Source of the DNA: Bordetella petrii
Lineage (GTDB): Bacteria; Pseudomonadota; Gammaproteobacteria; Burkholderiales; Burkholderiaceae_B
Direction of reading: 5' to 3'
Assembly: GCF_017356245.1 (NCBI RefSeq)
Contig: NZ_JAFMZZ010000001.1
Coordinates: 3,253,293 to 3,317,292, forward strand
DNA: 64,000 nt
Part shown: piece after piece, positions 1 through 64,000 of the stretch
Position numbering within the stretch: position 1 is the stretch's first letter
Layout: each line of letters opens with the position of its first letter
Made by a program: the position numbers and the translations under genes
The notes under the pieces: generated by a model
Databases searched by the model: none
The model's input: the letters and a program-made list of their open reading frames with translations, nothing else
What the model was told of the DNA's origin: nothing

Positions 1-2829
<2,829 letters not shown>

Positions 2830-2834
2830 GCAGC

Positions 2835-4028
2835 ATGGCCAAGGTCAACACCCTGTCCGCGCTGGCCAAGGCCGGCGCGCTGCACGGCAAGCGCGTCTTC
2901 ATCCGCGCCGACCTGAACGTGCCGTTCGGCGACGCCGGCCAGATCAGCGAAGACACGCGGATCCGCGCCTCGGTGCCGGGCATCCGCCTGGCGCTCGACG
3001 GCGGGGCTGCCGTCATGGTCACCTCGCACCTGGGCCGGCCCACCGAAGGCACGCTTACCGAGGCCGACTCGCTCGACCGCGTGGGCCAGCGCCTGTCGCA
3101 GTTGCTGGGCATGCCCGTGCAGCTGGTGAAAAACTGGGTCGACGGCGTCAACGTCGACCCGGGCCAGGTGGTGCTGCTGGAAAACTGCCGCGTCAATCCG
3201 GGTGAAAAGAAAAACGACGAAACGCTGTCGCGCAAGATGGCGGCGCTTTGCGACGTCTACGTCAACGACGCGTTCGGCACCGCGCACCGCGCCGAGGCCA
3301 CCACGCACGGCATCGCGCGCTTCGCGCCCATCGCCTGCGCCGGCCCGCTGCTCGAGGCCGAACTGCAGGCCCTGGGCCGTGCGCTGCACGATCCCAAGCG
3401 CCCGCTGGTGGCCATCGTGGGCGGCTCGAAAGTGTCGACCAAGCTGTCCATCCTGCAGTCGCTGGCCGACAAGGTCGACCAGCTGGTGGTGGGCGGCGGC
3501 ATCGCCAACACCTTCATGCTGGCGGCCGGGCTGTCCATCGGCAAGTCGCTGGCCGAGCCCGACCAGGTCGAGCAGGCCCGCGCCGTGATCGACATGATGA
3601 AGGCGCGCGGCGCCGACGTGCCCATTCCCACCGACGTGGTGTGCGCCAAGTCGTTCGCGGCCGACGCCCAGGCCACCGTCAAGGCGGCCGACGCGGTGGC
3701 CGACGACGACCTCATCCTGGACATCGGCCCGCAAACCGCGCAGCAGCTGGCCGGCATCCTGGGCAAGGCCGGCACCATCGTCTGGAACGGCCCGGTGGGC
3801 GTGTTCGAGTTCGAGGCTTTCTCGCACGGCACCGAAGTCCTGGCCAAGGCCATCGCCGAGTCGCCCGCCTTCTCCATCGCGGGCGGCGGCGACACCCTGG
3901 CGGCCATCGCCAAGTACGGCATCGCCGACAAGGTGGGCTACATCTCCACCGGCGGCGGGGCGTTCCTGGAATTCCTGGAAGGCAAGTCGCTGCCGGCGGT
4001 CGCCATCCTGGAAGAGCGCGCCGGCTGA
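2835..4028 (+). CDS. pgk: Phosphoglycerate kinase
   Basis: Cytoplasmic glycolytic enzyme of 397 residues that transfers phosphate between 1,3-bisphosphoglycerate and ADP. Family blocks are in order: RADLNVP near residue 23, SHLGRP, a central NDAFGTAHR segment, GGSKVSTK, and GGGDTLAA near the C terminus. The ATG is five bases after the gap stop; an upstream in-frame ATG inside gap is rejected because it would add non-homologous residues. It is the last gene of the tkt-gap-pgk unit, which ends at a strong intrinsic terminator. Confidence 0.97.
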
Positions 4029-4054
4029 ATGCGGCGATAGCGGAAGCAGTGCCC

Positions 4055-4086
4055 AAAACCAGGCCCCACGGGGCCTGGTTTTTTTT
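4055..4086 (+). terminator. Intrinsic terminator after pgk
   Basis: A GC-rich inverted repeat (AAAACCAGGCCCC at 4055-4067 against GGGGCCTGGTTTT at 4070-4082) is followed by an unbroken run of eight T ending at 4086. It is a textbook Rho-independent terminator 26 bases after the pgk stop and is the only hairpin in this window with a true T-tract. Confidence 0.93.
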
Positions 4087-4121
4087 GTGCATACGAGCCC
4101 GGCCGTGCCAGCCAGGTCCAG

Positions 4122-4220
4122 CCAGGTGTCTGACTCCCGCACGGCGGGTGTCAGACACCGACGTGTGCGGCGGCTATCTCAACAGGGCGGTGTCAGGCAC
4201 CTGCGGAGCCTGACACCTGG
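4122..4220 (+). repeat. Twin-hairpin REP-like repeat, copy A
   Basis: About 99 bases bounded by CCAGG and CCTGG. It holds two perfect 10-bp hairpins: GGTGTCTGAC (4125-4134) with GTCAGACACC (4150-4159), and GGTGTCAGGC (4189-4198) with GCCTGACACC (4208-4217). The same layout recurs at 10476-10571 and, as an inverted pair, at 48191-48365. It sits between the convergent ends of pgk and the DUF3141 gene. Confidence 0.85.
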
Positions 4221-4251
4221 TTATCTGTCGATCGAGGCCGGGCGCCGGGCT

Positions 4252-6510
4252 TCAGCGGTTTTGCTTGCGGGCGGCCTTGCGGGGCGCCGCGGGCTTGCCG
4301 GCTGCTGTTTTTTTCTCGCGCGCCAGGGCTTTTTGCGCGGCATCGCGGAAGATCTGTTCCATTTCTTCCAGATGCGCGCGCGCCCGCTCGTTCAGCGGCC
4401 CGGTGGCCTCGAGCACATGGCGCATCGTGCCGAACCCGTCGCGGATCTCGGCGGCCGACGCCTGCGCCAGCAGGGTCGGCATGGCCCGCAGGGCGGCCTC
4501 GCCATCCAGGCGCATCATCAGCGCCTGGTCGCGCGCCACGTTCTTGAATTCCTGCAGGGCCAGGCCCGAGTCGGTGTCGGCGCGCATCTTGCGCAGCATG
4601 GCGAAGCTGCGTTCGTCGATGCCGCCTTCCGCGCTGGCCACGTACAGCAGCATGCGCATCGCGGCCTCGCGCACGCCGCCCTGGTCCATCAGGGCGCGCA
4701 GCTCGTCGGCGCGGCTGGCCATGAAATGGCGGTGCTCGGGTGACACGCCGGGGTGCTTGCGCGGCGCTTCGGCCCTGGCGCTCAGGCCGGCCCAATCCTG
4801 CACCAGGGGCGAGCCGTAGACATTCATGAACAACTGCTCGCCAGCCGCGTCGCGCAGTTCCTGCCACATGTTCAGGCCGGCCTCGATGGTGTCCGACGCC
4901 ATGCGTTCCAGCACGGCATAGGGGTTGTCCGGCGCCACCGGCTGGCGGTGCCGGCGGGCCTGGTCGGCCACTTGCGCCACGGGGGCCACCCACGGGTTGC
5001 GGTCGGAAATCAATTCGTAGGGCAGGCGCAGCGGGTGCATGCGCTGCATCCATTCAGCCGACTGCGGCGTGACGGCGGCGCGCACCCAGGGCTGCACGAA
5101 GCTGCGGTACAGGCCCAGGTTGATGTCGGAAATGCGTGCCACGGCGGCGAAGCGGCGGTCGTCTTCTTCGCGGCGCGCCACGATGGCGCGCACGTCGTCG
5201 ACCTTGCGCCGCGCGAACGACAGCACGTAGTCGCCCGGCGCCAGGTCGGCATTGGGCGTGTCGGGCGTCTTGTCGGCGATCTCGGCCTGGTAGATGCCGG
5301 CGGGCAGCACGTCGATCAGATCGATGTTGGCGGTGAATTCCTGGTGTTCTTTGCGGGCCACGCTGCCCGACACGAAAATGCCCAGGTGGCCGATGCTTTC
5401 ATGTACGGCGTACACGATGGTCTGGCCATGCGCCACCACTTCGGCGTCGTCCTGGTACAGGTCGGGAATCCAGCCCAGCGCCTGCGGCGGCGGGGTGATG
5501 TTGTCGCCCTTGGAGCAGAACACGATGATGGGCGAGCGGATATTGCGCAGGTCGATGCGGATGCCGTCCGAGGTCACCAGCCCGGCGGTGGCCAGCCGGT
5601 TGCCGATGAACAGGTTGTCGACGATGTACTGGATTTCCGGCGCGTTCAGGAACACATGCCCGCCCCACCATTTCTCGAAACTCAGGTAGCGCGACGCTTC
5701 GGTGTCCACGTTGGAGTACAGCTTGTACTGCTTGGCCCAGAGCGTGTTGGCGGGGTTCAGATTCTCGAAGTTCTGCACCAGCCACGCGCCGTCGAAGCGG
5801 CCGTTGCCGAGGTCGCTGGCCAGCTCGGTCAGCCAGCTGCCTCCGGTAAGCCCGCCGCTGTAGCGCATGGGGTTCATGCCGCGCCAGCCGGCCCAGTACG
5901 ACAGCGGAGCGCCCGCCACCACGATGGGGCCGAACAGCTCGGGCCGCATGGCGGCCGTCATCATGATCTGCCAGCCGGCCTGGCAATTGCCCACTACCAC
6001 CGGCTTGCCTTCGGATTCGGGATGGCGGGCGATGATCTCTTCCAGAAAGCGCGCCTCGGCGCGCATCACGTCTTCGACTGCCTGCGTGACAGTGGGCTGG
6101 GGCAGGAATGACGCGAAATAGCAGGGGTGGCCGGCCCGCACCGCCACGCCGATTTCGCTTTCGGGCTTGAAGCCGCCGATGCCCGGGCCGTGCCCGGCGC
6201 GCGGGTCCACCACCAGGAACGGGCGCTTCTGCGGATCCACCTCGACGTCCGGCGGCGGCACGATGCGCAGCAGGCCGTAATTGACGGGGCGGGCAAATTC
6301 GCGGCCGTCCAGCACCAGTTCGGATTTCATGCTGAGCACGTTGGGCGCGCGCTTGGCCATGTGGCTGTGGTACTGGTTGCCGCGCTGGCGCATGACATCG
6401 GCATACAGCACGCTGCGCTGCAGCGCGTCGACGGCATACTCGTAGGCGGCGGCCCAGGGGTTGGCGGGCTGGGCAGGCGGGGCGCTGCGGACAGAAGCGG
6501 GTGCGGCCAC
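4252..6510 (-). CDS. DUF3141 alpha/beta-hydrolase-like protein
   Basis: A 752-residue protein of the DUF3141 family, distantly related to polyhydroxyalkanoate synthases and other alpha/beta hydrolases. A nucleophile-elbow-like segment GNCQAGW lies near residue 175, with cysteine where PHA synthases carry their catalytic cysteine, but the usual G-x-C-x-G-G pattern is altered. A later block with SKGDNITPP and an H-E-S-I-G-H-L-G stretch could supply the Asp and His of a triad. The C-terminal third is helical and ends in a Lys/Arg/Ala-rich tail. It is monocistronic, with its 3' end facing a repeat. Substrate is unknown; no phaA, phaB or phasin gene is near, so PHA synthesis is not supported by context. 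Confidence 0.75.
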   Translation of the reverse strand: MAAPASVRSAPPAQPANPWAAAYEYAVDALQRSVLYADVMRQRGNQYHSHMAKRAPNVLSMKSELVLDGREFARPVNYGLLRIVPPPDVEVDPQKRPFLVVDPRAGHGPGIGGFKPESEIGVAVRAGHPCYFASFLPQPTVTQAVEDVMRAEARFLEEIIARHPESEGKPVVVGNCQAGWQIMMTAAMRPELFGPIVVAGAPLSYWAGWRGMNPMRYSGGLTGGSWLTELASDLGNGRFDGAWLVQNFENLNPANTLWAKQYKLYSNVDTEASRYLSFEKWWGGHVFLNAPEIQYIVDNLFIGNRLATAGLVTSDGIRIDLRNIRSPIIVFCSKGDNITPPPQALGWIPDLYQDDAEVVAHGQTIVYAVHESIGHLGIFVSGSVARKEHQEFTANIDLIDVLPAGIYQAEIADKTPDTPNADLAPGDYVLSFARRKVDDVRAIVARREEDDRRFAAVARISDINLGLYRSFVQPWVRAAVTPQSAEWMQRMHPLRLPYELISDRNPWVAPVAQVADQARRHRQPVAPDNPYAVLERMASDTIEAGLNMWQELRDAAGEQLFMNVYGSPLVQDWAGLSARAEAPRKHPGVSPEHRHFMASRADELRALMDQGGVREAAMRMLLYVASAEGGIDERSFAMLRKMRADTDSGLALQEFKNVARDQALMMRLDGEAALRAMPTLLAQASAAEIRDGFGTMRHVLEATGPLNERARAHLEEMEQIFRDAAQKALAREKKTAAGKPAAPRKAARKQNR

Positions 6511-6679
6511 GGGGGACTCCGGTAGACGATGCCCGCCGCGCGAGGGGGCGGGTCTGGGAAAGCAGAATGATCGGCATCAACCACAGTGATGCCACCCATT
6601 ACAGCGCAATAAATGTTGCAATGCAACATCCGTACGTGCCTGCTTTCCGGGCCATGGCCGGCCAGGCCCCGCTGTGCGG

Positions 6680-7105
6680 CTAGGCGCCGCCGCCCAGCGT
6701 GCCGGCGGCCGGGGCCGGCAGGTGGCACACCGCTTCCAGGCGGTTGCCGGCCGGGTCCGCGATAAACGCGGCGTAGTAGTGCGGGTGGTAGGCGGGGCGC
6801 AGGCCCGGCGCGCCCTCGTCGCGCCCGCCGTGCTGCAGGGCCGCGCGATGGAAAGCGTCGACCGCGGCCCGGCTGGCGGCTTTGAAGCACCAATGGCGCC
6901 GCGCGTCGGTATTGGGCGCCGCCGACAGGAACACCGACAGGTAGGTGTGCTGTGTTGCCGTGGCGCTGCAGCGTTCGCCGTAGCCCAGGGCATCGGGCCG
7001 GTCGTAGACCTTGGCCGCGCCCAGCGCCGCCATCGCGGCATCGTAGAACGGGCGCGCCGCGCCCAGGTCGGGCACGGCGATGGAAACGTGGTCGAGCAAT
7101 TGCAT
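6680..7105 (-). CDS. VOC family (glyoxalase/bleomycin-resistance fold) protein
   Basis: A 141-residue single-domain VOC protein. It starts LDHVSIAVPDL, typical of the first beta-alpha-beta motif with a metal-ligand His, and ends with FIADPAGNRLEAVCH, where the Glu is the usual second-half ligand. Such proteins are small metal-dependent enzymes or binding proteins; the substrate cannot be told. Its ATG overlaps the stop of the upstream GST gene by one base (TGATG), so the two are translationally coupled. Confidence 0.85.
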   Translation of the reverse strand: MQLLDHVSIAVPDLGAARPFYDAAMAALGAAKVYDRPDALGYGERCSATATQHTYLSVFLSAAPNTDARRHWCFKAASRAAVDAFHRAALQHGGRDEGAPGLRPAYHPHYYAAFIADPAGNRLEAVCHLPAPAAGTLGGGA

Positions 7106-7758
7106 CAGGCGCGCGCGTCGTGGTTGAACTGCAGCCAGGTCTGCACGGTGGGGCGCTGCCACTGCGCGTCGGCGTAGGCGCGCAGCCCGGCGGGCAGGTC
7201 GTCGGCGGGCCCTGCCAGCCGGCGCAGCATCAAGGCCAGTTCGGTGTCGGCAATGCACCAGGCATCGAACAGCTGCGGCCGGCCTTCGGGCAGCAGGGCC
7301 TGCGCCACGCGCACCAGTTTGGCGGCCGCCGCCTGGGCCGCATCGCCCAGCGGGGCGCCGGCCGCGCCATGGAACACCACTTCGGTGGGGCGTTCCGCGC
7401 GCAGCGCGGCCAGGTCGCTGCGCAGCCAGGCCTGGATCTGACGGGCGCGGGCCCGCTGCTGCGGCGCCGAGGGATACAGGGCGGGGTAGTCGGGCGCCGG
7501 AAAGACGTCTTCCAGGTATTCGATGATGGCGCTGGATTCGGTCAGGTGGAAGGCGTCGTGGGCCAGGGCCGGCACGCGGCAGGTGGGGGCGCGGCTGGTA
7601 TAGGGCTGCATGCGCTGCTCGCCGGCCTGCAGGTCGACCAGCCGCAGTTCCACGGGCAGGCCTTTTTCGGCCAGGGCGATGTAGGCCGCCATGGCATAGG
7701 GGCTGAGCAGCAGCGCATCGACGTAAAGGGTCAGCGGCGAGGCAAGCGGCGCGGGCAA
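7105..7758 (-). CDS. Glutathione S-transferase, YfcF-like
   Basis: A 217-residue GST resembling E. coli YfcF along its length: an N-terminal thioredoxin-like half with SPYAMAAYIALAEKGL and the glutathione-contact block ESSAIIEYLED, then a helical half with RARARQIQAWLRSDL and WCIADTELALM. I chose the TTG at 7758 because it follows a GGAG site by seven bases and gives YfcF-like length; an ATG at 7836 would add 26 Arg-rich residues without family likeness. It probably conjugates or reduces hydroperoxides with glutathione. It is coupled to the VOC gene downstream. Confidence 0.88.
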   Translation of the reverse strand: MPAPLASPLTLYVDALLLSPYAMAAYIALAEKGLPVELRLVDLQAGEQRMQPYTSRAPTCRVPALAHDAFHLTESSAIIEYLEDVFPAPDYPALYPSAPQQRARARQIQAWLRSDLAALRAERPTEVVFHGAAGAPLGDAAQAAAAKLVRVAQALLPEGRPQLFDAWCIADTELALMLRRLAGPADDLPAGLRAYADAQWQRPTVQTWLQFNHDARA

Positions 7759-7855
7759 GGGATGGCTCCGTGTGGCGGTTGAATGCCGGCGGCCGGGCCA
7801 CGCCGGCCGCCGCGCGCATGCCACAGCGTACCGCAATCGCGCCGCGGCGGCACGG

Positions 7856-8185
7856 TCAGTCGACGATGAACAGGCGCGCGCCGCCGGTGGTGGATGAGCG
7901 GTGCGCTTCGGCCTGGTCGGCCACCTGGTAGCTCATGCCCGGCGTCAGCACGAAGCGGCGGCCGTCTTCCAGTTCGGTATGCAGCTCGCCTTCGAGGCAC
8001 AGCAGGATGTGGCCCTTGCTGCACCAGTGGTCGGCCAGGTAGCCGGGCGAATATTCGACCATGCGCACGCGGATGTCGCCGAACTGGCGCGTGCGCCAGT
8101 ACGCCGTGCCGGTGTCGCCCGGGTGTTCGGTGGGTTCGATGGTTTGCCAGTCGGTGGTGCCGAAGGGGATGTCGCGCATGTTCAT
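7856..8185 (-). CDS. Cupin-fold protein, DHCW-type
   Basis: A 109-residue single-domain cupin. The core reads YLADHWCSKGHILLCLEGEL with a downstream LTPGMSYQVAD segment, the two cupin motifs; His and Cys in the first motif may bind metal. The start at 8185 is favoured because its ATG overlaps the stop of the upstream DinB gene (ATGA); a second in-frame ATG is six bases on. Function is unknown; small cupins of this kind are often isomerases or sensors. Confidence 0.83.
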   Translation of the reverse strand: MNMRDIPFGTTDWQTIEPTEHPGDTGTAYWRTRQFGDIRVRMVEYSPGYLADHWCSKGHILLCLEGELHTELEDGRRFVLTPGMSYQVADQAEAHRSSTTGGARLFIVD

Positions 8186-8751
8186 GCGGAGGGCTCGCTG
8201 GTGGGATGCGGGGGCGCGGCCGGCAGGTCGGGCACGTGCAGCAGCAGGTCGGTGGCGCCGATGTCGATGCCGGCCTGGCTGAGCAGCGTGGTGGCCTGCC
8301 CGCGGTGGTGGGTTTGATGATTGAAGAAATGCAGAATCACGCCGCCGAAGTCGCGCCGCGACGCGACGCCGCGCGAGCTGGTGTAGGCCAGCACATGCGC
8401 CAAGTCGGGGTCGGCCACCTGGCCGGCCCAGGCGACGATGGCCTGGTCGAGTTCGCGGCGCAGCGCGGCCAGGCCGGCCAGGTCGGGGCGCAGCAGGCGG
8501 TCCAGCCCCGCGGGCATGGGCAGCGCGGTAACGGGGGCCAGCGCCGTGTAGCCGGCCGGATGCGTGGCAAAGCGCTTGAGCCACAGGATATCGCCCACGG
8601 CGATGTGGTTCAGCGTGCCCAGCAGTGAGCCGAAAAACGCCCCGCGCGGCGCGGCGGCATCGGCGGCGGGCAGGGCGGCGGCCTGGTAGACGCGCTGGTT
8701 CATCCAGGCGTTGTAGCCGGCCAGCAGGCGTATGTCGGCAGCGGTGGGCAT
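8182..8751 (-). CDS. DinB family metal-binding protein
   Basis: A 189-residue four-helix DinB/YfiT-type protein. The three-histidine metal site is visible: His49 in TLNHIAVGD, then His145 and His149 in HFFNHQTHHRGQ. The family includes DNA-damage-induced proteins and thiol-dependent transferases using mycothiol, bacillithiol or possibly glutathione; the real reaction is unknown here. Its stop overlaps the cupin start, so it leads a two-gene unit. Confidence 0.87.
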   Translation of the reverse strand: MPTAADIRLLAGYNAWMNQRVYQAAALPAADAAAPRGAFFGSLLGTLNHIAVGDILWLKRFATHPAGYTALAPVTALPMPAGLDRLLRPDLAGLAALRRELDQAIVAWAGQVADPDLAHVLAYTSSRGVASRRDFGGVILHFFNHQTHHRGQATTLLSQAGIDIGATDLLLHVPDLPAAPPHPTSEPSA

Positions 8752-8788
8752 GACGGATTGGCGGTGGCAGTGGCGGGCGGCGCGCCGG

Positions 8789-9274
8789 CTAGGCGGCCAG
8801 CTTCTTTTGCCAGAACATGGCCTGGCCGGCGTCGCCCGCCAGTTCGTAGCCCTGGTAGCCGATCTTGCGGTACAGCGCCTTGGCGGGCTCGTTGCCCTGC
8901 AGCACTTCGAGCGTGATCTTGCAGCAGCCCCGGCGCGCGGCCGCGTCTTCCAGCGCCTGCAGCAGGCGCTGGGCGATGCCCTGGCGCCGGTAGCGGTCCG
9001 ACACCATGAAGTCGTGCAGGTTCAACAGCGGCTTGCACGCGAAGGAAGAAAAACCTTCGAAGTAGATGGCCAGCCCGGCCGGCATGCCGTCGCACAGCGC
9101 GACCAGCGCGCCGGCGGTGGGGCGGCGCGCCAGCTCGGCGATCAGGTTGGCGCGCGAGTAGTCGGACAGGGGTTCGCCGCCGCCCATGGGGCCGCGGGCG
9201 TATTCGTCGAGCAGCGCCACGACCATGTCGCCATGGGCGGGGTTGTTGAAGTCGGCGTCGATGATGTCCAGCAC
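8789..9274 (-). CDS. GNAT family N-acetyltransferase
   Basis: A 161-residue GNAT enzyme. The acetyl-CoA binding motif A appears as VSDRYRRQGIAQRLLQALE (R-x-x-G-I/A pattern), followed by ALYRKIGYQGYE, the usual motif B. I use the GTG at 9274 (VLDIIDADFN), preceded by a weak GGAA seven bases away; upstream in-frame codons run into non-homologous sequence that overlaps the azlC start on the other strand. The acceptor substrate is unknown. Confidence 0.83.
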   Translation of the reverse strand: MLDIIDADFNNPAHGDMVVALLDEYARGPMGGGEPLSDYSRANLIAELARRPTAGALVALCDGMPAGLAIYFEGFSSFACKPLLNLHDFMVSDRYRRQGIAQRLLQALEDAAARRGCCKITLEVLQGNEPAKALYRKIGYQGYELAGDAGQAMFWQKKLAA

Positions 9275-9398
9275 GATCGGGTTCCGTGGTTGCGGCCGCC
9301 GCGCGGACGGCCTGGTAAAGGCGGGAAATTGATGGCTATTATGCCGCGCCATGCACGCCATGGGTAAACTGCCGGCAGTATCAACGCAGGGGTCATCC

Positions 9399-10118
9399 AT
9401 GAACCGTCCGTCCTCGGCGCCGCACCTGGCCTTGCCGGGCGGGGCCGGCCTGGCAGGCCTGCGGGCCTGCCTGCCCGTGATGATCGGGTATTTCCCGGTA
9501 GCGGTCACCTTCGGCATTGCCGGGCTGGCCACCGGGCTGTCGCCGCTGCAGGTCGTGCTGATCTCGGTGCTGGTCTATGCCGGCGCCAGCCAGTTCCTGC
9601 TGCTGGCCTCGATCAAGGCCGGCACGCCCTGGCTGTGGGTGGTGGCGCTGTGCTCGCTGCTGAATGCGCGGCATCTGCTGTACGGGCCGCTGCTGTCGCG
9701 CATGCTGCCGCAGCGGCTGCGGTCGCGCCTGAAAATCGCCTTTCTGCTGACCGACGAGGTGTTCGCCACCGCGTTCAGCCGCATCGAGCAGGTGGCGCCG
9801 GCGCACCGCAATCGCTGGATGACGCTGCTGGGCCTGGGCGCCTGGCTGACCTGGATCGCCGGCACCGCGGTGGGCGTGTACGCCGGCGACGGCCTGGAGC
9901 GCCACTATCCGATGCTGTCGCAGGTTATGCGCTTCGCCCTGCCGGCGCTGTTCCTGGCGCTGGTGTGCCAAAGCACGACGCGTGCGCTGCGCTGGCCGGT
10001 GATGGCGGCGCTGGCGGTGGGGGCGGCGTTCGCCGCGTCCGGCCACACCACCCCGGCCATCCTGGCGGGGGCCGTGGCCGGCTGTGTCTGCCAGCGGCCC
10101 CGCAAGGAAACGACATGA
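9399..10118 (+). CDS. azlC: AzlC family branched-chain amino acid exporter subunit
   Basis: A 239-residue inner-membrane protein with about five to six hydrophobic segments and the family blocks YFPVAVTFGIAGLATGLS, YAGASQFLLLAS and NARHLLYGP. With AzlD it forms an exporter for branched-chain amino acids and related compounds. The ATG at 9399 follows an AGGGG ribosome site; an earlier ATG at 9351 has none. Its stop overlaps the azlD start (ATGA). It is divergent from the GNAT gene. Confidence 0.92.
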   Translation: MNRPSSAPHLALPGGAGLAGLRACLPVMIGYFPVAVTFGIAGLATGLSPLQVVLISVLVYAGASQFLLLASIKAGTPWLWVVALCSLLNARHLLYGPLLSRMLPQRLRSRLKIAFLLTDEVFATAFSRIEQVAPAHRNRWMTLLGLGAWLTWIAGTAVGVYAGDGLERHYPMLSQVMRFALPALFLALVCQSTTRALRWPVMAALAVGAAFAASGHTTPAILAGAVAGCVCQRPRKETT

Positions 10119-10465
10119 CCGGCAGCGGCCTGGAATTCTGGGTGGCGGTGATCGCCATGGCGGTCATTACCTACCTGACGCGCGCCTTGCCGTTCCTGTT
10201 GTCGGCGCGCAGCCGGCTGCTGCGGCGCATGGCCGAGGGCTCGTCGCTGGCGGCGCTGGGGCCGGCGCTGCTGGCGGGCATCGCCGCCGCGGTCATCGTG
10301 CCCGACATCATGGCTTTGCGGGGCTTGCCGCAATGGCTGCCTTATGCCGGCGGCCTGCTGGCCACCGCGCTGGCCGCCCGCCGCCTGGGCAACGCGGGCG
10401 TGGCGGTGATCGCGGGGGTGGCGGTGTACGGGGTGCTGCTGGCGCTGGCGCGCCACGCGGGGTAG
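10115..10465 (+). CDS. azlD: AzlD family small subunit
   Basis: A 116-residue hydrophobic protein with three to four predicted membrane segments and the AzlD signature TYLTRALPFLL near the N terminus. It is the partner of AzlC, encoded with a four-base ATGA overlap, as is usual for this two-component exporter. The gene ends just before a REP-like repeat and a second hairpin-rich repeat that separate it from the convergent pit gene. Confidence 0.92.
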   Translation: MTGSGLEFWVAVIAMAVITYLTRALPFLLSARSRLLRRMAEGSSLAALGPALLAGIAAAVIVPDIMALRGLPQWLPYAGGLLATALAARRLGNAGVAVIAGVAVYGVLLALARHAG

Positions 10466-10475
10466 CGTCGGCGAA

Positions 10476-10571
10476 CCAGGTGTCTGACTCCCGCAGGGTG
10501 TCGGACACCGTACGACTGAGACGGCTGCGGCCTACAGCGGTGTCAGGCACCTGGCGGAGCCTGACACCTGG
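10476..10571 (+). repeat. Twin-hairpin REP-like repeat, copy B
   Basis: About 96 bases between CCAGG and CCTGG in the same orientation as copy A. The first hairpin pairs GGTGTCTGAC with GTCGGACACC (one G-T wobble); the second pairs GGTGTCAGGC with GCCTGACACC perfectly. The linker differs from copy A and instead matches, in reverse complement, the linker of copy C near 48.2 kb. Confidence 0.85.
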
Positions 10572-10576
10572 GCAAA

Positions 10577-10672
10577 GCGGGTGCGGCCCGAGCGGGGACG
10601 CAGCGGAGCTGGCTTTGCCAGTCCGCCAGCGTCGCCCCCTTTGAGGGGGGAACGCGTAGCGCTTCGGGGGTG
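10577..10672 (+). repeat. Hairpin-rich intergenic repeat between convergent azlD and pit
   Basis: A GC-rich block with successive small hairpins: CTGGC-TTT-GCCAG near 10610, and CCCCC (10635-10639) with GGGGG (10645-10649) around TTTGA, then a GCGTAGCGCTTCGGGGG segment. From memory this looks like a short dispersed element common in Burkholderiales genomes at gene ends; only one copy is in this window. It probably acts as a bidirectional transcript end, with no long T-tract. Confidence 0.5.
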
Positions 10673-10678
10673 GGACCT

Positions 10679-12157
10679 TCAGCCGATGATGGTGACGCCC
10701 AGCCAGAACAGCCCGGCGGCCAGCAGCATGGATGCGGGCAGGGTCAGCACCCAGGCCAGCAGGATGGTGCGCACGGTGCCGTGGTGCAGGCCGCTTTTGT
10801 TGGCGATCATGGTGCCGGCCACGCCGGACGACAGCACATGCGTGGTGGACACGGGCAGGCTGAATACGTTGGCCATGCCGATGGCGGCCACCGCGGTCAG
10901 CTGCGCCGACATGCCTTGCGCGTAGGTCATGCCCTGCTTGCCGATTTTTTCGCCCACCGTCAGCACCACGCGGCGCCAGCCCACCATGGTGCCGGCGCCC
11001 AGCGCCAGGGCCACGGCCACGATCACCCACAGGGGCGCGTATTCGGTGGTGGCGGTCAGGTCGGCGCGCAGCTGGTTGAGGTCGGCGCGGTCGCGGTCCT
11101 GCAGGCCGTCCAGGCTGGCCACTTTCTTGGCGGTGTCGTCCAGGCACAGCAGATAGCGGCGGATGTCGACGCGCTTGGCGGGCGGCAGGTCGCCATAGTG
11201 GGTGACGCCGCGCAGGTCTTCGAGCAGCGCGTCGATGGTGGCCAGCGTCAGCTGCGGATGGCAGCGGAAATGCTTGGGCAGTTCGGTGCCGTTATTGCGG
11301 CTTTTGGACAGCGCCAGGTAGTCGTCCAGCGTGGCCTGGTTGCGATGGTAGAAGGCCGACAGGTGTATGGCCGCATCGCGCGTGCGGTCGATCTGGTAGG
11401 TGGTGCTGGTTTCGTTCAGCACGAATTGCGCGGGCACGATGCCGATCAGCACCAGCATGATCAGGCCGATGCCTTTCTGGCCGTCGTTCGAGCCGTGCAC
11501 GAAGCTCACGCCCATGGCCGACAGCACCAGCACCAGGCGGTTCCAGAAGGGCGGATGTTTTTTCGAATCGACTTCGCGGCGCTGTTCCGGCGTCTTGTGC
11601 ATTTTGGAGGTCGGCCACCAGCGCTTGAACAGCAGCAGCAGGCAGCCCGCCACGATGCAGCCCGCCAGGGGCGAAACGACCAGCGACAGGCCGATGTCGA
11701 TGGCCTTGTTCCAGTTGACGCCGTCGCCCAGCGGCAGGTCGGTCAGCAGCGCATTGGCCAGGCCCACGCCCAGGATAGAGCCGATCAGGGTGTGCGAACT
11801 GGAGGCCGGGATGCCGAAATACCAGGTGCCCAGGTTCCAGGCGATGGCCGCCGTCAGCATGGCGAATACCATCGCCAGCCCCTGTCCGGTATCGACGTTG
11901 ATCAGCAGCTCGACCGGCAGCAGGTGCACGATGGCATAGGCCACGCCCACGCCGCCCAGCAGCACGCCCAGGAAATTGAACAGGCCCGACAGCATGACCG
12001 CCAGGTGCGGCGGCATGGCCTTGGTGTAGATGACGGTGGCCACCGCATTGGCGGTATCGTGGAAACCGTTGATGAATTCGAAGGCCAGCACGAAGGCCAG
12101 GGCTAGGACCAGGCTGACGCCGATCCAGAAGTCCAGGCCGGAGAAGAGATGGAACAT
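10679..12157 (-). CDS. pit: Low-affinity inorganic phosphate transporter, Pit family
   Basis: A 492-residue inner-membrane Pit/PiT phosphate:proton symporter. The N-terminal PiT signature FEFINGFHDTANAVAT lies near residue 27 and the matching C-terminal half has GMANVFSLPVSTTHVLSSG, the duplicated repeat typical of the family. A soluble loop of about 150 residues lies between the halves. Length fits E. coli PitA (499). It is monocistronic. A weak Pho-box-like sequence upstream was not judged convincing. It supplies phosphate uptake independent of the phosphonate system at 20-32 kb. Confidence 0.95.
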   Translation of the reverse strand: MFHLFSGLDFWIGVSLVLALAFVLAFEFINGFHDTANAVATVIYTKAMPPHLAVMLSGLFNFLGVLLGGVGVAYAIVHLLPVELLINVDTGQGLAMVFAMLTAAIAWNLGTWYFGIPASSSHTLIGSILGVGLANALLTDLPLGDGVNWNKAIDIGLSLVVSPLAGCIVAGCLLLLFKRWWPTSKMHKTPEQRREVDSKKHPPFWNRLVLVLSAMGVSFVHGSNDGQKGIGLIMLVLIGIVPAQFVLNETSTTYQIDRTRDAAIHLSAFYHRNQATLDDYLALSKSRNNGTELPKHFRCHPQLTLATIDALLEDLRGVTHYGDLPPAKRVDIRRYLLCLDDTAKKVASLDGLQDRDRADLNQLRADLTATTEYAPLWVIVAVALALGAGTMVGWRRVVLTVGEKIGKQGMTYAQGMSAQLTAVAAIGMANVFSLPVSTTHVLSSGVAGTMIANKSGLHHGTVRTILLAWVLTLPASMLLAAGLFWLGVTIIG

Positions 12158-12516
12158 GAGGGGGGGCGGGAAGGGGTGGGCGGTGTGAAGTAGGGGGGAT
12201 TATTGCAGATTTGTGACGGGGGCTTCTTTGAGGGGAGTGGTCTTTTTCTGGCCTTTGGAGTCCATTCTTGCCCCGTCCCGCGGCGGCCGGACGGGCGGTG
12301 GCCGGCGCACGTGCGTCGGGCTCGGGCGCATGCAGGCGCCCTCGGCCCGCTGCGCGGGCTGCCCCGCCGCCCAACGCGCCGGCCACCGCCCGCCCGGCCG
12401 CCGCGGGACTGCGACAGGGTGGATTCGGACTTTCCGCAAGCAGATCCCGTATGGAGACAGGCCCCCCGCCATCCCATAATGCGATAGCATCAAATTTTCC
12501 TTTGCCGGTTACCGCC
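12158..12516. other. 359-base intergenic region between divergent pit and mog-type gene
   Basis: The region must hold promoters for both divergent genes. The pit side is G-rich on the plus strand (C-rich in the pit leader). The middle, 12265-12414, is one copy of the structured 150-bp element. The right 100 bases are more AT-rich (CATAATGCGATAGC near 12476-12489 may hold a -10 for the plus gene). No further gene is apparent. Confidence 0.6.
12265..12414 (+). repeat. Structured 150-bp element, copy 1
   Basis: A 32-bp inverted repeat (12277-12308 with 12376-12407, one mismatch) encloses a core with two further hairpins: GGGCGC/GCGCCC (12324-12329, 12336-12341) and GCCCGC/GCGGGC (12345-12350, 12354-12359). 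Ends read TTCTTGCCCCGTCCCGCGG and CCGCGGGACTGCGA. The core is nearly identical to copies at 34538-34686 (minus) and 63903 onward, while the middle of the outer arms differs yet remains complementary. It has no coding potential. It could be a structured RNA, a cruciform-forming DNA site or a non-autonomous mobile element. Confidence 0.85.
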
Positions 12517-13152
12517 ATGCCTACCGCTACGCAGCCTGTTGCCCGCCGCCATCCCGACGATCTCATCGTGGGGCTGGTGTCCATTTCCGATCGCGCGTCG
12601 TCGGGGGTGTATCAAGACCAGGGGCTGCCGGCGCTGCGCGACTGGCTGGGCGCGGCCCTGTCGTCGTCGTGGCAGGCGGTCGAGCGGCTGGTGCCGGACG
12701 AGGCCGCGGCGATTTCGGCGGCGCTGGTCGAACTCGTGGACACCTGCGGGTGCGACCTGGTGCTTACTACCGGCGGCACCGGGCCGGCGCGGCGCGATGT
12801 CACGCCCGAGGCCACGCTGGCCGTGGCCACCAAAGAAATGCCCGGCTTTGGCGAACAGATGCGCCAGGTCAGCCTGAAATTCGTGCCCACGGCCATCCTG
12901 TCGCGCCAGGTGGCCGTCATCCGCGAAACCGCCGGCCACGCCGCGCTGATCATCAACCTGCCCGGCCAGCCCAAGGCCATCCGCGAAACCCTGGAAGGGC
13001 TGCGCGACGACAGCGGCGCGGTGGCGGTGCAGGGCGTGTTCGCCGCCGTGCCCTATTGCATCGACCTGATCGGCGGGCCTTATGCCGAAACGCACGAGGC
13101 CGTGGTCAAGGCGTTCCGCCCCAAGTCGGCGCTGCGCAAGCCCGCGGGCTGA
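12517..13152 (+). CDS. mog: MoaB/Mog family molybdopterin adenylyltransferase-like protein
   Basis: A 211-residue protein with the MoCF-binding signature LTTGGTGPARRDVTPEAT near residue 90, typical of Mog and MoaB. Mog adenylates molybdopterin before molybdate insertion. The length and C-terminal extension suit Mog (about 195-217 residues) better than short MoaB, but the two are hard to separate without a tree. The ATG at 12517 opens the conserved part; upstream frame runs through the repeat element. No other moa/mod gene is nearby. Confidence 0.85.
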   Translation: MPTATQPVARRHPDDLIVGLVSISDRASSGVYQDQGLPALRDWLGAALSSSWQAVERLVPDEAAAISAALVELVDTCGCDLVLTTGGTGPARRDVTPEATLAVATKEMPGFGEQMRQVSLKFVPTAILSRQVAVIRETAGHAALIINLPGQPKAIRETLEGLRDDSGAVAVQGVFAAVPYCIDLIGGPYAETHEAVVKAFRPKSALRKPAG

Positions 13153-13209
13153 GGCCTCGGTGCGTTATAGTTGGCCGGGTCTTTTCGTCTGTTTCCGGGA
13201 AACCCTTCC

Positions 13210-13548
13210 ATGAATTTACGATGCATCGCGGCGCTGGCATTGGCCGGCGCGCTGGCCGGTTGCGCAAGTGTCAAAGACATCCGCGAACGCGATCCGGTGT
13301 TCTTCGGCTCGACCGCGCGCAGCGCCGACCAATACGTCACCTGCGTGGAATCGGCCTGGCAGGGCAACGGTACCACCGCCGAGCGCCAGACGGTGCGCAA
13401 CGGCTACGAGCTGATCGTGCCCGGCACGATGGGCGTCGAAGCCGTGCTGACCGCCACGACCTGGAAGGGCAAGACCGACGTGCGCCTGTCCACCCGCATT
13501 CCGCGCTACGGCACCGCGCTGGTCGAGGCGGCCAACCTGTGCATGTAG
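13210..13548 (+). CDS. Small lipoprotein, function unknown
   Basis: A 112-residue predicted lipoprotein. The N terminus is a short signal peptide ending in LAGC with the acylated cysteine at residue 18. The mature part has a few cysteines (YVTCVES and the terminal LCM) that could pair. I do not recognise a named family. Its last codons overlap the GTG start of the M23 peptidase gene, suggesting the two are translated together and may both act in the envelope. Confidence 0.75.
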   Translation: MNLRCIAALALAGALAGCASVKDIRERDPVFFGSTARSADQYVTCVESAWQGNGTTAERQTVRNGYELIVPGTMGVEAVLTATTWKGKTDVRLSTRIPRYGTALVEAANLCM

Positions 13549-14417
13549 CCGGCCTGCCGCTGCGCCGGCGCCTGGCCCGCGCGGCCAGGCGGCTGGCCCT
13601 GCTGGCCGCGGCCTGCGGCATCGCCGCCGCGGCGCAGGCGCAGGGCTATATCAGCCGCAAGCTCGACGTGCCCGTGCCCGGCGGCGTGGCGGTGGTGGCG
13701 CTGGGCGCGGCCGAGCGCGCGCCGCAGGCCAGCTACGACGGCCACCGGGTCATGGTCATACGCGACAGCGACGGACAATGGATTGCCGTGGTGGGCATTG
13801 CGCTGGACGCCAAGCCCGGCCGCCACACGCTGCAAGTGCAGGGCGGCGCGCCGGTGGCCTTCCAGGTGGGCACTAAAGAATATGCCGCGCAGCACATCAA
13901 GCTGAAAAACCGCCGGCAGGTCACCCCCAACCCCGACGACCTCAAGCGCATCGAGCACGAGCTCGACCTGCAGCTGGCCGCCTACGCGGCTTTCCGCGAG
14001 GGCGTCATCCCCAGCAACGTCATGCTCGACCGGCCTGTCGACGGCCGCCTGTCCAGCCCGTTCGGGCTGCGGCGCTTTTTCAACGGGCAAGAGCGCAATC
14101 CGCATTCGGGCCTGGACTTCGCCGTGCCGGCCGGCACGCCGGTCAAGGCGCCGGCGGCCGGCCGCGTGGTGCTGGTGGGCAATTACTTCTTCAACGGCAA
14201 TACGGTGTTCGTCGACCATGGCCAGGGCTTCATCAGCATGTTCTGCCATTTGTCGGCCATCGACGTGAAAGTGGGCGACGAAGTCGCGCGCGGCGCCGTG
14301 GTGGGCAAGGTGGGCAGCACCGGCCGCGCCACCGGGCCGCACCTGCACTGGAACATCAGCCTGAACGCCACGCGGGTGGATCCCGCCATTTTCATCGGCG
14401 CCGTCACGCGCCCTTGA
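13539..14417 (+). CDS. M23 family metallopeptidase
   Basis: A 292-residue envelope protein: a signal peptide (Arg-rich start, hydrophobic core, ending AAQAQG near residue 36), a beta-rich domain, then a LytM/M23 domain from about residue 165. The zinc ligands are present as HSGLDFAVPAG (H-x3-D) and HLHW. M23 enzymes cut peptidoglycan cross-links or activate amidases. I start at GTG 13539, which overlaps the lipoprotein stop and follows a GAGG site; no ATG precedes the signal peptide. It converges on a LysR gene, overlapping it by 14 bases at the 3' ends. Confidence 0.88.
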   Translation: MHVAGLPLRRRLARAARRLALLAAACGIAAAAQAQGYISRKLDVPVPGGVAVVALGAAERAPQASYDGHRVMVIRDSDGQWIAVVGIALDAKPGRHTLQVQGGAPVAFQVGTKEYAAQHIKLKNRRQVTPNPDDLKRIEHELDLQLAAYAAFREGVIPSNVMLDRPVDGRLSSPFGLRRFFNGQERNPHSGLDFAVPAGTPVKAPAAGRVVLVGNYFFNGNTVFVDHGQGFISMFCHLSAIDVKVGDEVARGAVVGKVGSTGRATGPHLHWNISLNATRVDPAIFIGAVTRP

Positions 14418-15297
14418 GAGCCATTTCCCGGAAGCGCCGCAACAGCGGCGCGGCATCGTCGGCGCGGTAGGCCAGCAGCACGCGGCTGGCCGCGTCGCGC
14501 GTATCCAGCGCGCAGTACGCCACCCCGGGGATGCCGGTTTTCATGTAAGTGTCGGGCAGCACCGAGATGCCCATGCCCGCCGCGACCAGGCCGATGATGG
14601 TGGCGCCTTCGCGGGCCTCTTGCCGCACGTGCGGCGCGAAGCCGGCGCGGCTGGCCAGCACCGTGACGTGTTCGAACAGCCCGCAGCCCAGCCCGCGCGG
14701 GAACAGGATGAACGATTCGTCGGCCAGCGCCGCCATCGGCAGCGGCCCTGGCCGGCCGGCCAGGGGGTGGCCCGCCGGCAATACCGCCATCAGCCGGTCG
14801 GCCCACAGCTGCGCCACGGCAATGTTGGCCGGCGGCTCGAACAGGGGCGAGGGGCGCAGGAAGCCGATGTCCACGCTTTTGTCGGCCAGGGCGCGCAGCT
14901 GCTGGCCGGTGGACAGGTGGATCAGGTCGGCCCGGGCGCCTGGGTGGCGGCCGCGGAACGCCTGCACGATCTGCGGAAAGGCCTCGAACATGGGCACCGA
15001 GGCCGTGAACGAGATGCGTAGCTCGCCGGCTTCGCCGCGCGCGGCCTGGCGCACCACGTCGCCGGCGCGTTCCAGGTGGGCCAGGGCATGGCGCGCCTGT
15101 TCCAGGAACAGCGCGCCCGCTTCGGTAAGCGCCACCTTGCGGTTGCTGCGGTTCAGCAGTACCGAGCCCAGTTCTTCTTCCAGGGCCTTGACCTGCAGGC
15201 TGAGCGGCGGCTGGCTGACGTGCAGGCGGCGCGCGGCGCCGCTGAAGCTGAGTTCCTCGGCCACCGCGACGAAATAGCGAAGCTGGCGGAAATCCAT
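14404..15297 (-). CDS. LysR family regulator, likely of the adjacent galBC unit
   Basis: A 297-residue LysR-type regulator: N-terminal winged helix-turn-helix (MDFRQLRYFVAVAEELSF start, helix QPPLSLQVKALEEELG) followed by a periplasmic-binding-protein-like effector domain. It is divergent from the Bug-galB-galC genes 95 bases away, the normal arrangement for a LysR activator and its targets, so its effector is probably an aromatic acid or ring-cleavage product. Its 3' end overlaps the M23 gene on the other strand. Confidence 0.9.
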   Translation of the reverse strand: MDFRQLRYFVAVAEELSFSGAARRLHVSQPPLSLQVKALEEELGSVLLNRSNRKVALTEAGALFLEQARHALAHLERAGDVVRQAARGEAGELRISFTASVPMFEAFPQIVQAFRGRHPGARADLIHLSTGQQLRALADKSVDIGFLRPSPLFEPPANIAVAQLWADRLMAVLPAGHPLAGRPGPLPMAALADESFILFPRGLGCGLFEHVTVLASRAGFAPHVRQEAREGATIIGLVAAGMGISVLPDTYMKTGIPGVAYCALDTRDAASRVLLAYRADDAAPLLRRFREMALKGA

Positions 15298-15299
15298 GG

Positions 15300-15318
15300 T
15301 TATTTGGTTTTTAAATAA
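15300..15318. promoter_or_regulatory. Candidate LysR operator in divergent promoter
   Basis: An AT-rich inverted repeat TTATTT-N7-AAATAA directly upstream of the LysR start and about 75 bases before the Bug gene. It stands out in a GC-rich genome and suits a LysR recognition site, but the half-sites are simple A/T runs, so this is only suggestive. Confidence 0.4.
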
Positions 15319-15392
15319 ATAGAAGCAAAAAACGGTATTGGACGATATTAATCGCGCGGGCCATCATTTCCAAACCACAACAGGAGACTCCT

Positions 15393-16394
15393 ATGGCAAA
15401 CGCACGCCAGAAGAATACCTACATCAGCGCCTGGCGCGGCCTGGCCGCTGCCCTGGGGCTGGCCGGCGCCCTGGCGGCCCCGGCCGCCCATGCCGCTGAC
15501 TTCCCGTCGCACCCGATCCGCATCGTGGTGCCCTATGCCGCCGGAGGCGGCGTCGACATCGTGACCCGGCTGGTCGGCGAAAAAATGGGCGAAGCGCTGG
15601 GCCAGCCCATTATTGTCGACAACCGCCCCGGCGCCGCCACCAATATCGGCATGGGCGCGGTGGCCCAGGCCGACCCCGACGGCTATACGCTGCTGACCGC
15701 CTCGAACACCCTGGCCAGCAACGCGTCGCTGTTTTCCAAGCTGAACTTCGATCCCGCCCACGACTTCACCCCGGTGGGCAGCATCGGCTACGCGCCGCTG
15801 GTCGTGGTGGTGCCGCAGCCGTCGCCGGCCAAGACCCTGAAAGACCTGGTCGCCTATGGCAAGGCCCACCCCGGCAAGCTGACGTATGCGTCGGCCGGCA
15901 ACGGCAGCTCGGGCCACCTGGCCAGCGAACTGCTGAAGGCCGAAGGCGGCTTCGACGCGCTGCACGTGCCATACAAGGGCGGCGCGCCCGCCATTACCGA
16001 CCTCTTGGGCCAGCGCATCGATTTCATGTCGATCAACCCGCTGGAAGTGATTTCGCACATCCAGGCCGGCAAGCTGCGCGCGCTGGCGGTGCTGAACGCC
16101 CAGCCGGCGGCGCTGCTGCCCGACGTGCCCACCACGGCGTCGCTGGGCCTGCCGCAGGCGGTGGCCACGGTGTGGTGGGGCCTGATCGGCCCGCGCGGCC
16201 TGCCCGAGCCGGTGGTGCAGCGCCTGAACGGCGCCCTGCAGCAGGCGCTGAACGACCCCGCGGTGCAGAAGCGCCTGGCGGAACTGGGCGCGGTGCCCAC
16301 GCCCGGCAGCGCCGCGCAGTTCGGCACGTTCGTGGCGGGCGAGACCGCGAAATGGAGCAAGGTGATCAAGCAGGCCGGCATCAAGGCCGATTGA
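15393..16394 (+). CDS. Bug/TctC family periplasmic solute-binding protein
   Basis: A 333-residue tripartite-tricarboxylate-type binding protein: a signal peptide of about 35 residues ending AAHAAD, then the family start FPSHPIRIVVPYAAGGGVDIVTR. These proteins bind carboxylates and feed TctAB permeases or signal. No tctA or tctB is in the window, the common orphan state in Bordetella relatives. Its position ahead of galB and galC suggests a ligand linked to gallate or protocatechuate catabolism. A good ribosome site (CAGGAG) precedes the ATG. Confidence 0.93.
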   Translation: MANARQKNTYISAWRGLAAALGLAGALAAPAAHAADFPSHPIRIVVPYAAGGGVDIVTRLVGEKMGEALGQPIIVDNRPGAATNIGMGAVAQADPDGYTLLTASNTLASNASLFSKLNFDPAHDFTPVGSIGYAPLVVVVPQPSPAKTLKDLVAYGKAHPGKLTYASAGNGSSGHLASELLKAEGGFDALHVPYKGGAPAITDLLGQRIDFMSINPLEVISHIQAGKLRALAVLNAQPAALLPDVPTTASLGLPQAVATVWWGLIGPRGLPEPVVQRLNGALQQALNDPAVQKRLAELGAVPTPGSAAQFGTFVAGETAKWSKVIKQAGIKAD

Positions 16395-16404
16395 GCGGGC
16401 AACC

Positions 16405-16429
16405 CGAAGGCGGCGCCGCGCCGCCTTCG
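16405..16429 (+). other. Intercistronic hairpin between Bug gene and galB
   Basis: A perfect 11-bp stem (CGAAGGCGGCG at 16405-16415, CGCCGCCTTCG at 16419-16429) with a three-base loop lies 11 bases after the Bug stop and 20 before the galB ATG. With no T-tract it is more likely an RNA-stabilising or partial-attenuation hairpin that raises binding-protein output over enzymes. Confidence 0.6.
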
Positions 16430-16449
16430 ACTAGACGAGAGACTCTGTA

Positions 16450-17169
16450 ATGCAAACATCGAAGCACGGCCTGGTGGTCAGCGCCCATTCGGCCGATTTT
16501 GTGTGGCGCGCCGGCGGCGCCATTGCCCTGTATGCCCGGCGCGGCTGGACCATGACCGTGGTGTGCCTGTCGTTCGGCGAGCGCGGCGAATCGGCCAAGC
16601 TGTGGCGCCAGCCCGGCATGACGCTGGAGCGCGTCAAGCAGGACCGCCGCGCCGAGGCCGAGCGCGCCGCCGAAGTGCTGGGCGCGCAAATCCGTTTCCT
16701 GGACCTGGGCGATTACCCCCTGCGCGTGTCCGATGAGGCCCTGTACCAATTGGCGGATATCTACCGCGAACTGCGGCCGGCCTTCGTGTTGACGCATTCG
16801 CAGCGCGATCCGTACAACTTCGACCACCCCCTGGCCACGCACGTGGCGCAGGAAGCCCGCGTCATTGCCCAGGCCCACGGCCATGCGCCGGGCCAGCCGG
16901 TGCTGGGCGCGCCGCCGGTGTTCCTGTTCGAGCCGCACCAGCCCGAGCAATGCGAGTGGAAGCCGCAAGTGCTGCTGGACATTACCGAGGTGTGGGACAA
17001 GAAGCGCCAGGCATTCGAGCTGATGGCGGCGCAGGAACATCTGTGGGAATACTACACGCGCGTGGCCTTGCAGCGCGGCGTGCAGGCATCGCGCAATTCG
17101 GATGCGAAGATCCGCTATGCCGAGGCCTACCAGCGGGTGTTTCCGCAAGTGACCGGAGAACTGGCATGA
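16450..17169 (+). CDS. galB: PIG-L family hydrolase, likely 4-oxalomesaconate hydratase
   Basis: A 239-residue PIG-L/LmbE-fold protein. The zinc-binding start [13 protein letters not shown] replaces the usual P-H-P-D-D of deacetylases, a variant I associate with GalB, the 4-oxalomesaconate hydratase of gallate degradation in Pseudomonas putida. A second ligand region is [12 protein letters not shown]. The next gene encodes the aldolase of the following step, which supports the hydratase role over a deacetylase. It is ATGA-coupled to galC. Confidence 0.8.
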
Positions 17170-17891
17170 GCGGGGTGCCTGCGCGCCAGGTGGCCGTGCG
17201 GCACATCGAACGCGCCGACGCCGCCGTGGTGGCGCGCCTGGCCCAGGCTGGCGTGGCCACCGCGCACGAGGCGCAGGGCCGCGCCGGCCTGCTGCAGCCC
17301 GGCATGCGCCCCATCTACGCGGGCGCGGCCATCGCCGGCAGCGCGGTCACGGTGCTGGCGCACCCGGGCGACAACTGGATGCTGCATGTGGCGGCCGAGC
17401 TGTGCCAGCCCGGCGATGTGCTGGTGGTGGCCTGCAGCGCCGAGAACCGCGACGGCATGTTCGGTGAATTACTGGCCACGTCGCTGCGCGCGCGCGGCGT
17501 GGCCGGGCTGGTCATCGACGCGGGCTGCCGCGATGTGCAGGCGCTGACGGCCATGGCCTTTCCGGTGTGGTCGCGCGCGGTCTCGGCCAAGGGCACCATC
17601 AAGGCCACGCCGGGCTCGGTGAACCTGCCGGTGGTGTGCGCAGGCGCGTTGGTGCATGCGGGCGACGTGGTGGTGGCCGACGACGACGGCGTATGCGTGG
17701 TGCCGCGCGCTCAGGCCGCGGCAGTGGCCGATGCCTGCGATGCGCGGCTGCGCAAAGAGGCCGTCAACCGCGCGCGCCTGGCGGCGGGCGAACTGGGACT
17801 GGATATCTATGGCATGCGCCCGGCGCTGGAGCGGGCGGGCCTGGTCTATGTAGACCGGCTGTCCGACCTGGACGCCGCGCCGCGGCCGTAG
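17166..17891 (+). CDS. galC: RraA-fold 4-carboxy-4-hydroxy-2-oxoadipate aldolase
   Basis: A 241-residue RraA/DlpA-type protein, likely the class II aldolase (GalC/LigK/ProA) that splits 4-carboxy-4-hydroxy-2-oxoadipate to pyruvate and oxaloacetate and can decarboxylate oxaloacetate. The family core [21 protein letters not shown] and IDAGCRDV (the R-D pair for substrate and metal) are visible, with a terminal [12 protein letters not shown] segment. The ATG overlaps the galB stop. With galB it completes the last two steps of the 4-oxalomesaconate branch. Confidence 0.87.
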
Positions 17892-17913
17892 CGGCGGGCG
17901 GGCCGCCGGCCCG

Positions 17914-18189
17914 TCAGGCGTCGGCGGTAGAAGGCGACAGGCTCTGGTAGCGCCGTTCGGCGTATTGCAGGTCGTGTACGGCCGCCTGGTGCAGGCGGCG
18001 CTGCTCTTCCAGGCAATTGTCGTATTTGATGCGAGCCTGGGCGTAGGTCAGGCCGGTGGCGCGCAGGCTGTGGATGAACGCAGCGCGCGATTGCCGCAGC
18101 AGGCGCAGGCCCTGTTCGCCCTGTTCGACCACGCGCTGGGCCTGGGCCACGCGCTGGGCGGCGGCCTGGGGCGATTCGGGCGTATCCAT
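17914..18189 (-). CDS. Small helical protein, function unknown
   Basis: A 91-residue soluble protein rich in Ala, Gln and Arg with heptad-like spacing, probably a coiled coil (QRVAQAQRVVEQGEQGLRLL). I do not recognise a family. Codon use matches neighbours and no other frame here is more gene-like, so I accept it with moderate confidence. It lies between galC and infA. Confidence 0.6.
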   Translation of the reverse strand: MDTPESPQAAAQRVAQAQRVVEQGEQGLRLLRQSRAAFIHSLRATGLTYAQARIKYDNCLEEQRRLHQAAVHDLQYAERRYQSLSPSTADA

Positions 18190-18233
18190 GGCAATGCAAT
18201 AGGCGTGCGCGGCGCGCCGTGCCCGGCGGCGCT

Positions 18234-18497
18234 TTAGCGGCGGCGCTGCGGCGGACGCGAGGTGCTGGGCGCGCGTTCGTCTTTGTGGCGGAAGTTGATG
18301 CGGCCCTTGGTCAGGTCGTAGGGCGACATTTCCAGGGTGACGCGGTCGCCCGCCAGGATGCGGATGCGGTGCTTGCGGATGCGGCCCGAGGCGTAGGCGC
18401 CCACTTCGATGCCGTTGTCCAGGGTGACGCGGTAGCGGCTGTCGGGCAGCACTTCGTCAACGATGCCATCGAGTTCGATCAGTTCTTCTTTTGCCAT
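18234..18497 (-). CDS. infA: Translation initiation factor IF-1
   Basis: An 87-residue IF-1: a single S1/OB-fold domain reading [30 protein letters not shown] and [18 protein letters not shown], followed by a basic Arg/Pro-rich tail that is longer than the 72-residue E. coli protein. The ATG follows an AAGGAGAG ribosome site. It stands alone, not in the ribosomal-protein or rpoA region, so it may be the second infA paralogue that many betaproteobacteria carry. Confidence 0.93.
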
Positions 18498-18928
18498 ATA
18501 TGACTCTCCTTGGTCGTTGCGCGCGCGCACCGTCGTGGCACGGTGCGCGTGCCGCCGGCAGGCGGCATGCGCGGGACCCAAGCGGGCTTGGGCCAGCGGT
18601 GGAACGTAAAACGTCCCGGCTGGTGGATGGGTACACGGCCAGGGAACCTGGGCGGGTACTCACGCCGCTGGGGCGATATGCGCGCTGGGCGCGGCTTGGT
18701 CGCGGCACTACGCCAGGCGCAACACCGGAAGAAGCGGGAAGGGCCGTGCCGATAGAGCAAAACTTATGCACGGAACAATCAAAGATAGTACTCCAATCGC
18801 GCTTATTTGACCAGGGTTTTCCCGGATTTTGGTTTTTTTACCGGGATTCGTGTCGATTTTGCCCGGATTCGGCCGTCGTGGCTATAGAAAGGCCGATTGG
18901 CCTCTCATCAACTCCTGGGAGAACAACC
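18498..18928. other. 431-base gap between divergent infA and DGPF-domain gene
   Basis: The infA leader holds a perfect 10-bp hairpin (CGCGCACCGT at 18524-18533, ACGGTGCGCG at 18540-18549, six-base loop) about 27 bases before the infA start. The middle is GC-rich with no convincing frame. The right part (about 18760-18900) drops in GC and contains runs such as TTTGGTTTTTTTACC, a likely promoter zone for the plus-strand gene. No gene is supported. Confidence 0.55.
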
Positions 18929-19288
18929 ATGCGTGTAATGGTCATCGTGAAGGCAACGGAAGATAGCGAAGCCGGCGTCCCGCCCTCGGCCGAACTGCTG
19001 CAGGCCATGGGACAGTACAACGAAACCCTGATCAAGGCCGGGGTGATGCTCAACGGCGACGGCCTGCGCCCCTCGTCCCAGGGCAAGCGGGTGGCCTTCG
19101 ACGGGGCCGACCGCCATGTCACGGACGGGCCGTTTGCCGAAACCCGCGAGCTGGTGGCGGGCTTCTGGGTGTGGCAGGTCAAGGACATGGACGAAGCCGT
19201 GCAATGGGTAAAGCGGTGCCCCAACCCCATGCCCGGGCCCAGCGATATCGAGATCCGCCCGCTGTACGAGGCCTCGGACTTCGCCTGA
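18929..19288 (+). CDS. YciI-like DGPF-domain protein
   Basis: A 119-residue YCII/DGPF protein. The start MRVMVIVKATEDSEAG and the central DGPFAETRELVAGFW are family hallmarks. Members have a ferredoxin-like fold and are often encoded near ECF sigma factors, but none is here. Enzymatic function is unproven; the conserved Asp and His suggest a small hydrolase or binding role. The ATG follows a GGGAG ribosome site. Confidence 0.88.
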   Translation: MRVMVIVKATEDSEAGVPPSAELLQAMGQYNETLIKAGVMLNGDGLRPSSQGKRVAFDGADRHVTDGPFAETRELVAGFWVWQVKDMDEAVQWVKRCPNPMPGPSDIEIRPLYEASDFA

Positions 19289-19324
19289 TGGCGGCCCGGC
19301 GAGGGGTGGGCGGGGCCCGCGCGC

Positions 19325-19732
19325 CTACTCGTGGCCAGGCCCCGCTTGCGGATACTGCGGCAGGTCGTCGGTGATGTCGTACCACGGCGCCTTGTTGGCC
19401 ACGTGCACGTGGCAGGCGGCCTTGATGCCGGGGTTGTCGTCCAGGGCGCCCAGCGGCAGGCCGTAGGTGTCGGGGGTCTGGTCGAAGCGCGACAGCAGCG
19501 GCGTGCCGCAGGCGCCGCAAAAACCGCGGTAATTGCCGGGCGACGAGCTGTACCACGTGACGTGGTTCTCGCCGCGCGTCCAGGCGAAATCTTTCGACTG
19601 CACGGTGGCGCGCGTGCGGAAGGCCGCGCCATGAGCCTTGCGGCACATCACGCAATGGCAATTCATCGCCTGGGTCAGCGGGCCCGAGATCTCGTAGGCC
19701 ACGCGGCTGCACAGGCAGGAACCTCTCAGCAT
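19325..19732 (-). CDS. GFA family (Gfa/CENP-V) zinc protein, first copy
   Basis: A 135-residue GFA-domain protein. Zinc cysteines appear in the usual order: SCLCSRVAYE, CHCVMC and CGACGTPLL. The family includes proteins described as glutathione-dependent formaldehyde-activating enzymes, though most members have unknown reactions. I start at ATG 19732, preceded by GGAG at seven bases, rather than a TTG at 19762. A second, divergent GFA gene lies at 33938. Confidence 0.88.
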   Translation of the reverse strand: MLRGSCLCSRVAYEISGPLTQAMNCHCVMCRKAHGAAFRTRATVQSKDFAWTRGENHVTWYSSSPGNYRGFCGACGTPLLSRFDQTPDTYGLPLGALDDNPGIKAACHVHVANKAPWYDITDDLPQYPQAGPGHE

Positions 19733-19851
19733 GTCGTGCTCCGGGGTCAGAGAAAACCCCAATATATACCGGCGCCGTCCGGCCGGTTTGTGACGATTCG
19801 GTTGCAGGACATCCGCCCGTCACCATTTCGCCGGGCAAGGGCGGCGCGCGC

Positions 19852-19880
19852 CGGTCATCACCCTGTCACCCCCCTTCCAC
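19852..19880 (+). promoter_or_regulatory. Candidate Pho box upstream of phnC
   Basis: Three heptamers at exact 11-base period: CGGTCAT (19852-19858), CTGTCAC (19863-19869) and CTTCCAC (19874-19880), against the PhoB consensus CTGTCAT-N4-CTGTCAT. The first two match six of seven bases each. A CAGAAT at 19880-19885 could be the -10, 10 bases after the second unit, the usual PhoB geometry. It predicts phosphate-starvation control of phnCDE. Confidence 0.72.
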
Positions 19881-19915
19881 AGAATGCCGTTCATGGTTCG
19901 TCAAGGGGATAATTC

Positions 19916-20758
19916 ATGACCAACGCAATCGAGGTGCGCGGCCTCAGCAAGTCCTTCCGCGCCGGCGCCAAGGCGCTGGACGACGTGAACCTGGCGGTGG
20001 CGCCGGGCGAAATGGTGGCGCTGCTGGGCGCGTCGGGGTCGGGCAAGTCGACGCTGCTGCGCCACCTGGCCGGCTTCATCGCGGCCGATCCGGGCAGCAG
20101 CAGCGTCATGGTGAACGGCCAGCCCATCCAGCGCGACGGCCGCATCAGCCCGCGGGTGCGCGGCGCGCGCGCCGGCATCGGCTTTGTATTCCAGCAATTC
20201 AACCTGGTGGGCCGCCTGCCCGTCATTACCAATGTGCTGACCGGCCTGCTGCCCCGCGTGCCGCTGTGGCGCAGCCTGCTGCGCTATTTCCGCCGCGCCG
20301 AGGTGCAGCTCGGCCTGGACGCCTTGGCTCAGGTTGGTATAGACGACTATGCATTTCAGCGCGCCTCGACCCTGTCGGGCGGGCAGCAGCAGCGCGCCGC
20401 CATCGCACGCACGCTGGTGCAGAACGCCCGCGTGATCCTGGCCGATGAGCCGATCGCTTCGCTGGACCCGGAATCGTCGCGCCGCGTGATGGATACGCTG
20501 GCGCACATCAACCGCAGCCGCAAAGTGGCCGTGGTGGTGTCGCTGCACCAGGTCGACGTGGCGCTGCGCTATTGCGCGCGCGTGGTGGCCCTGCGCCACG
20601 GCCGGGTGGTGTACGACGGCCCGGCCGCCGAGCTGACCGAATCGATGCTGCGCGATCTGTATGGCGCCGACGTCGCCGAGCTGCTGCCGCACGACGGCGG
20701 GCGCGCCGCGCAGCCATCGACCCTGATCGAGCCGCGGCCGCTGGCCGCCGCGGCCTGA
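19916..20758 (+). CDS. phnC: Phosphonate ABC transporter, ATP-binding protein
   Basis: A 280-residue ABC ATPase. Walker A is GASGSGKST, the signature is [14 protein letters not shown] and Walker B is [12 protein letters not shown]. The ITNVLTGLL region matches PhnC proteins. It powers uptake of phosphonates through PhnE with PhnD as the binding protein. It starts a phnC-phnD-phnE unit behind a candidate Pho box. Confidence 0.96.
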
Positions 20759-20794
20759 ACCCCGAACCCCGATTTCCCCACGGAGTGTCCACTT

Positions 20795-21778
20795 ATGCTA
20801 CGCAGAACTTTTTGTGCCCTGGCCGCCGCGACGGTCCTGTCTTCCGCCGCCTGGGCGCAGGATGCCAAACCGTTGAATTTCGGCATCATTTCCACGGAGT
20901 CGTCCACCAACCTGAAGCAGGCCTGGCAGCCGCTGATCGATGACCTGAGCAAGGCGGTGGGCGTGCCCGTCAAGCCGTTCTTCGCCTCGGACTACGCCGG
21001 CATCATCGAAGGCATGCGCTTCAACAAGGTGCAGCTGGGCTGGTTCGGCAACAAGTCGGCCATGGAAGCCGTGGACCGCGCCAAGGGCGAAGTGTTCGCC
21101 TCGGTAATCGACAAGGACGGCAACCCCGGCTACTGGTCGGTGCTGCTGGTCAACAAGGACAGCAACCTGAAGACGCTGGACGACGTGCTGAAGAACGGCA
21201 AGCAGCTGAGCTACGGCGCGGGCGACCCCAATTCGACCTCGGGCACGCTGGTGCCCGGCTACTTCCTGTGGGGCGCGCACCGCATCGACCCCAAGACCTT
21301 CTTCAAGACCGTGCGCGCGTCCAACCATGAAAGCAACCTGCTGTCGGTGATCAACAAGCAGGTGGACGTGGCCATCAACAACACCGAAATGCTGGAGCGC
21401 TACCGCGTGAACACCGGCAAGGATGCCACCGAATCGGTGCGCATCCTGTGGAAGTCGCCGCTGATCCCGGCCGACCCGATGGTGGTGCGCAGCGACCTGC
21501 CGGCCGACGTGAAGCAGCGCATCCAGGCGTTCTTCGTGAACTACGGCAAGGGCGCCGACGCCGAGCGCCAGCAGAAAGTGCTGGCCGGCCTGACCTACAA
21601 GGGTTTCCGCGCTTCCAGCAACGCGCAGCTGGTGCCGATCCGCCAGATGGAACTGGCCAAGACCAAGATCCACGTCGAAACCGACACCACGCTGAGCGCC
21701 GCCGACAAGAAGGCGAAGCTGGCCGAGCTGGATCGCCAACTGGCCGAGCTGGACAAGCTGGCGGCCAAGCCGCAGTAA
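20795..21778 (+). CDS. phnD: Phosphonate ABC transporter, periplasmic binding protein
   Basis: A 327-residue PhnD: signal peptide ending SAAWAQD near residue 22, then [10 protein letters not shown] and the ligand-contact blocks [22 protein letters not shown] and [16 protein letters not shown]. The ESS/T-S-G serines and threonines bind the phosphonate group in known structures. The C terminus is a Lys/Leu-rich helix. It sits 36 bases after phnC, and a strong hairpin follows before phnE. Confidence 0.97.
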
Positions 21779-21784
21779 GCCGCG

Positions 21785-21813
21785 GCGCCGGCCCGCATGG
21801 CGCGGGCCGGCGC
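21785..21813 (+). terminator. Hairpin between phnD and phnE, partial terminator
   Basis: A perfect 12-bp GC stem (GCGCCGGCCCGC at 21785-21796, GCGGGCCGGCGC at 21802-21813) with a five-base loop is followed by GCGTTTCTTT. It lies seven bases after the phnD stop. The broken T-tract suggests partial termination or 3' protection, which would leave more phnCD than phnE message, as is common for binding-protein operons. Confidence 0.6.
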
Positions 21814-21845
21814 GCGTTTCTTTGCCTTTCGCACGGATTTTCCCC

Positions 21846-22640
21846 ATGAGCACTGTTCTTACGCCTGCCCGCCATCCCGCCGCGGCGCGATCTTCTCTGC
21901 CCGGCCTGCTGGTATGGGGCGTGGTGCTGGCGTTGCTGATGCTGTCGTGGCGCGGCGCCGACATGCGCCCGCTGGATCTGGTGACCGAGTCCGGCAACAT
22001 GGCCGCCTACGCGGCCGATTTTTTTCCGCCGAATTTCCGCGACTGGCGCATGTACATGGACGAGATGCTGGTGACGGTGCAGATCGCCATCTGGGGCACG
22101 TTCCTGGCCATTGCCATGGCGGTGCCGTTCGGGCTGCTGTGCTCGGCCAATATCGTGCCACCCTGGGTGTACCAGCCGATGCGCCGCCTGATGGATGCCT
22201 GCCGCGCCATCAATGAAATGGTGTTCGCCATGCTGTTTATCGTGGCGGTGGGGCTGGGGCCGTTCGCGGGCGTGCTGGCGCTGTGGGTGCACACCACCGG
22301 GGTGCTGGCCAAGCTGTTCGCCGAGGCGGTCGAGGCCATCGACCCGCGCCCGGTGGAAGGAGTGCGTGCCACGGGCGCGAACGCGGTCGAGGAAGTGGTC
22401 TACGGGGTGATTCCCCAGGTGCTGCCGCTGTGGATCTCGTTTTCGCTGTACCGGTTCGAATCGAACGTGCGGTCGGCTTCGGTGGTGGGCATTGTGGGCG
22501 CGGGCGGGATCGGCACGGTGCTGTGGGAAATCATCCGCAGCTTCCAGTATGCCGAGACCTGCGCGGTGATGATCATCATCGTGGGGTTTGTGGTGGTGAT
22601 CGATCTGTTGTCGGCGCGGATCCGCAAGGCCTTGATCTGA
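21846..22640 (+). CDS. phnE: Phosphonate ABC transporter permease
   Basis: A 264-residue inner-membrane permease with about six membrane segments and the ABC permease EAA loop [21 protein letters not shown]. The [12 protein letters not shown] block is typical of PhnE. A single phnE is present, unlike loci with phnE1/E2. I use ATG 21846; an in-frame ATG 24 bases earlier lacks a ribosome site. It ends the rightward phnCDE unit and converges on phnN. Confidence 0.95.
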
Positions 22641-22681
22641 GGGCCTGCTTACGGTTGAACCTGTTCCGAGCCGATGCTTCT

Positions 22682-22702
22682 GGCGCCGCTCTGTGCGGCG
22701 CC
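22682..22702. terminator. Hairpin between convergent phnE and phnN
   Basis: GGCGCCGC (22682-22689) pairs with GCGGCGCC (22695-22702) around TCTGT, 42 bases after phnE and 48 after the phnN stop. It may serve both converging transcripts. Neither side has a T-run, so termination strength is uncertain. Confidence 0.5.
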
Positions 22703-22749
22703 GAAAACCATTCAGGGCGGCGTGCGCGAGATCGCGGCAGGGCGAGACT

Positions 22750-23361
22750 TTAAAGGGCGTTGCAGCGGGACAGCTTGCTGCGCACCAGCGACAGCAGGCG
22801 TTGCGCCGCTTCTTCGGGCAGGCCGTTATTGGCCAGCTGCGTGACCTGGCAGCCGGCGGGGGCCAGGAAGGGGCGGGAGGCCCGTTGCAGGCGGGCGGCG
22901 ATCTGTTCGGGGGTTTCGCGGCCGCGCGCGGCCAGGCGGCGGGCCAGGATGGCGGGGTCGGCCACGACTTCGATGGCGGCCAGGTCCGGGTAGCGGGCGC
23001 AGGCTTGCGCCAGGTGGGCGCGCGAGCCGTTGATCACGACGGCCGCGCCGCTGGCCAGCCAGGTGTCGATCTCGATGCCGATGCCGTACCGCAGGCCATG
23101 GCTGGCCCAGTGCAAGGCGAAGCAGCCCATGGCCGCGCGGCGTTCGAATTCGGCCTCGCTCAGGCTGACAGAGGCCTCGTCGGCGCCGCTGGGGCGGGTG
23201 ATGTAGCGGTGCGCGACCAGCACGGGTTCCTGCGGCTGCAAGGCCGTGCGCAGGCAGCGCAGCAGGGTGTCCTTGCCGCTGCCCGAAGCGCCCATCAGGT
23301 AGACCAACCGCGTTCCGGGCGGGTGTATGGCGGAGTCTTCGGGGCGGCCCGGCGGGCTCAT
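22750..23361 (-). CDS. phnN: Ribose 1,5-bisphosphate phosphokinase
   Basis: A 203-residue P-loop kinase with Walker A GASGSGKDT near residue 24 and the guanylate-kinase-like VAHRYITRPSGADEAS block. PhnN phosphorylates ribose 1,5-bisphosphate to PRPP, recycling the sugar left after C-P bond cleavage. The ATG overlaps the stop of the DUF1045 gene (ATGA). It is the last gene of the leftward phnF-phnM1-DUF1045-phnN unit. Confidence 0.94.
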   Translation of the reverse strand: MSPPGRPEDSAIHPPGTRLVYLMGASGSGKDTLLRCLRTALQPQEPVLVAHRYITRPSGADEASVSLSEAEFERRAAMGCFALHWASHGLRYGIGIEIDTWLASGAAVVINGSRAHLAQACARYPDLAAIEVVADPAILARRLAARGRETPEQIAARLQRASRPFLAPAGCQVTQLANNGLPEEAAQRLLSLVRSKLSRCNAL

Positions 23362-24092
23362 GACGCGCCGCCGTCCAGGAAGCGCGCGCCGGCGCCGTCG
23401 CGGCAGGCGCCGTCGAAACCGTAATGGCGCGCCACGATGAAGTCGGCGCCCGGCGCGGGCTCGACATACAGGCTGATGGCGCGCACCGGCATGGGGGCTT
23501 GCAGCGCGGGGGCGTCCAGCGCGTCGAGCCGGGCATCGGCCGCGTCCAGGTCGGCGTTGTCCAGATGCCCGGTCAGGGTGATGTGAAACGTGAACGTATC
23601 GAAGACGTAGGGGTAGCCCCAGCGCTCCAGCATCTGGCGCTGCGCGGGGGTCAGCGCCTGCGGCTGGCGGCGCGCCAGCTCGGCCGCCGAGGGCGGGGCG
23701 CGGAAAATATCCAGCCCGGCGACCGACGCGCCGGCCAGCGCATTCATGCGGGCCAGCGCGCGTGAGTCGTCGATGCGCCAGGCCAGGAAGCCGCGCAGGC
23801 GCTCGCGCCGCAGCGGTATGCCGAACGCCTGGCGGCCGGCGGCCAGCGCGCGCACGGCCTGGTCCAGGCCGGCCGGCTGCGTGCCGGCGCGCAATTGGAA
23901 GGGCGGCTTGAGCGTGGCATGCAGGCCGTAGCGGCGCGGCGCGCGGGTCCAGGCATCCTGCCGGGCATCGGCGCCGGCCGCGCGGGGCAGGGCAGCGCCC
24001 GTTTCCTCGCAGCGGCCCAGCCACTGCCGGCCCAGGTCGCGCCAGGCGCCCACCGGCGCCAGGTACAGTGCGTAGCGGTAGGCTTGCGGCAT
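23358..24092 (-). CDS. DUF1045 phosphonate-locus protein, 2H phosphoesterase-like
   Basis: A 244-residue protein of the DUF1045 (putative phosphonate metabolism) family. It carries two H-x-T-L motifs, HATLKPPFQL near residue 56 and HITLTGHL near residue 173, the signature of 2H phosphoesterases, which open cyclic phosphodiesters. No phnP is present in the window, so this protein may hydrolyse the 5-phosphoribosyl 1,2-cyclic phosphate made by C-P lyase. That role is inferred. It lies six bases after phnM1 and is ATGA-coupled to phnN. Confidence 0.88.
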   Translation of the reverse strand: MPQAYRYALYLAPVGAWRDLGRQWLGRCEETGAALPRAAGADARQDAWTRAPRRYGLHATLKPPFQLRAGTQPAGLDQAVRALAAGRQAFGIPLRRERLRGFLAWRIDDSRALARMNALAGASVAGLDIFRAPPSAAELARRQPQALTPAQRQMLERWGYPYVFDTFTFHITLTGHLDNADLDAADARLDALDAPALQAPMPVRAISLYVEPAPGADFIVARHYGFDGACRDGAGARFLDGGAS

Positions 24093-24098
24093 GGCGTG

Positions 24099-25292
24099 CT
24101 ATGCGGCGATGCGCTGGGCGTGATGGGTCTCGAAGCTGCGCGTGGCATGGCGCAGCACGCCGCCGACAATGGCGGCGCACACGCGCGGCAGGCCGGGTAC
24201 GCTGTCGTCGACCACGATGGCATCGGCGGCCTGGCCCGCCGCCAGCGTGCCGCGGTCGGCCAGGCCGGCGGCGCGGGCCGGATTGGCCGATACCAGGCGC
24301 CAGGCCTGCGCCAGCGGCAGCACGCCCTGGTCGGCCAGCCGCAACGCGGCCGCCAGCGGGGCCGGGTAGTAATAGTCCGAGGTCAGGATGTCGCACAGCC
24401 CGGCGCGCACCATGTCGGTGGCGTTGGGCGCATTGGTGTGGCTGCGCCCGCGCACTACGTTGGGGGCGCCGAACACCACGGCATCGCCCAGGTCGCGCGC
24501 CACGCGGGCCGCGTCGGGCGTCAGGGGGAATTCGGCCACACGGCAGCCCAGCTGGTGGTAGTAGCGGCGGGTGGCGGCGTCCGGGTCGTCGTGCGAGGCC
24601 ACGCTCAGGCCGGCCTCGCGCGCGCTGCGGGTCAGTTCGCGCATGGCGTCGCCCACCGCGTCGGCGGCTGCCATGGCCTGGCGGATACGGCCCTGGAACG
24701 TGTCCAGGTCGCACTCGGCGCGGTCGGCGTATTGCAGCAGCTTGCGGTCGTCGCCCAGGCGGCGCGCCATCGAGGGCAGGTGGTCGTTCAGGGCCAGGAA
24801 CTGCACGCGGCCGGCGCGTATCCATTGCTGGGCGGTCTCTACCCCGCCGACGTGATGGGTCTCGAAGCGCAGGTGCACGTGGTGGCGCGCGCCCAGCGCG
24901 CCGCGCATGCGCGACAGCGATTCGAACATGCGCTCGGCGTACGGCTCGCCGCGCAGCCCGCCTTCCCACGACAGCGTCACGCCATGGAATTCGGTGGTAA
25001 TGCCGTTGGCCAGCAGCTGGCGGTCGACGTCGTGCAGCGCGGCGTCGTACGGAAACGTGACGCCCGGGCGCGGCATGACGGCGCGCTCGAACGCGTCGCC
25101 GTGCAGGTCGACAATGCCCGGCAGCACCAGCAGGTCGCCCGCGTCCAGCCAGGCCGCGCCCGGCGCGGCGGCGCCGTCGCCGATGCGGCCGTCGCGAAAG
25201 GCCAGCTGGCCGGCGCCCAGCCCGGCGGGAGTCAGCAGGCGCCGTCCGGCGATGCCGGCCAGTGCAGCAGAAGAAGAGGATTCAGGATTCAT
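24099..25292 (-). CDS. phnM: PhnM-type amidohydrolase, first paralogue
   Basis: A 397-residue amidohydrolase-superfamily protein. Family blocks are VDLHGDAFER, HLRFETHH, VASHDDPDA, EFPLTPDAA, GAPNVVRGRSHT and TSDYYYP. PhnM removes diphosphate from alpha-D-ribose 1-methylphosphonate 5-triphosphate. This copy has NDHLPSM where E. coli PhnM and the second copy at 30912 have M-D-H-S-P-G-Q, so it may act on a variant substrate or be the main enzyme of this lineage. It lies behind a GTCTAGAC palindrome and ahead of DUF1045 and phnN. Confidence 0.9.
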   Translation of the reverse strand: MNPESSSSAALAGIAGRRLLTPAGLGAGQLAFRDGRIGDGAAAPGAAWLDAGDLLVLPGIVDLHGDAFERAVMPRPGVTFPYDAALHDVDRQLLANGITTEFHGVTLSWEGGLRGEPYAERMFESLSRMRGALGARHHVHLRFETHHVGGVETAQQWIRAGRVQFLALNDHLPSMARRLGDDRKLLQYADRAECDLDTFQGRIRQAMAAADAVGDAMRELTRSAREAGLSVASHDDPDAATRRYYHQLGCRVAEFPLTPDAARVARDLGDAVVFGAPNVVRGRSHTNAPNATDMVRAGLCDILTSDYYYPAPLAAALRLADQGVLPLAQAWRLVSANPARAAGLADRGTLAAGQAADAIVVDDSVPGLPRVCAAIVGGVLRHATRSFETHHAQRIAA

Positions 25293-25329
25293 GGATCGCC
25301 ACCTTATCGGACTTCTGTGACAGCTGGAT

Positions 25330-25337
25330 GTCTAGAC
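25330..25337. promoter_or_regulatory. Candidate PhnF operator before phnM1
   Basis: The palindrome GTCTAGAC in the 79-base gap between phnF and phnM1. The same 8-mer forms the core of the 20-base palindrome before phnG. Two copies of a CTAG-containing palindrome beside phnF in GC-rich DNA point to a shared regulator site. Flanking symmetry is poor here, so it may be a weaker site. Confidence 0.55.
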
Positions 25338-25371
25338 GAATTGGCGCGAGCGCCCGGCGCCCGCGCATGGA

Positions 25372-26097
25372 TCAGGGCGCGTCGTCGGACACGACCAGTT
25401 GCACCAGGTCGCCCACAAAGCGGGTCACGCTGTATTGCAGCGGCGCGCCGTCGCGGTCGACGTTCAGGGCCTCGACCTGCAGAATGGGGCGGGTCTTGGG
25501 CTGGCCCAGCAGACGGGCCACTTCGGGGGTGGGCAGGGCCGCGGTAATGCGCGACCACTTGCGCGCGTAGTCGGTGACGCCGTAGTGCGCATAGGCGCGC
25601 GAAATCGAGCGCAGCTTGCGCAGGCTGTCGGCGAAGTCCGGAAAGCGCTTCTCGTCCAGGTAGTGCTCGGATACGTCGATGCAGCGGTTCTCGGCCTTGC
25701 CCAGCGCCTGCACGCGCAGCAGCGGCGCGGTGCGGGCCAGGCCCAGGTGGCGGGCGATCTCGGCCGAGCGCAGGCTCTGGCTGCCCATGATCTCGATATA
25801 GCCCAGCATGCCCTGGCTGAGCAGGTTTTCTGAAAAGCGGGTGCGCCGGCCAATAGCGTAATCAATGGCGTGTTCTTGCACGAAGGTGCCGCGGCCTTGT
25901 TCGATGCGCACCAGGCCGCTTTGCTCGAGTTCGCCCATGGCGCGCCGGATGGTGTGGCGGTTGACCGAGAACTTGGCCGCCAGTTCGGGTTCGGGCGGCA
26001 GGCGTTCGCCTGGCGCATAGAGCTTGTTGCGGATCTCGTCCGCCAGCAGTTCGCCGATTTGTCGCCACACTGCGACGCCCGAGCCTCGTTCGACCAT
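25372..26097 (-). CDS. phnF: GntR/HutC family regulator PhnF
   Basis: A 241-residue HutC-subfamily GntR repressor, the same length as E. coli PhnF. The N-terminal winged helix reads AVWRQIGELLADEI, RLPPEPELAAKFSVNRHTIRRAM; the C-terminal UTRA domain has LRVQALGKAENRCIDVSEHY. I prefer the ATG at 26097 (MVERGSGVAVW) over 26130. It is divergent from phnGHIJKLM2 and heads phnM1-DUF1045-phnN, so it likely represses both and itself until phosphonates are present. Confidence 0.92.
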   Translation of the reverse strand: MVERGSGVAVWRQIGELLADEIRNKLYAPGERLPPEPELAAKFSVNRHTIRRAMGELEQSGLVRIEQGRGTFVQEHAIDYAIGRRTRFSENLLSQGMLGYIEIMGSQSLRSAEIARHLGLARTAPLLRVQALGKAENRCIDVSEHYLDEKRFPDFADSLRKLRSISRAYAHYGVTDYARKWSRITAALPTPEVARLLGQPKTRPILQVEALNVDRDGAPLQYSVTRFVGDLVQLVVSDDAP

Positions 26098-26196
26098 GGT
26101 GATAATCCGTTTCCGTAATGGCAGCTTCATGATGGACGGCCATGATTGTGCATCAGCCGTCGGCCCGTGGCGGCGCCTGCGCGGCGCGATGCCGCG

Positions 26197-26214
26197 GTGT
26201 CATGAAAAATTCAT
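26197..26214 (+). promoter_or_regulatory. Candidate Pho box upstream of phnG
   Basis: GTGTCAT (26197-26203), four bases, then AATTCAT (26208-26214): correct PhoB spacing, six and four of seven consensus matches. It ends 10 bases before a possible -35 (26224). Weaker than the phnC site but consistent with co-regulation of uptake and cleavage. Confidence 0.5.
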
Positions 26215-26223
26215 GCGGCGGTG

Positions 26224-26252
26224 TTGTACTGGCGCCAGTTCCGTATCATACT
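26224..26252 (+). promoter_or_regulatory. Candidate promoter of the phnGHIJKLM operon
   Basis: TTGTAC (26224-26229), a 17-base spacer and CATACT (26247-26252) make a fair sigma-70 promoter 33 bases before the phnG ATG. The predicted start falls on the GTCTAGAC palindrome just downstream. Confidence 0.5.
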
Positions 26253-26256
26253 GCAT

Positions 26257-26276
26257 CTAGTCGTCTAGACGTTTAG
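26257..26276. promoter_or_regulatory. Candidate PhnF operator before phnG
   Basis: A 20-base palindrome, CTAnnCGTCTAGACGnnTAG, with 16 symmetric positions and a perfect 10-base centre. It sits immediately after the predicted -10 of the phnG promoter, so a bound repressor would block transcription. The 8-base core recurs before phnM1. Confidence 0.7.
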
Positions 26277-26284
26277 AGGAAATT

Positions 26285-26749
26285 ATGCAAACCGACACGA
26301 CTTCCCCGGCCGCCGGGCGGCGCGCCGCCTGGATGCGGGTGCTGGCGCTGGCCGAGCCGGCCGCGCTGGACCGGGCCGTGCAGGCCCTGGGCCCGCTGCC
26401 GCCGCACAGCACGCTGCGGCCGGCGGAAAGCGGCATGGCCATGGTGCGCGCCCGCAGCGGCGGTACCGGCGCGCAGTTCAATCTGGGCGAAATGAGCATC
26501 ACCCGCTGCGCCGTCACCCTGGAAGGCGGCACGATGGGCGTGGGCTATGTGCCCGGCCGCGCGCGCCGCCATGCCGAACACGCCGCCGTGCTCGACGCGC
26601 TGCTGCAGCGCGATGAGTGGCACGACCGCATCCAGGCCGGCGTCATCGAGCCGCTGGCGCAGGCGCATGCCGAGCGCGCGCGCCGGCAATCATGCGTGGC
26701 CGCGCAGACGCAAGTTGAATTCTTCACAATGGTACGAGGCGAAGACTGA
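26285..26749 (+). CDS. phnG: C-P lyase core subunit PhnG
   Basis: A 154-residue PhnG, normal length. The conserved blocks are WMRVLALAEPA, FNLGEMSITRCAV and GVGYVPGRARRHAEHAAVLDAL. PhnG with PhnH, PhnI and PhnJ forms the C-P lyase core and, with PhnI, joins the phosphonate to ribose from ATP. It is first in a six-gene catalytic operon and is followed by phnH after one base. Confidence 0.95.
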   Translation: MQTDTTSPAAGRRAAWMRVLALAEPAALDRAVQALGPLPPHSTLRPAESGMAMVRARSGGTGAQFNLGEMSITRCAVTLEGGTMGVGYVPGRARRHAEHAAVLDALLQRDEWHDRIQAGVIEPLAQAHAERARRQSCVAAQTQVEFFTMVRGED

Positions 26750-26750
26750 A

Positions 26751-27362
26751 ATGATTTCTGTGCAGACAACGCCATCCGGCGCGCCGCCGGCCCCGGGCTT
26801 TGGCGATGCGGTTACCCAGTCGCAGCAGACGTTCCGCGCCGCGCTGCAGGCCCTGGCGCACCCCGGCAGCATCCAGGAAATCGCCGCCGGCTGCGGTGTG
26901 CCGCCGGGGCTGTCGCCCGCCATGACGGCCATGCTGCTGGCCTTGGCCGATGTCGATGCGCCGGTGTGGCTGCCGGCCGGCGTGCCCGAGGCAGTGCGCC
27001 AGTTCCTGCGTTTTCATTGCGGCTGCCCGCTGGTCGACGAGCCCTCGCAGGCGCGCTTCGCCGCCGTGCCGGCCGGCCATGCCGCGCCCGAACTCGGCCG
27101 CTGCCACCCGGGCGACCCGGCCTATCCCGATACCTCTACCACGCTGCTGCTGGAAGTCGAATCGCTGCAGGGCGTCGCGGCCGTGACCCTGGCCGGGCCG
27201 GGCATCGCCACGCGGCGCGAGTTGCGGGCGGCCGGCCTGCCGGCCGGATTCTGGGCGCAGTGGCGGGCCAACCGCCAGATATTTCCCCTGGGCGTGGATG
27301 TGTTCCTGATCCAGGGCCACCGGCTGTGCGGCTTGCCCCGCACGGTGCAAGCGGAGGACTGA
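26751..27362 (+). CDS. phnH: C-P lyase core subunit PhnH
   Basis: A 203-residue PhnH with ALQALAHPGSIQEI near the N terminus, then FHCGCPLVDEPSQARF and the late GPGIATRRELRAAGLP block. It has a PLP-transferase-like fold without cofactor and is a structural part of the PhnGHIJ core. It starts one base after the phnG stop and ends one base before phnI, showing tight translational linkage. Confidence 0.95.
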   Translation: MISVQTTPSGAPPAPGFGDAVTQSQQTFRAALQALAHPGSIQEIAAGCGVPPGLSPAMTAMLLALADVDAPVWLPAGVPEAVRQFLRFHCGCPLVDEPSQARFAAVPAGHAAPELGRCHPGDPAYPDTSTTLLLEVESLQGVAAVTLAGPGIATRRELRAAGLPAGFWAQWRANRQIFPLGVDVFLIQGHRLCGLPRTVQAED

Positions 27363-27363
27363 C

Positions 27364-28527
27364 ATGTACGTGGCCGTCAAAGGTGGCGAACGCGCCATCC
27401 TGAATTCTTACCGCATGCTCGACGCCTACCGGCGCGGCGATGCGCAGGTGCCCGAGCTGACGCTGGCGCAGATCCGCCAGCAGATGCCGCTGGCCGTATC
27501 GCGCGTGATGGCCGAGGGCGCGCTGTACGACCCGCAGCTGGCCGCGCTGGCCATCAAACAGGCCGCCGGCGACGTGATCGAGGCGGTGTTCTTGCTGCGG
27601 GCCTACCGCACCACGCTGCCGCGCTTCGGCTATACGCAGCCGGTGGACACGGCGCGCATGCGCCTGTCGCGCCGCATTTCGTCGACGTTCAAGGATGTGC
27701 CCGGCGGGCAGATCCTGGGGCCCACTTACGACTATACGCAGCGGCTGCTGGATTTCTCGCTGGAAGCCGAGGGCGAGGCCGCCGAGCCCCTGCCGCCGGC
27801 CGCCGAACCGCTGCCCGCGTCCATGCCGCGCGTGACCGACCTGCTGCAGCACGACGACCTGATCGACCAGGAAGCCATGCCGCCCGGCGACCCGGCGCCG
27901 TTCGACCTGACGCGCCAGCCGCTGGCCTTTCCGGCCGGGCGCGATGCGCGCCTGCAGAACCTGGCCCGCGCCGACGAAGGCTTTCTGCTGTCGATGGGCT
28001 ATTCCACGCAGCGCGGCTACGGCAATACGCATCCGTTCGCCGCCGAGATCCGCTACGGGTCGCTGGAAGTGGACATGTTTATCGAAGAGCTGGGCTTCGC
28101 CGTGACGGTGGGCGAGATCGAGCTGACCGAATGCCAGATGGTCAGCCAGTTCGCCGGCAGCGCGCACGAGGCGCCCAAGTTCACGCGCGGCTACGGGCTG
28201 ACCTTCGGCTATGGCGAACGCAAGGCCATGTCGATGGCGCTGGTCGACCGCGCCCTGAAGGCGCACGAACTGGGCGAGGCCGGCGACGCGCCCGCCAACG
28301 ACCACGAGTTCGTGCTGTACCACAGCGACAACGTCGAGGCCTCGGGCTTCGTGCAGCACTTGAAGCTGCCGCACTATGTGGACTTCCAGGCCAACCTGGA
28401 ACTGCTGCGCCGGCTGCGCCAGGAACAGGCCGCCGCCCGGGCGCCGGCCGCCGCCGCATCTACCGCATTTGCCGCCGCGCCCAGCGCGGCGCCCGCCGCC
28501 ATTGCCGACGAGGCCCTGTCGTCATGA
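27364..28527 (+). CDS. phnI: C-P lyase core subunit PhnI (nucleosidase)
   Basis: A 387-residue PhnI, slightly longer than E. coli (354) because of an Ala/Pro-rich C-terminal extension after about residue 355. Core blocks include MYVAVKGGERAI, RAYRTTLPRFGYT, SRRISSTFKDVPGGQ and RGYGLTFGYGERKAM. PhnI provides the nucleosidase activity and with PhnG, PhnH and PhnL makes ribose 1-phosphonate triphosphate. The stop overlaps the phnJ start (ATGA). Confidence 0.96.
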   Translation: MYVAVKGGERAILNSYRMLDAYRRGDAQVPELTLAQIRQQMPLAVSRVMAEGALYDPQLAALAIKQAAGDVIEAVFLLRAYRTTLPRFGYTQPVDTARMRLSRRISSTFKDVPGGQILGPTYDYTQRLLDFSLEAEGEAAEPLPPAAEPLPASMPRVTDLLQHDDLIDQEAMPPGDPAPFDLTRQPLAFPAGRDARLQNLARADEGFLLSMGYSTQRGYGNTHPFAAEIRYGSLEVDMFIEELGFAVTVGEIELTECQMVSQFAGSAHEAPKFTRGYGLTFGYGERKAMSMALVDRALKAHELGEAGDAPANDHEFVLYHSDNVEASGFVQHLKLPHYVDFQANLELLRRLRQEQAAARAPAAAASTAFAAAPSAAPAAIADEALSS

Positions 28528-29414
28528 ACTCCGCACTAGCCACGGTCGCGCGCGACGACCACTACAACTTCGCGTACCTGGACGAATCCACCAAGCGCAT
28601 GCTGCGCCGGGCCCTGCTGAAGGCGGTGGCCATTCCCGGCTACCAGGTGCCGTTCGGCAGCCGCGAAATGCCGCTGCCCTATGGCTGGGGCACGGGCGGC
28701 ATCCAGGTTACCGCCGCCATCATCGGCCAGGCCGATGTGCTGAAGGTGATCGACCAGGGGTCGGACGACACCACCAACGCCATCAACATCCGCCGCTTTT
28801 TCGGCCGCGTGACCGGGGTGCGCACCACCGAATCCACGCGCGAGGCCACCATTGTGCAGACGCGCCACCGCATTCCCGAAACCCCGCTGCGCGAAGGGCA
28901 GATCATGGTCTACCAGGTGCCCATTCCCGAGCCGCTGCGCTGGCTGGAACCCAGCGAAACCGAGACCCGCACCATGCACGCCCTGGCCGAGTACGGCGGC
29001 ATGCACGTGAAGCTGTACGAAGACATCGCGCAGCACGGGCACATTGCCACCACCTACGACTATCCGGTCATCGTCAATGGCCGCTACATGATGCGCCCCT
29101 CGCCCATTCCGAAATTCGACAATCCCAAGCTGGACGGCAACCCCGCGCTGATGCTGTTCGGCGCCGGCCGCGAAAAGCGCGTATACGCCGTGCCGCCGTA
29201 CACGCGGGTCAAGAGCCTGGACTTCGAAGACCATCCGTTTTGCGTCGAGCAGTGGGACCACTGCTGCGAACTGTGCGGGTCGGACCACAGCTACCTGGAC
29301 GAGATCATTCTGGACGACCAGGGCACGCGCCGCTTCGTGTGCTCGGACACCGAGTACTGCGCCGGCCGCCAGGCCGCCGGGCACACCGGCGCCGCCGCGG
29401 AGGCCGCGGCATGA
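28524..29414 (+). CDS. phnJ: C-P lyase radical SAM subunit PhnJ
   Basis: A 296-residue PhnJ, the radical-SAM enzyme that breaks the C-P bond. The cluster and thiyl cysteines keep the E. coli spacing exactly: C248-x2-C251-x21-C273-x5-C279. The glycine-rich YGWGTGGIQVT segment carrying the proposed glycyl radical is intact. A short Ala-rich tail extends beyond the last cysteine. It overlaps phnI and phnK by four bases each. Confidence 0.97.
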   Translation: MNSALATVARDDHYNFAYLDESTKRMLRRALLKAVAIPGYQVPFGSREMPLPYGWGTGGIQVTAAIIGQADVLKVIDQGSDDTTNAINIRRFFGRVTGVRTTESTREATIVQTRHRIPETPLREGQIMVYQVPIPEPLRWLEPSETETRTMHALAEYGGMHVKLYEDIAQHGHIATTYDYPVIVNGRYMMRPSPIPKFDNPKLDGNPALMLFGAGREKRVYAVPPYTRVKSLDFEDHPFCVEQWDHCCELCGSDHSYLDEIILDDQGTRRFVCSDTEYCAGRQAAGHTGAAAEAAA

Positions 29415-30187
29415 ACAACCAGGCCCTGCTTTCCGTGCGCGACATGACCTGCACCTGGGACGGCGTGCACGGCTGCCGCGACATCAGTTTCGACCTGCAC
29501 CCCGGCGAAGTGCTGTGCGTGGTGGGCGAATCCGGCTCGGGCAAGAGCACGCTGCTGCAGGCGGTGTCGTGGCAGGCGCGGCCCGAGTCGGGCAGCGTGT
29601 GGTACGACACGCGCGACCGCGGTTTTGTCGACCTGGCGTCTTTGTCGTCGGCCCACCTGCGGCTGCTGGCGCGCACCGACTGGGGCTTCGTGCGCCAGAA
29701 CGCGCGCGACGGGCTGCGCATGCAGGTCAGCGCCGGCGCCAATATCGCCGAGCGCCTGATGGCCGTGGGCCAGCGCCACTACGGCGAACTGCGCCGCGTG
29801 GCGGGCAGCTGGCTGCAGAAGATGGAAATCGACACGGGCCGGCTCGACGACCAGCCGGCCGCGTTTTCCGGCGGCATGCAGCAGCGCCTGCAGATCGCCC
29901 GCAACCTGGTTACCCACCCGCGCGTGGTGTTCATGGACGAGCCCACCGCGTCGCTGGACGTGTCGGTGCAGGCGCGCCTGCTCGACCTGCTGCGCCAGCT
30001 GGTGGCCGACCTGAAACTGGCCGCCATCGTGGTTACCCACGACCTGGCCGTGGCGCGGCTGCTGGCGCACCGCACGCTGGTCATGCGCGGCGGCCGCGTG
30101 GTCGAAAGCGGCCTGACCGACCAGATCCTGGACGACCCGCAGCACCCCTACACGCAGTTGCTGGTGTCGTCCATTTTGCAGAGCTGA
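29411..30187 (+). CDS. phnK: C-P lyase ABC-type ATPase PhnK
   Basis: A 258-residue ABC ATPase without membrane partner. Walker A is GESGSGKST, the signature FSGGMQQRLQIAR and Walker B VVFMDEPTASLD. PhnK binds the PhnGHIJ core and with PhnL couples ATP hydrolysis to its cycle. An ATGA overlap links it to phnJ; five bases separate it from phnL. Confidence 0.95.
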   Translation: MNNQALLSVRDMTCTWDGVHGCRDISFDLHPGEVLCVVGESGSGKSTLLQAVSWQARPESGSVWYDTRDRGFVDLASLSSAHLRLLARTDWGFVRQNARDGLRMQVSAGANIAERLMAVGQRHYGELRRVAGSWLQKMEIDTGRLDDQPAAFSGGMQQRLQIARNLVTHPRVVFMDEPTASLDVSVQARLLDLLRQLVADLKLAAIVVTHDLAVARLLAHRTLVMRGGRVVESGLTDQILDDPQHPYTQLLVSSILQS

Positions 30188-30192
30188 ATCTC

Positions 30193-30909
30193 ATGAATGC
30201 CTCTACTTCCCTGATCCAGGTGCGCGGCCTGGGCAAGATGTTCACCCTGCACAACCAGGGCGGCATCCGCTTGCCGGTGCTGCGCGACGTGAACTTCGAC
30301 GCCGGCCCGGGCGACTGCCTGGTGCTGGCCGGCCCCTCGGGCACCGGCAAGAGCACGTTGCTGCGCTGCCTTTACGGCAACTACCTGGCCACCGAGGGCA
30401 GCATCCGCGTACGCGACGGCGGCGAGTGGGTCGAACTGACCGGCGCGCCCGAGCAGCGCATTCTGCGCCTGCGGCGCGACGTCATCGGCTACGTCAGCCA
30501 GTTCTTGCGGGTGATTCCGCGCGTCAGCACCCTGGAGGTGGTGGCCGAGCCCCTGCGCGAACGCGGCGTGGATGCCGCGGCCGCGCGCGGGCAGGCGGCC
30601 GCGCTGCTGGCCCGGCTGAACGTGCCGCAGCGCCTGTGGGGCTTGCCGCCCGCCACGTTTTCGGGCGGCGAGCAGCAGCGCGTGAACATCGCGCGCGGCT
30701 TCATCGGCGGCCATCCGGTGCTGCTGCTGGACGAGCCCACCGCCTCGCTGGATGCCGACAACCGCGCGGTGGTGGTGGCCCTGATCCGCGAGGCCGTGGC
30801 CGCCGGCCGCTGCCTGATCGGCATTTTTCATGACGAAGCCGTGCGCGACGAGGTCGCCACGCGCATCCTGCCCATCCAGCCGGCGATTCCGGCCGGCGCC
30901 CTGGAGTAG
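30193..30909 (+). CDS. phnL: C-P lyase ABC-type ATPase PhnL
   Basis: A 238-residue ABC ATPase: Walker A GPSGTGKST, signature FSGGEQQRVNIARGF, Walker B LLLDEPTASLD. It is the PhnL paralogue of PhnK and needed with PhnGHI for phosphonate activation. It ends two bases before phnM2, continuing the operon. Confidence 0.95.
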   Translation: MNASTSLIQVRGLGKMFTLHNQGGIRLPVLRDVNFDAGPGDCLVLAGPSGTGKSTLLRCLYGNYLATEGSIRVRDGGEWVELTGAPEQRILRLRRDVIGYVSQFLRVIPRVSTLEVVAEPLRERGVDAAAARGQAAALLARLNVPQRLWGLPPATFSGGEQQRVNIARGFIGGHPVLLLDEPTASLDADNRAVVVALIREAVAAGRCLIGIFHDEAVRDEVATRILPIQPAIPAGALE

Positions 30910-30911
30910 CC

Positions 30912-32099
30912 ATGCCCGCCCTGTACCTGACCCACGCCCGCATTGTCCTGCCGGACGCCGTGCTGTCCAACAGCGCCGTCCTGATCGAAGACGGCATCAT
31001 TGCCGCCATCGACCCCGACGGCGCGGGCGCCGCGCAGGAAATCGACCTGGAAGGCCAGACGCTGCTGCCCGGCCTGATCGACCTGCATTGCGACGCCATC
31101 GAAAAAGAAGCCGAGCCGCGCTCGCGCGTGCTGTTTCCGCTGGATTTCGCGGTGGCCCAGGTCGACCGGCGCAATGCCGCGGCCGGCATCACCACGCCGT
31201 TCCATGCGCTGTCGTTTGCCAATAATGAATGGGGCGTGCGCAACAACCAGACCGCGTCGCAGGTGGCGCGCACGCTGCATGCCTTCCGCGCCCACAGCCT
31301 GGTGGACAACCGGGTGCACTGCCGCTACGAAATCACCGACGCGACCGCCATGCCGGTGCTGCAGGCGCTGCTGGACGAGGGCGTGGTCGACCTGCTGTCG
31401 GTAATGGACCATTCGCCGGGGCAGGGCCAGTTCAAGACGCTGGAAGCCTATCTGCAATACATGATGGGCAACCATGCCATGAGCCGCGACGAGGCCGAGG
31501 AAGCGGCGCGCGCCAAGCTGCAGGCCCGCGACGGCGCCGCGCTGCGGGTCGAGACCCTGCTGGCGCATGCGCGCCGCCTGGGCGTGCCCACCGCCAGCCA
31601 CGACGACGATTCGGTGCAGCGCATTGCCACCATGCGCAACCTGGGCGTGTCGATGAGCGAGTTTCCCATCAACCTGGACACCGCGACGGCGGCGGTGTCG
31701 TGCGGCCTGCCCACCATCCTGGGCGCGCCCAACGTGCTGCGCGGGCAGAGCCAGAGCGGTTCGATGCGCGCCATCGACGCGGTGCGCGCCGGCGTGGCCA
31801 GCTGCCTGTGCTCGGACTACCAGCCATCCACCCTGATCGCCGCGGCGTTCGCCGTGGCGGCGCAAAGCGACCTGACGCTGTCGCAGGCGGTGGCGCTGGT
31901 GACCGCCAACCCGGCCGATGCCTGCGGCCTGGGCGACCGCGGCCGCATTGCCGCGGGCCTGCGCGCCGACCTGGTCGCGGTGGCGCTGGTGGGGGATTTG
32001 CCCCTGGTCAGCCACGCCTGGTCGGCGGGCCGGCTGGTGTTCGCGGCGCACTACCACGCGGCCTCGCGCCGCGCCCCGCGCGAGGCCGTGGCGGCCTGA
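30912..32099 (+). CDS. phnM: PhnM-type triphosphate diphosphohydrolase, second paralogue
   Basis: A 395-residue amidohydrolase closer to E. coli PhnM than the copy at 24099: IDLHCDAIEK, VMDHSPGQGQF, TASHDDDSV, EFPINLDTA, GAPNVLRGQSQS and SDYQPSTL. It converts alpha-D-ribose 1-methylphosphonate 5-triphosphate to the monophosphate that PhnJ cleaves. It closes the phnGHIJKL operon. Having two phnM genes in one locus is unusual. Confidence 0.93.
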   Translation: MPALYLTHARIVLPDAVLSNSAVLIEDGIIAAIDPDGAGAAQEIDLEGQTLLPGLIDLHCDAIEKEAEPRSRVLFPLDFAVAQVDRRNAAAGITTPFHALSFANNEWGVRNNQTASQVARTLHAFRAHSLVDNRVHCRYEITDATAMPVLQALLDEGVVDLLSVMDHSPGQGQFKTLEAYLQYMMGNHAMSRDEAEEAARAKLQARDGAALRVETLLAHARRLGVPTASHDDDSVQRIATMRNLGVSMSEFPINLDTATAAVSCGLPTILGAPNVLRGQSQSGSMRAIDAVRAGVASCLCSDYQPSTLIAAAFAVAAQSDLTLSQAVALVTANPADACGLGDRGRIAAGLRADLVAVALVGDLPLVSHAWSAGRLVFAAHYHAASRRAPREAVAA

Positions 32100-32212
32100 C
32101 GGCCCCCGCGCGCGCCGCGCCGGCTGGCGCCGGGCGCCGGCCTTCTGGTTAAATGGACCATATCTGCCGGCCCGCGCGACGGGCCGGCGCGTCATGGCCG
32201 GAGGCCCGCATC

Positions 32213-32647
32213 ATGGCAATGCTGAATTTCGTGCAAGATCCCGAAGCCCCCGATCTGTGGGCCGCCGAGAATGTGCCGGCCGGCCCCGGGCGCCCGCCCA
32301 TCCACGTCATGATCCAGACCGACGGCCAGGCGCCCGACCCCTCGGCGTCGCGCGTGGTGCGCGACCTGGTGGCCCGGCTCGACGAACAGATCCTGGCGGC
32401 GGCCGATTTCCTGCTGGACCATTATTCGCCCGAACAATGGCTGAAGCAGGGCATCGACCCGGCCCGCTGGCTGCCCGAGCAGACCGCCGAGGCCATGGCC
32501 GGCTGCGCGGTATTGCGGGCCGTGTGGCTGTTCGACGAAACCGGCGATGGTTATGAAATGTGGTTCACCGTGCCCTGGGACGCCGAGCATACCTACGACG
32601 TCGAATTCGACGACGGCGAGCCGGTGGGCTGCGAGGTGAACGACTGA
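32213..32647 (+). CDS. Small acidic protein, function unknown
   Basis: A 144-residue acidic soluble protein with conserved-looking ends MAMLNFVQDPEAPDLW and WFTVPWDAEHTYDVEFDDG. The C-terminal Asp/Glu-rich segment resembles the small DUF2004/DUF6985-like proteins, but I cannot assign a family firmly. A GGAGG ribosome site fits ATG 32213. It lies between phnM2 and fba; nothing links it to either. Confidence 0.7.
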   Translation: MAMLNFVQDPEAPDLWAAENVPAGPGRPPIHVMIQTDGQAPDPSASRVVRDLVARLDEQILAAADFLLDHYSPEQWLKQGIDPARWLPEQTAEAMAGCAVLRAVWLFDETGDGYEMWFTVPWDAEHTYDVEFDDGEPVGCEVND

Positions 32648-32815
32648 GCCGCCGACGGCAGGGCGCGGCCGGGATTTTCGCCCGGACCAGAAGATTTACA
32701 TACCGTCATGTCCTGACAACCCGTCGCCGGGAGTCCGGCTCCAATCCCGGCTAAAATCCCGTTATTCAGCAAGGCTCCAACCAATCATTCCATTGCCATT
32801 CAGGAGGACCACCCC

Positions 32816-33880
32816 ATGGCCCTAGTTTCCATGCGCCAGTTGCTCGACCACGCCGCCGAGCACGGCTACGGCATTCCCGCGTTCAACGTCAACAACCTGG
32901 AACAGGTTCAGGCCATCATGGAAGCCGCCGCTGAAACCGACAGCCCGGTGATCATGCAGGCCTCGGCCGGCGCGCGCAAATACGCGGGCGAAGGCTTCCT
33001 GAAATACCTGATCCAGGCCGCGGTGGAATCCTATCCGCACATTCCGGTGGTCATGCACCAGGACCACGGCCAGTCGCCCAAGGTGTGCCAGGGCGCCATC
33101 GACCTGGGCTTCTCCAGCGTCATGATGGACGGCTCGCTGGAAGAAGACGGCAAGACCATCGCCGACTACGAGTACAACGTCGACGTCACCAAGAAAGTGG
33201 TCGACATCGCCCACAAGCTGGGCGTCACCGTCGAAGGCGAGCTGGGCTGCCTGGGCTCGCTGGAAACCATGAAGGGCGACAAGGAAGACGGCCACGGCGC
33301 CGAAGGCACCATGACCCGCGAACAGCTGCTCACCGACCCCGAGCAGGCCGCCGATTTCGTCCGCAAGACCCAGCTCGACGCGCTGGCCATCGCCATCGGC
33401 ACCAGCCACGGCGCCTACAAGTTCACCCGCAAGCCCACCGGCGACATCCTGTCGATCTCGCGCATCAAGGAAATCCACGCCCGCCTGCCCAACACCCACC
33501 TGGTGATGCACGGCAGCTCCAGCGTGCCGCAAGACCTGCTGGCCGAGATCCGCGAATTCGGCGGCGACATGAAAGAAACCTACGGCGTGCCCGTGGAAGA
33601 AATCCAGGAAGCCATCAAGTTCGGCGTGCGCAAGGTCAACATCGACACCGACATCCGCCTGGCCATGACCGGCGCCATCCGCCGCTTTTTTGCCGAAAAC
33701 CCCGGCAAATTCGACCCGCGCGAATACCTGAAGCCGGCGCGCGCCGCCGCCAAGGCCATTTGCGTGCAGCGCTACACCCAGTTCGGCACCGCCGGCAACG
33801 CCAGCAAGATCAAGCCGCTGCCGCTGTCCGAGATGGCGCAGCAGTACGCCGCCGGCAAGCTGACCCAGGTCGTGCAGTAA
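32816..33880 (+). CDS. fba: Class II fructose-bisphosphate aldolase
   Basis: A 354-residue zinc-dependent aldolase joining or splitting fructose 1,6-bisphosphate. Zinc and substrate motifs are [30 protein letters not shown] and HGSSSVP, the CbbA/Fba subtype common in betaproteobacteria. The ATG follows AGGAGG. It heads the fba-purC-purE-purK-sua5 block that in related genomes usually follows pgk and pyk; here pgk is 28.8 kb away. Confidence 0.96.
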
Positions 33881-33898
33881 ACCCTGCCGCGGTGAAAA

Positions 33899-33923
33899 GG
33901 CGCCGCCCCGCGCGGGCGGCGCC
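33899..33923. terminator. Hairpin between convergent fba and GFA gene
   Basis: A perfect 10-bp stem, GGCGCCGCCC (33899-33908) with GGGCGGCGCC (33914-33923), loop CGCGC, 18 bases after the fba stop and 14 bases beyond the GFA stop. There is no T-tract on either strand. Confidence 0.55.
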
Positions 33924-33937
33924 GGGCGGCCGGCCCC

Positions 33938-34366
33938 TCAGCCCGGCGCGTTACGCGCAAAGCCCGGTATCGTGGTGTCGATGTGATGCCACGAGGGCGC
34001 GGAATCCGTCCACAACGCCAGGCGGGCCCGGAATTGCTCCGGGTCGTCCAGCGATCCGGCTTTCACGATTGCATAGCCGGCGCCCTCGGTGCCCCCGAAC
34101 AGCGGCGTGCCGCAATCGCGGCAGAAGCTGCGCATGACCGTGTTCCCCGAATCGCCCCGATAGACGTGTTCGTGCGCCCGGCCCCGCAACACCTGCAGCG
34201 CGGCCGGCGCCACCAGCAACGCATGCGCCGGCGCGCCGCCGCTCGCATACTGGCAGTCGCGGCAATGACAAGTCGCCGCGGCCATGGGTTCGGCCGTAAT
34301 GGCATAACGGACGGCGCCGCATTGGCAGCCGCCGGTCAGGGGGGAGAACTCGCGTTGCGGGGGCAT
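33938..34366 (-). CDS. GFA family zinc protein, second copy
   Basis: A 142-residue GFA-domain protein with GGCQCGAVRYAI, CHCRDCQYASG and FCRDCGTPLFGG supplying the zinc cysteines. It shares only the metal motifs and overall plan with the copy at 19325. Reaction unknown. It lies between fba and purC on the opposite strand, with the repeat-rich gap upstream of it. Confidence 0.88.
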   Translation of the reverse strand: MPPQREFSPLTGGCQCGAVRYAITAEPMAAATCHCRDCQYASGGAPAHALLVAPAALQVLRGRAHEHVYRGDSGNTVMRSFCRDCGTPLFGGTEGAGYAIVKAGSLDDPEQFRARLALWTDSAPSWHHIDTTIPGFARNAPG

Positions 34367-34749
34367 GGAATGGGCTCCTGGCGTGTGCGGGATGGATAAG
34401 CCTAACCCATGCCGCCGTCGGTCTTTTCGTTTGCGTTCTCGGGGCGCCGGGCGCTATGGCCGGGTGTCTGGCACCTGGCAATATCCGTCTGCATTTTTGA
34501 GTCCCCAGGCTATGGCCGGTGGCTCGAATTTATACACTCGCAGTCCCGCGGCGTTCGGGCAGGCGGGGGCGGCGCGTTTGGCCGGCGGGGCAGCCCGCGC
34601 AGCGGGCCGAGGGCGCCTGGATGCGCCCGAGCCCGACGGACGTGCGCCGCCCCCGCCTGCCCGAACGCCGCGGGACGGGGCAAGAACTCAAGCCACCCAC
34701 CAGCGCCATTTGCAGTAACCTATGCGCATTTTTCCGATTAGGCCGATTC
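34367..34749. other. 383-base repeat-bearing gap before purC
   Basis: Holds a remnant of the REP-like family (GGTGTCTGGCACCTGG at 34463-34478), a complete inverted copy of the structured 150-bp element (34538-34686), and 63 AT-richer bases just before the purC GTG that should contain its promoter (TATGCGCATTTTTCCGATTA region). No gene is supported. Confidence 0.65.
34538..34686 (-). repeat. Structured 150-bp element, copy 2
   Basis: Reverse orientation to copy 1. The outer arms (34545-34575 and 34644-34674) are perfectly complementary over 31 bases, although their middle section differs strongly from copy 1. The ends and the core, including both inner hairpins, match copy 1 with only a few changes. 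This pattern of changed but paired arms is evidence for selection on, or templated renewal of, the stem. Confidence 0.85.
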
Positions 34750-35631
34750 GTGACTTCCGCCCTGCACCAATCCAGCATCAAGTCCCTGCCGCTACTGGGT
34801 CGCGGCAAAGTGCGCGACATGTACGCCGTGGGCGACGACAAGCTCTTGATCGTCGCTTCCGACCGCATTTCCGCATTCGACGTGATTCTCGACGACCCCA
34901 TCCCCGGCAAGGGCCAGGTGCTGACCGAGCTGACCGAATTCTGGCTTGGCAAGCTGGCGCACATTCTGCCCAACCATTCCACCGGCGTGCGGCCCGAAGA
35001 CGTGGTGGCGCCCGATGAACTGGACCAGGTGCGCGGCCGCGCCGTGGTGGTCAAGCGCCTGAAGCCGGTGCTGGTCGAGGCCGTGGCGCGCGGCTACCTG
35101 ATTGGCTCGGGCTGGAAAGACTACCAGGCCACCGGCGCGGTGTGCGGCATCCAGCTGCCGGCCGGCCTGCAGCAGGCCAGCAAGCTGCCCCAGCCCATTT
35201 TCACGCCGGCGGCCAAGGCCGAATTCGGCATGCACGACGAAAACGTCGACTTCGCCCACGTGGTCAACGAAGTCGGCCAGGACATGGCCGAGCGCATCCG
35301 CGACGTCACCCTGCGCCTGTACACCGAGGCGGCCCAGTTCGCGGCCACCAAGGGCATCATCATTGCCGACACCAAGTTCGAATTCGGCCTGGACGACGAC
35401 GGCACGCTGCACCTGATGGACGAGGTGCTGACCCCCGATTCGTCGCGCTTCTGGCCGGCCGACGGCTATCGCGTGGGCATCAGCCCCCCGTCGTTCGACA
35501 AGCAGTTCGTGCGCGACTGGCTGGAAACCCAGACCTGGGACAAGACCCCGCCGGCCCCGCGCCTACCGCAGGAAGTGCTGGAGAAAACCGCGGCCAAGTA
35601 CCGCGAGGCGCTCGACCGCCTGGTAGCCTGA
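34750..35631 (+). CDS. purC: SAICAR synthetase
   Basis: A 293-residue phosphoribosylaminoimidazole-succinocarboxamide synthase of purine synthesis. [14 protein letters not shown] binds [23 protein letters not shown] and IADTKFEFG are family blocks. The GTG at 34750 begins the conserved N terminus; no ATG fits. It is the long, eukaryote-like form common in betaproteobacteria. Confidence 0.95.
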
Positions 35632-35756
35632 CCCGCCCCGGCCGGCGCGTGCCGCCGGCCAATTGCATGAAATAGGGCGCTTTGGCCGCCTTGTTTGCCG
35701 GCCAGCGCTACGCAATATTTCGTATCGTAACGATCGACCTCCGGAGGATCGATCGC

Positions 35757-35915
35757 ATGATCATGATGTTGCCCTTTCTGACCAGCGCCCTGGCGGTGTG
35801 GTACGGCATGCTCGGCAAGCGCCGCCCCTGCTTCACCCTGTGGCTGGCGACGCTGCTGATTTTCGTGGCCGGCGCCCGCCTGCACCTGGCCGAGCCATTC
35901 GTGCTGGCCCTGTAG
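35757..35915 (+). CDS. DUF5993-like small membrane protein
   Basis: A 52-residue protein with two predicted membrane segments separated by a short basic turn (LGKRRPCFT). Size and layout match DUF5993 proteins, which I recall occurring beside DsbB-type genes, as here. A strong GGAGGA site 9 bases upstream of ATG 35757 supports translation; two more in-frame ATGs follow. It is 12 bases before the dsbB-like gene. Confidence 0.7.
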   Translation: MIMMLPFLTSALAVWYGMLGKRRPCFTLWLATLLIFVAGARLHLAEPFVLAL

Positions 35916-35927
35916 CGCCCGCGCTGG

Positions 35928-36506
35928 ATGAGCGTGATCTTTTCGCTGAACCCCGCCCGGGGCTCGCGCATCGTCAATACCCTGGCGCTGCTGGGCATCA
36001 GCATCCTGCTGTATGTGGCGTTCGTCTGGCAGCTGCTGTTCGATGCCGCCCCATGCCCGCTGTGCCTGCTGCAGCGCGCGGCGTTCGTCATGGCCGGGGT
36101 GGGGCTGCTGCTGAATATCCGGCTGGGCCCGTCGCCCCTGCACTACGCCATGGTGATCGCGGCCTCGCTGGGCGGCCTGGTGGCGGCCGGCAACCAGCTG
36201 CTGGCGCAGGCCGGCGCGCAAGCGCTGCCCGGCGGCCCGCCGCTGCTGGGCATGCACATTTATTCGTGGGCGTTCCTGGCTTTCTGCACGCTGCTGGTGT
36301 TCTGCGTGCTGATGCTGGCGGCCGACCGCAAATGGGGCGACAACGCCCTGAAAAAACCCGTGGCGCTGCCGGCCCTGATCGTGATGGGGCTGTTCCTGCT
36401 GGCGATCCTGGCCAATGTGGCCGTTACCTCGCTGGAATGCGGGCTGGGCGAATGCCCGGGCAGCCCCGGCGCGCCCGCCGCGGCGCCGGCCGGCGGCGGT
36501 TCGTAG
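35928..36506 (+). CDS. DsbB family disulfide-forming membrane protein, atypical
   Basis: A 192-residue inner-membrane protein. The DsbB redox motif CPLC is at residues 43-46 in the first periplasmic loop. The second periplasmic loop of classical DsbB normally has a cysteine pair, but here it has none; instead a C171-x4-C176 pair follows a fifth membrane helix, which would place it in the periplasm. It may thus pass electrons by a rearranged route to quinone. It is paired with a DUF5993-like gene and sits between purC and purE. Confidence 0.85.
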   Translation: MSVIFSLNPARGSRIVNTLALLGISILLYVAFVWQLLFDAAPCPLCLLQRAAFVMAGVGLLLNIRLGPSPLHYAMVIAASLGGLVAAGNQLLAQAGAQALPGGPPLLGMHIYSWAFLAFCTLLVFCVLMLAADRKWGDNALKKPVALPALIVMGLFLLAILANVAVTSLECGLGECPGSPGAPAAAPAGGGS

Positions 36507-36609
36507 GCGCGCCGGGCCGCTTCGCGGTCGGGGCGGGTAAAATACCGGGTTTTCCGCCTGCCGCGCCACGGTGCGGCGCCTGCCCGCCTTCCGCCTTGCC
36601 GACTCTGCC

Positions 36610-37131
36610 ATGACAACGACTTCTTCCGCATCCGCGCCGGCCACTCCCGTGGTGGGCGTGATCATGGGTTCTTCCAGCGACTGGGACATCATGAAGCACG
36701 CCGTGGCCATGCTGGAAGAATTCGGCGTGCCGCACGAAACCCGCGTCATCTCGGCCCACCGCATGCCGCAGGACATGGCCGACTACGGCGCCGCGGCCCG
36801 CGCGCGCGGCCTGCGCGGCATCATCGCCGGCGCCGGCGGCGCGGCCCACCTGCCCGGCATGATGGCCGCCCTGACCGAAGTGCCGGTGTTCGGGGTGCCG
36901 GTTCCCTCGCGCTACCTGCGCGGCGAAGACTCGCTGCTGTCCATCGTGCAGATGCCCAAGGGCGTGCCGGTGGCCACCTTCGCCATCGGCGAGGCCGGCG
37001 CGGCCAACGCGGCGCTGCACGTCATCGCCACGCTGGCGGCCACCGACGATGCGCTGCATCGCCAACTGCTGGCGTTCCGCGCGCGCCAGACCGAGACGGC
37101 CCGCAACATGGCGGTGCCCCCGCAGCCCTGA
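36610..37131 (+). CDS. purE: N5-carboxyaminoimidazole ribonucleotide mutase
   Basis: A 173-residue class I Pur[14 protein letters not shown] binds the nucleotide, SAHRMP holds the catalytic His, and [13 protein letters not shown] completes the site. It moves the carboxylate from N5 to C4 of the imidazole. It pairs with purK 38 bases downstream. Confidence 0.96.
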
Positions 37132-37169
37132 CCTTCTGCCGCGCGCCCGCCACCGGGCGCGCCATCCGT

Positions 37170-38360
37170 ATGACTTCATCCACAGACTCCTTCACGATCG
37201 CGCCCGGCGGCTGGCTGGGCTTGCTGGGCGGCGGCCAGCTGGGCCGCATGTTCTGCCATGCCGCGCAAAGCCTGGGCTATCGCGTCGCCGTGCTCGACCC
37301 GGCCGCCGACGGCCCGGCCGCCATGGTGGCCGACCGCCACATCCAGGCCGCCTACGACGACCCGGCCGGCCTGGCCCAGCTGGCGCAAATCTGCCGGGCC
37401 GTGACCACCGAATTCGAGAACGTGCCGGCCGACAGCCTGCGCGCGCTGGCCGCGCAGTGCCGGGTCAGCCCGGCCGCCGACGCGGTGGCCATCGTGCAGG
37501 ATCGCATCGCCGAAAAAACCTTCATCGCCGCGCAGGGCATCCCGGTGGCGCCGCATGCCGCCATCCGCGCGCCGCAAGACCTGCAGGCCGCGCCCGACGC
37601 GCTGTTTCCCGGCATTCTGAAAGTGGCCCGGCTGGGCTACGACGGCAAGGGCCAGGCGCGCGTGGCCACGCGCGCCGAGGCGCAGGCCGCCTTTGCCGAT
37701 TTCGGCGGCGTGCCGTGCGTGCTGGAAGCCCTGATGCCGCTCGACTACGAAATCTCGGTGGTGCTGGCGCGCGGCTTCGACGGCGCCGACGTGGTGTTTC
37801 CGGTGGCGCGCAACCTGCATCGCGACGGCATCCTGGCGGTGTCGACGGTGGCGGCCACCGATGGCGACGCCGCCCATGCGCAACGGCAGGCGCTGGCCAC
37901 CGACGCGGCGCGCGCCATCGCGCGCGGGCTGGGCTACCACGGGGTGCTGTGCGTGGAATTCTTCGTGCTGACCGACGGCAGCCTGGTGGTCAACGAGATC
38001 GCCCCGCGGCCGCACAACAGCGGCCACTACACCATCGACGCCTGTGCCACCAGCCAGTTCGAACAGCAGGCGCGCGCCATGGCCGGCCTGCCGCTGGGCA
38101 GCACGGCGCTGCTGGCGCCGGCCGTGATGCTGAACATCCTGGGCGACATCTGGTTCGAACCGGGCGCCACGGCCGCGCGCGAGCCCGACTGGGCGGCCGC
38201 CCTGGCCGTGCCGTCGGCCAAGCTGCATTTGTACGGCAAGCACGAGCCGCGGCGCGGCCGCAAAATGGGCCACGTCACGGTGGTGGCCGCCACGCTGCAG
38301 CAGGCCCGCGCCGACGCCGCGCGCGTCGCGGCGGCGCTGGGCATGGCCGCCCCCGAATAA
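37170..38360 (+). CDS. purK: N5-carboxyaminoimidazole ribonucleotide synthase
   Basis: A 396-residue ATP-grasp enzyme making N5-CAIR from AIR, bicarbonate and ATP. The start [22 protein letters not shown], split by the ATP-grasp core [12 protein letters not shown] and the metal-binding [13 protein letters not shown], is complete. It follows purE and precedes sua5 by five bases. Confidence 0.96.
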
Positions 38361-38365
38361 GCGCC

Positions 38366-39424
38366 ATGCCGCAACCCGACTCCACCTTGCCCGACGCGGC
38401 CGCCATCGCCCGCGCGGCCGAACGCCTGCTGGCCGGCGAACTGGTCGCGTTTCCCACCGAAACCGTGTACGGCCTGGGCGCCGACGCGCAGAACCCCGAG
38501 GCGGTGGCGCACATCTACGCCGCCAAGGGCCGGCCGTCGAACCATCCGGTGATCGTGCACGTGGCCCCGCAAGCCGACCTGGGCTACTGGGCCCGCGGCA
38601 TTTCCAGCCAGGCCCGCCAGCTGATCGACGCCTTCTGGCCCGGTCCGCTGACGCTGATCGTGCCGCGCGCGCCGCATGCGGGCGCCGCGGTCAGCGGCGG
38701 GCAGGACAGCATCGGCCTGCGCTGCCCGTCGCACCCGGTGGCGCAGGCGCTGCTGCGCGCGTTCGCGGCCGGCAAGCCGGGCGGGCACGGCGGGGTGGCG
38801 GCGCCGTCGGCCAACAAGTTCGGGCACGTGTCGCCCACGCGGGCCGAGCACGTGCGCGGCGAGTTTCCGCAAGAAGTGGCGCGGGGCATGCCGGTGCTGG
38901 ACGGCGGGCCGGCGCAGGTGGGCATCGAGTCCACCATCATCGACCTGTCGCGCCTGGAGCAGGGCGTGGGGCCGGTGCTGCTGCGCCCCGGCCACGTTAC
39001 GCCGGCCCAGATCGAGGCGGTGCTGGGCGTGCCGGTGGCCATGCCCGACGCCGCCGCGCCGCGCGCCTCGGGCACGCTGAAGGCGCACTACGCGCCGCAC
39101 ACGCCGCTGGAACTGGTGGGGCCGCAGGCCCTGGCGGGCGCGGCGCGCGGCCAGGGCCTGCCCGCCGGCCGCGTGGCCATCGCGGCCTTCGGCGCGGCCC
39201 CCGCGGGCCTGGACGCGCGGATCACCTGGCACCAGGTGCCCGACGACGCCGGCCACTACGCCCAGGCCCTGTATACCCTGCTGCGGGAACTCGACGGCGG
39301 AGACTACGCGCGGATCCTGGTGCAGGCGCCGCCGGCCAACGACGCCTGGCGGGCCGTGAACGACCGCATCGGCAGGGCGGCGGCGGCTTTCACCCTGGAC
39401 ACGACGGGTCTGCCGGGAACCTGA
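38366..39424 (+). CDS. sua5: L-threonylcarbamoyladenylate synthase, Sua5 form
   Basis: A 352-residue Sua5/YrdC protein needed for the t6A37 modification of ANN-decoding tRNAs. The N-terminal YrdC domain shows FPTETVYGLGADA, YAAKGRPSNHPVIVHV (the K-x-R site) and APSANKFGHVSPT (the S-x-N site). From about residue 230 the Sua5-specific C-terminal domain follows. It ends the fba-pur block at a perfect 15-bp hairpin. Confidence 0.93.
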   Translation: MPQPDSTLPDAAAIARAAERLLAGELVAFPTETVYGLGADAQNPEAVAHIYAAKGRPSNHPVIVHVAPQADLGYWARGISSQARQLIDAFWPGPLTLIVPRAPHAGAAVSGGQDSIGLRCPSHPVAQALLRAFAAGKPGGHGGVAAPSANKFGHVSPTRAEHVRGEFPQEVARGMPVLDGGPAQVGIESTIIDLSRLEQGVGPVLLRPGHVTPAQIEAVLGVPVAMPDAAAPRASGTLKAHYAPHTPLELVGPQALAGAARGQGLPAGRVAIAAFGAAPAGLDARITWHQVPDDAGHYAQALYTLLRELDGGDYARILVQAPPANDAWRAVNDRIGRAAAAFTLDTTGLPGT

Positions 39425-39442
39425 CTGCATCGATATCCGAAT

Positions 39443-39477
39443 GCCATAGACGGCCGCGCTGGGCGGCCGTCTATGGC
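39443..39477. terminator. Long perfect hairpin after sua5
   Basis: GCCATAGACGGCCGC (39443-39457) pairs without mismatch to GCGGCCGTCTATGGC (39463-39477), loop GCTGG, 18 bases after the sua5 stop. It is the longest perfect simple stem in the window outside the structured elements. No T-run follows, so it may be a Rho-independent variant or an RNA 3' protector. Confidence 0.65.
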
Positions 39478-39719
39478 GGCCCCGCACGATTTTCCTCTTT
39501 CCAACAACAACGACCCTACGAAGCTCAAGAACCCCCCTGGCGCCAACAATGCCAGAAGAACCAATTCCCCCCTGCCATATACGGCCCGCCACCTATCTTC
39601 CCCCCCCGAAGTTGTCGTAATCTCCTTCACCCGGGCCCGCCCGGATCCAACCTTATGCGTCTCCCGTGGCCCACAAGGCCCGCCGGGGGCGCGCTGACAC
39701 TCTCAAAGGAGCAGCAATC

Positions 39720-40742
39720 ATGAAGCGGCAACTCGCCTCGATGGCCGGCGCCATCGCGCTGGCATGTGCATCCCAGGCGGCCCTGGCCGGCCCCACCCTG
39801 GATGCGGTCAAGAGCAAAGGATTCGTGCAGTGCGGCCTGTCCGATGGCGTATCGGGCTTCAGCGCCACCAATAGCAAGGGCGAATGGGAAGGCATGGATG
39901 TCGACATCTGCCGCGCCGTGGCGGCGGCGGTGTTCGGCGATGCCGGCAAATACAAGGGCACGGCGCTGTCCACCCAGCAGCGCTTCACGGCGCTGCAATC
40001 GGGCGAAGTCGACGTGCTGATGCGCACCGTCACCTTGACCCAGACGCGCGATACCTCGCTGGGCCTGGCCGCGGTGGCCGCTACCTTCTATGACGGGCAG
40101 GGCATCATGGTGCGCAAAGACCTGGGCGTGAAAAGCGCCAAGGAACTCGACGGCGCCACCGTGTGCGTGCAGCCGGGCACCACCACCGAACTCAACCTGG
40201 CCGACTGGTTCCGCGCCCGCGGCATCAAGTTCAAGCCCGTGGTCATCGACAAGGTCACCGAAGTCGTGCGCGCCTTCGAGTCCGGCCGCTGCGACGCCTT
40301 TACCGACGACGCCTCGCAACTGGCGGCGGTGCGCGCCACCCAGGTGGCCAATCCGGGCGATTACGAAATCCTGCCGGAACGCTTCTCGAAAGAACCGCTG
40401 GGCCTGATGGTGCGCCAGGGCGACGAGAACTGGCTGGGCATCGTGCGCTGGACGCTGTTCGCGCTGATGGAAGCCGAGGAATACGGCATCACCCAGAAGA
40501 ACGTCGACGAAATGGCCAAAAGCACCAATCCCAATGTGCTGCGCATCCTGGGCGTGACGCCGGGCATGGGCAAGAACATGGGCCTGGACGAAAAATGGGC
40601 CTATAACGCCATCAAGGCGGTCGGCAACTACGGCGAGATCTTCGAACGCAATCTCGGCAAGGGCAGCAAGCTGGGGCTGGAACGCGGCACCAATGCGCTG
40701 TGGAGCCAGGGCGGGGCCATGTATCCCTGGCCGATCCGCTAG
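39720..40742 (+). CDS. General L-amino acid ABC transporter binding protein, AapJ-like
   Basis: A 340-residue periplasmic binding protein: signal peptide ending QAALAGPT near residue 23, then VKSKGFVQCGLSDGVSGFS, GMDVDICRAVAAAVFG and MRTVTLTQTRDTSLGL, typical of AapJ/BztA proteins for polar amino acids. AAAGGAG precedes the ATG. The expected aapQMP permease and ATPase genes do not follow; it stands alone, so it must use a distant transporter or be a sensor. Confidence 0.9.
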   Translation: MKRQLASMAGAIALACASQAALAGPTLDAVKSKGFVQCGLSDGVSGFSATNSKGEWEGMDVDICRAVAAAVFGDAGKYKGTALSTQQRFTALQSGEVDVLMRTVTLTQTRDTSLGLAAVAATFYDGQGIMVRKDLGVKSAKELDGATVCVQPGTTTELNLADWFRARGIKFKPVVIDKVTEVVRAFESGRCDAFTDDASQLAAVRATQVANPGDYEILPERFSKEPLGLMVRQGDENWLGIVRWTLFALMEAEEYGITQKNVDEMAKSTNPNVLRILGVTPGMGKNMGLDEKWAYNAIKAVGNYGEIFERNLGKGSKLGLERGTNALWSQGGAMYPWPIR

Positions 40743-40753
40743 GCCGGCCCCCG

Positions 40754-41581
40754 CTATAGCACCAGGAACTGTCCCAGCTTGTCGGCGGCGGCCTGCATGG
40801 GCGCCAGGAACTCGCTGGTGAACCGCGCCAGCGGCAGGCGTGGCGACTTGACGCTGACGTTCAGGCCGCCGCAGGCCCGCCCGCTGGCCGCGCGCACCGG
40901 CACCCCGATGGCGCGCACGTTCAGGTCGAGTTCCTGGTCCACCACCGCGTAGCCCTGCTCGCGCACCCGGGCGATGATCTCGCGCAACCGCGCGGGCGAG
41001 GTTTCGGTGAACTCGGTGTAGGGCGCCAGTTCCACCGTTTCAAAATAACGGTCCAGCGCGGCCGGCGGCAATTGCGCCAGCATCACGCGCCCGATGGTGG
41101 TGCAGTAGGCCGGCAGGCGGCTGCCCAGGCCCAGCGTGGTGGCCAGGATGCGGTGCACCTCCGAGCGCGCCAGGTACAGCACCTCGTTGCCTTCCATGAT
41201 GGCCAGCGCGCAGGTTTCGTTCACGGTTGCGCTCAGTTCTTCCAGCACCGGCTGCGCCAGCGACACAAACGGCGTGGACGAGAAATACGCGTGGCCCAGG
41301 CTGAGTATCAGCGGCGTCAGCACGTAGTGGCGGCCCTGCTGCTCGGCAAAGCCCAGGCGGATCAGCGTGTGCAGGCAGCGCTGCGTGACGGCGCGCGGCA
41401 GGCCGGCGCGGCGGCTCAGGTCGGCGGCGGTCTGCGGGTAGCGGCGTTCGCCGAAGGCGCGGATCACGCGCAGCCCGCGCGACAGCGTCAGCATGAAGTC
41501 GGGGTCGCCGCGGAAGCGGTCGGGGTGCTCGTCGGCGGGCAGCGGGGCGGCGTAATCGGGCGGAGGCGGCGGGTTGCGCAT
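40754..41581 (-). CDS. IclR family regulator, PcaR-like
   Basis: A 275-residue IclR-type regulator with an N-terminal winged helix (FMLTLSRGLRVIRAFGE, TAADLSRRAGLPRAVTQRCL) and a C-terminal effector domain (YLARSEVHRI, LGSRLPAYCTTIGRVMLA). The PcaR/PcaU/PobR branch controls protocatechuate and beta-ketoadipate genes. It is ATGA-coupled to pcaJ, so it probably senses beta-ketoadipate or a related acid and controls its own operon. Confidence 0.9.
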   Translation of the reverse strand: MRNPPPPPDYAAPLPADEHPDRFRGDPDFMLTLSRGLRVIRAFGERRYPQTAADLSRRAGLPRAVTQRCLHTLIRLGFAEQQGRHYVLTPLILSLGHAYFSSTPFVSLAQPVLEELSATVNETCALAIMEGNEVLYLARSEVHRILATTLGLGSRLPAYCTTIGRVMLAQLPPAALDRYFETVELAPYTEFTETSPARLREIIARVREQGYAVVDQELDLNVRAIGVPVRAASGRACGGLNVSVKSPRLPLARFTSEFLAPMQAAADKLGQFLVL

Positions 41582-42237
41582 CAGGCGGCGCGCAGCGGCG
41601 CACCGGTGCGCGACTGCAGCGTTTGCAGGGTGAGGCCGTCGATCATATCCCGAACCACCAGTCCGTCGGGCGTGACGTCGATGACCGCCAGGTCGGTGTA
41701 GACGCGGCTGACCACGCCCGCGCCGGTCAGGGGCAGGGTGCAGCGCTGCACGATCTTGGGCGCGCCGTTCTTGGCGTTGTGTTCCATCATGATGTAGACG
41801 CGGCGAGCACCCACCGCCAGGTCCATGGCGCCGCCCACGGCGGGCGGTTCGCCGGTACGGCCCAGCGACCAGTTGGCCAGGTCGCCCGCGGCCGACACCT
41901 GCATGCCGCCCATGACGCAGAAGTCCAGGTGGCCGCCGCGCATCATGGCGAACGAATCGGCATGATGGAAGAACGCGCCGCCCGGCAGCAGCGTAACAGG
42001 CTGCTTGCCGGCGTTGATCAGGTCGCGGTCGGCGGCCTGGGGCGCCGGCGGCGGCCCCATGCCCAGGATGCCGTTTTCGCTGTGCAGCACGATCTCGCGG
42101 CCGGGCGGCAGGTGGGCCGCGATCAGCACCGGCATGCCGATGCCCAGGTTGACGTAGCTGCCGTCGGGAATGTCGCGCGCCACGCGCCGCGCCAGCTGCT
42201 CGCGGGTCAGGGGCTGGAATGTCTGCTGTGCGCTCAT
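41581..42237 (-). CDS. pcaJ: 3-oxoadipate CoA-transferase subunit B
   Basis: A 218-residue CoA-transferase beta subunit. The SENG active-site motif with catalytic Glu is HSENGILGMGP, and GGAFFHHADSFAMMRGGH follows. With PcaI it activates 3-oxoadipate using succinyl-CoA. ScoB-type acetoacetate transferases are close relatives, but the adjacent PcaR-like regulator favours 3-oxoadipate. It lies six bases after pcaI. Confidence 0.9.
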   Translation of the reverse strand: MSAQQTFQPLTREQLARRVARDIPDGSYVNLGIGMPVLIAAHLPPGREIVLHSENGILGMGPPPAPQAADRDLINAGKQPVTLLPGGAFFHHADSFAMMRGGHLDFCVMGGMQVSAAGDLANWSLGRTGEPPAVGGAMDLAVGARRVYIMMEHNAKNGAPKIVQRCTLPLTGAGVVSRVYTDLAVIDVTPDGLVVRDMIDGLTLQTLQSRTGAPLRAA

Positions 42238-42243
42238 GGCCGT

Positions 42244-42924
42244 TCAACTGGAAAAGCCGGGCTCGGCCACCACGGCCACCCGCTGCACGAAGATGCCGGG
42301 CGTGACGATGGCCTCGGGCGGCAGTTCGCCCAGTTCGGCGCGCTGGCGCACCTGCACGATGGTGGTGGCGGCGGCCATGCACATTACCGGGCCGAAGTTG
42401 CGCGCGCTCATGCGGTAGGTCAGGTTGCCCCAGCGGTCGGCGCGGTCGGCCTGCACCAGGGCGAAATCGCCGTGCAGGGGTTCTTCGAATACGTAATGCC
42501 GGCCGTCGATCTGGCGGGTTTCCTTGCCGGCGGCCAGCTCGGTGCCGTAGGCCGTGGGCGTGTAGAAGCCGCCCAGGCCGGCGCCGGCGGCGCGCAGGCG
42601 TTCGGCGATGGTACCTTGCGGCACGCATTCGAGTTCGATGCGGCCGCGCCGGTACAGGTCGTCGAACACCCATGAGTGCGACGCCTTGGGAAACGAGCAG
42701 ATCATCTTGCGCACGCGTCCCGCCTTGATCAGCGCGGCCAGGCCGGTTTCGTGGTTGCCGGCGTTGTTGTTGACGACTGTGAGTTCGCGCGCACCCTGTT
42801 CGATCAGGGCATCGATCAGGTCGGTGGGCATGCCGGCCCCGCCGAACCCGCCGATCAGCAGCGTGGCGCCATCATGGATGCCGGCCACGGCCTGGGCGGT
42901 CGAGGCCACGAATTTATCGATCAT
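42244..42924 (-). CDS. pcaI: 3-oxoadipate CoA-transferase subunit A
   Basis: A 226-residue alpha subunit with the CoA-binding GGFGGAGMPTDLIDAL motif and VVNNNAGNHETGLAAL, then ELAAGKETRQIDGRHYVFE. It forms a heterodimer or heterotetramer with PcaJ. It is preceded by a Bug binding-protein gene and shares its strand, suggesting a transport-plus-catabolism unit. Confidence 0.91.
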   Translation of the reverse strand: MIDKFVASTAQAVAGIHDGATLLIGGFGGAGMPTDLIDALIEQGARELTVVNNNAGNHETGLAALIKAGRVRKMICSFPKASHSWVFDDLYRRGRIELECVPQGTIAERLRAAGAGLGGFYTPTAYGTELAAGKETRQIDGRHYVFEEPLHGDFALVQADRADRWGNLTYRMSARNFGPVMCMAAATTIVQVRQRAELGELPPEAIVTPGIFVQRVAVVAEPGFSS

Positions 42925-42948
42925 GGTGCGCGCGTCCTGGGGCAGGGT

Positions 42949-43959
42949 TCAATTCACGGTGATGTGGGCTTCCTTGATGATCTTCGCGTAGCGTTCGGAG
43001 TCGGCGCGCATCAGCTCGGCGAATTCCGCCGGCGTGCTGCCGGTGGGCAGGAAGCCCGCATCCATGAACTTCTTGGTAACGTCGGGCTCATGCACGATCT
43101 CGCTAATTTCGCGGGCCATGCGTTCGATGACGGGCTTGGGCGTGCCGGTGGGCGCCAGCAACCCGGCCCATGAGCCCGTCACGAAGCCCGGAAAGCCGGC
43201 TTCTTCCATGGTGGGCACATCGGGCTCGTTGGGCCAGCGCTTCTTGCCCGTGAACGCCAGCACCTTCAGCTTGTCTTGCTTGACGTATTGCATGGGCACC
43301 AGCACCGGGTCGAACACCATCGACACCCGGCCGGCCAGCAGGTCGGTCAGGATGGGCGCGCTGCCCTTGTAGGCCACGTGCGTCATCTTGATCTTGGCCT
43401 GCAGCGCGAAATCGGCGCCGGTGAGATGGGCGCTGGAGCCCGTGCCGCTGGACGCATAGGTAAGGGTGTCGGGATGCTTGCGGCCGTATTCGACCAGTTC
43501 GCCCAGCGTTTTCACCGGCAGGTCTTTGCTCACGAACAGGAACAGCGGCAGGTCGGCCATGTGCACCACGGGTTCCAGCTGCGACGGCGAATACGACAGC
43601 TTGTACAGGTGGGTGTTGATCACATACGCGGGCAGCATGCTCAGGAAAGTGTAGCCGTCGGGGTCGGCCTTGGCCGCGATGGCGGCGCCCAGTGTGCTGT
43701 TGGCGCCCGGCTTGTTCTCGATGATGATGTTCTGGCCCAGCCGCGCCGACAGTTTGTCCATGACGATGCGGGTCACGGTGTCGGTGGCGCCGCCGGGGGT
43801 GTAGGGCACGATCACCTTGATGGGCCGGTCGGGCCAGGCATCGGCGGCCTGGGCCTGGGCGCCGGGCAGGGCAATGCCGGCCACGGCGCTTGCCAGCAGG
43901 GCGGCCAGGGCGGCGCGGCGGCTCGACCGGACTGCGGATCGGGAAATGGAATAGGGCAT
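42949..43959 (-). CDS. Bug/TctC family periplasmic solute-binding protein
   Basis: A 336-residue Bug protein: Arg-rich signal peptide with hydrophobic core ending AQAADAW near residue 40, then PIKVIVPYTPGGATDTVTRIV. It resembles the Bug protein at 15393 in family only. It lies upstream of pcaI, which suggests an aromatic or dicarboxylate ligand feeding the beta-ketoadipate route; no tctAB is near. Confidence 0.93.
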   Translation of the reverse strand: MPYSISRSAVRSSRRAALAALLASAVAGIALPGAQAQAADAWPDRPIKVIVPYTPGGATDTVTRIVMDKLSARLGQNIIIENKPGANSTLGAAIAAKADPDGYTFLSMLPAYVINTHLYKLSYSPSQLEPVVHMADLPLFLFVSKDLPVKTLGELVEYGRKHPDTLTYASSGTGSSAHLTGADFALQAKIKMTHVAYKGSAPILTDLLAGRVSMVFDPVLVPMQYVKQDKLKVLAFTGKKRWPNEPDVPTMEEAGFPGFVTGSWAGLLAPTGTPKPVIERMAREISEIVHEPDVTKKFMDAGFLPTGSTPAEFAELMRADSERYAKIIKEAHITVN

Positions 43960-44137
43960 GGATTTGTCTCCGCCTGATGGGCATGAGCCGGGCTTGCCTG
44001 GCGCTGGGCCGCGGCGCTTCCGGATCTGCCGGTTGGTCTTGTTGAGCGAACAATGTCGCCGGAAAAGTATGCGCGACTTGGCCGCCGCCTTCGAGAACGG
44101 GCGCGGTTTTTGTGTTCGGTGACTGAACTTCGGCCGG

Positions 44138-45055
44138 CTATACCAGGCCGGAGGCGCCGCCCAGCGCGCGGATCAGCTCATCGCGCAGCAGGGCGACCGG
44201 GGCGGCCAGCGGGCCCAGCGTGGGCAGGTGGACCAGTTCGGCGCGCAGCCCGGTGGTGAAGGCCGGCACGTTGAGGATGGCCAGCGCCTCGCGATGGCGG
44301 CTGCGGGCCAGCGCGCCGGGCGTGACCAGCCCGATGCCCACGCCGCGCGCCGCCAGCGACAGCTGCAGTTCGGCGCCGTAGGCTTCTACCGCGATGCGGA
44401 ACGGCAGCCGCGCGGCGTCGAAGGCCGTGCGTATGGCGGTGCGCAGGCCGCAGCCGTCCTGGTTCAGCACCCACGGATGGGCGGCCAGGGCGTCGAGCGG
44501 CACGGCGCCGCTGCTGTCGCGGGCGATGGCCAGCGCGGGCGAGGCCACGATCACCACCGCCGAGCGCGCCAGCGGCAGGGCGCACAAGTGGGCCGGCAGC
44601 GCCTGGTTGTCGGGCATCATGATGGCCGCGGCATCCAGGGCGCCGTTTTCCACCATGGCCACCAGGCTGGGCGACCAGGCCGCGGTGACGTTCAGGCGCA
44701 GGCCGGGATAGCGCCCGCGCAAGACGTCCAGCGGATCGGCCAGCGCCTGTTCGGCCAGGAAGGGCGGCACGCCTACCCGGAATTCGCCGCACGGCTCGAC
44801 GTCGGGGGCGGCGCCCTGGCGCAGGGCCTCTACCGCCGCCAGCACGCCGCGGCCCAGTTCGTAGATGCGCAGCCCGGCGGCGCTGGGCTTCAGCGGCTTG
44901 GACTGCCGGTCTACCAGTTCCACCCCCAGCAAGTCTTCCAGGTTGCGCAGTCGCCGGCTGACGCCTGGCTGCGTCAGGTGCAGCCGCCCCGATGCGCCGC
45001 CCAGGCTGCCGGTTTCCACCACCGCCACGAAGGCTTCGATGTCACGTGTGTTCAT
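44138..45055 (-). CDS. LysR family regulator
   Basis: A 305-residue LysR regulator: MNTRDIEAFVAVVETGSL start, recognition helix QPGVSRRLRNLEDLLG, then an effector domain. I chose ATG 45055; an ATG 54 bases earlier gives residues unlike the family. It is divergent from the MFS gene across a 122-base gap with a TATGC-N10-GCATA palindrome. It may also influence the Bug-pcaIJ genes downstream on its own strand. Confidence 0.9.
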   Translation of the reverse strand: MNTRDIEAFVAVVETGSLGGASGRLHLTQPGVSRRLRNLEDLLGVELVDRQSKPLKPSAAGLRIYELGRGVLAAVEALRQGAAPDVEPCGEFRVGVPPFLAEQALADPLDVLRGRYPGLRLNVTAAWSPSLVAMVENGALDAAAIMMPDNQALPAHLCALPLARSAVVIVASPALAIARDSSGAVPLDALAAHPWVLNQDGCGLRTAIRTAFDAARLPFRIAVEAYGAELQLSLAARGVGIGLVTPGALARSRHREALAILNVPAFTTGLRAELVHLPTLGPLAAPVALLRDELIRALGGASGLV

Positions 45056-45059
45056 GGTG

Positions 45060-45079
45060 TATGCAAACAAGTACGCATA
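45060..45079. promoter_or_regulatory. Candidate LysR operator in LysR/MFS divergent promoter
   Basis: TATGC (45060-45064), ten bases, GCATA (45075-45079): a 20-base interrupted palindrome just upstream of the LysR start, in a clearly AT-rich stretch that continues to about 45115. Position and symmetry fit a LysR recognition site. Confidence 0.5.
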
Positions 45080-45177
45080 ATAAAGAAAATTATATTTCAA
45101 TAGACGCAATACGGTGCAATTCCTAGACTGGCTGCCCAGGCTTGGCCTGGCCGATGTTTTGTCTACGGAGAGCCGTC

Positions 45178-46461
45178 ATGTCTTTTGCTGAATCCCGCCT
45201 GCCCGCCCATGCCGCGCCCTGTGCCGCGCTGGCGCCGCCCGGCGGCGCGCCCGCCGGGCTGGGCGCGGGCCGCACGCTGCTGTTCGCCACGGCAGTGGCG
45301 GTAATGGTCATGAACCTGTTCGCCGTGCAGACCGTGGCGCCGGCGATCGCCGCGTCGCTGGGCCTGGGGCTGGACAGCGTGGGCGTGCTGGCGATGCTGC
45401 CGCAGCTGGGCTACGCGCTGGGCCTGGTGCTGCTGGTGCCGCTGGCCGACCGCCTGGAAAACCGCCGGCTGATCGGCGCCACGCTGGCGGTGTGCACGCT
45501 ATGCATGCTGGCGGCCGCGTTCGCGCCCGGCGGCGCTGTGTTTATGGCCGCCGTGTTTGCCGGCGGCGCGTCGACCTGCGCGATACAGATGCTGGTGCCC
45601 ATGGCCGCGTTCATGACGGCGCCCGAACGGCGCGGCGCCACGGTGGGCAACGTGATGAGCGGGCTGATGGTGGGCGTGCTGCTGTCGCGCCCGCTGTCGA
45701 ACCTGGTGGTGGACGCCTGGGGCTGGCGCACGCTGTACCTGGTTTTCGCGGGCGGCATGGCGGCCACCGGGGTGGCGCTGATCTGCCTGCTGCCGCGCCG
45801 CCGTCCGCAGGCGGGGCCCGGCTATCCGGCGCTGATCGCGTCGCTGGCCGCGCTGCTGCGGCACGAGCCCGTGCTGCGCTGGCGCGCGGCCACCGCGGCG
45901 CTGGGCATGGCGGCCTACAGCCTGTTCTGGACGGCGGTTTCGCTGCGGCTGGCGCAGGCGCCGTTCCACCTGGGGGCGCGGGCGGTGGCCATGCTGGCGC
46001 TGTGCGGGGCGGTAGGCGTGGTGGTGGCGCCGCTGGCCGGGCGCGCGGGCGACGGCGGGCATACCCGCCGCGCCAGCATCGCGGCGCAGGCGGTGGTGGT
46101 GCTGGCGTGGCTGCTGGCCGGCTGGGCCGGCGGCGCGTGGCCCAGTGCCGGCCTCGGCGCCTTGCCGGTTGGCGCGGCGCTGGCGGTGCTGACGTTGGCG
46201 GCCATTCTGCTCGACGCCGGCGTCACGGGCGACCAGACCCTGGGGCGGCGCGCCGTGAACCTGGTGCGGCCCGAGGCGCGCGGCCGCATGAACGGGCTGT
46301 ACGTGGGCCTGTTCTTCGTGGGCAGCGCGGCCGGCTCGTCGCTGGCCGGGCTGGCCTGGACCCACGGCGGCTGGGGCCTGGTCAGCACCGTGGGCGCGGC
46401 GGTGGGGCTGGCGATGCTGGCGGTGTATCTGGCCGCGCCGCGGCGGGCCGCCGACCGCTAG
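45178..46461 (+). CDS. MFS transporter
   Basis: A 427-residue major-facilitator protein with about 12 membrane segments. The loop 2-3 motif reads LVPLADRLENRRLIG, and GGWGLVS near the end suggests a standard 12-helix carrier. Substrate unknown; the organisation (divergent LysR, downstream TPP enzyme) suggests an organic-acid carrier. ATG 45178 follows a GGAG site; an earlier in-frame ATG at 45142 is rejected. Confidence 0.87.
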   Translation: MSFAESRLPAHAAPCAALAPPGGAPAGLGAGRTLLFATAVAVMVMNLFAVQTVAPAIAASLGLGLDSVGVLAMLPQLGYALGLVLLVPLADRLENRRLIGATLAVCTLCMLAAAFAPGGAVFMAAVFAGGASTCAIQMLVPMAAFMTAPERRGATVGNVMSGLMVGVLLSRPLSNLVVDAWGWRTLYLVFAGGMAATGVALICLLPRRRPQAGPGYPALIASLAALLRHEPVLRWRAATAALGMAAYSLFWTAVSLRLAQAPFHLGARAVAMLALCGAVGVVVAPLAGRAGDGGHTRRASIAAQAVVVLAWLLAGWAGGAWPSAGLGALPVGAALAVLTLAAILLDAGVTGDQTLGRRAVNLVRPEARGRMNGLYVGLFFVGSAAGSSLAGLAWTHGGWGLVSTVGAAVGLAMLAVYLAAPRRAADR

Positions 46462-46607
46462 GCCGCCGCGTTGGCGCGCGGCGGCCAATGGTTCTATCCT
46501 TGGGGGCCGGAATGGACCTGTCCGCGGGCGGCTTCCATTCCTATGATGCCTTACCGACGCGCGGCCGGCCGGCCGCGTTTTTGCAACCCTGCTGAACGGA
46601 AACCCCC

Positions 46608-48167
46608 ATGAACGGCGCCGATAGCCTTTGCGATACCCTGCTTGCCAACGATGTGGACGTTTGTTTTGCCAACCCCGGCACGTCCGAGATGCACTTCGTG
46701 GCCGCGCTGGATCGCAAGCCGCGCATGCGCTGCGTGCTGGGACTGTTCGAAGGCGTGGTCACCGGCGCGGCCGACGGCTATGCGCGCATGGCCGACAAGC
46801 CTGCCGCCACGCTGCTGCACCTGGGCCCGGGGCTGGGCAACGGGCTGGCCAACCTGCACAACGCCAAGCGCGCGCGCACGCCCATGGTGAACGTGGTGGG
46901 CGACCACGCCACTTATCACGTGCAGTACGACGCGCCGCTTACCAGCGACGTCGAAGGCGTGGCGCGCCCCATGTCGCACTGGGTACGCCGCACCCAGGCC
47001 GCCGGCGACCTGGCGGCCGATGCCGCCGAGGCGGTGCGCGTGGCGCGCCAGGCGCCGGGCAACATCGCCACCCTGATCCTGCCGGCCGACGCGGCCTGGG
47101 GCGAGCTGCCCGCCGATACCCCGGCGCCCCCCGTGGCGCAGCTGGCCGCGCCGCCGCAGACGACCCGGGAAGCCGTGCGCGCCGCGGCGCAGGCCATCCG
47201 CGCCGGCCAGGGCGCCGCCCTGATGCTGGGCGGCATGGCGCTGCGCGAGCCGGCGCTGGCGGTGGCCGGGCGCATCGCCCGGGCCACCGGCGTGCGCCTG
47301 CTGTCGCCGACTTCCAACCGCCGCACCGAGCGCGGCGCCAACCGCACCCCCGTGACCCGCGTGCCTTACCCCGTGGACCAGGCCGTGGCCCTGCTGAAAG
47401 ACGTGCGGCAGCTGGTTCTGGTGGGCGCCAGCGCGCCGGTGGCGTTCTTTGCCTATCCGGGCAAGCCCAGCCTGCTGGCCCCGCAAGAACACGCGCCCAT
47501 CGTGCTCGCCACGCCCGAACAAGACCTGCTGCAGGCCCTGCAATGGCTGGCCGACGAGCTGGGCATCGCCGCCGGCGCGCCCGGCCTGCTGCCGGTGGCG
47601 GCGTCGGCCGACATGCCGCGCTCGGGCGCGCTGACCGGCACGGCCGTCAACATCATCACGGCCCGCCTGCTGCCGGAAAACGCCATCGTCTGCGACGAAT
47701 CGGTGACGCAGGGGCGCGAGTTCCCCGCCATCAGCGCCACCTCGGCGCCGCACGACTGGCTGCAGCTGACCGGCGGGGCCATCGGTATCGGCCTGCCGCT
47801 GGCCACAGGCGCCGCCGTGGCCTGCCCCGACCGCAAGGTCATCACGCTGCAGGCCGACGGCAGCGGCATGTACACCGTGCAGGCGCTCTGGACCCAGGCG
47901 CGCGAGCAGCTCGACTGCCTGACGATCATCCTGGCCAACCGTTCCTATGCCACGCTGCATGGCGAAATGAAGAACGTGGGCGTGCAGGCGCCCGGCCGCA
48001 ATGCCAGGCGCATGCTCGACCTGCAAGAGCCCAGCCTGGACTGGGTCAGCCTGGCCGCCGGCATGGGCGTCGAGGCGGTGCGCGTCGATACGGTCGAGGC
48101 CTTCACCAAGGCCATGCAGGCCGCGCTGGCGCGCAAGGGGCCGTACCTGATCGAAGCGCTGATCTGA
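46608..48167 (+). CDS. Thiamine-diphosphate enzyme, acetolactate-synthase-like
   Basis: A 519-residue protein with the three domains of TPP-dependent decarboxylases. Catalytic Glu48 lies in LGLFEGVVTGAADGYAR, and the C-terminal TPP/metal motif is ADGSGMYTVQALWTQA with the N-R-S-Y-A asparagine, a G-to-A variant of the usual G-D-G. It resembles IlvB-like proteins annotated as acetolactate synthase, but no small subunit (ilvN) follows and residues typical of AHAS were not verified, so decarboxylase or carboligase roles on a 2-oxo acid are as likely. It is rightward, 146 bases after the MFS gene. Confidence 0.8.
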   Translation: MNGADSLCDTLLANDVDVCFANPGTSEMHFVAALDRKPRMRCVLGLFEGVVTGAADGYARMADKPAATLLHLGPGLGNGLANLHNAKRARTPMVNVVGDHATYHVQYDAPLTSDVEGVARPMSHWVRRTQAAGDLAADAAEAVRVARQAPGNIATLILPADAAWGELPADTPAPPVAQLAAPPQTTREAVRAAAQAIRAGQGAALMLGGMALREPALAVAGRIARATGVRLLSPTSNRRTERGANRTPVTRVPYPVDQAVALLKDVRQLVLVGASAPVAFFAYPGKPSLLAPQEHAPIVLATPEQDLLQALQWLADELGIAAGAPGLLPVAASADMPRSGALTGTAVNIITARLLPENAIVCDESVTQGREFPAISATSAPHDWLQLTGGAIGIGLPLATGAAVACPDRKVITLQADGSGMYTVQALWTQAREQLDCLTIILANRSYATLHGEMKNVGVQAPGRNARRMLDLQEPSLDWVSLAAGMGVEAVRVDTVEAFTKAMQAALARKGPYLIEALI

Positions 48168-48190
48168 CCGGAAGCCCGTGCCCGGTATTG

Positions 48191-48269
48191 CCAGGTGCCT
48201 GACACCGAAGTAAGCCGCAGCCGCCTCAGTTGTACGGTGTCCGACACCCTGCGGGAGTCGGACACCTGG
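48191..48269 (-). repeat. Twin-hairpin REP-like repeat, copy C (inverted)
   Basis: Closely matches the reverse complement of copy B, including its linker, but lacks about 17 bases of the distal hairpin. The kept hairpin GGTGTCCGAC/GTCGGACACC is perfect. It is followed after five bases by copy D in the opposite orientation, forming an inverted pair. Confidence 0.82.
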
Positions 48270-48274
48270 CAGTA

Positions 48275-48365
48275 CCAGGTGTCTGGCTCCGTGCCAGACA
48301 CCGAAGTGCGCAAGGGCTGTCTCAACAGGACGGCATCCGGCACCCCGAGGGAGCCAGCCACCTGG
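48275..48365 (+). repeat. Twin-hairpin REP-like repeat, copy D
   Basis: Same orientation and linker type as copy A (CTGTCTCAACAGGACGG versus CTATCTCAACAGGGCGG). The first hairpin is GGTGTCTGG/CCAGACACC, perfect with a changed pair relative to copy A; the second has decayed. It reaches to within 12 bases of the LysR pseudogene stop. Confidence 0.8.
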
Positions 48366-48376
48366 TTCGGCTTATT

Positions 48377-48795
48377 TCATCCGGGCGGATCGCGCCGCGC
48401 GCCCAGGTGCCTGGCCAGCGCATCCAGGAAGATCCGCGCGCGCCGAATCGCAGCATCAGGTCCAGCCCCGGGCGATACAGCGCTGCCTGCGCCGTGCCGA
48501 GTTCGATGTCGTACGAGACATCCGGGTACTGCCGGTGCAGTTTGCCCAGAATGGCCGGCAGCAGCGCCGACAACCCCGGCAGCGCCGAAATCCGCAATTC
48601 GCCGGCGGTCAGCTCGATGCGCCGCGTCGATCGGTTGAACAGCTTCAGCCCCAGCTGCTGTTCCAGGGTGGATACGCGGCGCGAGATCGTGGCGATCGGC
48701 AGGCCGACCGATTCGGCCGCGGCGGTGAAGCCGCGCCGCTTGGCCACTTCCACAAAAATGAAAATGTCCTGCAGCGAAACGCTCGGCCGGGTCAT
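48377..48795 (-). pseudogene. Internally deleted, frameshifted LysR regulator remnant
   Basis: The start is a normal LysR winged helix (VSLQDIFIFVEVAKRRGFTAAA, split here by function: ISRRVSTLEQQLGLKL recognition region). After RRIELTAG the frame jumps straight to ELRISALPGLSALLP, skipping about 30 linker-helix residues. After DLMLRFGARG the frame departs; in another frame of the same strand the normal LysR C terminus ARIFLDALARHLGARRD continues to a stop at 48377. So about half of the effector domain is missing and the join is out of frame. The intact frame would end at 48322 inside repeat D. The ATG overlaps the stop of the efflux adaptor gene (ATGA). Confidence 0.78.
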
Positions 48796-49847
48796 TGCCG
48801 GGCCTGCCGCTCTGGCGCGCTAACGTCGACTTCGGGCTGCACCGACATGCCCACGCGCAGCCGGTCGGCGCCGTCCTGGCCCGGGTCCAGCGCGATGCGC
48901 ACCGGCAGGCGCTGCACGATCTTGGTGAAGTTGCCGGTGGCATTGTGCGGGGCGATCGCCGAGTAGCTGACGCCGCTGGCCGGCCCCAGGCTTTGTACCG
49001 TGCCGGTGAATACCCGGCCCGGCAGGGCATCGACCGTCACGCGCACGGGCTGGCCCCGGCGCATGCGCGCCAGCTGTGTTTCGCGGAAATTGGCCTCGAC
49101 ATAAATGTCGGCCAGCGGCACCAGCGTCAGCAGCGGCTCGCCGGTGCGGGCGTAGTTGCCCACGCGCACCCGCTTGTGGCCGATGGTGCCGGCGATCGGC
49201 GCCTTGATCCGCGTGCGCGAAAGGTCCAGCCGGGCCTGCGCGAGCGCCGCCTCGGCCTGCTCGATCTCGGCCTGGGCGCGCAGCACGTCGGCCCGCAGGG
49301 TGTCCAGGCGCCCGGTCTGGGCCTGCAGAATGGCCTGGTCTTTGGCGTGTTGCGCCTGCTGCACCTGCAGGCGGGTCCTGGCTTGCTGGCGCGCCTGCAC
49401 GGTGCCCGACCCATCGGCGGCCAGGCTCTTGTAGCGGCGGTAGTCCAGCCGCGCCAGTTCCTGGGTGGCCTGGTCGGCCTCGAGTGTCGAGCGGGCCTGC
49501 CTGATCACCGATTCCTGCACCGCGATCTGCGCATGGATGCCGTCGGCCGCGGCGCGCGCGTGCGCCAGCGCGGCGCTGGCGTTGCGCACCGCCAGCGCGT
49601 ATTCGCGGTCGTCGATCTGCACCAGCAGCTGTCCCGCCCGCACCGGCTGGTTTTCTTCGACCGCCACTGCGTTGACCAGGCCGGTGATCTCGGGCGCCAC
49701 CGAGGTGATCTCGGCCCGGATGTAGGCGTCGTCGGTCGATTGCGTGGCCGCCGCGCTTTCCGGGCGGTTGAAAAGGACGGCCAGCGCCACCGCGACAACG
49801 ACCAGGATCGCGCTGCCCGCCAGTTTTGTTTTCTTGTTGAGTGCCAT
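48792..49847 (-). CDS. EmrA/HlyD-type membrane fusion protein
   Basis: A 351-residue periplasmic adaptor: one N-terminal membrane anchor (residues 8-27), a lipoyl half-motif near residue 55-90, a long alpha-hairpin coiled coil (about 90-190) and a beta-barrel region with GHKRVRVGNYARTGEPLL. It bridges the EmrB-like pump and the outer-membrane channel encoded upstream. It is nine bases after the pump gene. Confidence 0.92.
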   Translation of the reverse strand: MALNKKTKLAGSAILVVVAVALAVLFNRPESAAATQSTDDAYIRAEITSVAPEITGLVNAVAVEENQPVRAGQLLVQIDDREYALAVRNASAALAHARAAADGIHAQIAVQESVIRQARSTLEADQATQELARLDYRRYKSLAADGSGTVQARQQARTRLQVQQAQHAKDQAILQAQTGRLDTLRADVLRAQAEIEQAEAALAQARLDLSRTRIKAPIAGTIGHKRVRVGNYARTGEPLLTLVPLADIYVEANFRETQLARMRRGQPVRVTVDALPGRVFTGTVQSLGPASGVSYSAIAPHNATGNFTKIVQRLPVRIALDPGQDGADRLRVGMSVQPEVDVSAPERQARQ

Positions 49848-49856
49848 GATGGGCCT

Positions 49857-51395
49857 TTATTGCGTGGGGCCCGCCGCCGCGCGCGGCGAGGGGATGAATC
49901 GGAAGAAGTACGTCAGCGGGATGAGCGCCAGGGCCAGCAGCGCCAGCAGCAGGTACGCATCGGCGATCGACAGGACCGTCGATTCGCCGGCGATGCGGGC
50001 CGCCAGGTCGGCCGGAGGCGCCGCCTGCGCCCGCGCGGCATGGTCCAGCAGCATTTCGGCGTGAAAGCGCGTGCGCAGTTCGATGACGCGCGTGATCAGC
50101 GCCGACCCCAGCGGCGCGCCCAGCGCCCGCAGCAGGTTGACGATGCCGGACACATACGGGCCTTCCTGCGGCGCGACCATGCTGGTGGCCAGGAACAGCA
50201 TGGCGACAATGGCCATCGGCTGCCCCACCGCCTGCAGGCCCTGCGCCAGCGTGAATTCGCCCCACATCCATTGGTTGGTGACCTGCGTGCCCAGCAGGCA
50301 TGCCAGCGCCGTGATCGCCATGCCCGCCGCCATTACCCTGCGGGCGTCGATCCACTTCTGGTACAGCAGCATGGCCACGGCCGGGGCCACCACCAGCTGC
50401 GGCAGGCCGATCATCAGGCCGATGGGGGCGCTTTGGAGCGCGCGGTAGTGCCAGGCATGGCCGAGCAGCGTCGCGGGCAGCAGCGAACCCGACAGGAAGA
50501 TCACCAGCAGGCACAGGAACAGCGAAAAGCCCAGCCACAGGTTGCGGCGTTCCAGCAGCTGCAGCTTGATGAAGGGAGAAGGGTGATGCCATTCGGTGAA
50601 CAGATAGAACGCCAGCAGCAGGGCGCCCACCGACAGGCAGGTGCAGATCAGCGGCGAGGCAAACCATTCCAGCCGGTTGCCCTGTTCGATGCCGATGGCC
50701 AGCAGCAGCAGCCCGGCGCCGCCGAAGGCGATGCCCAGCCAGTTGGCCTGGCGGAAGCGTTCCGGCATGGCCGGGTCTTGCGGAATGCCCCACGCCACCA
50801 GCAGGCCCGCCACTAGATTGGCCGGCACGATCTGCCAGTACACCATGCGCAGGTCTACCAGCTGGTCGGTCCACAGCCCCGCCAGCCAGGTCGAGACGTT
50901 CGGCGCGAAGGTGGCTGTCATCGAATACAGCGCCAGCGCGAACAGCCGGATCGAGGGCGGAAAGAAGCGCAGGGCCGCCATCATCAGCAGCGGAATCAGC
51001 GCGCCGCTGGCCACCCCCTGCAGGCCGCGCAGCAGCAACAGCAGGTGCAGGTCGCGCACGAAGGGCAGCGCGCAGGCGATGGCCGCGCCCGCGGCCAGCA
51101 TCTGCAGATGGAAGCGGCGCAGGCTCAGCGTGACGGCGAACCACGGCGCCAGGGGCATGGCAATCAGTTCGCCCGCGGTGTAGGCCGTGGTGATCCACGA
51201 GGCGTCATCCAGGCCGAAACCGCCCGCGCCGCGGATGTCGGCCAGGGCCAGCGCGCCCACGCGATTATTGATGCCCGCGGCCATCGCCGCGATGAAGATG
51301 CCCAGCAGGCCCGCGGCCAGGCGCGCGCTGAGCGCGGGCGGGGCATGCCCGGCGGCCGATGCCGGCGCGGGCAGCGGGGCCGCGGGCGCATTCAC
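49857..51395 (-). CDS. DHA2 family MFS drug efflux pump, EmrB-like
   Basis: A 512-residue inner-membrane protein with about 14 membrane segments. The opening GINNRVGALALADIRGAGG, DDASWITTAYTAGELIAMPLAPW block is typical of the DHA2/FarB-EmrB branch, proton-driven drug exporters that work with a fusion protein and an outer-membrane channel. The ATG overlaps the stop of the channel gene by four bases. Substrates may include fatty acids or phenolics; not determinable here. Confidence 0.92.
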   Translation of the reverse strand: MNAPAAPLPAPASAAGHAPPALSARLAAGLLGIFIAAMAAGINNRVGALALADIRGAGGFGLDDASWITTAYTAGELIAMPLAPWFAVTLSLRRFHLQMLAAGAAIACALPFVRDLHLLLLLRGLQGVASGALIPLLMMAALRFFPPSIRLFALALYSMTATFAPNVSTWLAGLWTDQLVDLRMVYWQIVPANLVAGLLVAWGIPQDPAMPERFRQANWLGIAFGGAGLLLLAIGIEQGNRLEWFASPLICTCLSVGALLLAFYLFTEWHHPSPFIKLQLLERRNLWLGFSLFLCLLVIFLSGSLLPATLLGHAWHYRALQSAPIGLMIGLPQLVVAPAVAMLLYQKWIDARRVMAAGMAITALACLLGTQVTNQWMWGEFTLAQGLQAVGQPMAIVAMLFLATSMVAPQEGPYVSGIVNLLRALGAPLGSALITRVIELRTRFHAEMLLDHAARAQAAPPADLAARIAGESTVLSIADAYLLLALLALALIPLTYFFRFIPSPRAAAGPTQ

Positions 51396-52882
51396 GATGC
51401 CACCCCGGGCGCGTGCCGCGCCTGTCGGCCGGGTTCGCCGTCCGGCGGGGGCGGGGCCCAGCCGCCGCCCAGCGCCTTGTACAGGTAGACCACGGCAAGC
51501 ACGCTGCCGGTCGCCGCATCGCTCAGGTGCAGTTCGCTTTCCAGCACGCCGCGCTGCGCCGCCAGCACCGTGACATAGTCGGCCGCGCCCTGCTCATAAG
51601 ACGACTGCGCCGCCCGCAGCGCGTCGCGGCTTTGCGTTATGGCGCGCCGCAGGGCCGCGCGGCGTTCCTGCTGGGCCACCAGGGCGTTGAACGCGTCGTC
51701 GACCTCGTGCCAGGCCCGCAGCACGGTCTGGCGGTAGGCAATGGCGGCCTCGCGCTGCTTCGCCTCGGTAAGTTCCAGCATGCGCACCAGGCGCCCGCCC
51801 TGGAAAACCGGCAGGTAGATGCGCGGGCCGATCGAGAACTCGGTCGAACTCCACAGGCCCAGGTCGCTGGATTCGAACGCGCTGGCGCCGAAGCCGCCCG
51901 CCAGCGAAATACGCGGATAGAAATCCGCCTTGGCCGCGCCGATCGCGGCCGTGGCCGCGTGCAGGCGGGCCGAAGCGCCCTGGATATCGGGCCGGCGCAG
52001 CGCCAGTTCGGACGGCAGGCCCACCGGCAGCTCGGGCTCGGCCTGGGGCAGGGGCCGCGGCTGCGACAGCTGCGCATCCAGGCTGCGCGGCGGTTCGCCC
52101 ACCAGCAGCGCCAGCGCGTTCAGCAGGACATTCTGCTGGTCGCGCAGCGACGGGATCAGCGCGTCGATGCCGGCCTTCTGGGCGCGCGCGGAAGACAGGT
52201 CGAAGCGCGTGGCCACGCCGTTGCGCAGGCGCGTTTCGGTCAGCCGCACCAGGTGCGCCGCGATGGCCTGGTTGCGCGCGGCGATGTCCAGCCGGGTCTG
52301 CACGCCGCGCAGCGCTACATACTGCCGCGCGATTTCGGCCGACAACGCCACTTGCGCGCCGCGCTGTTCGTACAGGGTGGCTTCGAGCGAGGCCACCGCC
52401 CCTTCGCGCTGGCGCCGCAGCCTGCCCCACAGGTCGATTTCCCAATCGGCCTGGAACCCCGCCTGCCACAGGTCGGTGGCGGCGGTGCTGGCCCCTAGGG
52501 CCGCCATCGGGCCGTTTTCACTGATGGCCCCGCGGGTCAGGCGGGCATCCAGGCCCACGCGCGGAAACAGCCCGGCCAGCGCCACGCCGGCGCGGGCGCG
52601 GCTTTGCTCGACCCGGGCCGCGGCCGCCTGCAGGTCCAGGTTGCCGTCCCAGGCGCGGGCCACCAGCGCATCGAGTATCGGATCGTTCAGCAGGCGCCAC
52701 CATTCGCGCGGCACCGGATCGGCGGACAGAGCCTGGCGGGGCTGGCCTTCTTTGGGCCGCAGCTGCATCCGGGCCGAATCCGCCCCGGGCGGGACGAAGT
52801 CCGGCCCCACGGCGCAGCCGCCCGCCGCGGCGAGCATGCCCAGCAATACGGCCCGGCGGGCCAGGGATCTGAGTGAGGACAT
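51392..52882 (-). CDS. NodT-type outer-membrane efflux lipoprotein
   Basis: A 496-residue TolC-superfamily channel. The lipobox AAAGGC places the acylated cysteine at residue 23, followed by the NodT hallmark AVGPDFVPP. Two internally repeated coiled-coil halves follow (EIDLWGRLRRQREGAVA, LALRRPDIQGASARLHAA). First gene of the leftward tripartite pump operon (channel, EmrB, EmrA, LysR remnant), divergent from a TetR gene. Confidence 0.93.
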   Translation of the reverse strand: MSSLRSLARRAVLLGMLAAAGGCAVGPDFVPPGADSARMQLRPKEGQPRQALSADPVPREWWRLLNDPILDALVARAWDGNLDLQAAAARVEQSRARAGVALAGLFPRVGLDARLTRGAISENGPMAALGASTAATDLWQAGFQADWEIDLWGRLRRQREGAVASLEATLYEQRGAQVALSAEIARQYVALRGVQTRLDIAARNQAIAAHLVRLTETRLRNGVATRFDLSSARAQKAGIDALIPSLRDQQNVLLNALALLVGEPPRSLDAQLSQPRPLPQAEPELPVGLPSELALRRPDIQGASARLHAATAAIGAAKADFYPRISLAGGFGASAFESSDLGLWSSTEFSIGPRIYLPVFQGGRLVRMLELTEAKQREAAIAYRQTVLRAWHEVDDAFNALVAQQERRAALRRAITQSRDALRAAQSSYEQGAADYVTVLAAQRGVLESELHLSDAATGSVLAVVYLYKALGGGWAPPPPDGEPGRQARHAPGVAS

Positions 52883-52901
52883 GGCGGATGAACTGTACTA
52901 A

Positions 52902-52914
52902 ACCTATCGGTACA
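52902..52914. promoter_or_regulatory. Candidate TetR operator 1
   Basis: ACCTATCGGTACA, a near-palindrome (ACC-n-A-n-CGGT) 19 bases before the efflux operon start. The same pattern recurs 55 bases away as ACCGAACGGTACA. It also sits in an ACTGTAC-N11-GTACAGT inverted repeat (52892-52916). Confidence 0.62.
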
Positions 52915-52956
52915 GTATGATATCGTCGCTTCAGATCGCTGGTCAATCGTTTTTGA

Positions 52957-52970
52957 ACCGAACGGTACAG
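52957..52970. promoter_or_regulatory. Candidate TetR operator 2
   Basis: ACCGAACGGTACAG, with palindromic ACCG/CGGT, ends directly at the TetR ATG. With the site at 52902 it forms a direct pair spaced 55 bases, about five helical turns, suggesting binding of two TetR dimers and joint control of the regulator and the efflux operon. Confidence 0.62.
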
Positions 52971-53627
52971 ATGAAAAAATCCGATACGACACCTTCTTCC
53001 GGCACGCGCCCGGAACCGCCCCCGCAGCCCACCGGCAAGGAACTGGCAGTGCTGACGGCCGCGCGCGAGGTCTTCCTGACCCACGGTTTCTCGGCGGCCA
53101 CCACCGATATGATCCAGCGCGCCGCCGGGGTGTCCAAGGCCACGGTCTATGCCTATTACCCTACCAAGCAGGCGCTGTTCACAGCCGTCATCGAAGGCAA
53201 GTGCGCCGAGCACATGAAGGCCCTGCGCGCCCTGCGCTCGGTTCCCGGCGGAATCCACGCGGTGTTGTCCGAACTGGCCAGCGCCTACCTGGAGTTCGCC
53301 CTGGCCCCCGAGGGGCTGGCGCTGTTTCGCGTGTCCGCGGCCGAGGCGCCGCGCTTTCCGGAGCTGGCGCGCACGTTCTATGAAAACGGGCCCGAGGCGT
53401 ATTGCGGCATCGTGGCCGAACACATCGAGCGGGGCGTGCAGAACCGCGAACTGGATCTGGGCGACGCCAGCGCGCACGAGGCCGCCCGCCTGTTCTTCAG
53501 CCTGGTGCGCGGCCAGGCCCAGATGGAAGGCGTGCTGCTGCCCGACCGCCGTCCCTCCCGGGCGCAGAAAAAACGCTGGGCCGACCTGGCGGTGGGCACG
53601 TTCTTCGCCGCTTTCGGCAAGGGTTGA
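52971..53627 (+). CDS. TetR family repressor of the efflux operon
   Basis: A 218-residue TetR regulator: HTH at about residues 20-65 (VLTAAREVFLTHGFSAATTD, then VSKATVYAYYPTKQALF) and an AcrR-like C-terminal ligand domain. ATG 52971 is preferred because an upstream ATG at 52917 would run through the operators. Divergent position predicts repression of the channel-EmrB-EmrA operon, relieved by pump substrates. Confidence 0.92.
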   Translation: MKKSDTTPSSGTRPEPPPQPTGKELAVLTAAREVFLTHGFSAATTDMIQRAAGVSKATVYAYYPTKQALFTAVIEGKCAEHMKALRALRSVPGGIHAVLSELASAYLEFALAPEGLALFRVSAAEAPRFPELARTFYENGPEAYCGIVAEHIERGVQNRELDLGDASAHEAARLFFSLVRGQAQMEGVLLPDRRPSRAQKKRWADLAVGTFFAAFGKG

Positions 53628-53649
53628 ACCATGCACACCAAGCGCGCGC

Positions 53650-54347
<698 letters not shown>

Positions 54348-54360
<13 letters not shown>

Positions 54361-55106
54361 GGGCCTTCTCCCAGGTAAGCGTCCTGCACTTGCGGGTTGG
54401 CGCGGATCTGCGCCGGGGTGCCGCAGGCGATGGCGCTGCCGTTGACCATCACGGTGATGGTGTCGGCATTGCCGAACACCGCGTCCATGTCGTGTTCCAC
54501 CAGCAGGATGGCGTGCTCGGCCTTCAGCGCCTGCAGCAGGGCCAGGATGCGCTCGGTTTCTTCCGGGCCCATGCCGGCCAGCGGCTCGTCCAGCAGCAGC
54601 ACCCGCGGCTGGCCGGCCAGGCACATGGCGATTTCCAGCTGGCGCTTGTGGCCGTGCGGCAGCAGCCCGGCCGGCGTGGTCGCGCTGGCGGCCAGGCCGG
54701 TGCGTTCCAGCGCGTGGCGCGCCTGCTCGGCGCTGTGCGCGCAGTCGCCGGCATGGCGCCACCAGTGCCAGAAGCGCTGGCGGCCGGCCTGCGCCGCCAG
54801 GCGGCAGTTCTCGTACACGCTCAGGGTGGGGAAGATGGTCGAGCGCTGGTAGCTGCGGCCCAGGCCGCCGCGGGCGCGCTGCGGCTGCGGCCAGGCCGTG
54901 ATGTCGCGGCCTTCCAGCAATACCTGGCCGGCGCTGGCCATCAGTTCGCCCGACAGGATGTTGATCAGGGTGGACTTGCCGGCGCCGTTGGTGCCGATCA
55001 CCGCATGCACGGTGCCGCGCTGCAGGTCCAGCGATACGTCGTTGACGGCGACCAGGCCGCCGAAGCGGCAGGTGATGCCGCGCGCGGCCAGCATGGCTTC
55101 AGGCAT
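54348..55106 (-). CDS. livG: Branched-chain-type ABC transporter ATPase LivG
   Basis: A 252-residue ABC ATPase: Walker A GTNGAGKST, signature LLPHGHKRQLEIAMCLA (a LivG-type variant), Walker B VLLLDEPLAGMGPEE. It overlaps livM by eight bases. Together with LivF, LivM, LivH and the binding protein it completes a five-part HAAT importer next to benzoate activation genes. Confidence 0.92.
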
Positions 55107-56154
55107 GGGGCTCTCCGGACAGGGGCAGCGATGGCGGCGCGGCGGCCTCGGCCGTTTCGGCGCCGGCGGCGGCGGGGCGGCGCGCCGCCCGGCGCGCGCG
55201 CCACTGGGCCGGCAGCCCGGCCAGCCCGTCGGGCAGCAGCGCCACCAGCGCGATAATGGCCAGGCCCAGCGGCAGGTGCCAGTGCCTGGCGTAGTCGCCG
55301 AACAGCGCCTGCGACTGGAACAGTTCCTGCAGCAGGATCAGCGCGGCCGCGCCCAGCACGGCGCCGCCCAGCCGGCCCATGCCGCCCAGGATCACCATCA
55401 GCAGCACCAGGCCGGACTGCTCCCAGGCCAGCAGCTCGGGCGTTACGAAGCCGTCTTTCAGCGCGTACAAAAACCCGGCCAGCCCGGCCAGCGCCGCGCC
55501 CACTACATAGGCGGTCAGCTTGTAGGGAAAGGTGGAATAGCCGGCCGCGCGCATGCGCTGCTCGTTGATGCGGATGCCCGCCAGCGCCGCGCCGAACGGC
55601 GAACGCGCCAGCATGGCCAGAAAGCCCCACGTCAAGGCCAGGCAGGCCAGCACGAACAGGTAGTAGGTGCCGGGCTGGTCCAGGTCGAACGGGAGCCAGC
55701 CGCCCAGCGAAAGCTGCGGGCGGAAATACAGGTAGATGCCGTCGCTGCCGCCGCCCAGGTCGGTGTCGTGGAATACGTAGTACGCCATCTGCGAAAACGC
55801 CAGCGTGACCATGATGAAATACACGCCGCGCGTGCGCAGGGCCAGGGCGCCGGTCAGCAGGGCATAGGCGGCCGCGCCGAGCACGGCGGCGCCCAGCAGC
55901 CAGGCCAGTCCGGCGGCTTCGGCTTCGGGCGACAGCAGCGCCGCCGCATAGGCGCCGATGCCGAAGAAGGCGGCATGCCCCAGGCTGACCAGCCCCGCGC
56001 CGCCCACCAGCAATTGCAGGCTCAGCGCGAAAATGGCGTAGATCATCAGCTTGACGGCCAGCCCGGTGTAGTAATCGGCGCCCAGCCACGGAAACGCCGC
56101 CAGCGCCAGCAGCACGGCGGCGGGAATCAGTTTGCCTGCGTGGTTCAGGTTCAT
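55099..56154 (-). CDS. livM: Branched-chain-type ABC transporter permease LivM
   Basis: A 351-residue inner-membrane permease with about nine to ten membrane segments. The family loop PFGAALAGIRINEQRMRAAGY and GGMGRLGGAVLGA are clear. A Pro/Ala-rich C-terminal tail follows RRAARRP. It is four bases after livH. Confidence 0.92.
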   Translation of the reverse strand: MNLNHAGKLIPAAVLLALAAFPWLGADYYTGLAVKLMIYAIFALSLQLLVGGAGLVSLGHAAFFGIGAYAAALLSPEAEAAGLAWLLGAAVLGAAAYALLTGALALRTRGVYFIMVTLAFSQMAYYVFHDTDLGGGSDGIYLYFRPQLSLGGWLPFDLDQPGTYYLFVLACLALTWGFLAMLARSPFGAALAGIRINEQRMRAAGYSTFPYKLTAYVVGAALAGLAGFLYALKDGFVTPELLAWEQSGLVLLMVILGGMGRLGGAVLGAAALILLQELFQSQALFGDYARHWHLPLGLAIIALVALLPDGLAGLPAQWRARRAARRPAAAGAETAEAAAPPSLPLSGEPHA

Positions 56155-56158
56155 GCGC

Positions 56159-57040
56159 CTAGCCCTGTTTGAACAGCCCTTCGGGCTTGCACAGCAGAAT
56201 GACGGCCATCAGCAGGTACACCAGCACCCCGGCCGCGGCCGGGAACAGCACCTGGCCGAAGGTCTCGACCGCGCCCACCAGCATGGCCGCCAGGAACGCG
56301 CCGCGGATGGAGCCGATGCCGCCTATCACCACCACCACGAAGCACACGATCAGCACGCCGTGCCCCATGCCCGGGTATACCGACGATACGGGCGCGGCGA
56401 TGGTGCCGGCCAGCGCGGCCAGCGCCACGCCGGCCGCGAACACGATGCGGTACAGGCGGTTGATGTCGATCCCCAGCGAGCCGATCATCTCGCGGTTGCT
56501 GGCGCCGGCGCGCACCATCATGCCCAGGCGGGTGCGCGTAATGACCCAGTACAGCAGCAGCGCCACCCCGATGCCCACGGCCGAGATGAACAGCCGGTAC
56601 ACGGGGTAGGTCATCACGCCGCCCAGCGATACCGTGCCCGACAGCCAGGCGGGCATCGGCACGCCGTGCACGTCGTTGCCCACCAGCAGGCTGCGCACTT
56701 CCTCGAACACCAGGATCAGCCCGTACGTCATCAGCACCTGCTGCAGGTGGTTGCGGCGGTACAGGTAGCTGAAGAACGCGGCTTCCAGCAGGTAGCCCAG
56801 CAGGGCTGCCAGCAGCACGCACAGCAGCAGCGTGGCGGCAAAGCCGCCGCCCGTCCAGCGCTCGACCAGCGGCCCCAGCGCGAACGCCATGTAGGCGCCG
56901 ATCATGTAGAAGCTGCCATGGGCCAGGTTGATGATGCCCATGATGCCGAAGATCAGCGTCAGGCCGCTGGCCACCAGGAACAGCAGCAGGCCGTGCTGCA
57001 GCGCGTTCAGGCACTGAATGAGGAAGATGCCGGCGTCCAT
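56159..57040 (-). CDS. livH: Branched-chain-type ABC transporter permease LivH
   Basis: A 293-residue permease with about eight membrane segments and LivH blocks IMGIINLAHGSFYMIGAY, TRLGMMVRAGASNREM and GGIGSIRGAFLAAMLVG. It starts the permease pair after the binding-protein gene (22 bases). Confidence 0.92.
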   Translation of the reverse strand: MDAGIFLIQCLNALQHGLLLFLVASGLTLIFGIMGIINLAHGSFYMIGAYMAFALGPLVERWTGGGFAATLLLCVLLAALLGYLLEAAFFSYLYRRNHLQQVLMTYGLILVFEEVRSLLVGNDVHGVPMPAWLSGTVSLGGVMTYPVYRLFISAVGIGVALLLYWVITRTRLGMMVRAGASNREMIGSLGIDINRLYRIVFAAGVALAALAGTIAAPVSSVYPGMGHGVLIVCFVVVVIGGIGSIRGAFLAAMLVGAVETFGQVLFPAAAGVLVYLLMAVILLCKPEGLFKQG

Positions 57041-57062
57041 GTCGGTGTCCGTGCTGCGCGGG

Positions 57063-58226
57063 TCAGAGCTTGCAGCCGCGCGCCGGGTCGGCCAGCTTCT
57101 GCACCGCCACGTCGACCATCTTGTTTTCCATGCCCACCACCTGGCGCAGGTAGATGTTCTGCACCGGGTTGCCGGCCGCCGACAGGGTGAACTTGCCGCG
57201 CGGGCTGTCGATGGTGGCGCCGCGCATCGCGTCGCGGAACTTGGCCTTATCTTCGATATTGCCCTGCACGGCCTGCAGGCCCACCTGCATCAGCTGCGCC
57301 GCGTCGTAGCCCTGCACCGCATAGACGTCGGGCTGCAGGTTGTCGTAGGCCTTGGCGTAGGCGGCGCGGAAAGCCTGGTCGCGCGGCGTATTCAGGCCGT
57401 CGGCATAGTGCAGCGTGGTCAGCAGGCCCTGCGCGGCCTCGCCCTGCGCCTTCAGCGTGCCGTCGGTCAGGAAGCCCGTGCCGTACAGCGGGATGCTCTT
57501 GCCCAGGCCCGAGGCGTGGTAATCCTGCACGAATTTCACCGCGCCGCCGCCCGCGAAAAAGGCGAACACCATGTCGGGCTTGATGGATGCGATTTCCGTC
57601 AGCAGCGACTGGAACTCCACATTGGGGAAGGGCAGCGTCAGGTCCTTGACGATCTTGCCGCCGGCCTTCTCGAAGCCTTCGCGAAAGCCGTTCATCTGCT
57701 CGTCGCCGGCCGCGTATTTCCAGGTGATGGTGACCGCGGTCTTGTGCCCCTTGGCGGCCGCCACGGGCCCCATGGCATAGCCCGGCTGCCAGTTCGAGAA
57801 CGAGGTGCGGAAGATGCCCTGCCCGCACATCGGGCCGGTGATGGCGTCGGCCCCCGCGTTGGTGACGATGAGCGTGGTGTCGCTGCCCTTGGCGGCTTTG
57901 GCCAGCGCCATGGCCACGCCCGAGTGCACGGTGCCCACCAGCACGTCGACCTCGTCGCGCTTGATCAGGCGGTTGGCGTTTTCCGAGGCCTTGGCCGGGT
58001 TGGATTCATCGTCGACCTTGAAGTATTCCAGCTCGCGTCCGCCCAGCTTGCCGCCCTGTTCCGCCACATACAGTTTGAAGCCGTTCTCGATGGCGGTGCC
58101 CAGCGCGGCATAGGTGCCGCTATAAGGCAGCATGAAGCCTACTTTGATCTTGTCGGCCGCCGCGGCGCTGCCGGCGATGAGTGCCAGGGCGCCGGCGAGC
58201 AAGGCGCGATTCAGGGCGTGGTGCAT
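57063..58226 (-). CDS. ABC transporter binding protein for aromatic acids (LivK-like)
   Basis: A 387-residue type I periplasmic binding protein: signal peptide ending GSAAAADK near residue 25, then KVGFMLPYSGTYAALG and VDDESNPAKASENANRLI. It resembles HAAT binding proteins that recognise benzoate, hydroxybenzoates or related acids. Location between livH and the benzoate genes supports an aromatic ligand. Confidence 0.88.
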   Translation of the reverse strand: MHHALNRALLAGALALIAGSAAAADKIKVGFMLPYSGTYAALGTAIENGFKLYVAEQGGKLGGRELEYFKVDDESNPAKASENANRLIKRDEVDVLVGTVHSGVAMALAKAAKGSDTTLIVTNAGADAITGPMCGQGIFRTSFSNWQPGYAMGPVAAAKGHKTAVTITWKYAAGDEQMNGFREGFEKAGGKIVKDLTLPFPNVEFQSLLTEIASIKPDMVFAFFAGGGAVKFVQDYHASGLGKSIPLYGTGFLTDGTLKAQGEAAQGLLTTLHYADGLNTPRDQAFRAAYAKAYDNLQPDVYAVQGYDAAQLMQVGLQAVQGNIEDKAKFRDAMRGATIDSPRGKFTLSAAGNPVQNIYLRQVVGMENKMVDVAVQKLADPARGCKL

Positions 58227-58262
58227 GGTCTGTCTCCTGGTTATTGTCGGCAGGCGCGTGGC

Positions 58263-59099
58263 TCAGCCGGGCTTGTTCAGGCCGCCGACGAAATCGGCGA
58301 CGGCCGCGATCACAACATCGGGCTGGTCTTTGTGGGGGGAATGGCCGCAGCCGGGAATTTCTAGCAGGCGCGTTTGCGGCGCCGCCCGGCGGATGCCGCG
58401 GATCTGCTCCAGCGTGCCGTACTCGTCGTCGAGCCCCTGCAGCGCCAGCACCGGGCAGCCGATGCGCGGCAGGTAGTCCCGGATGTTCCAGTCGCGGAAC
58501 GCGGGGTCCAGCCAGATATCGTTCCAGCCCCAGAATGCCGAATCGGCATCGGCGTGGTAGCGGCCCAGCCGCGCGGGCAGGTCGGTATCCAGATAGGCGC
58601 GGCGCGCCTGCCCGATGCTTGTCACCGAGACGTCTTCGACGAAAATGTGCGGCGCCGCGGCCACCACGCCGGCCACGGCCCGCGGATGCATCGCCGCGTA
58701 CAGCAGCGCGATCGAGCCGCCGTCGCTGTGGCCGACCAGCACCGGGCGGTCGCGCTCGGCGTCGATGCCCAGGGCCGTGAACAGCGCGGGCAGCACTTCG
58801 CGCGCGTGGTCGTGCATGAAACTCGCCGGCCATTTCTCGCCGGCCGGCCGGGGCGTGGACTGCCCGTAGCCGTAGCGCGAATACACCAGCCCGCGGCAGC
58901 CGGCCGCGTCGCAGGCGCGCTGCGGCCAGTCTTTCCACATGGCCACCGAGCCCAGCCCCTCGTGCAGAAACACCAGCAGCGGCGCGGCGCGCCGCCCGGG
59001 CGCGATCCAGCGGCATTCCAGGCGCATGTCGCGCCCCAGCGCGCGCACATCGGCCCAGGCGGGCGCCTGGGCGTCGGCCAGCGCGGCGGCGCGGCTCAT
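58263..59099 (-). CDS. Alpha/beta hydrolase of the benzoate cluster
   Basis: A 278-residue alpha/beta hydrolase. The nucleophile elbow is GHSDGGS, an oxyanion-type HEGLGS block precedes it, and CGHSPHKD carries the catalytic His; Asp is likely in LQGLDDEYGT. In box clusters such proteins may release the CoA thioester or open a lactone, but no defined step is proven. It is ATGA-coupled to the ligase gene. Confidence 0.87.
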   Translation of the reverse strand: MSRAAALADAQAPAWADVRALGRDMRLECRWIAPGRRAAPLLVFLHEGLGSVAMWKDWPQRACDAAGCRGLVYSRYGYGQSTPRPAGEKWPASFMHDHAREVLPALFTALGIDAERDRPVLVGHSDGGSIALLYAAMHPRAVAGVVAAAPHIFVEDVSVTSIGQARRAYLDTDLPARLGRYHADADSAFWGWNDIWLDPAFRDWNIRDYLPRIGCPVLALQGLDDEYGTLEQIRGIRRAAPQTRLLEIPGCGHSPHKDQPDVVIAAVADFVGGLNKPG

Positions 59100-60655
59100 A
59101 GCGAGGTCTCTTCCAGCTGCCGCAGCCGGAATCGCTGGATCTTGCCCGTGGCGGTCTTGGGCAGCTCGTCGGTGAAGTTGATCTGGCGCGGGTACTTGAA
59201 CGGCGCCAGGTGCTGCTTCACATAGTGCTGCAGCGCCGCGCCGGTGTCGGCGTCGGGCTCGAAGCCCGGCCGCAGCACCACGTAGGCCTTGGTCTTGACC
59301 AGGCCGTCGTGGTCGGGCACGCCGATCACCGCGGCTTCCAGCACCGCTTCGTGCTGGATCAGCACGTTTTCCACTTCCACCGGCGACACATACTGGCCGC
59401 TGACCTTGATCATGTCGTCGCTGCGGCCGGCATAGGTGTAATAGCCGTCGGCATCGCACAAGTACTTGTCGCCGCTTTTCAGCCATTCGCCCTGGAAGCA
59501 CTGGCGCGTCTTGTCGCGGTTGTTCCAGTACATCAGCGCCGCGCTGGGCCCCTTGATGTACAGGTCGCCGATCATGTCGGGCGGCACCGGCCGGCCTTCG
59601 TCGTCGCGCAGCTGCACTTCGTAGCCGGGCACCGGCTTGCCGGTGGTGCCGTAGCGCAGCTGGCCCGGCTGGTTCGACAGGAAAATGTGCAGCATCTCGG
59701 TCGAGCCGATGCCGTCCAGGATCTCGCAGCCGAAATGACGCGTGAAGCGCTCGCCGATGTCGCGCGGCAGGGCTTCGCCGGCCGAGGTACAGACGCGCAT
59801 CGCCACCTGTTCGCGCGCCGGCAGGTCGGGGCTGGCCAGCATGCTGGCGTACAGGGTGGGCACGCCGTAGAACACCGTGGGGCGATGCCCGGTCAGGCGC
59901 CGGAACACGGCCTGCGGCGTGGGGCGCTCGCCCATTACCACCACGGTGGCGCCCACCGACAGCGGAAAGCTCAGGCCGTTGCCCAGCCCGTAGGCGAAGA
60001 ACAGCTTGGCGGCCGAGAACACCACGTCGTCTTCGCGGATGCCCAGCACCGGCTTGGCATACAGCTCTACCGTGTGCCACAGGTTGCCGTGGGTATGCAC
60101 CACGCCCTTGGGCTTGCCGGTGGAACCCGATGAATACAGCCAGAACGCGATCTCGTCGGCCAGGGTGCGCACCGCGGGCATCAACGGCGCGCCGGCCAGC
60201 AGGCTGTCGAACTCGCGCGCCTGCGCGGGCAGGGGGCCGGCGGGCTGCGCCACCACGATGTGCTCGATTTCGTGCGGGCCCCGGGCCAGCGCCGCCTGCA
60301 ATGTGCCGGCCAGGCTGCCGGACACGATGGCGGCGCGCGCGCGGCTGTGGCCGGCAATATAGGCGTAGTCTTCCGGCGTCAGCAGGGTGTTGATGGCCAC
60401 CGGCACCACGCCGGCATGCAGCGCGCCCAGGAAAGCCACCGGCCAGTCGACGCTGTCGTGCATCAACAGCAGCACGCGCTCTTCGCGGCGCAGGCCCATC
60501 TGGCGCAGCGCGCCCGCGCAGCGGGCCACGCGCTCGGCCAGCTCGCCGTAGGTCAGCCGGCGCGTGTCGTCGATATAGGCCAGCTTGGCGGCGCGCGGGG
60601 CATTCAGCGCGGCCAGGTGGCTGGCGAAATTCAGCTCGATGGGGCAGGGGGTCAT
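59096..60655 (-). CDS. Benzoate-CoA ligase
   Basis: A 519-residue adenylate-forming enzyme. The AMP-binding P-loop YSSGSTGKPKGVVHTHGN, AKLFFAYGLGNGLSFPL, GSTEMLHIFLSN and YAGRSDDMIKVSGQYVSP blocks match benzoate/hydroxybenzoate-CoA ligases (BclA/BadA). The C-terminal K-x-x-K/G motif TATGKIQRF provides the adenylation lysine. It makes benzoyl-CoA, the entry compound of the box epoxide route. Confidence 0.92.
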   Translation of the reverse strand: MTPCPIELNFASHLAALNAPRAAKLAYIDDTRRLTYGELAERVARCAGALRQMGLRREERVLLLMHDSVDWPVAFLGALHAGVVPVAINTLLTPEDYAYIAGHSRARAAIVSGSLAGTLQAALARGPHEIEHIVVAQPAGPLPAQAREFDSLLAGAPLMPAVRTLADEIAFWLYSSGSTGKPKGVVHTHGNLWHTVELYAKPVLGIREDDVVFSAAKLFFAYGLGNGLSFPLSVGATVVVMGERPTPQAVFRRLTGHRPTVFYGVPTLYASMLASPDLPAREQVAMRVCTSAGEALPRDIGERFTRHFGCEILDGIGSTEMLHIFLSNQPGQLRYGTTGKPVPGYEVQLRDDEGRPVPPDMIGDLYIKGPSAALMYWNNRDKTRQCFQGEWLKSGDKYLCDADGYYTYAGRSDDMIKVSGQYVSPVEVENVLIQHEAVLEAAVIGVPDHDGLVKTKAYVVLRPGFEPDADTGAALQHYVKQHLAPFKYPRQINFTDELPKTATGKIQRFRLRQLEETSL

Positions 60656-60694
60656 GGTCTCTCTCCGATGTTCTATGTGCGGGGCCGGCCCGGT

Positions 60695-62257
60695 TCAGGC
60701 CGCCCCGGCGGCATCCGCCAGCGCCCGCAATCGCCCGGGGGCGCCCTGGATGGCGGCGCGGCGGTGGTACAGCGCCAGCGCCCGCAGGCCGCCCAGTTCT
60801 TCGCCGCCGCCCGCGCGCCCCGGGCCGCCGTGCAGCGACTGAGGCATCACGTTGCCGTGGCCGGTGTGCGTCTTGGCGGCCTCGGGGCTGACCAGGTGCA
60901 CGCGCCCGTGGCTGTCGGCCAGTTCCAGCGCGCTGCCCGCCAGGAACGCCGTATCGTCGCTGTACACCGAGGCCACCAGCGAGCCCTGACCGCGCCGCGC
61001 CAGGGCATAGGCGTGGTCCGCGTCGCGGTACGGCATCAGGGTGGCGACCGGGCCGAACACTTCGCGGTCGTGCGCCAGCGGGTGGGCGTCGGGGTCGGGC
61101 GCGCCCAGCAGCCAGGGCGCCACGCAGGCCGCCACCGCCGGGTCGGCGTCCAGCAGCCCGACCCGGCCGCCGTCGAACAGCACCTGGCTGCCGGCGCGCA
61201 GCGCCTGAATGCCGGCCTGCACATCGTCATGCTGCGCGCGGCTGACCAGCGAGCCCATGCGCACGTCGGCATTGCGCGGGTCGCCCACCGTTACGGCGGC
61301 CAGCCGGTCCGCAATGGCGTCGGCCACGCGGGCATAGGCTTCTTGCGGCACCAGGATGCGGCGGATGGCGGTGCATTTCTGGCCCGATTTCACCGTCATT
61401 TCGCGCACGGCCTCGCGCACCAGCGCGTCGAACGCGGCGCCGCCCGCGGCGGCATCGGGGCCCAGCACGGCGCAGTTCAGGCTGTCGGTCTCGGCATTCA
61501 TGCGCAGGCCGTCGCGCGCCACGCGCGGATGGGCGCGCAGCAGGGCGGCCGTATCCGACGACCCGGTGAACGACAGCACGTCGCCTGCTTGCAGCGCGTC
61601 CAGCAGGCCGGCGGACGAGCCGCACACCAGGCTCAGCGCGCCCTCGGGCAGCACTTTGGCCGCCAGCACGTCGGCCGCCATTTCATGGGCCAGCCAGGCC
61701 GTGGCGGTGGCCGGCTTGACCACAATGGGCACGCCCGACAGCAGCGCCGGCGCGGCCTTTTCCCACAGCCCCCATGACGGGAAATTGAAGGCATTGACCA
61801 GCAGCGCCAGGCCGCGCGCCGGCACGGCGATGTGCTGCACCGAATACGCATCGTCGCGGGCCAGGGACACGGGTTCGCCATCGGCGCGGCAGGCCTGCCC
61901 GGCCAGGCGCGCGCCCAGTTTGGCGTAGTAGGACAGGGTATAGATGCCGCCCTCGATGTCGACCGCCGAATCCTGCCGCACCGTGCCGGCATTGCGCAGC
62001 GCGATGTCGTAATACTTGTCGCGGTTGGCCTGCAGCACCTCGGCCACCTGCGCCAGCAGCGCGGCGCGTTCGGCGTACGACAGGGCGCGCAGCGCCGCGC
62101 CGCCCGCCCGGCGGGCCCAATCATAGGCGCCGGGCAGGTCCAGCCCGGCGCTGTCGGCGCGGGCCAGCGCCGCGCCCGATACCGGATCGCGCAGCACCGT
62201 GCCTGGGCCGGTGCCGGCCACCCAGCGGCCGGCGACGAAATTGGCAAGATCGAGCAT
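60695..62257 (-). CDS. boxD: 3,4-dehydroadipyl-CoA semialdehyde dehydrogenase
   Basis: A 520-residue aldehyde dehydrogenase. The catalytic Cys is in [13 protein letters not shown], the general-base Glu in MNAETDSLN, and the oxyanion Asn in [13 protein letters not shown], a motif set shared with PaaZ- and BoxD-type enzymes that use CoA-linked semialdehydes. It oxidises the aldehyde formed after benzoyl-CoA epoxide ring opening. It is leftward between the ligase and DUF4863 genes. Confidence 0.9.
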
Positions 62258-62279
62258 GGCGGTGTTCCTTGGCGGCGCC

Positions 62280-62750
62280 TTATGCGCGCGTGAATTCGAT
62301 GGCGCCGGCCGGCAGCAGGTACAGCACCAGCGCCTGGCCGCCGGTCACGGTGGGGTAGTGCGCGCTGCCCGGGCCGTATACCAGCCAGCCCGCGCCGTGG
62401 CCGTCAAAGCGCGCGGCCTCGTCCAGCGGCATGATCAGGTCGATTTCGCCCTGCGGATGCGCGTGGTGCGGGCCGGCCAGGCTGTCCATGTCCACCACGT
62501 CCACCGAAAACCCGTCCAGGCCCTCGTCCGGCTTGACCACCCGCCCGTAGCGGATGCCGCCGCCTTCCCGGGCGCACATCCAGCCCTCGGCCACGCCCTG
62601 CCGACAGGCGGCGAACACCTCGCGGTACAGCTCGCTGCCGGGTCCGGCCTGGCGGTTCAGCCGGTCTTGCAGGGCGGCATCGAGCGGCAGACCGGCGATC
62701 GGGGCTGTAATGCGGCGCATCAATTGCTGGAAGGATGCTGGCGTAGTCAT
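62280..62750 (-). CDS. DUF4863 family protein
   Basis: A 156-residue protein of the DUF4863 family. A cupin-like HHAHPQGEIDLIMPLDE segment near residue 95 may bind metal. Some members are 4-hydroxylaminobenzoate lyases; in box clusters the role is not established. ATG 62750 opens the conserved part; upstream ATGs lie in the regulatory gap. It leads the leftward operon divergent from boxR. Confidence 0.8.
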   Translation of the reverse strand: MTTPASFQQLMRRITAPIAGLPLDAALQDRLNRQAGPGSELYREVFAACRQGVAEGWMCAREGGGIRYGRVVKPDEGLDGFSVDVVDMDSLAGPHHAHPQGEIDLIMPLDEAARFDGHGAGWLVYGPGSAHYPTVTGGQALVLYLLPAGAIEFTRA

Positions 62751-62852
62751 GCTGGTCTCGTCCTTTACACTGTCGGCGCACTGGCTGCGGCGCATGCAAT
62801 GCATTGCTTCTTTCAGTGGCATGCGCGGGTTTCAGGCCGCATGAACAGAAAA

Positions 62853-62885
62853 ATAGTGCTTCACACTTTTAGCGTCAAGCACTAT
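62853..62885. promoter_or_regulatory. Candidate BoxR operator
   Basis: ATAGTGCTT (62853-62861) and AAGCACTAT (62877-62885) form a perfect 9-bp inverted repeat with a 15-base spacer. TGCA tetramers, the element known from BzdR operators, occur at 62795, 62800 and 62888. Position in the boxR/DUF4863 gap fits repression of both directions. Confidence 0.62.
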
Positions 62886-62933
62886 AGTGCATAAAACCGT
62901 GAAAATCAGGGTTTCCTCGGAGTTCGAACAGCA

Positions 62934-63842
62934 ATGATCCAAGCACTAGACAAGGAATCGCCGGAATCGCGCCGGGAACCCTTCCTGGTGGCCCTGGGCG
63001 AGCGGGTGCGGCGCCTGCGCGCCATCCGCGGCATGACCCGCAAAAGCCTGTCGCAGGCCACCGGCGTATCCGAGCGCCACCTGGCCAATCTGGAACACGG
63101 CGTGGGCAATGCCTCCATCCTGGTGCTGTTGCAGATCGCCAAGGCATTCAACTGCGCGCTGGCCGAGCTGGTGGGCGACGTCACCACCGAATCGCCCGAC
63201 TGGCTGCTGATCCGCGAGCTGCTCAGCGGCCGCACCGAATCCGACCTGCAGCGCGCGCGCGAGGCCCTGATCCAGCTGTTCGGCGTGGGCGGCGGGGCGC
63301 AGCGCCCCAACCGCTTCCAGCGGGTGGCCCTGATCGGCCTGCGCGGCGCGGGCAAGTCCACGCTGGGGCAGATGCTGGCCGACGACCTGGGCTATCCCTT
63401 TGTCGAACTCAACCGCGAAATCGAGCGGGTGGCCGGCTGCAGCATTCTCGAAATCCACAACCTGTATGGCCCCAATGCGTACCGGCGCTACGAACGCCGG
63501 GCCCTGGAAGAGGCAGTGCAGATCTACCCCGAAATGGTGCTGGCCACGCCGGGCGGGCTGGTGTCCGAACCGGCCACGCTGAACCTGCTGCTTACCCACT
63601 GCTACACCGTATGGCTGCGCGCCACACCTGATGAGCACATGGCGCGCGTCATGGCACAGGGCGATTTCCGGCCCATGTCGGGCAACAACGAAGCCATGGC
63701 CGACCTGAAACGCATCCTGGCCGGGCGCGAGGCGTTCTATGCCAAGGCCGACCTCACCTGGGAAACCAGCGATCTCAGCCTGCAGGAAAGCTTCGGCGGC
63801 CTGCGGGCGCGCGTGCGCAAGGCCTGCGGGTTGCCGCTGTAG
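62934..63842 (+). CDS. boxR: BoxR/BzdR-type regulator, HTH plus shikimate-kinase-like domain
   Basis: A 302-residue regulator: an XRE-type HTH at about residues 23-82 (MTRKSLSQATGVSERHLANL), a linker, and from about 130 a shikimate-kinase-like domain with Walker A IGLRGAGKSTLGQ and the late VLATPGGLV block. This fusion is the hallmark of BzdR/BoxR, which bind benzoyl-CoA and release the catabolic promoter. It is divergent from the DUF4863-boxD-ligase-hydrolase-liv genes. Confidence 0.95.
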   Translation: MIQALDKESPESRREPFLVALGERVRRLRAIRGMTRKSLSQATGVSERHLANLEHGVGNASILVLLQIAKAFNCALAELVGDVTTESPDWLLIRELLSGRTESDLQRAREALIQLFGVGGGAQRPNRFQRVALIGLRGAGKSTLGQMLADDLGYPFVELNREIERVAGCSILEIHNLYGPNAYRRYERRALEEAVQIYPEMVLATPGGLVSEPATLNLLLTHCYTVWLRATPDEHMARVMAQGDFRPMSGNNEAMADLKRILAGREAFYAKADLTWETSDLSLQESFGGLRARVRKACGLPL

Positions 63843-63902
63843 CGGGCCTGATCAGGTCGCTTCATGCGCCTGTGGATTATTTATTGCGTGTTGGGGGTTG
63901 CG

Positions 63903-64000
63903 TTCTAGCCCCGTCCCGCGTCGTCCGGCCGGGCGGTGTCGGCGCACGTGCGTCGGGCTCGGGCGCATGCGGGCGCCCTCGGCCTGCTGCGCAGGCTGCC
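63903..64000 (+). repeat. Structured 150-bp element, copy 3, cut by window end
   Basis: Same orientation as copy 1 and beginning 61 bases after boxR. The left outer arm (63915-63945) has its own variable middle. Both inner hairpins are present: GGGCGC/GCGCCC (63961-63966, 63973-63978) and GCCTGC/GCAGGC (63982-63987, 63991-63996), the latter with a paired C-G to T-A change relative to copies 1 and 2. The right outer arm lies beyond base 64000. Confidence 0.82.

Follow-up and report, generated by a model that had tools for sequence, protein, structure and literature searches.

A dispersed intergenic element of Bordetella with a freely varying, paired outer stem and a constraint on one folded strand

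The 64,000-nucleotide stretch of Bordetella petrii DNA analyzed here (the window) holds three copies of an element, all of which belong to a dispersed intergenic family. Comparison of the family members showed that the outer stem, of roughly 26–36 bp, appears to tolerate almost any sequence provided that its two arms pair. We lean toward the explanation that these elements act as folded RNA, probably at the ends of mRNAs. The comparison brings out pairing, covariation, strand-specific tolerance of mismatches, co-direction with tandem genes, an A/C-rich tail and a facing arrangement of the 5′ ends of two element types, all of which this explanation would accommodate.

Two of the three window copies are complete. 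Copy 1 lies between divergent genes, which from their translations we take to be a phosphate-permease-like gene and a moaB/mogA-like gene. Copy 2 is followed by a gene at 34750–35631 that, judging from its translation, is presumably purC-like. The features are as follows, and the strand is that of the constrained molecule, referred to below as the RNA strand:

12265..12414, minus strand: copy 1, type A, from own-genome BLAST and folding
12376..12409, minus strand: copy 1, 5′ arm of the outer stem in RNA order
12309..12375, minus strand: copy 1, conserved core with an internal loop, a second stem and a branched region of two hairpins and two CGAG motifs
12275..12308, minus strand: copy 1, 3′ arm of the outer stem, with one G·U to the 5′ arm
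12200..12274, minus strand: copy 1, CAAGAA motif and A/C-rich tail, outer limit approximate
34538..34686, plus strand: copy 2, type A, directed toward the purC-like gene
34543..34575, plus strand: copy 2, 5′ arm
34576..34643, plus strand: copy 2, conserved core
34644..34676, plus strand: copy 2, 3′ arm, 33/33 paired
34677..34740, plus strand: copy 2, GGGGCAAGAACTC motif and tail, outer limit approximate
63903..64000, minus strand: copy 3, type A by its end sequence, with the 5′ arm and part of the core unassembled

The preliminary description of this DNA had noted that copies 1 and 2 differ in the middle of their arms while sharing a nearly identical core, and this holds on re-alignment. Their arms are also complementary, as had been claimed: the outer stem of copy 1 spans 34 bp (12275–12308 with 12376–12409) with a single mismatch, which on the minus strand is a G·U pair, and that of copy 2 spans 33 bp (34543–34575 with 34644–34676) with none. 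Copy 3 had been called truncated; this need not be so, since an assembly N sits directly beyond it, just past the window end, and leaves the remainder unassembled. An N or a contig end also lies inside other own-genome copies (L011, L012, L015, L016, L018 and L028), and short-read assemblies may undercount these elements where gaps and contig ends fall inside copies.

BLAST against the same genome placed the element at 19 sites at E ~1e-19 or better, some of them cut by contig ends or Ns, and a chance origin is excluded by this number of places. A covariance model built from 12 own-genome copies matched nine of nine same-genus genomes with 7 to 48 matches each, counts that include single places matched on both strands. 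The core was matched exactly in nine named contigs, all from Bordetella (B. petrii strains, sp. BOR01 and genomosp. 7). A family-level search found the element in 14 of the 200 genomes, which belong to 4 of the 43 genera, and a weak BLAST match (2e-6) lies in another family of the same order (G045). For the comparisons below, 143 places were picked by hand among the matches listed, with opposite-strand rows of the same place and most partial rows left out; 120 regions were fetched, one listed place was not taken in, and 156 copies were compared. A second set consisted of 38 copies from three other genera. Two short derivatives (match coordinates G000:C4:94702-94783, and L025) seemingly lack the core and keep both outer arms. 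Carriage by plasmids or phages was rejected, as blastn at E 1e-5 returned zero matches against 72,556 records of plasmids and 50,697 of phages. Rfam 15 gave no match across the window, and at six loci searched at E up to 1 the element matched miRNA families well below their gathering scores; with no Rfam score above the gathering threshold, identity with a known RNA was rejected as well.

In the 24-bp variable stem, an arm matched the partner arm of its own copy at 0.966 and the arms of other copies at 0.412, a comparison that somewhat favors own arms in that these were placed by local alignment and cross-copy arms position by position. It covers 133 of the 156 copies, 23 having been left out for gaps, N or short arms. 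Within single genomes, the cross-copy match was 0.43 to 0.71, and only 6 of the 133 copies paired better with the arm of another copy. Counting copies whose arms differ and still pair had been proposed beforehand as a check, and the count came out on the side of pairing (96.6% for the own arm versus 41% for others). The innermost 30 columns of the 156-copy comparison are Watson-Crick in 96.5% of 4617 cells, and G·U pairs occupy 86 of the 4617 stem cells; this share of ~2% is low for a structured RNA. Read in the RNA orientation, the 5′ arm is G/U-rich across copies and the 3′ arm is A/C-rich. The paired cells of the 5′ arm hold G 1509 times, C 956 times, U 408 times and A 209 times.

Covariation was examined in an alignment of 118 rows from 100 loci that was fitted to the model structure, whereas the 24-bp arm comparison was not so fitted. 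Changes on both sides were found at 49 of the 54 pairs, with 1376 two-sided cells observed versus 308 after shuffling. Standard pairs make up 96.9% of 6261 cells versus 70.1% with the 3′ letters shuffled, a level that none of 500 shuffles reached, and they fall to 41–44% when the partners are slid by 1–3 columns. For five covariation measures, the observed value was reached by 0 to 6 of 500 shuffles. All six copies that were folded gave RNA-strand z-scores between −7.9 and −14.1. The preliminary description had named two outcomes that would speak against its own claim, namely mostly unpaired arms in other copies and arm differences at the level expected without structure; with two-sided changes at 49/54 pairs and an own-arm match of 0.966, neither occurred.

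The mismatches that remain in the variable stem are lopsided. With copy 1 as first oriented, there are 65 A·C versus 17 G·U and 13 U·C or C·U versus 2 G·A or A·G. On the opposite strand, which we call the RNA strand, the former become 65 G·U versus 17 A·C over 133 copies (nominal p 9e-8; unmerged p values here treat related copies as independent, and merged recounts were made for mismatches and gene context). Folded RNA tolerates G·U and G·A best. After alike arms were merged at 85, 75 and 65%, the RNA-strand ratio of G·U to A·C in the main set was 59:17, 48:17 and 32:17, and the G·A excess dropped from 13:2 to 9:2. In the second set, mismatches were counted in 36 of the 38 copies and arms were compared in 31; there were 34 G·U versus 5 A·C on the RNA strand, and 30:5, 30:5 and 20:5 after merging at the same thresholds. 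One of the 17 C/T mismatches in this set is conserved and sits at the inner end, and the G·A class was therefore not used there. Duplex DNA, a cruciform and simple recopying of arms all predict equal numbers of G·U and A·C; the excess seen therefore indicates that one folded strand is constrained. Base composition is not its cause, because transitions in paired arms produce G·U and A·C equally. The G·U excess could be mimicked by C-to-T mutation that is biased to one strand, but the tail on that same strand is T-poor. That the constrained molecule is single-stranded, minus at copy 1 and plus at copy 2, is thus well supported by the mismatch pattern.

The whole element is about 150 bp long and contains a conserved core of ~65–80 nt. 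Along the RNA strand, a leader with a NGCNAGTCC-like end is followed by the 5′ arm, an internal loop (often GUUG) and the second stem, and then by two hairpins separated and trailed by CGAG, the 3′ arm, a CAAGAACTC-like motif and an A/C-rich tail of ~50 nt. Over 143 copies, the A+C content is 0.70 in the tail versus 0.55 in the leader (nominal p 8e-23), with C at 0.41 and G at 0.18 in the tail versus 0.33 and 0.27 in the leader. The tail is therefore the kind of C-rich, G-poor stretch looked for in Rho-dependent terminators, which is a loose criterion. The U-tract of an intrinsic terminator is absent, with T at 0.11 in the first 10 bases past the element in the same 143 copies. Short tandem repeats are present in the tails of L094 and L148, and the repeat in L094 takes in the arm end.

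Type A stems open with G-U and type B stems with G-C, and the 156 copies comprise 89 A, 57 B and 10 untyped. At 20 of the 22 loci with two matches, the copies lie on opposite strands with their 5′ ends facing across 83–289 bp, and at two they run in the same direction; all 18 facing pairs that could be typed in both copies combine an A with a B. Candidate partners turned up in a profile search at another 15 loci; each of them has the facing 5′ ends, and some are weak (E up to 0.009). Three of these partners (L163, L185 and L195) belong to a longer relation, type C, which has seven long matches in G002 and single, shorter matches in G008, G006, G007, G004 and G000, as well as in G064 and G074 from two other genera. 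In G008, G006, G007 and G004, type C adjoins the start of a gene that, from its sequence, we take to be lpd-like. The conserved core of type C (L163:1225-1480, L218–L231) is large, and by eye this type has a variable, paired outer stem of its own, up to ~38 bp long. In addition, a tandem pair of glycine riboswitch aptamers is located at L171:495-747 on the minus strand, ~250 bp from an element pair.

The orientation of the elements tends to follow that of tandem genes around them. Neighboring genes were taken from the caller that gets the window genes around copies 1 and 2 right. Among solo copies between tandem genes, the RNA strand runs with the genes in 36 of 49 cases and against them in 13 (p 0.0014), and counting one per orthologous group gives 29 versus 10 with 2 mixed (p 0.003). 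Fifteen loci counted as solo have a candidate partner or remnant (E up to 0.009), and leaving out loci with a partner keeps the result by group (25 versus 8, 2 mixed). Type B alone, at 11 versus 4 in the tandem context, is not significant (p 0.12). Convergent contexts outnumber divergent ones 37:20 overall, 28:7 for type A and 32:13 by orthologous group. The accepted caller gave 74 of 107 for the 5′-side gene, but this measure mixes context with orientation and we therefore rely on the tandem counts. For that 5′-side gene, a codon-model caller with a random background found no bias (50 of 101), which counts against the co-direction; it had miscalled window genes and was set aside, as was a cruder caller. 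Divergent genes flank 20 of the 106 solo copies with both neighbors called, including both complete window copies, and a role at 3′ ends fits badly at these 20 because of this position.

The facing 5′ ends, at 20 of the 22 two-match loci and at the 15 loci with candidate partners, could also reflect an independent small RNA gene, or a divergent pair of A and B genes served by a putative common promoter region between them, as opposed to a segment of host mRNAs. Common motifs such as GGTTCGAATTCA in the leaders of G000 would be in keeping with this. Since it overlaps with the mRNA-end explanation on selection for RNA, the two are not exclusive. We nevertheless consider it doubtful, if possible, as the RNA strand is co-directed with neighboring genes and the hairpin is followed by no U-tract terminator.

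A mismatch bias like that of RNA would also result from strand-specific single-stranded DNA. An element that is cut out or copied in the form of its folded strand by an enzyme that needs the hairpin, like IS200/IS605, REPINs and attC, would be constrained on one strand only, and the fixed A/B geometry resembles the two ends of one unit. The dispersed and partly recent copies would fit as well: three A/B units in G002 (L171, L175 and L177) are 93–94% alike at different places. In recent G000 copies, ~95 bp are common on both sides (leader side aligned in 3 of 5 and tail side in 4 of 5, by eye). From these units and copies we conclude that the family moves. By eye, GGTGTCWGACACC-like palindromes are found close to recent G000 units (flanks L005, L009 and L014); these palindromes may correspond to the repeat named Bor-1 in PMC2267715. 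However, the Y1 transposase (PF01797) was found in six of the nine genomes and not in G000, G002 and G007, of which G000 and G002 are copy-rich; spread of the REPIN type driven by a RAYT was rejected on this ground, and the Y1 transposase is unlikely to be the cause of spread. Orientation relative to the replication fork in G003, at 17 to 26 of 43 with the terminus assumed opposite dnaA, shows no significant bias, the constrained strand follows gene direction, and paired changes have taken place in the arms at orthologous sites, where another copy may however have replaced the original one. We favor RNA over single-stranded DNA for the co-direction with genes and the non-significant fork bias, and regard a mobile element of this kind as unlikely.

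Several species often carry the element at orthologous places, recognized by the likeness of both flanks, with arms that have changed and still pair. The purC-like locus of G000 and of G003, with flanks 88% and 94% alike, holds copies in the same orientation with paired but largely different arms, and in G004 it holds a type B copy that points the other way; at the copy 1 locus, the copy in G003 is oppositely oriented. The copies L003 and L107 are one arm base apart. Strongly differing arms at orthologous sites could stem from replacement by another copy. Between copies one to two arm differences apart, eight changes are one-sided and none two-sided, in a small, non-independent sample of six pairs; at three to four differences, there are 9 two-sided paired versus 13 one-sided changes, so that two-sided changes accumulate with divergence and dominate in the more diverged copies. 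This one-sided-first pattern fits stepwise compensation under selection, in which the arms would change mostly via G·U intermediates while selection keeps them paired. The use of variable arms as guides or donors was rejected. In the own genome, 24-nt arm patterns with up to three mismatches found four places for copy 2 (two own arms, one other family copy and one three-mismatch site; control 0) and six for copy 1 (two own arms and four three-mismatch sites; control 3).

The preliminary description had left a choice between a selected structure and the periodic recopying of one arm from the other. Of the two, the selected structure is well supported and has been narrowed to one strand. Recopying, in which intrastrand template switching would rewrite one arm from the other with no function needed, is in keeping with the very few mismatches and the scarcity of G·U, but it is not needed because the six least-diverged pairs changed on one side only (8 versus 0, small and non-independent), two-sided changes accrue with divergence (9 beside 13 at three to four differences) and the G·U excess is unlike strand-blind correction. 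Mismatches lean to G·U on one strand in both sets, and the C-to-T mimic is countered by the T-poor tail; we regard recopying as improbable. A site in double-stranded DNA that binds a protein or extrudes as a cruciform would present a long, near-perfect inverted repeat in intergenic DNA, as seen here, but it can hardly be the cause when the stem sequence is not conserved and G·T and A·C, which are equivalent in duplex or cruciform DNA, stand at 65:17 and 34:5.

The elements can be compared with several known systems. NEMIS, ERIC and other miniature insertion-like repeats are short intergenic palindromes able to fold in transcripts, and the terminal repeats of NEMIS and ERIC are conserved in sequence; our element is likewise a short intergenic foldable repeat and differs in that its stem sequence is free. 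The base of the attC stem carries RYYYAAC and GTTRRRY boxes, which by eye are absent at the stem base of the element, whose ends resemble NGCNAGTCC and CAAGAACTC. Integron attC sites, as presented in the accessible part of PMC2727003, keep their structure while the sequence varies and are used on one strand. NEMIS and ERIC are both named in the accessible parts of PMC2267715 and PMC3110155. REPINs and REP sequences associated with RAYTs are dispersed extragenic hairpins in inverted doublets with compensatory hairpin changes, and in the available account (PMC3116915) the ends of REPINs are conserved and their spacer is less so, whereas our element has a conserved core on a variable outer stem. 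REPINs are two inverted copies of one short conserved REP in one hairpin; the ends of our element are not inverted copies of each other. BRE of the Betaproteobacteria, found at the sRNA gene bprJ, is 75–91 bp long and tandem at some loci according to the available text (PMC3110155). Like BRE, ours is a dispersed Bordetella repeat, and at least one copy of BRE is transcribed according to that text; compared by description, ours is ~150 bp long and occurs in divergent A/B pairs.

A further counterpart by description is the Bor-2 stem-loop family of B. bronchiseptica, listed in 2008, which the accessible text of PMC2267715 gives as intergenic, 167 bp long, with 17 members (six full) and an RNAz-predicted structure. 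Our element is also intergenic, structured and ~150 bp, so that size and copy number fit, and it may be the same as Bor-2. That part of PMC2267715 gives no per-copy covariation, strand, pair geometry or wider distribution. The accessible parts of two further papers describe Bor repeats of 26–30 bp (PMC1590033) and compensatory evolution of terminators (PMC5381666). In titles and the starts of abstracts of the open-licence literature searched, we found no variable-stem element in Bordetella, and in partial texts of that literature we found no report for Bordetella of a variable paired stem, the strand asymmetry or A/B pairs. The suggestion that this might be an undescribed system is thus borne out only in part: it has no Rfam match, and intergenic structured repeats are a known kind, with Bor-2 in the accessible text of PMC2267715 maybe the same. 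We do not claim the first discovery of the repeat, which has relatives in kind among REPINs, NEMIS/ERIC and the Bordetella Bor and BRE repeats.

If the elements act as folded RNA at mRNA ends, they would be transcribed mostly inside the transcripts of neighboring genes. The stem would block 3′–5′ exonucleases, and the C-rich, G-poor tail is a putative Rho loading site. The core may bind a protein or an RNA, tuning the function at the 3′ end or letting the element spread. We infer this role in termination and end protection from the stem, the C-rich tail and the position, and it may be wrong. A broader proposal, which we put forward only as a speculation with rather low odds, is that the A/B pairs and type C form one superfamily of RNA-based mobile or regulatory units, in which two structured RNAs point outward from a common middle, branched cores bind a partner and stems are freely paired, spreading in Alcaligenaceae without a transposase of their own.

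With nearly 200 natural copies of one fold (156 + 38), many of them with largely different stems, the family is an unusually clean case in which to measure compensatory evolution. The asymmetry between G·U and A·C on the two strands provides a simple test that tells selection on RNA or single-stranded DNA from causes in duplex DNA. If the role at 3′ ends is true, a dispersed element for which Rfam has no model would supply transcript ends across a bacterial genus.
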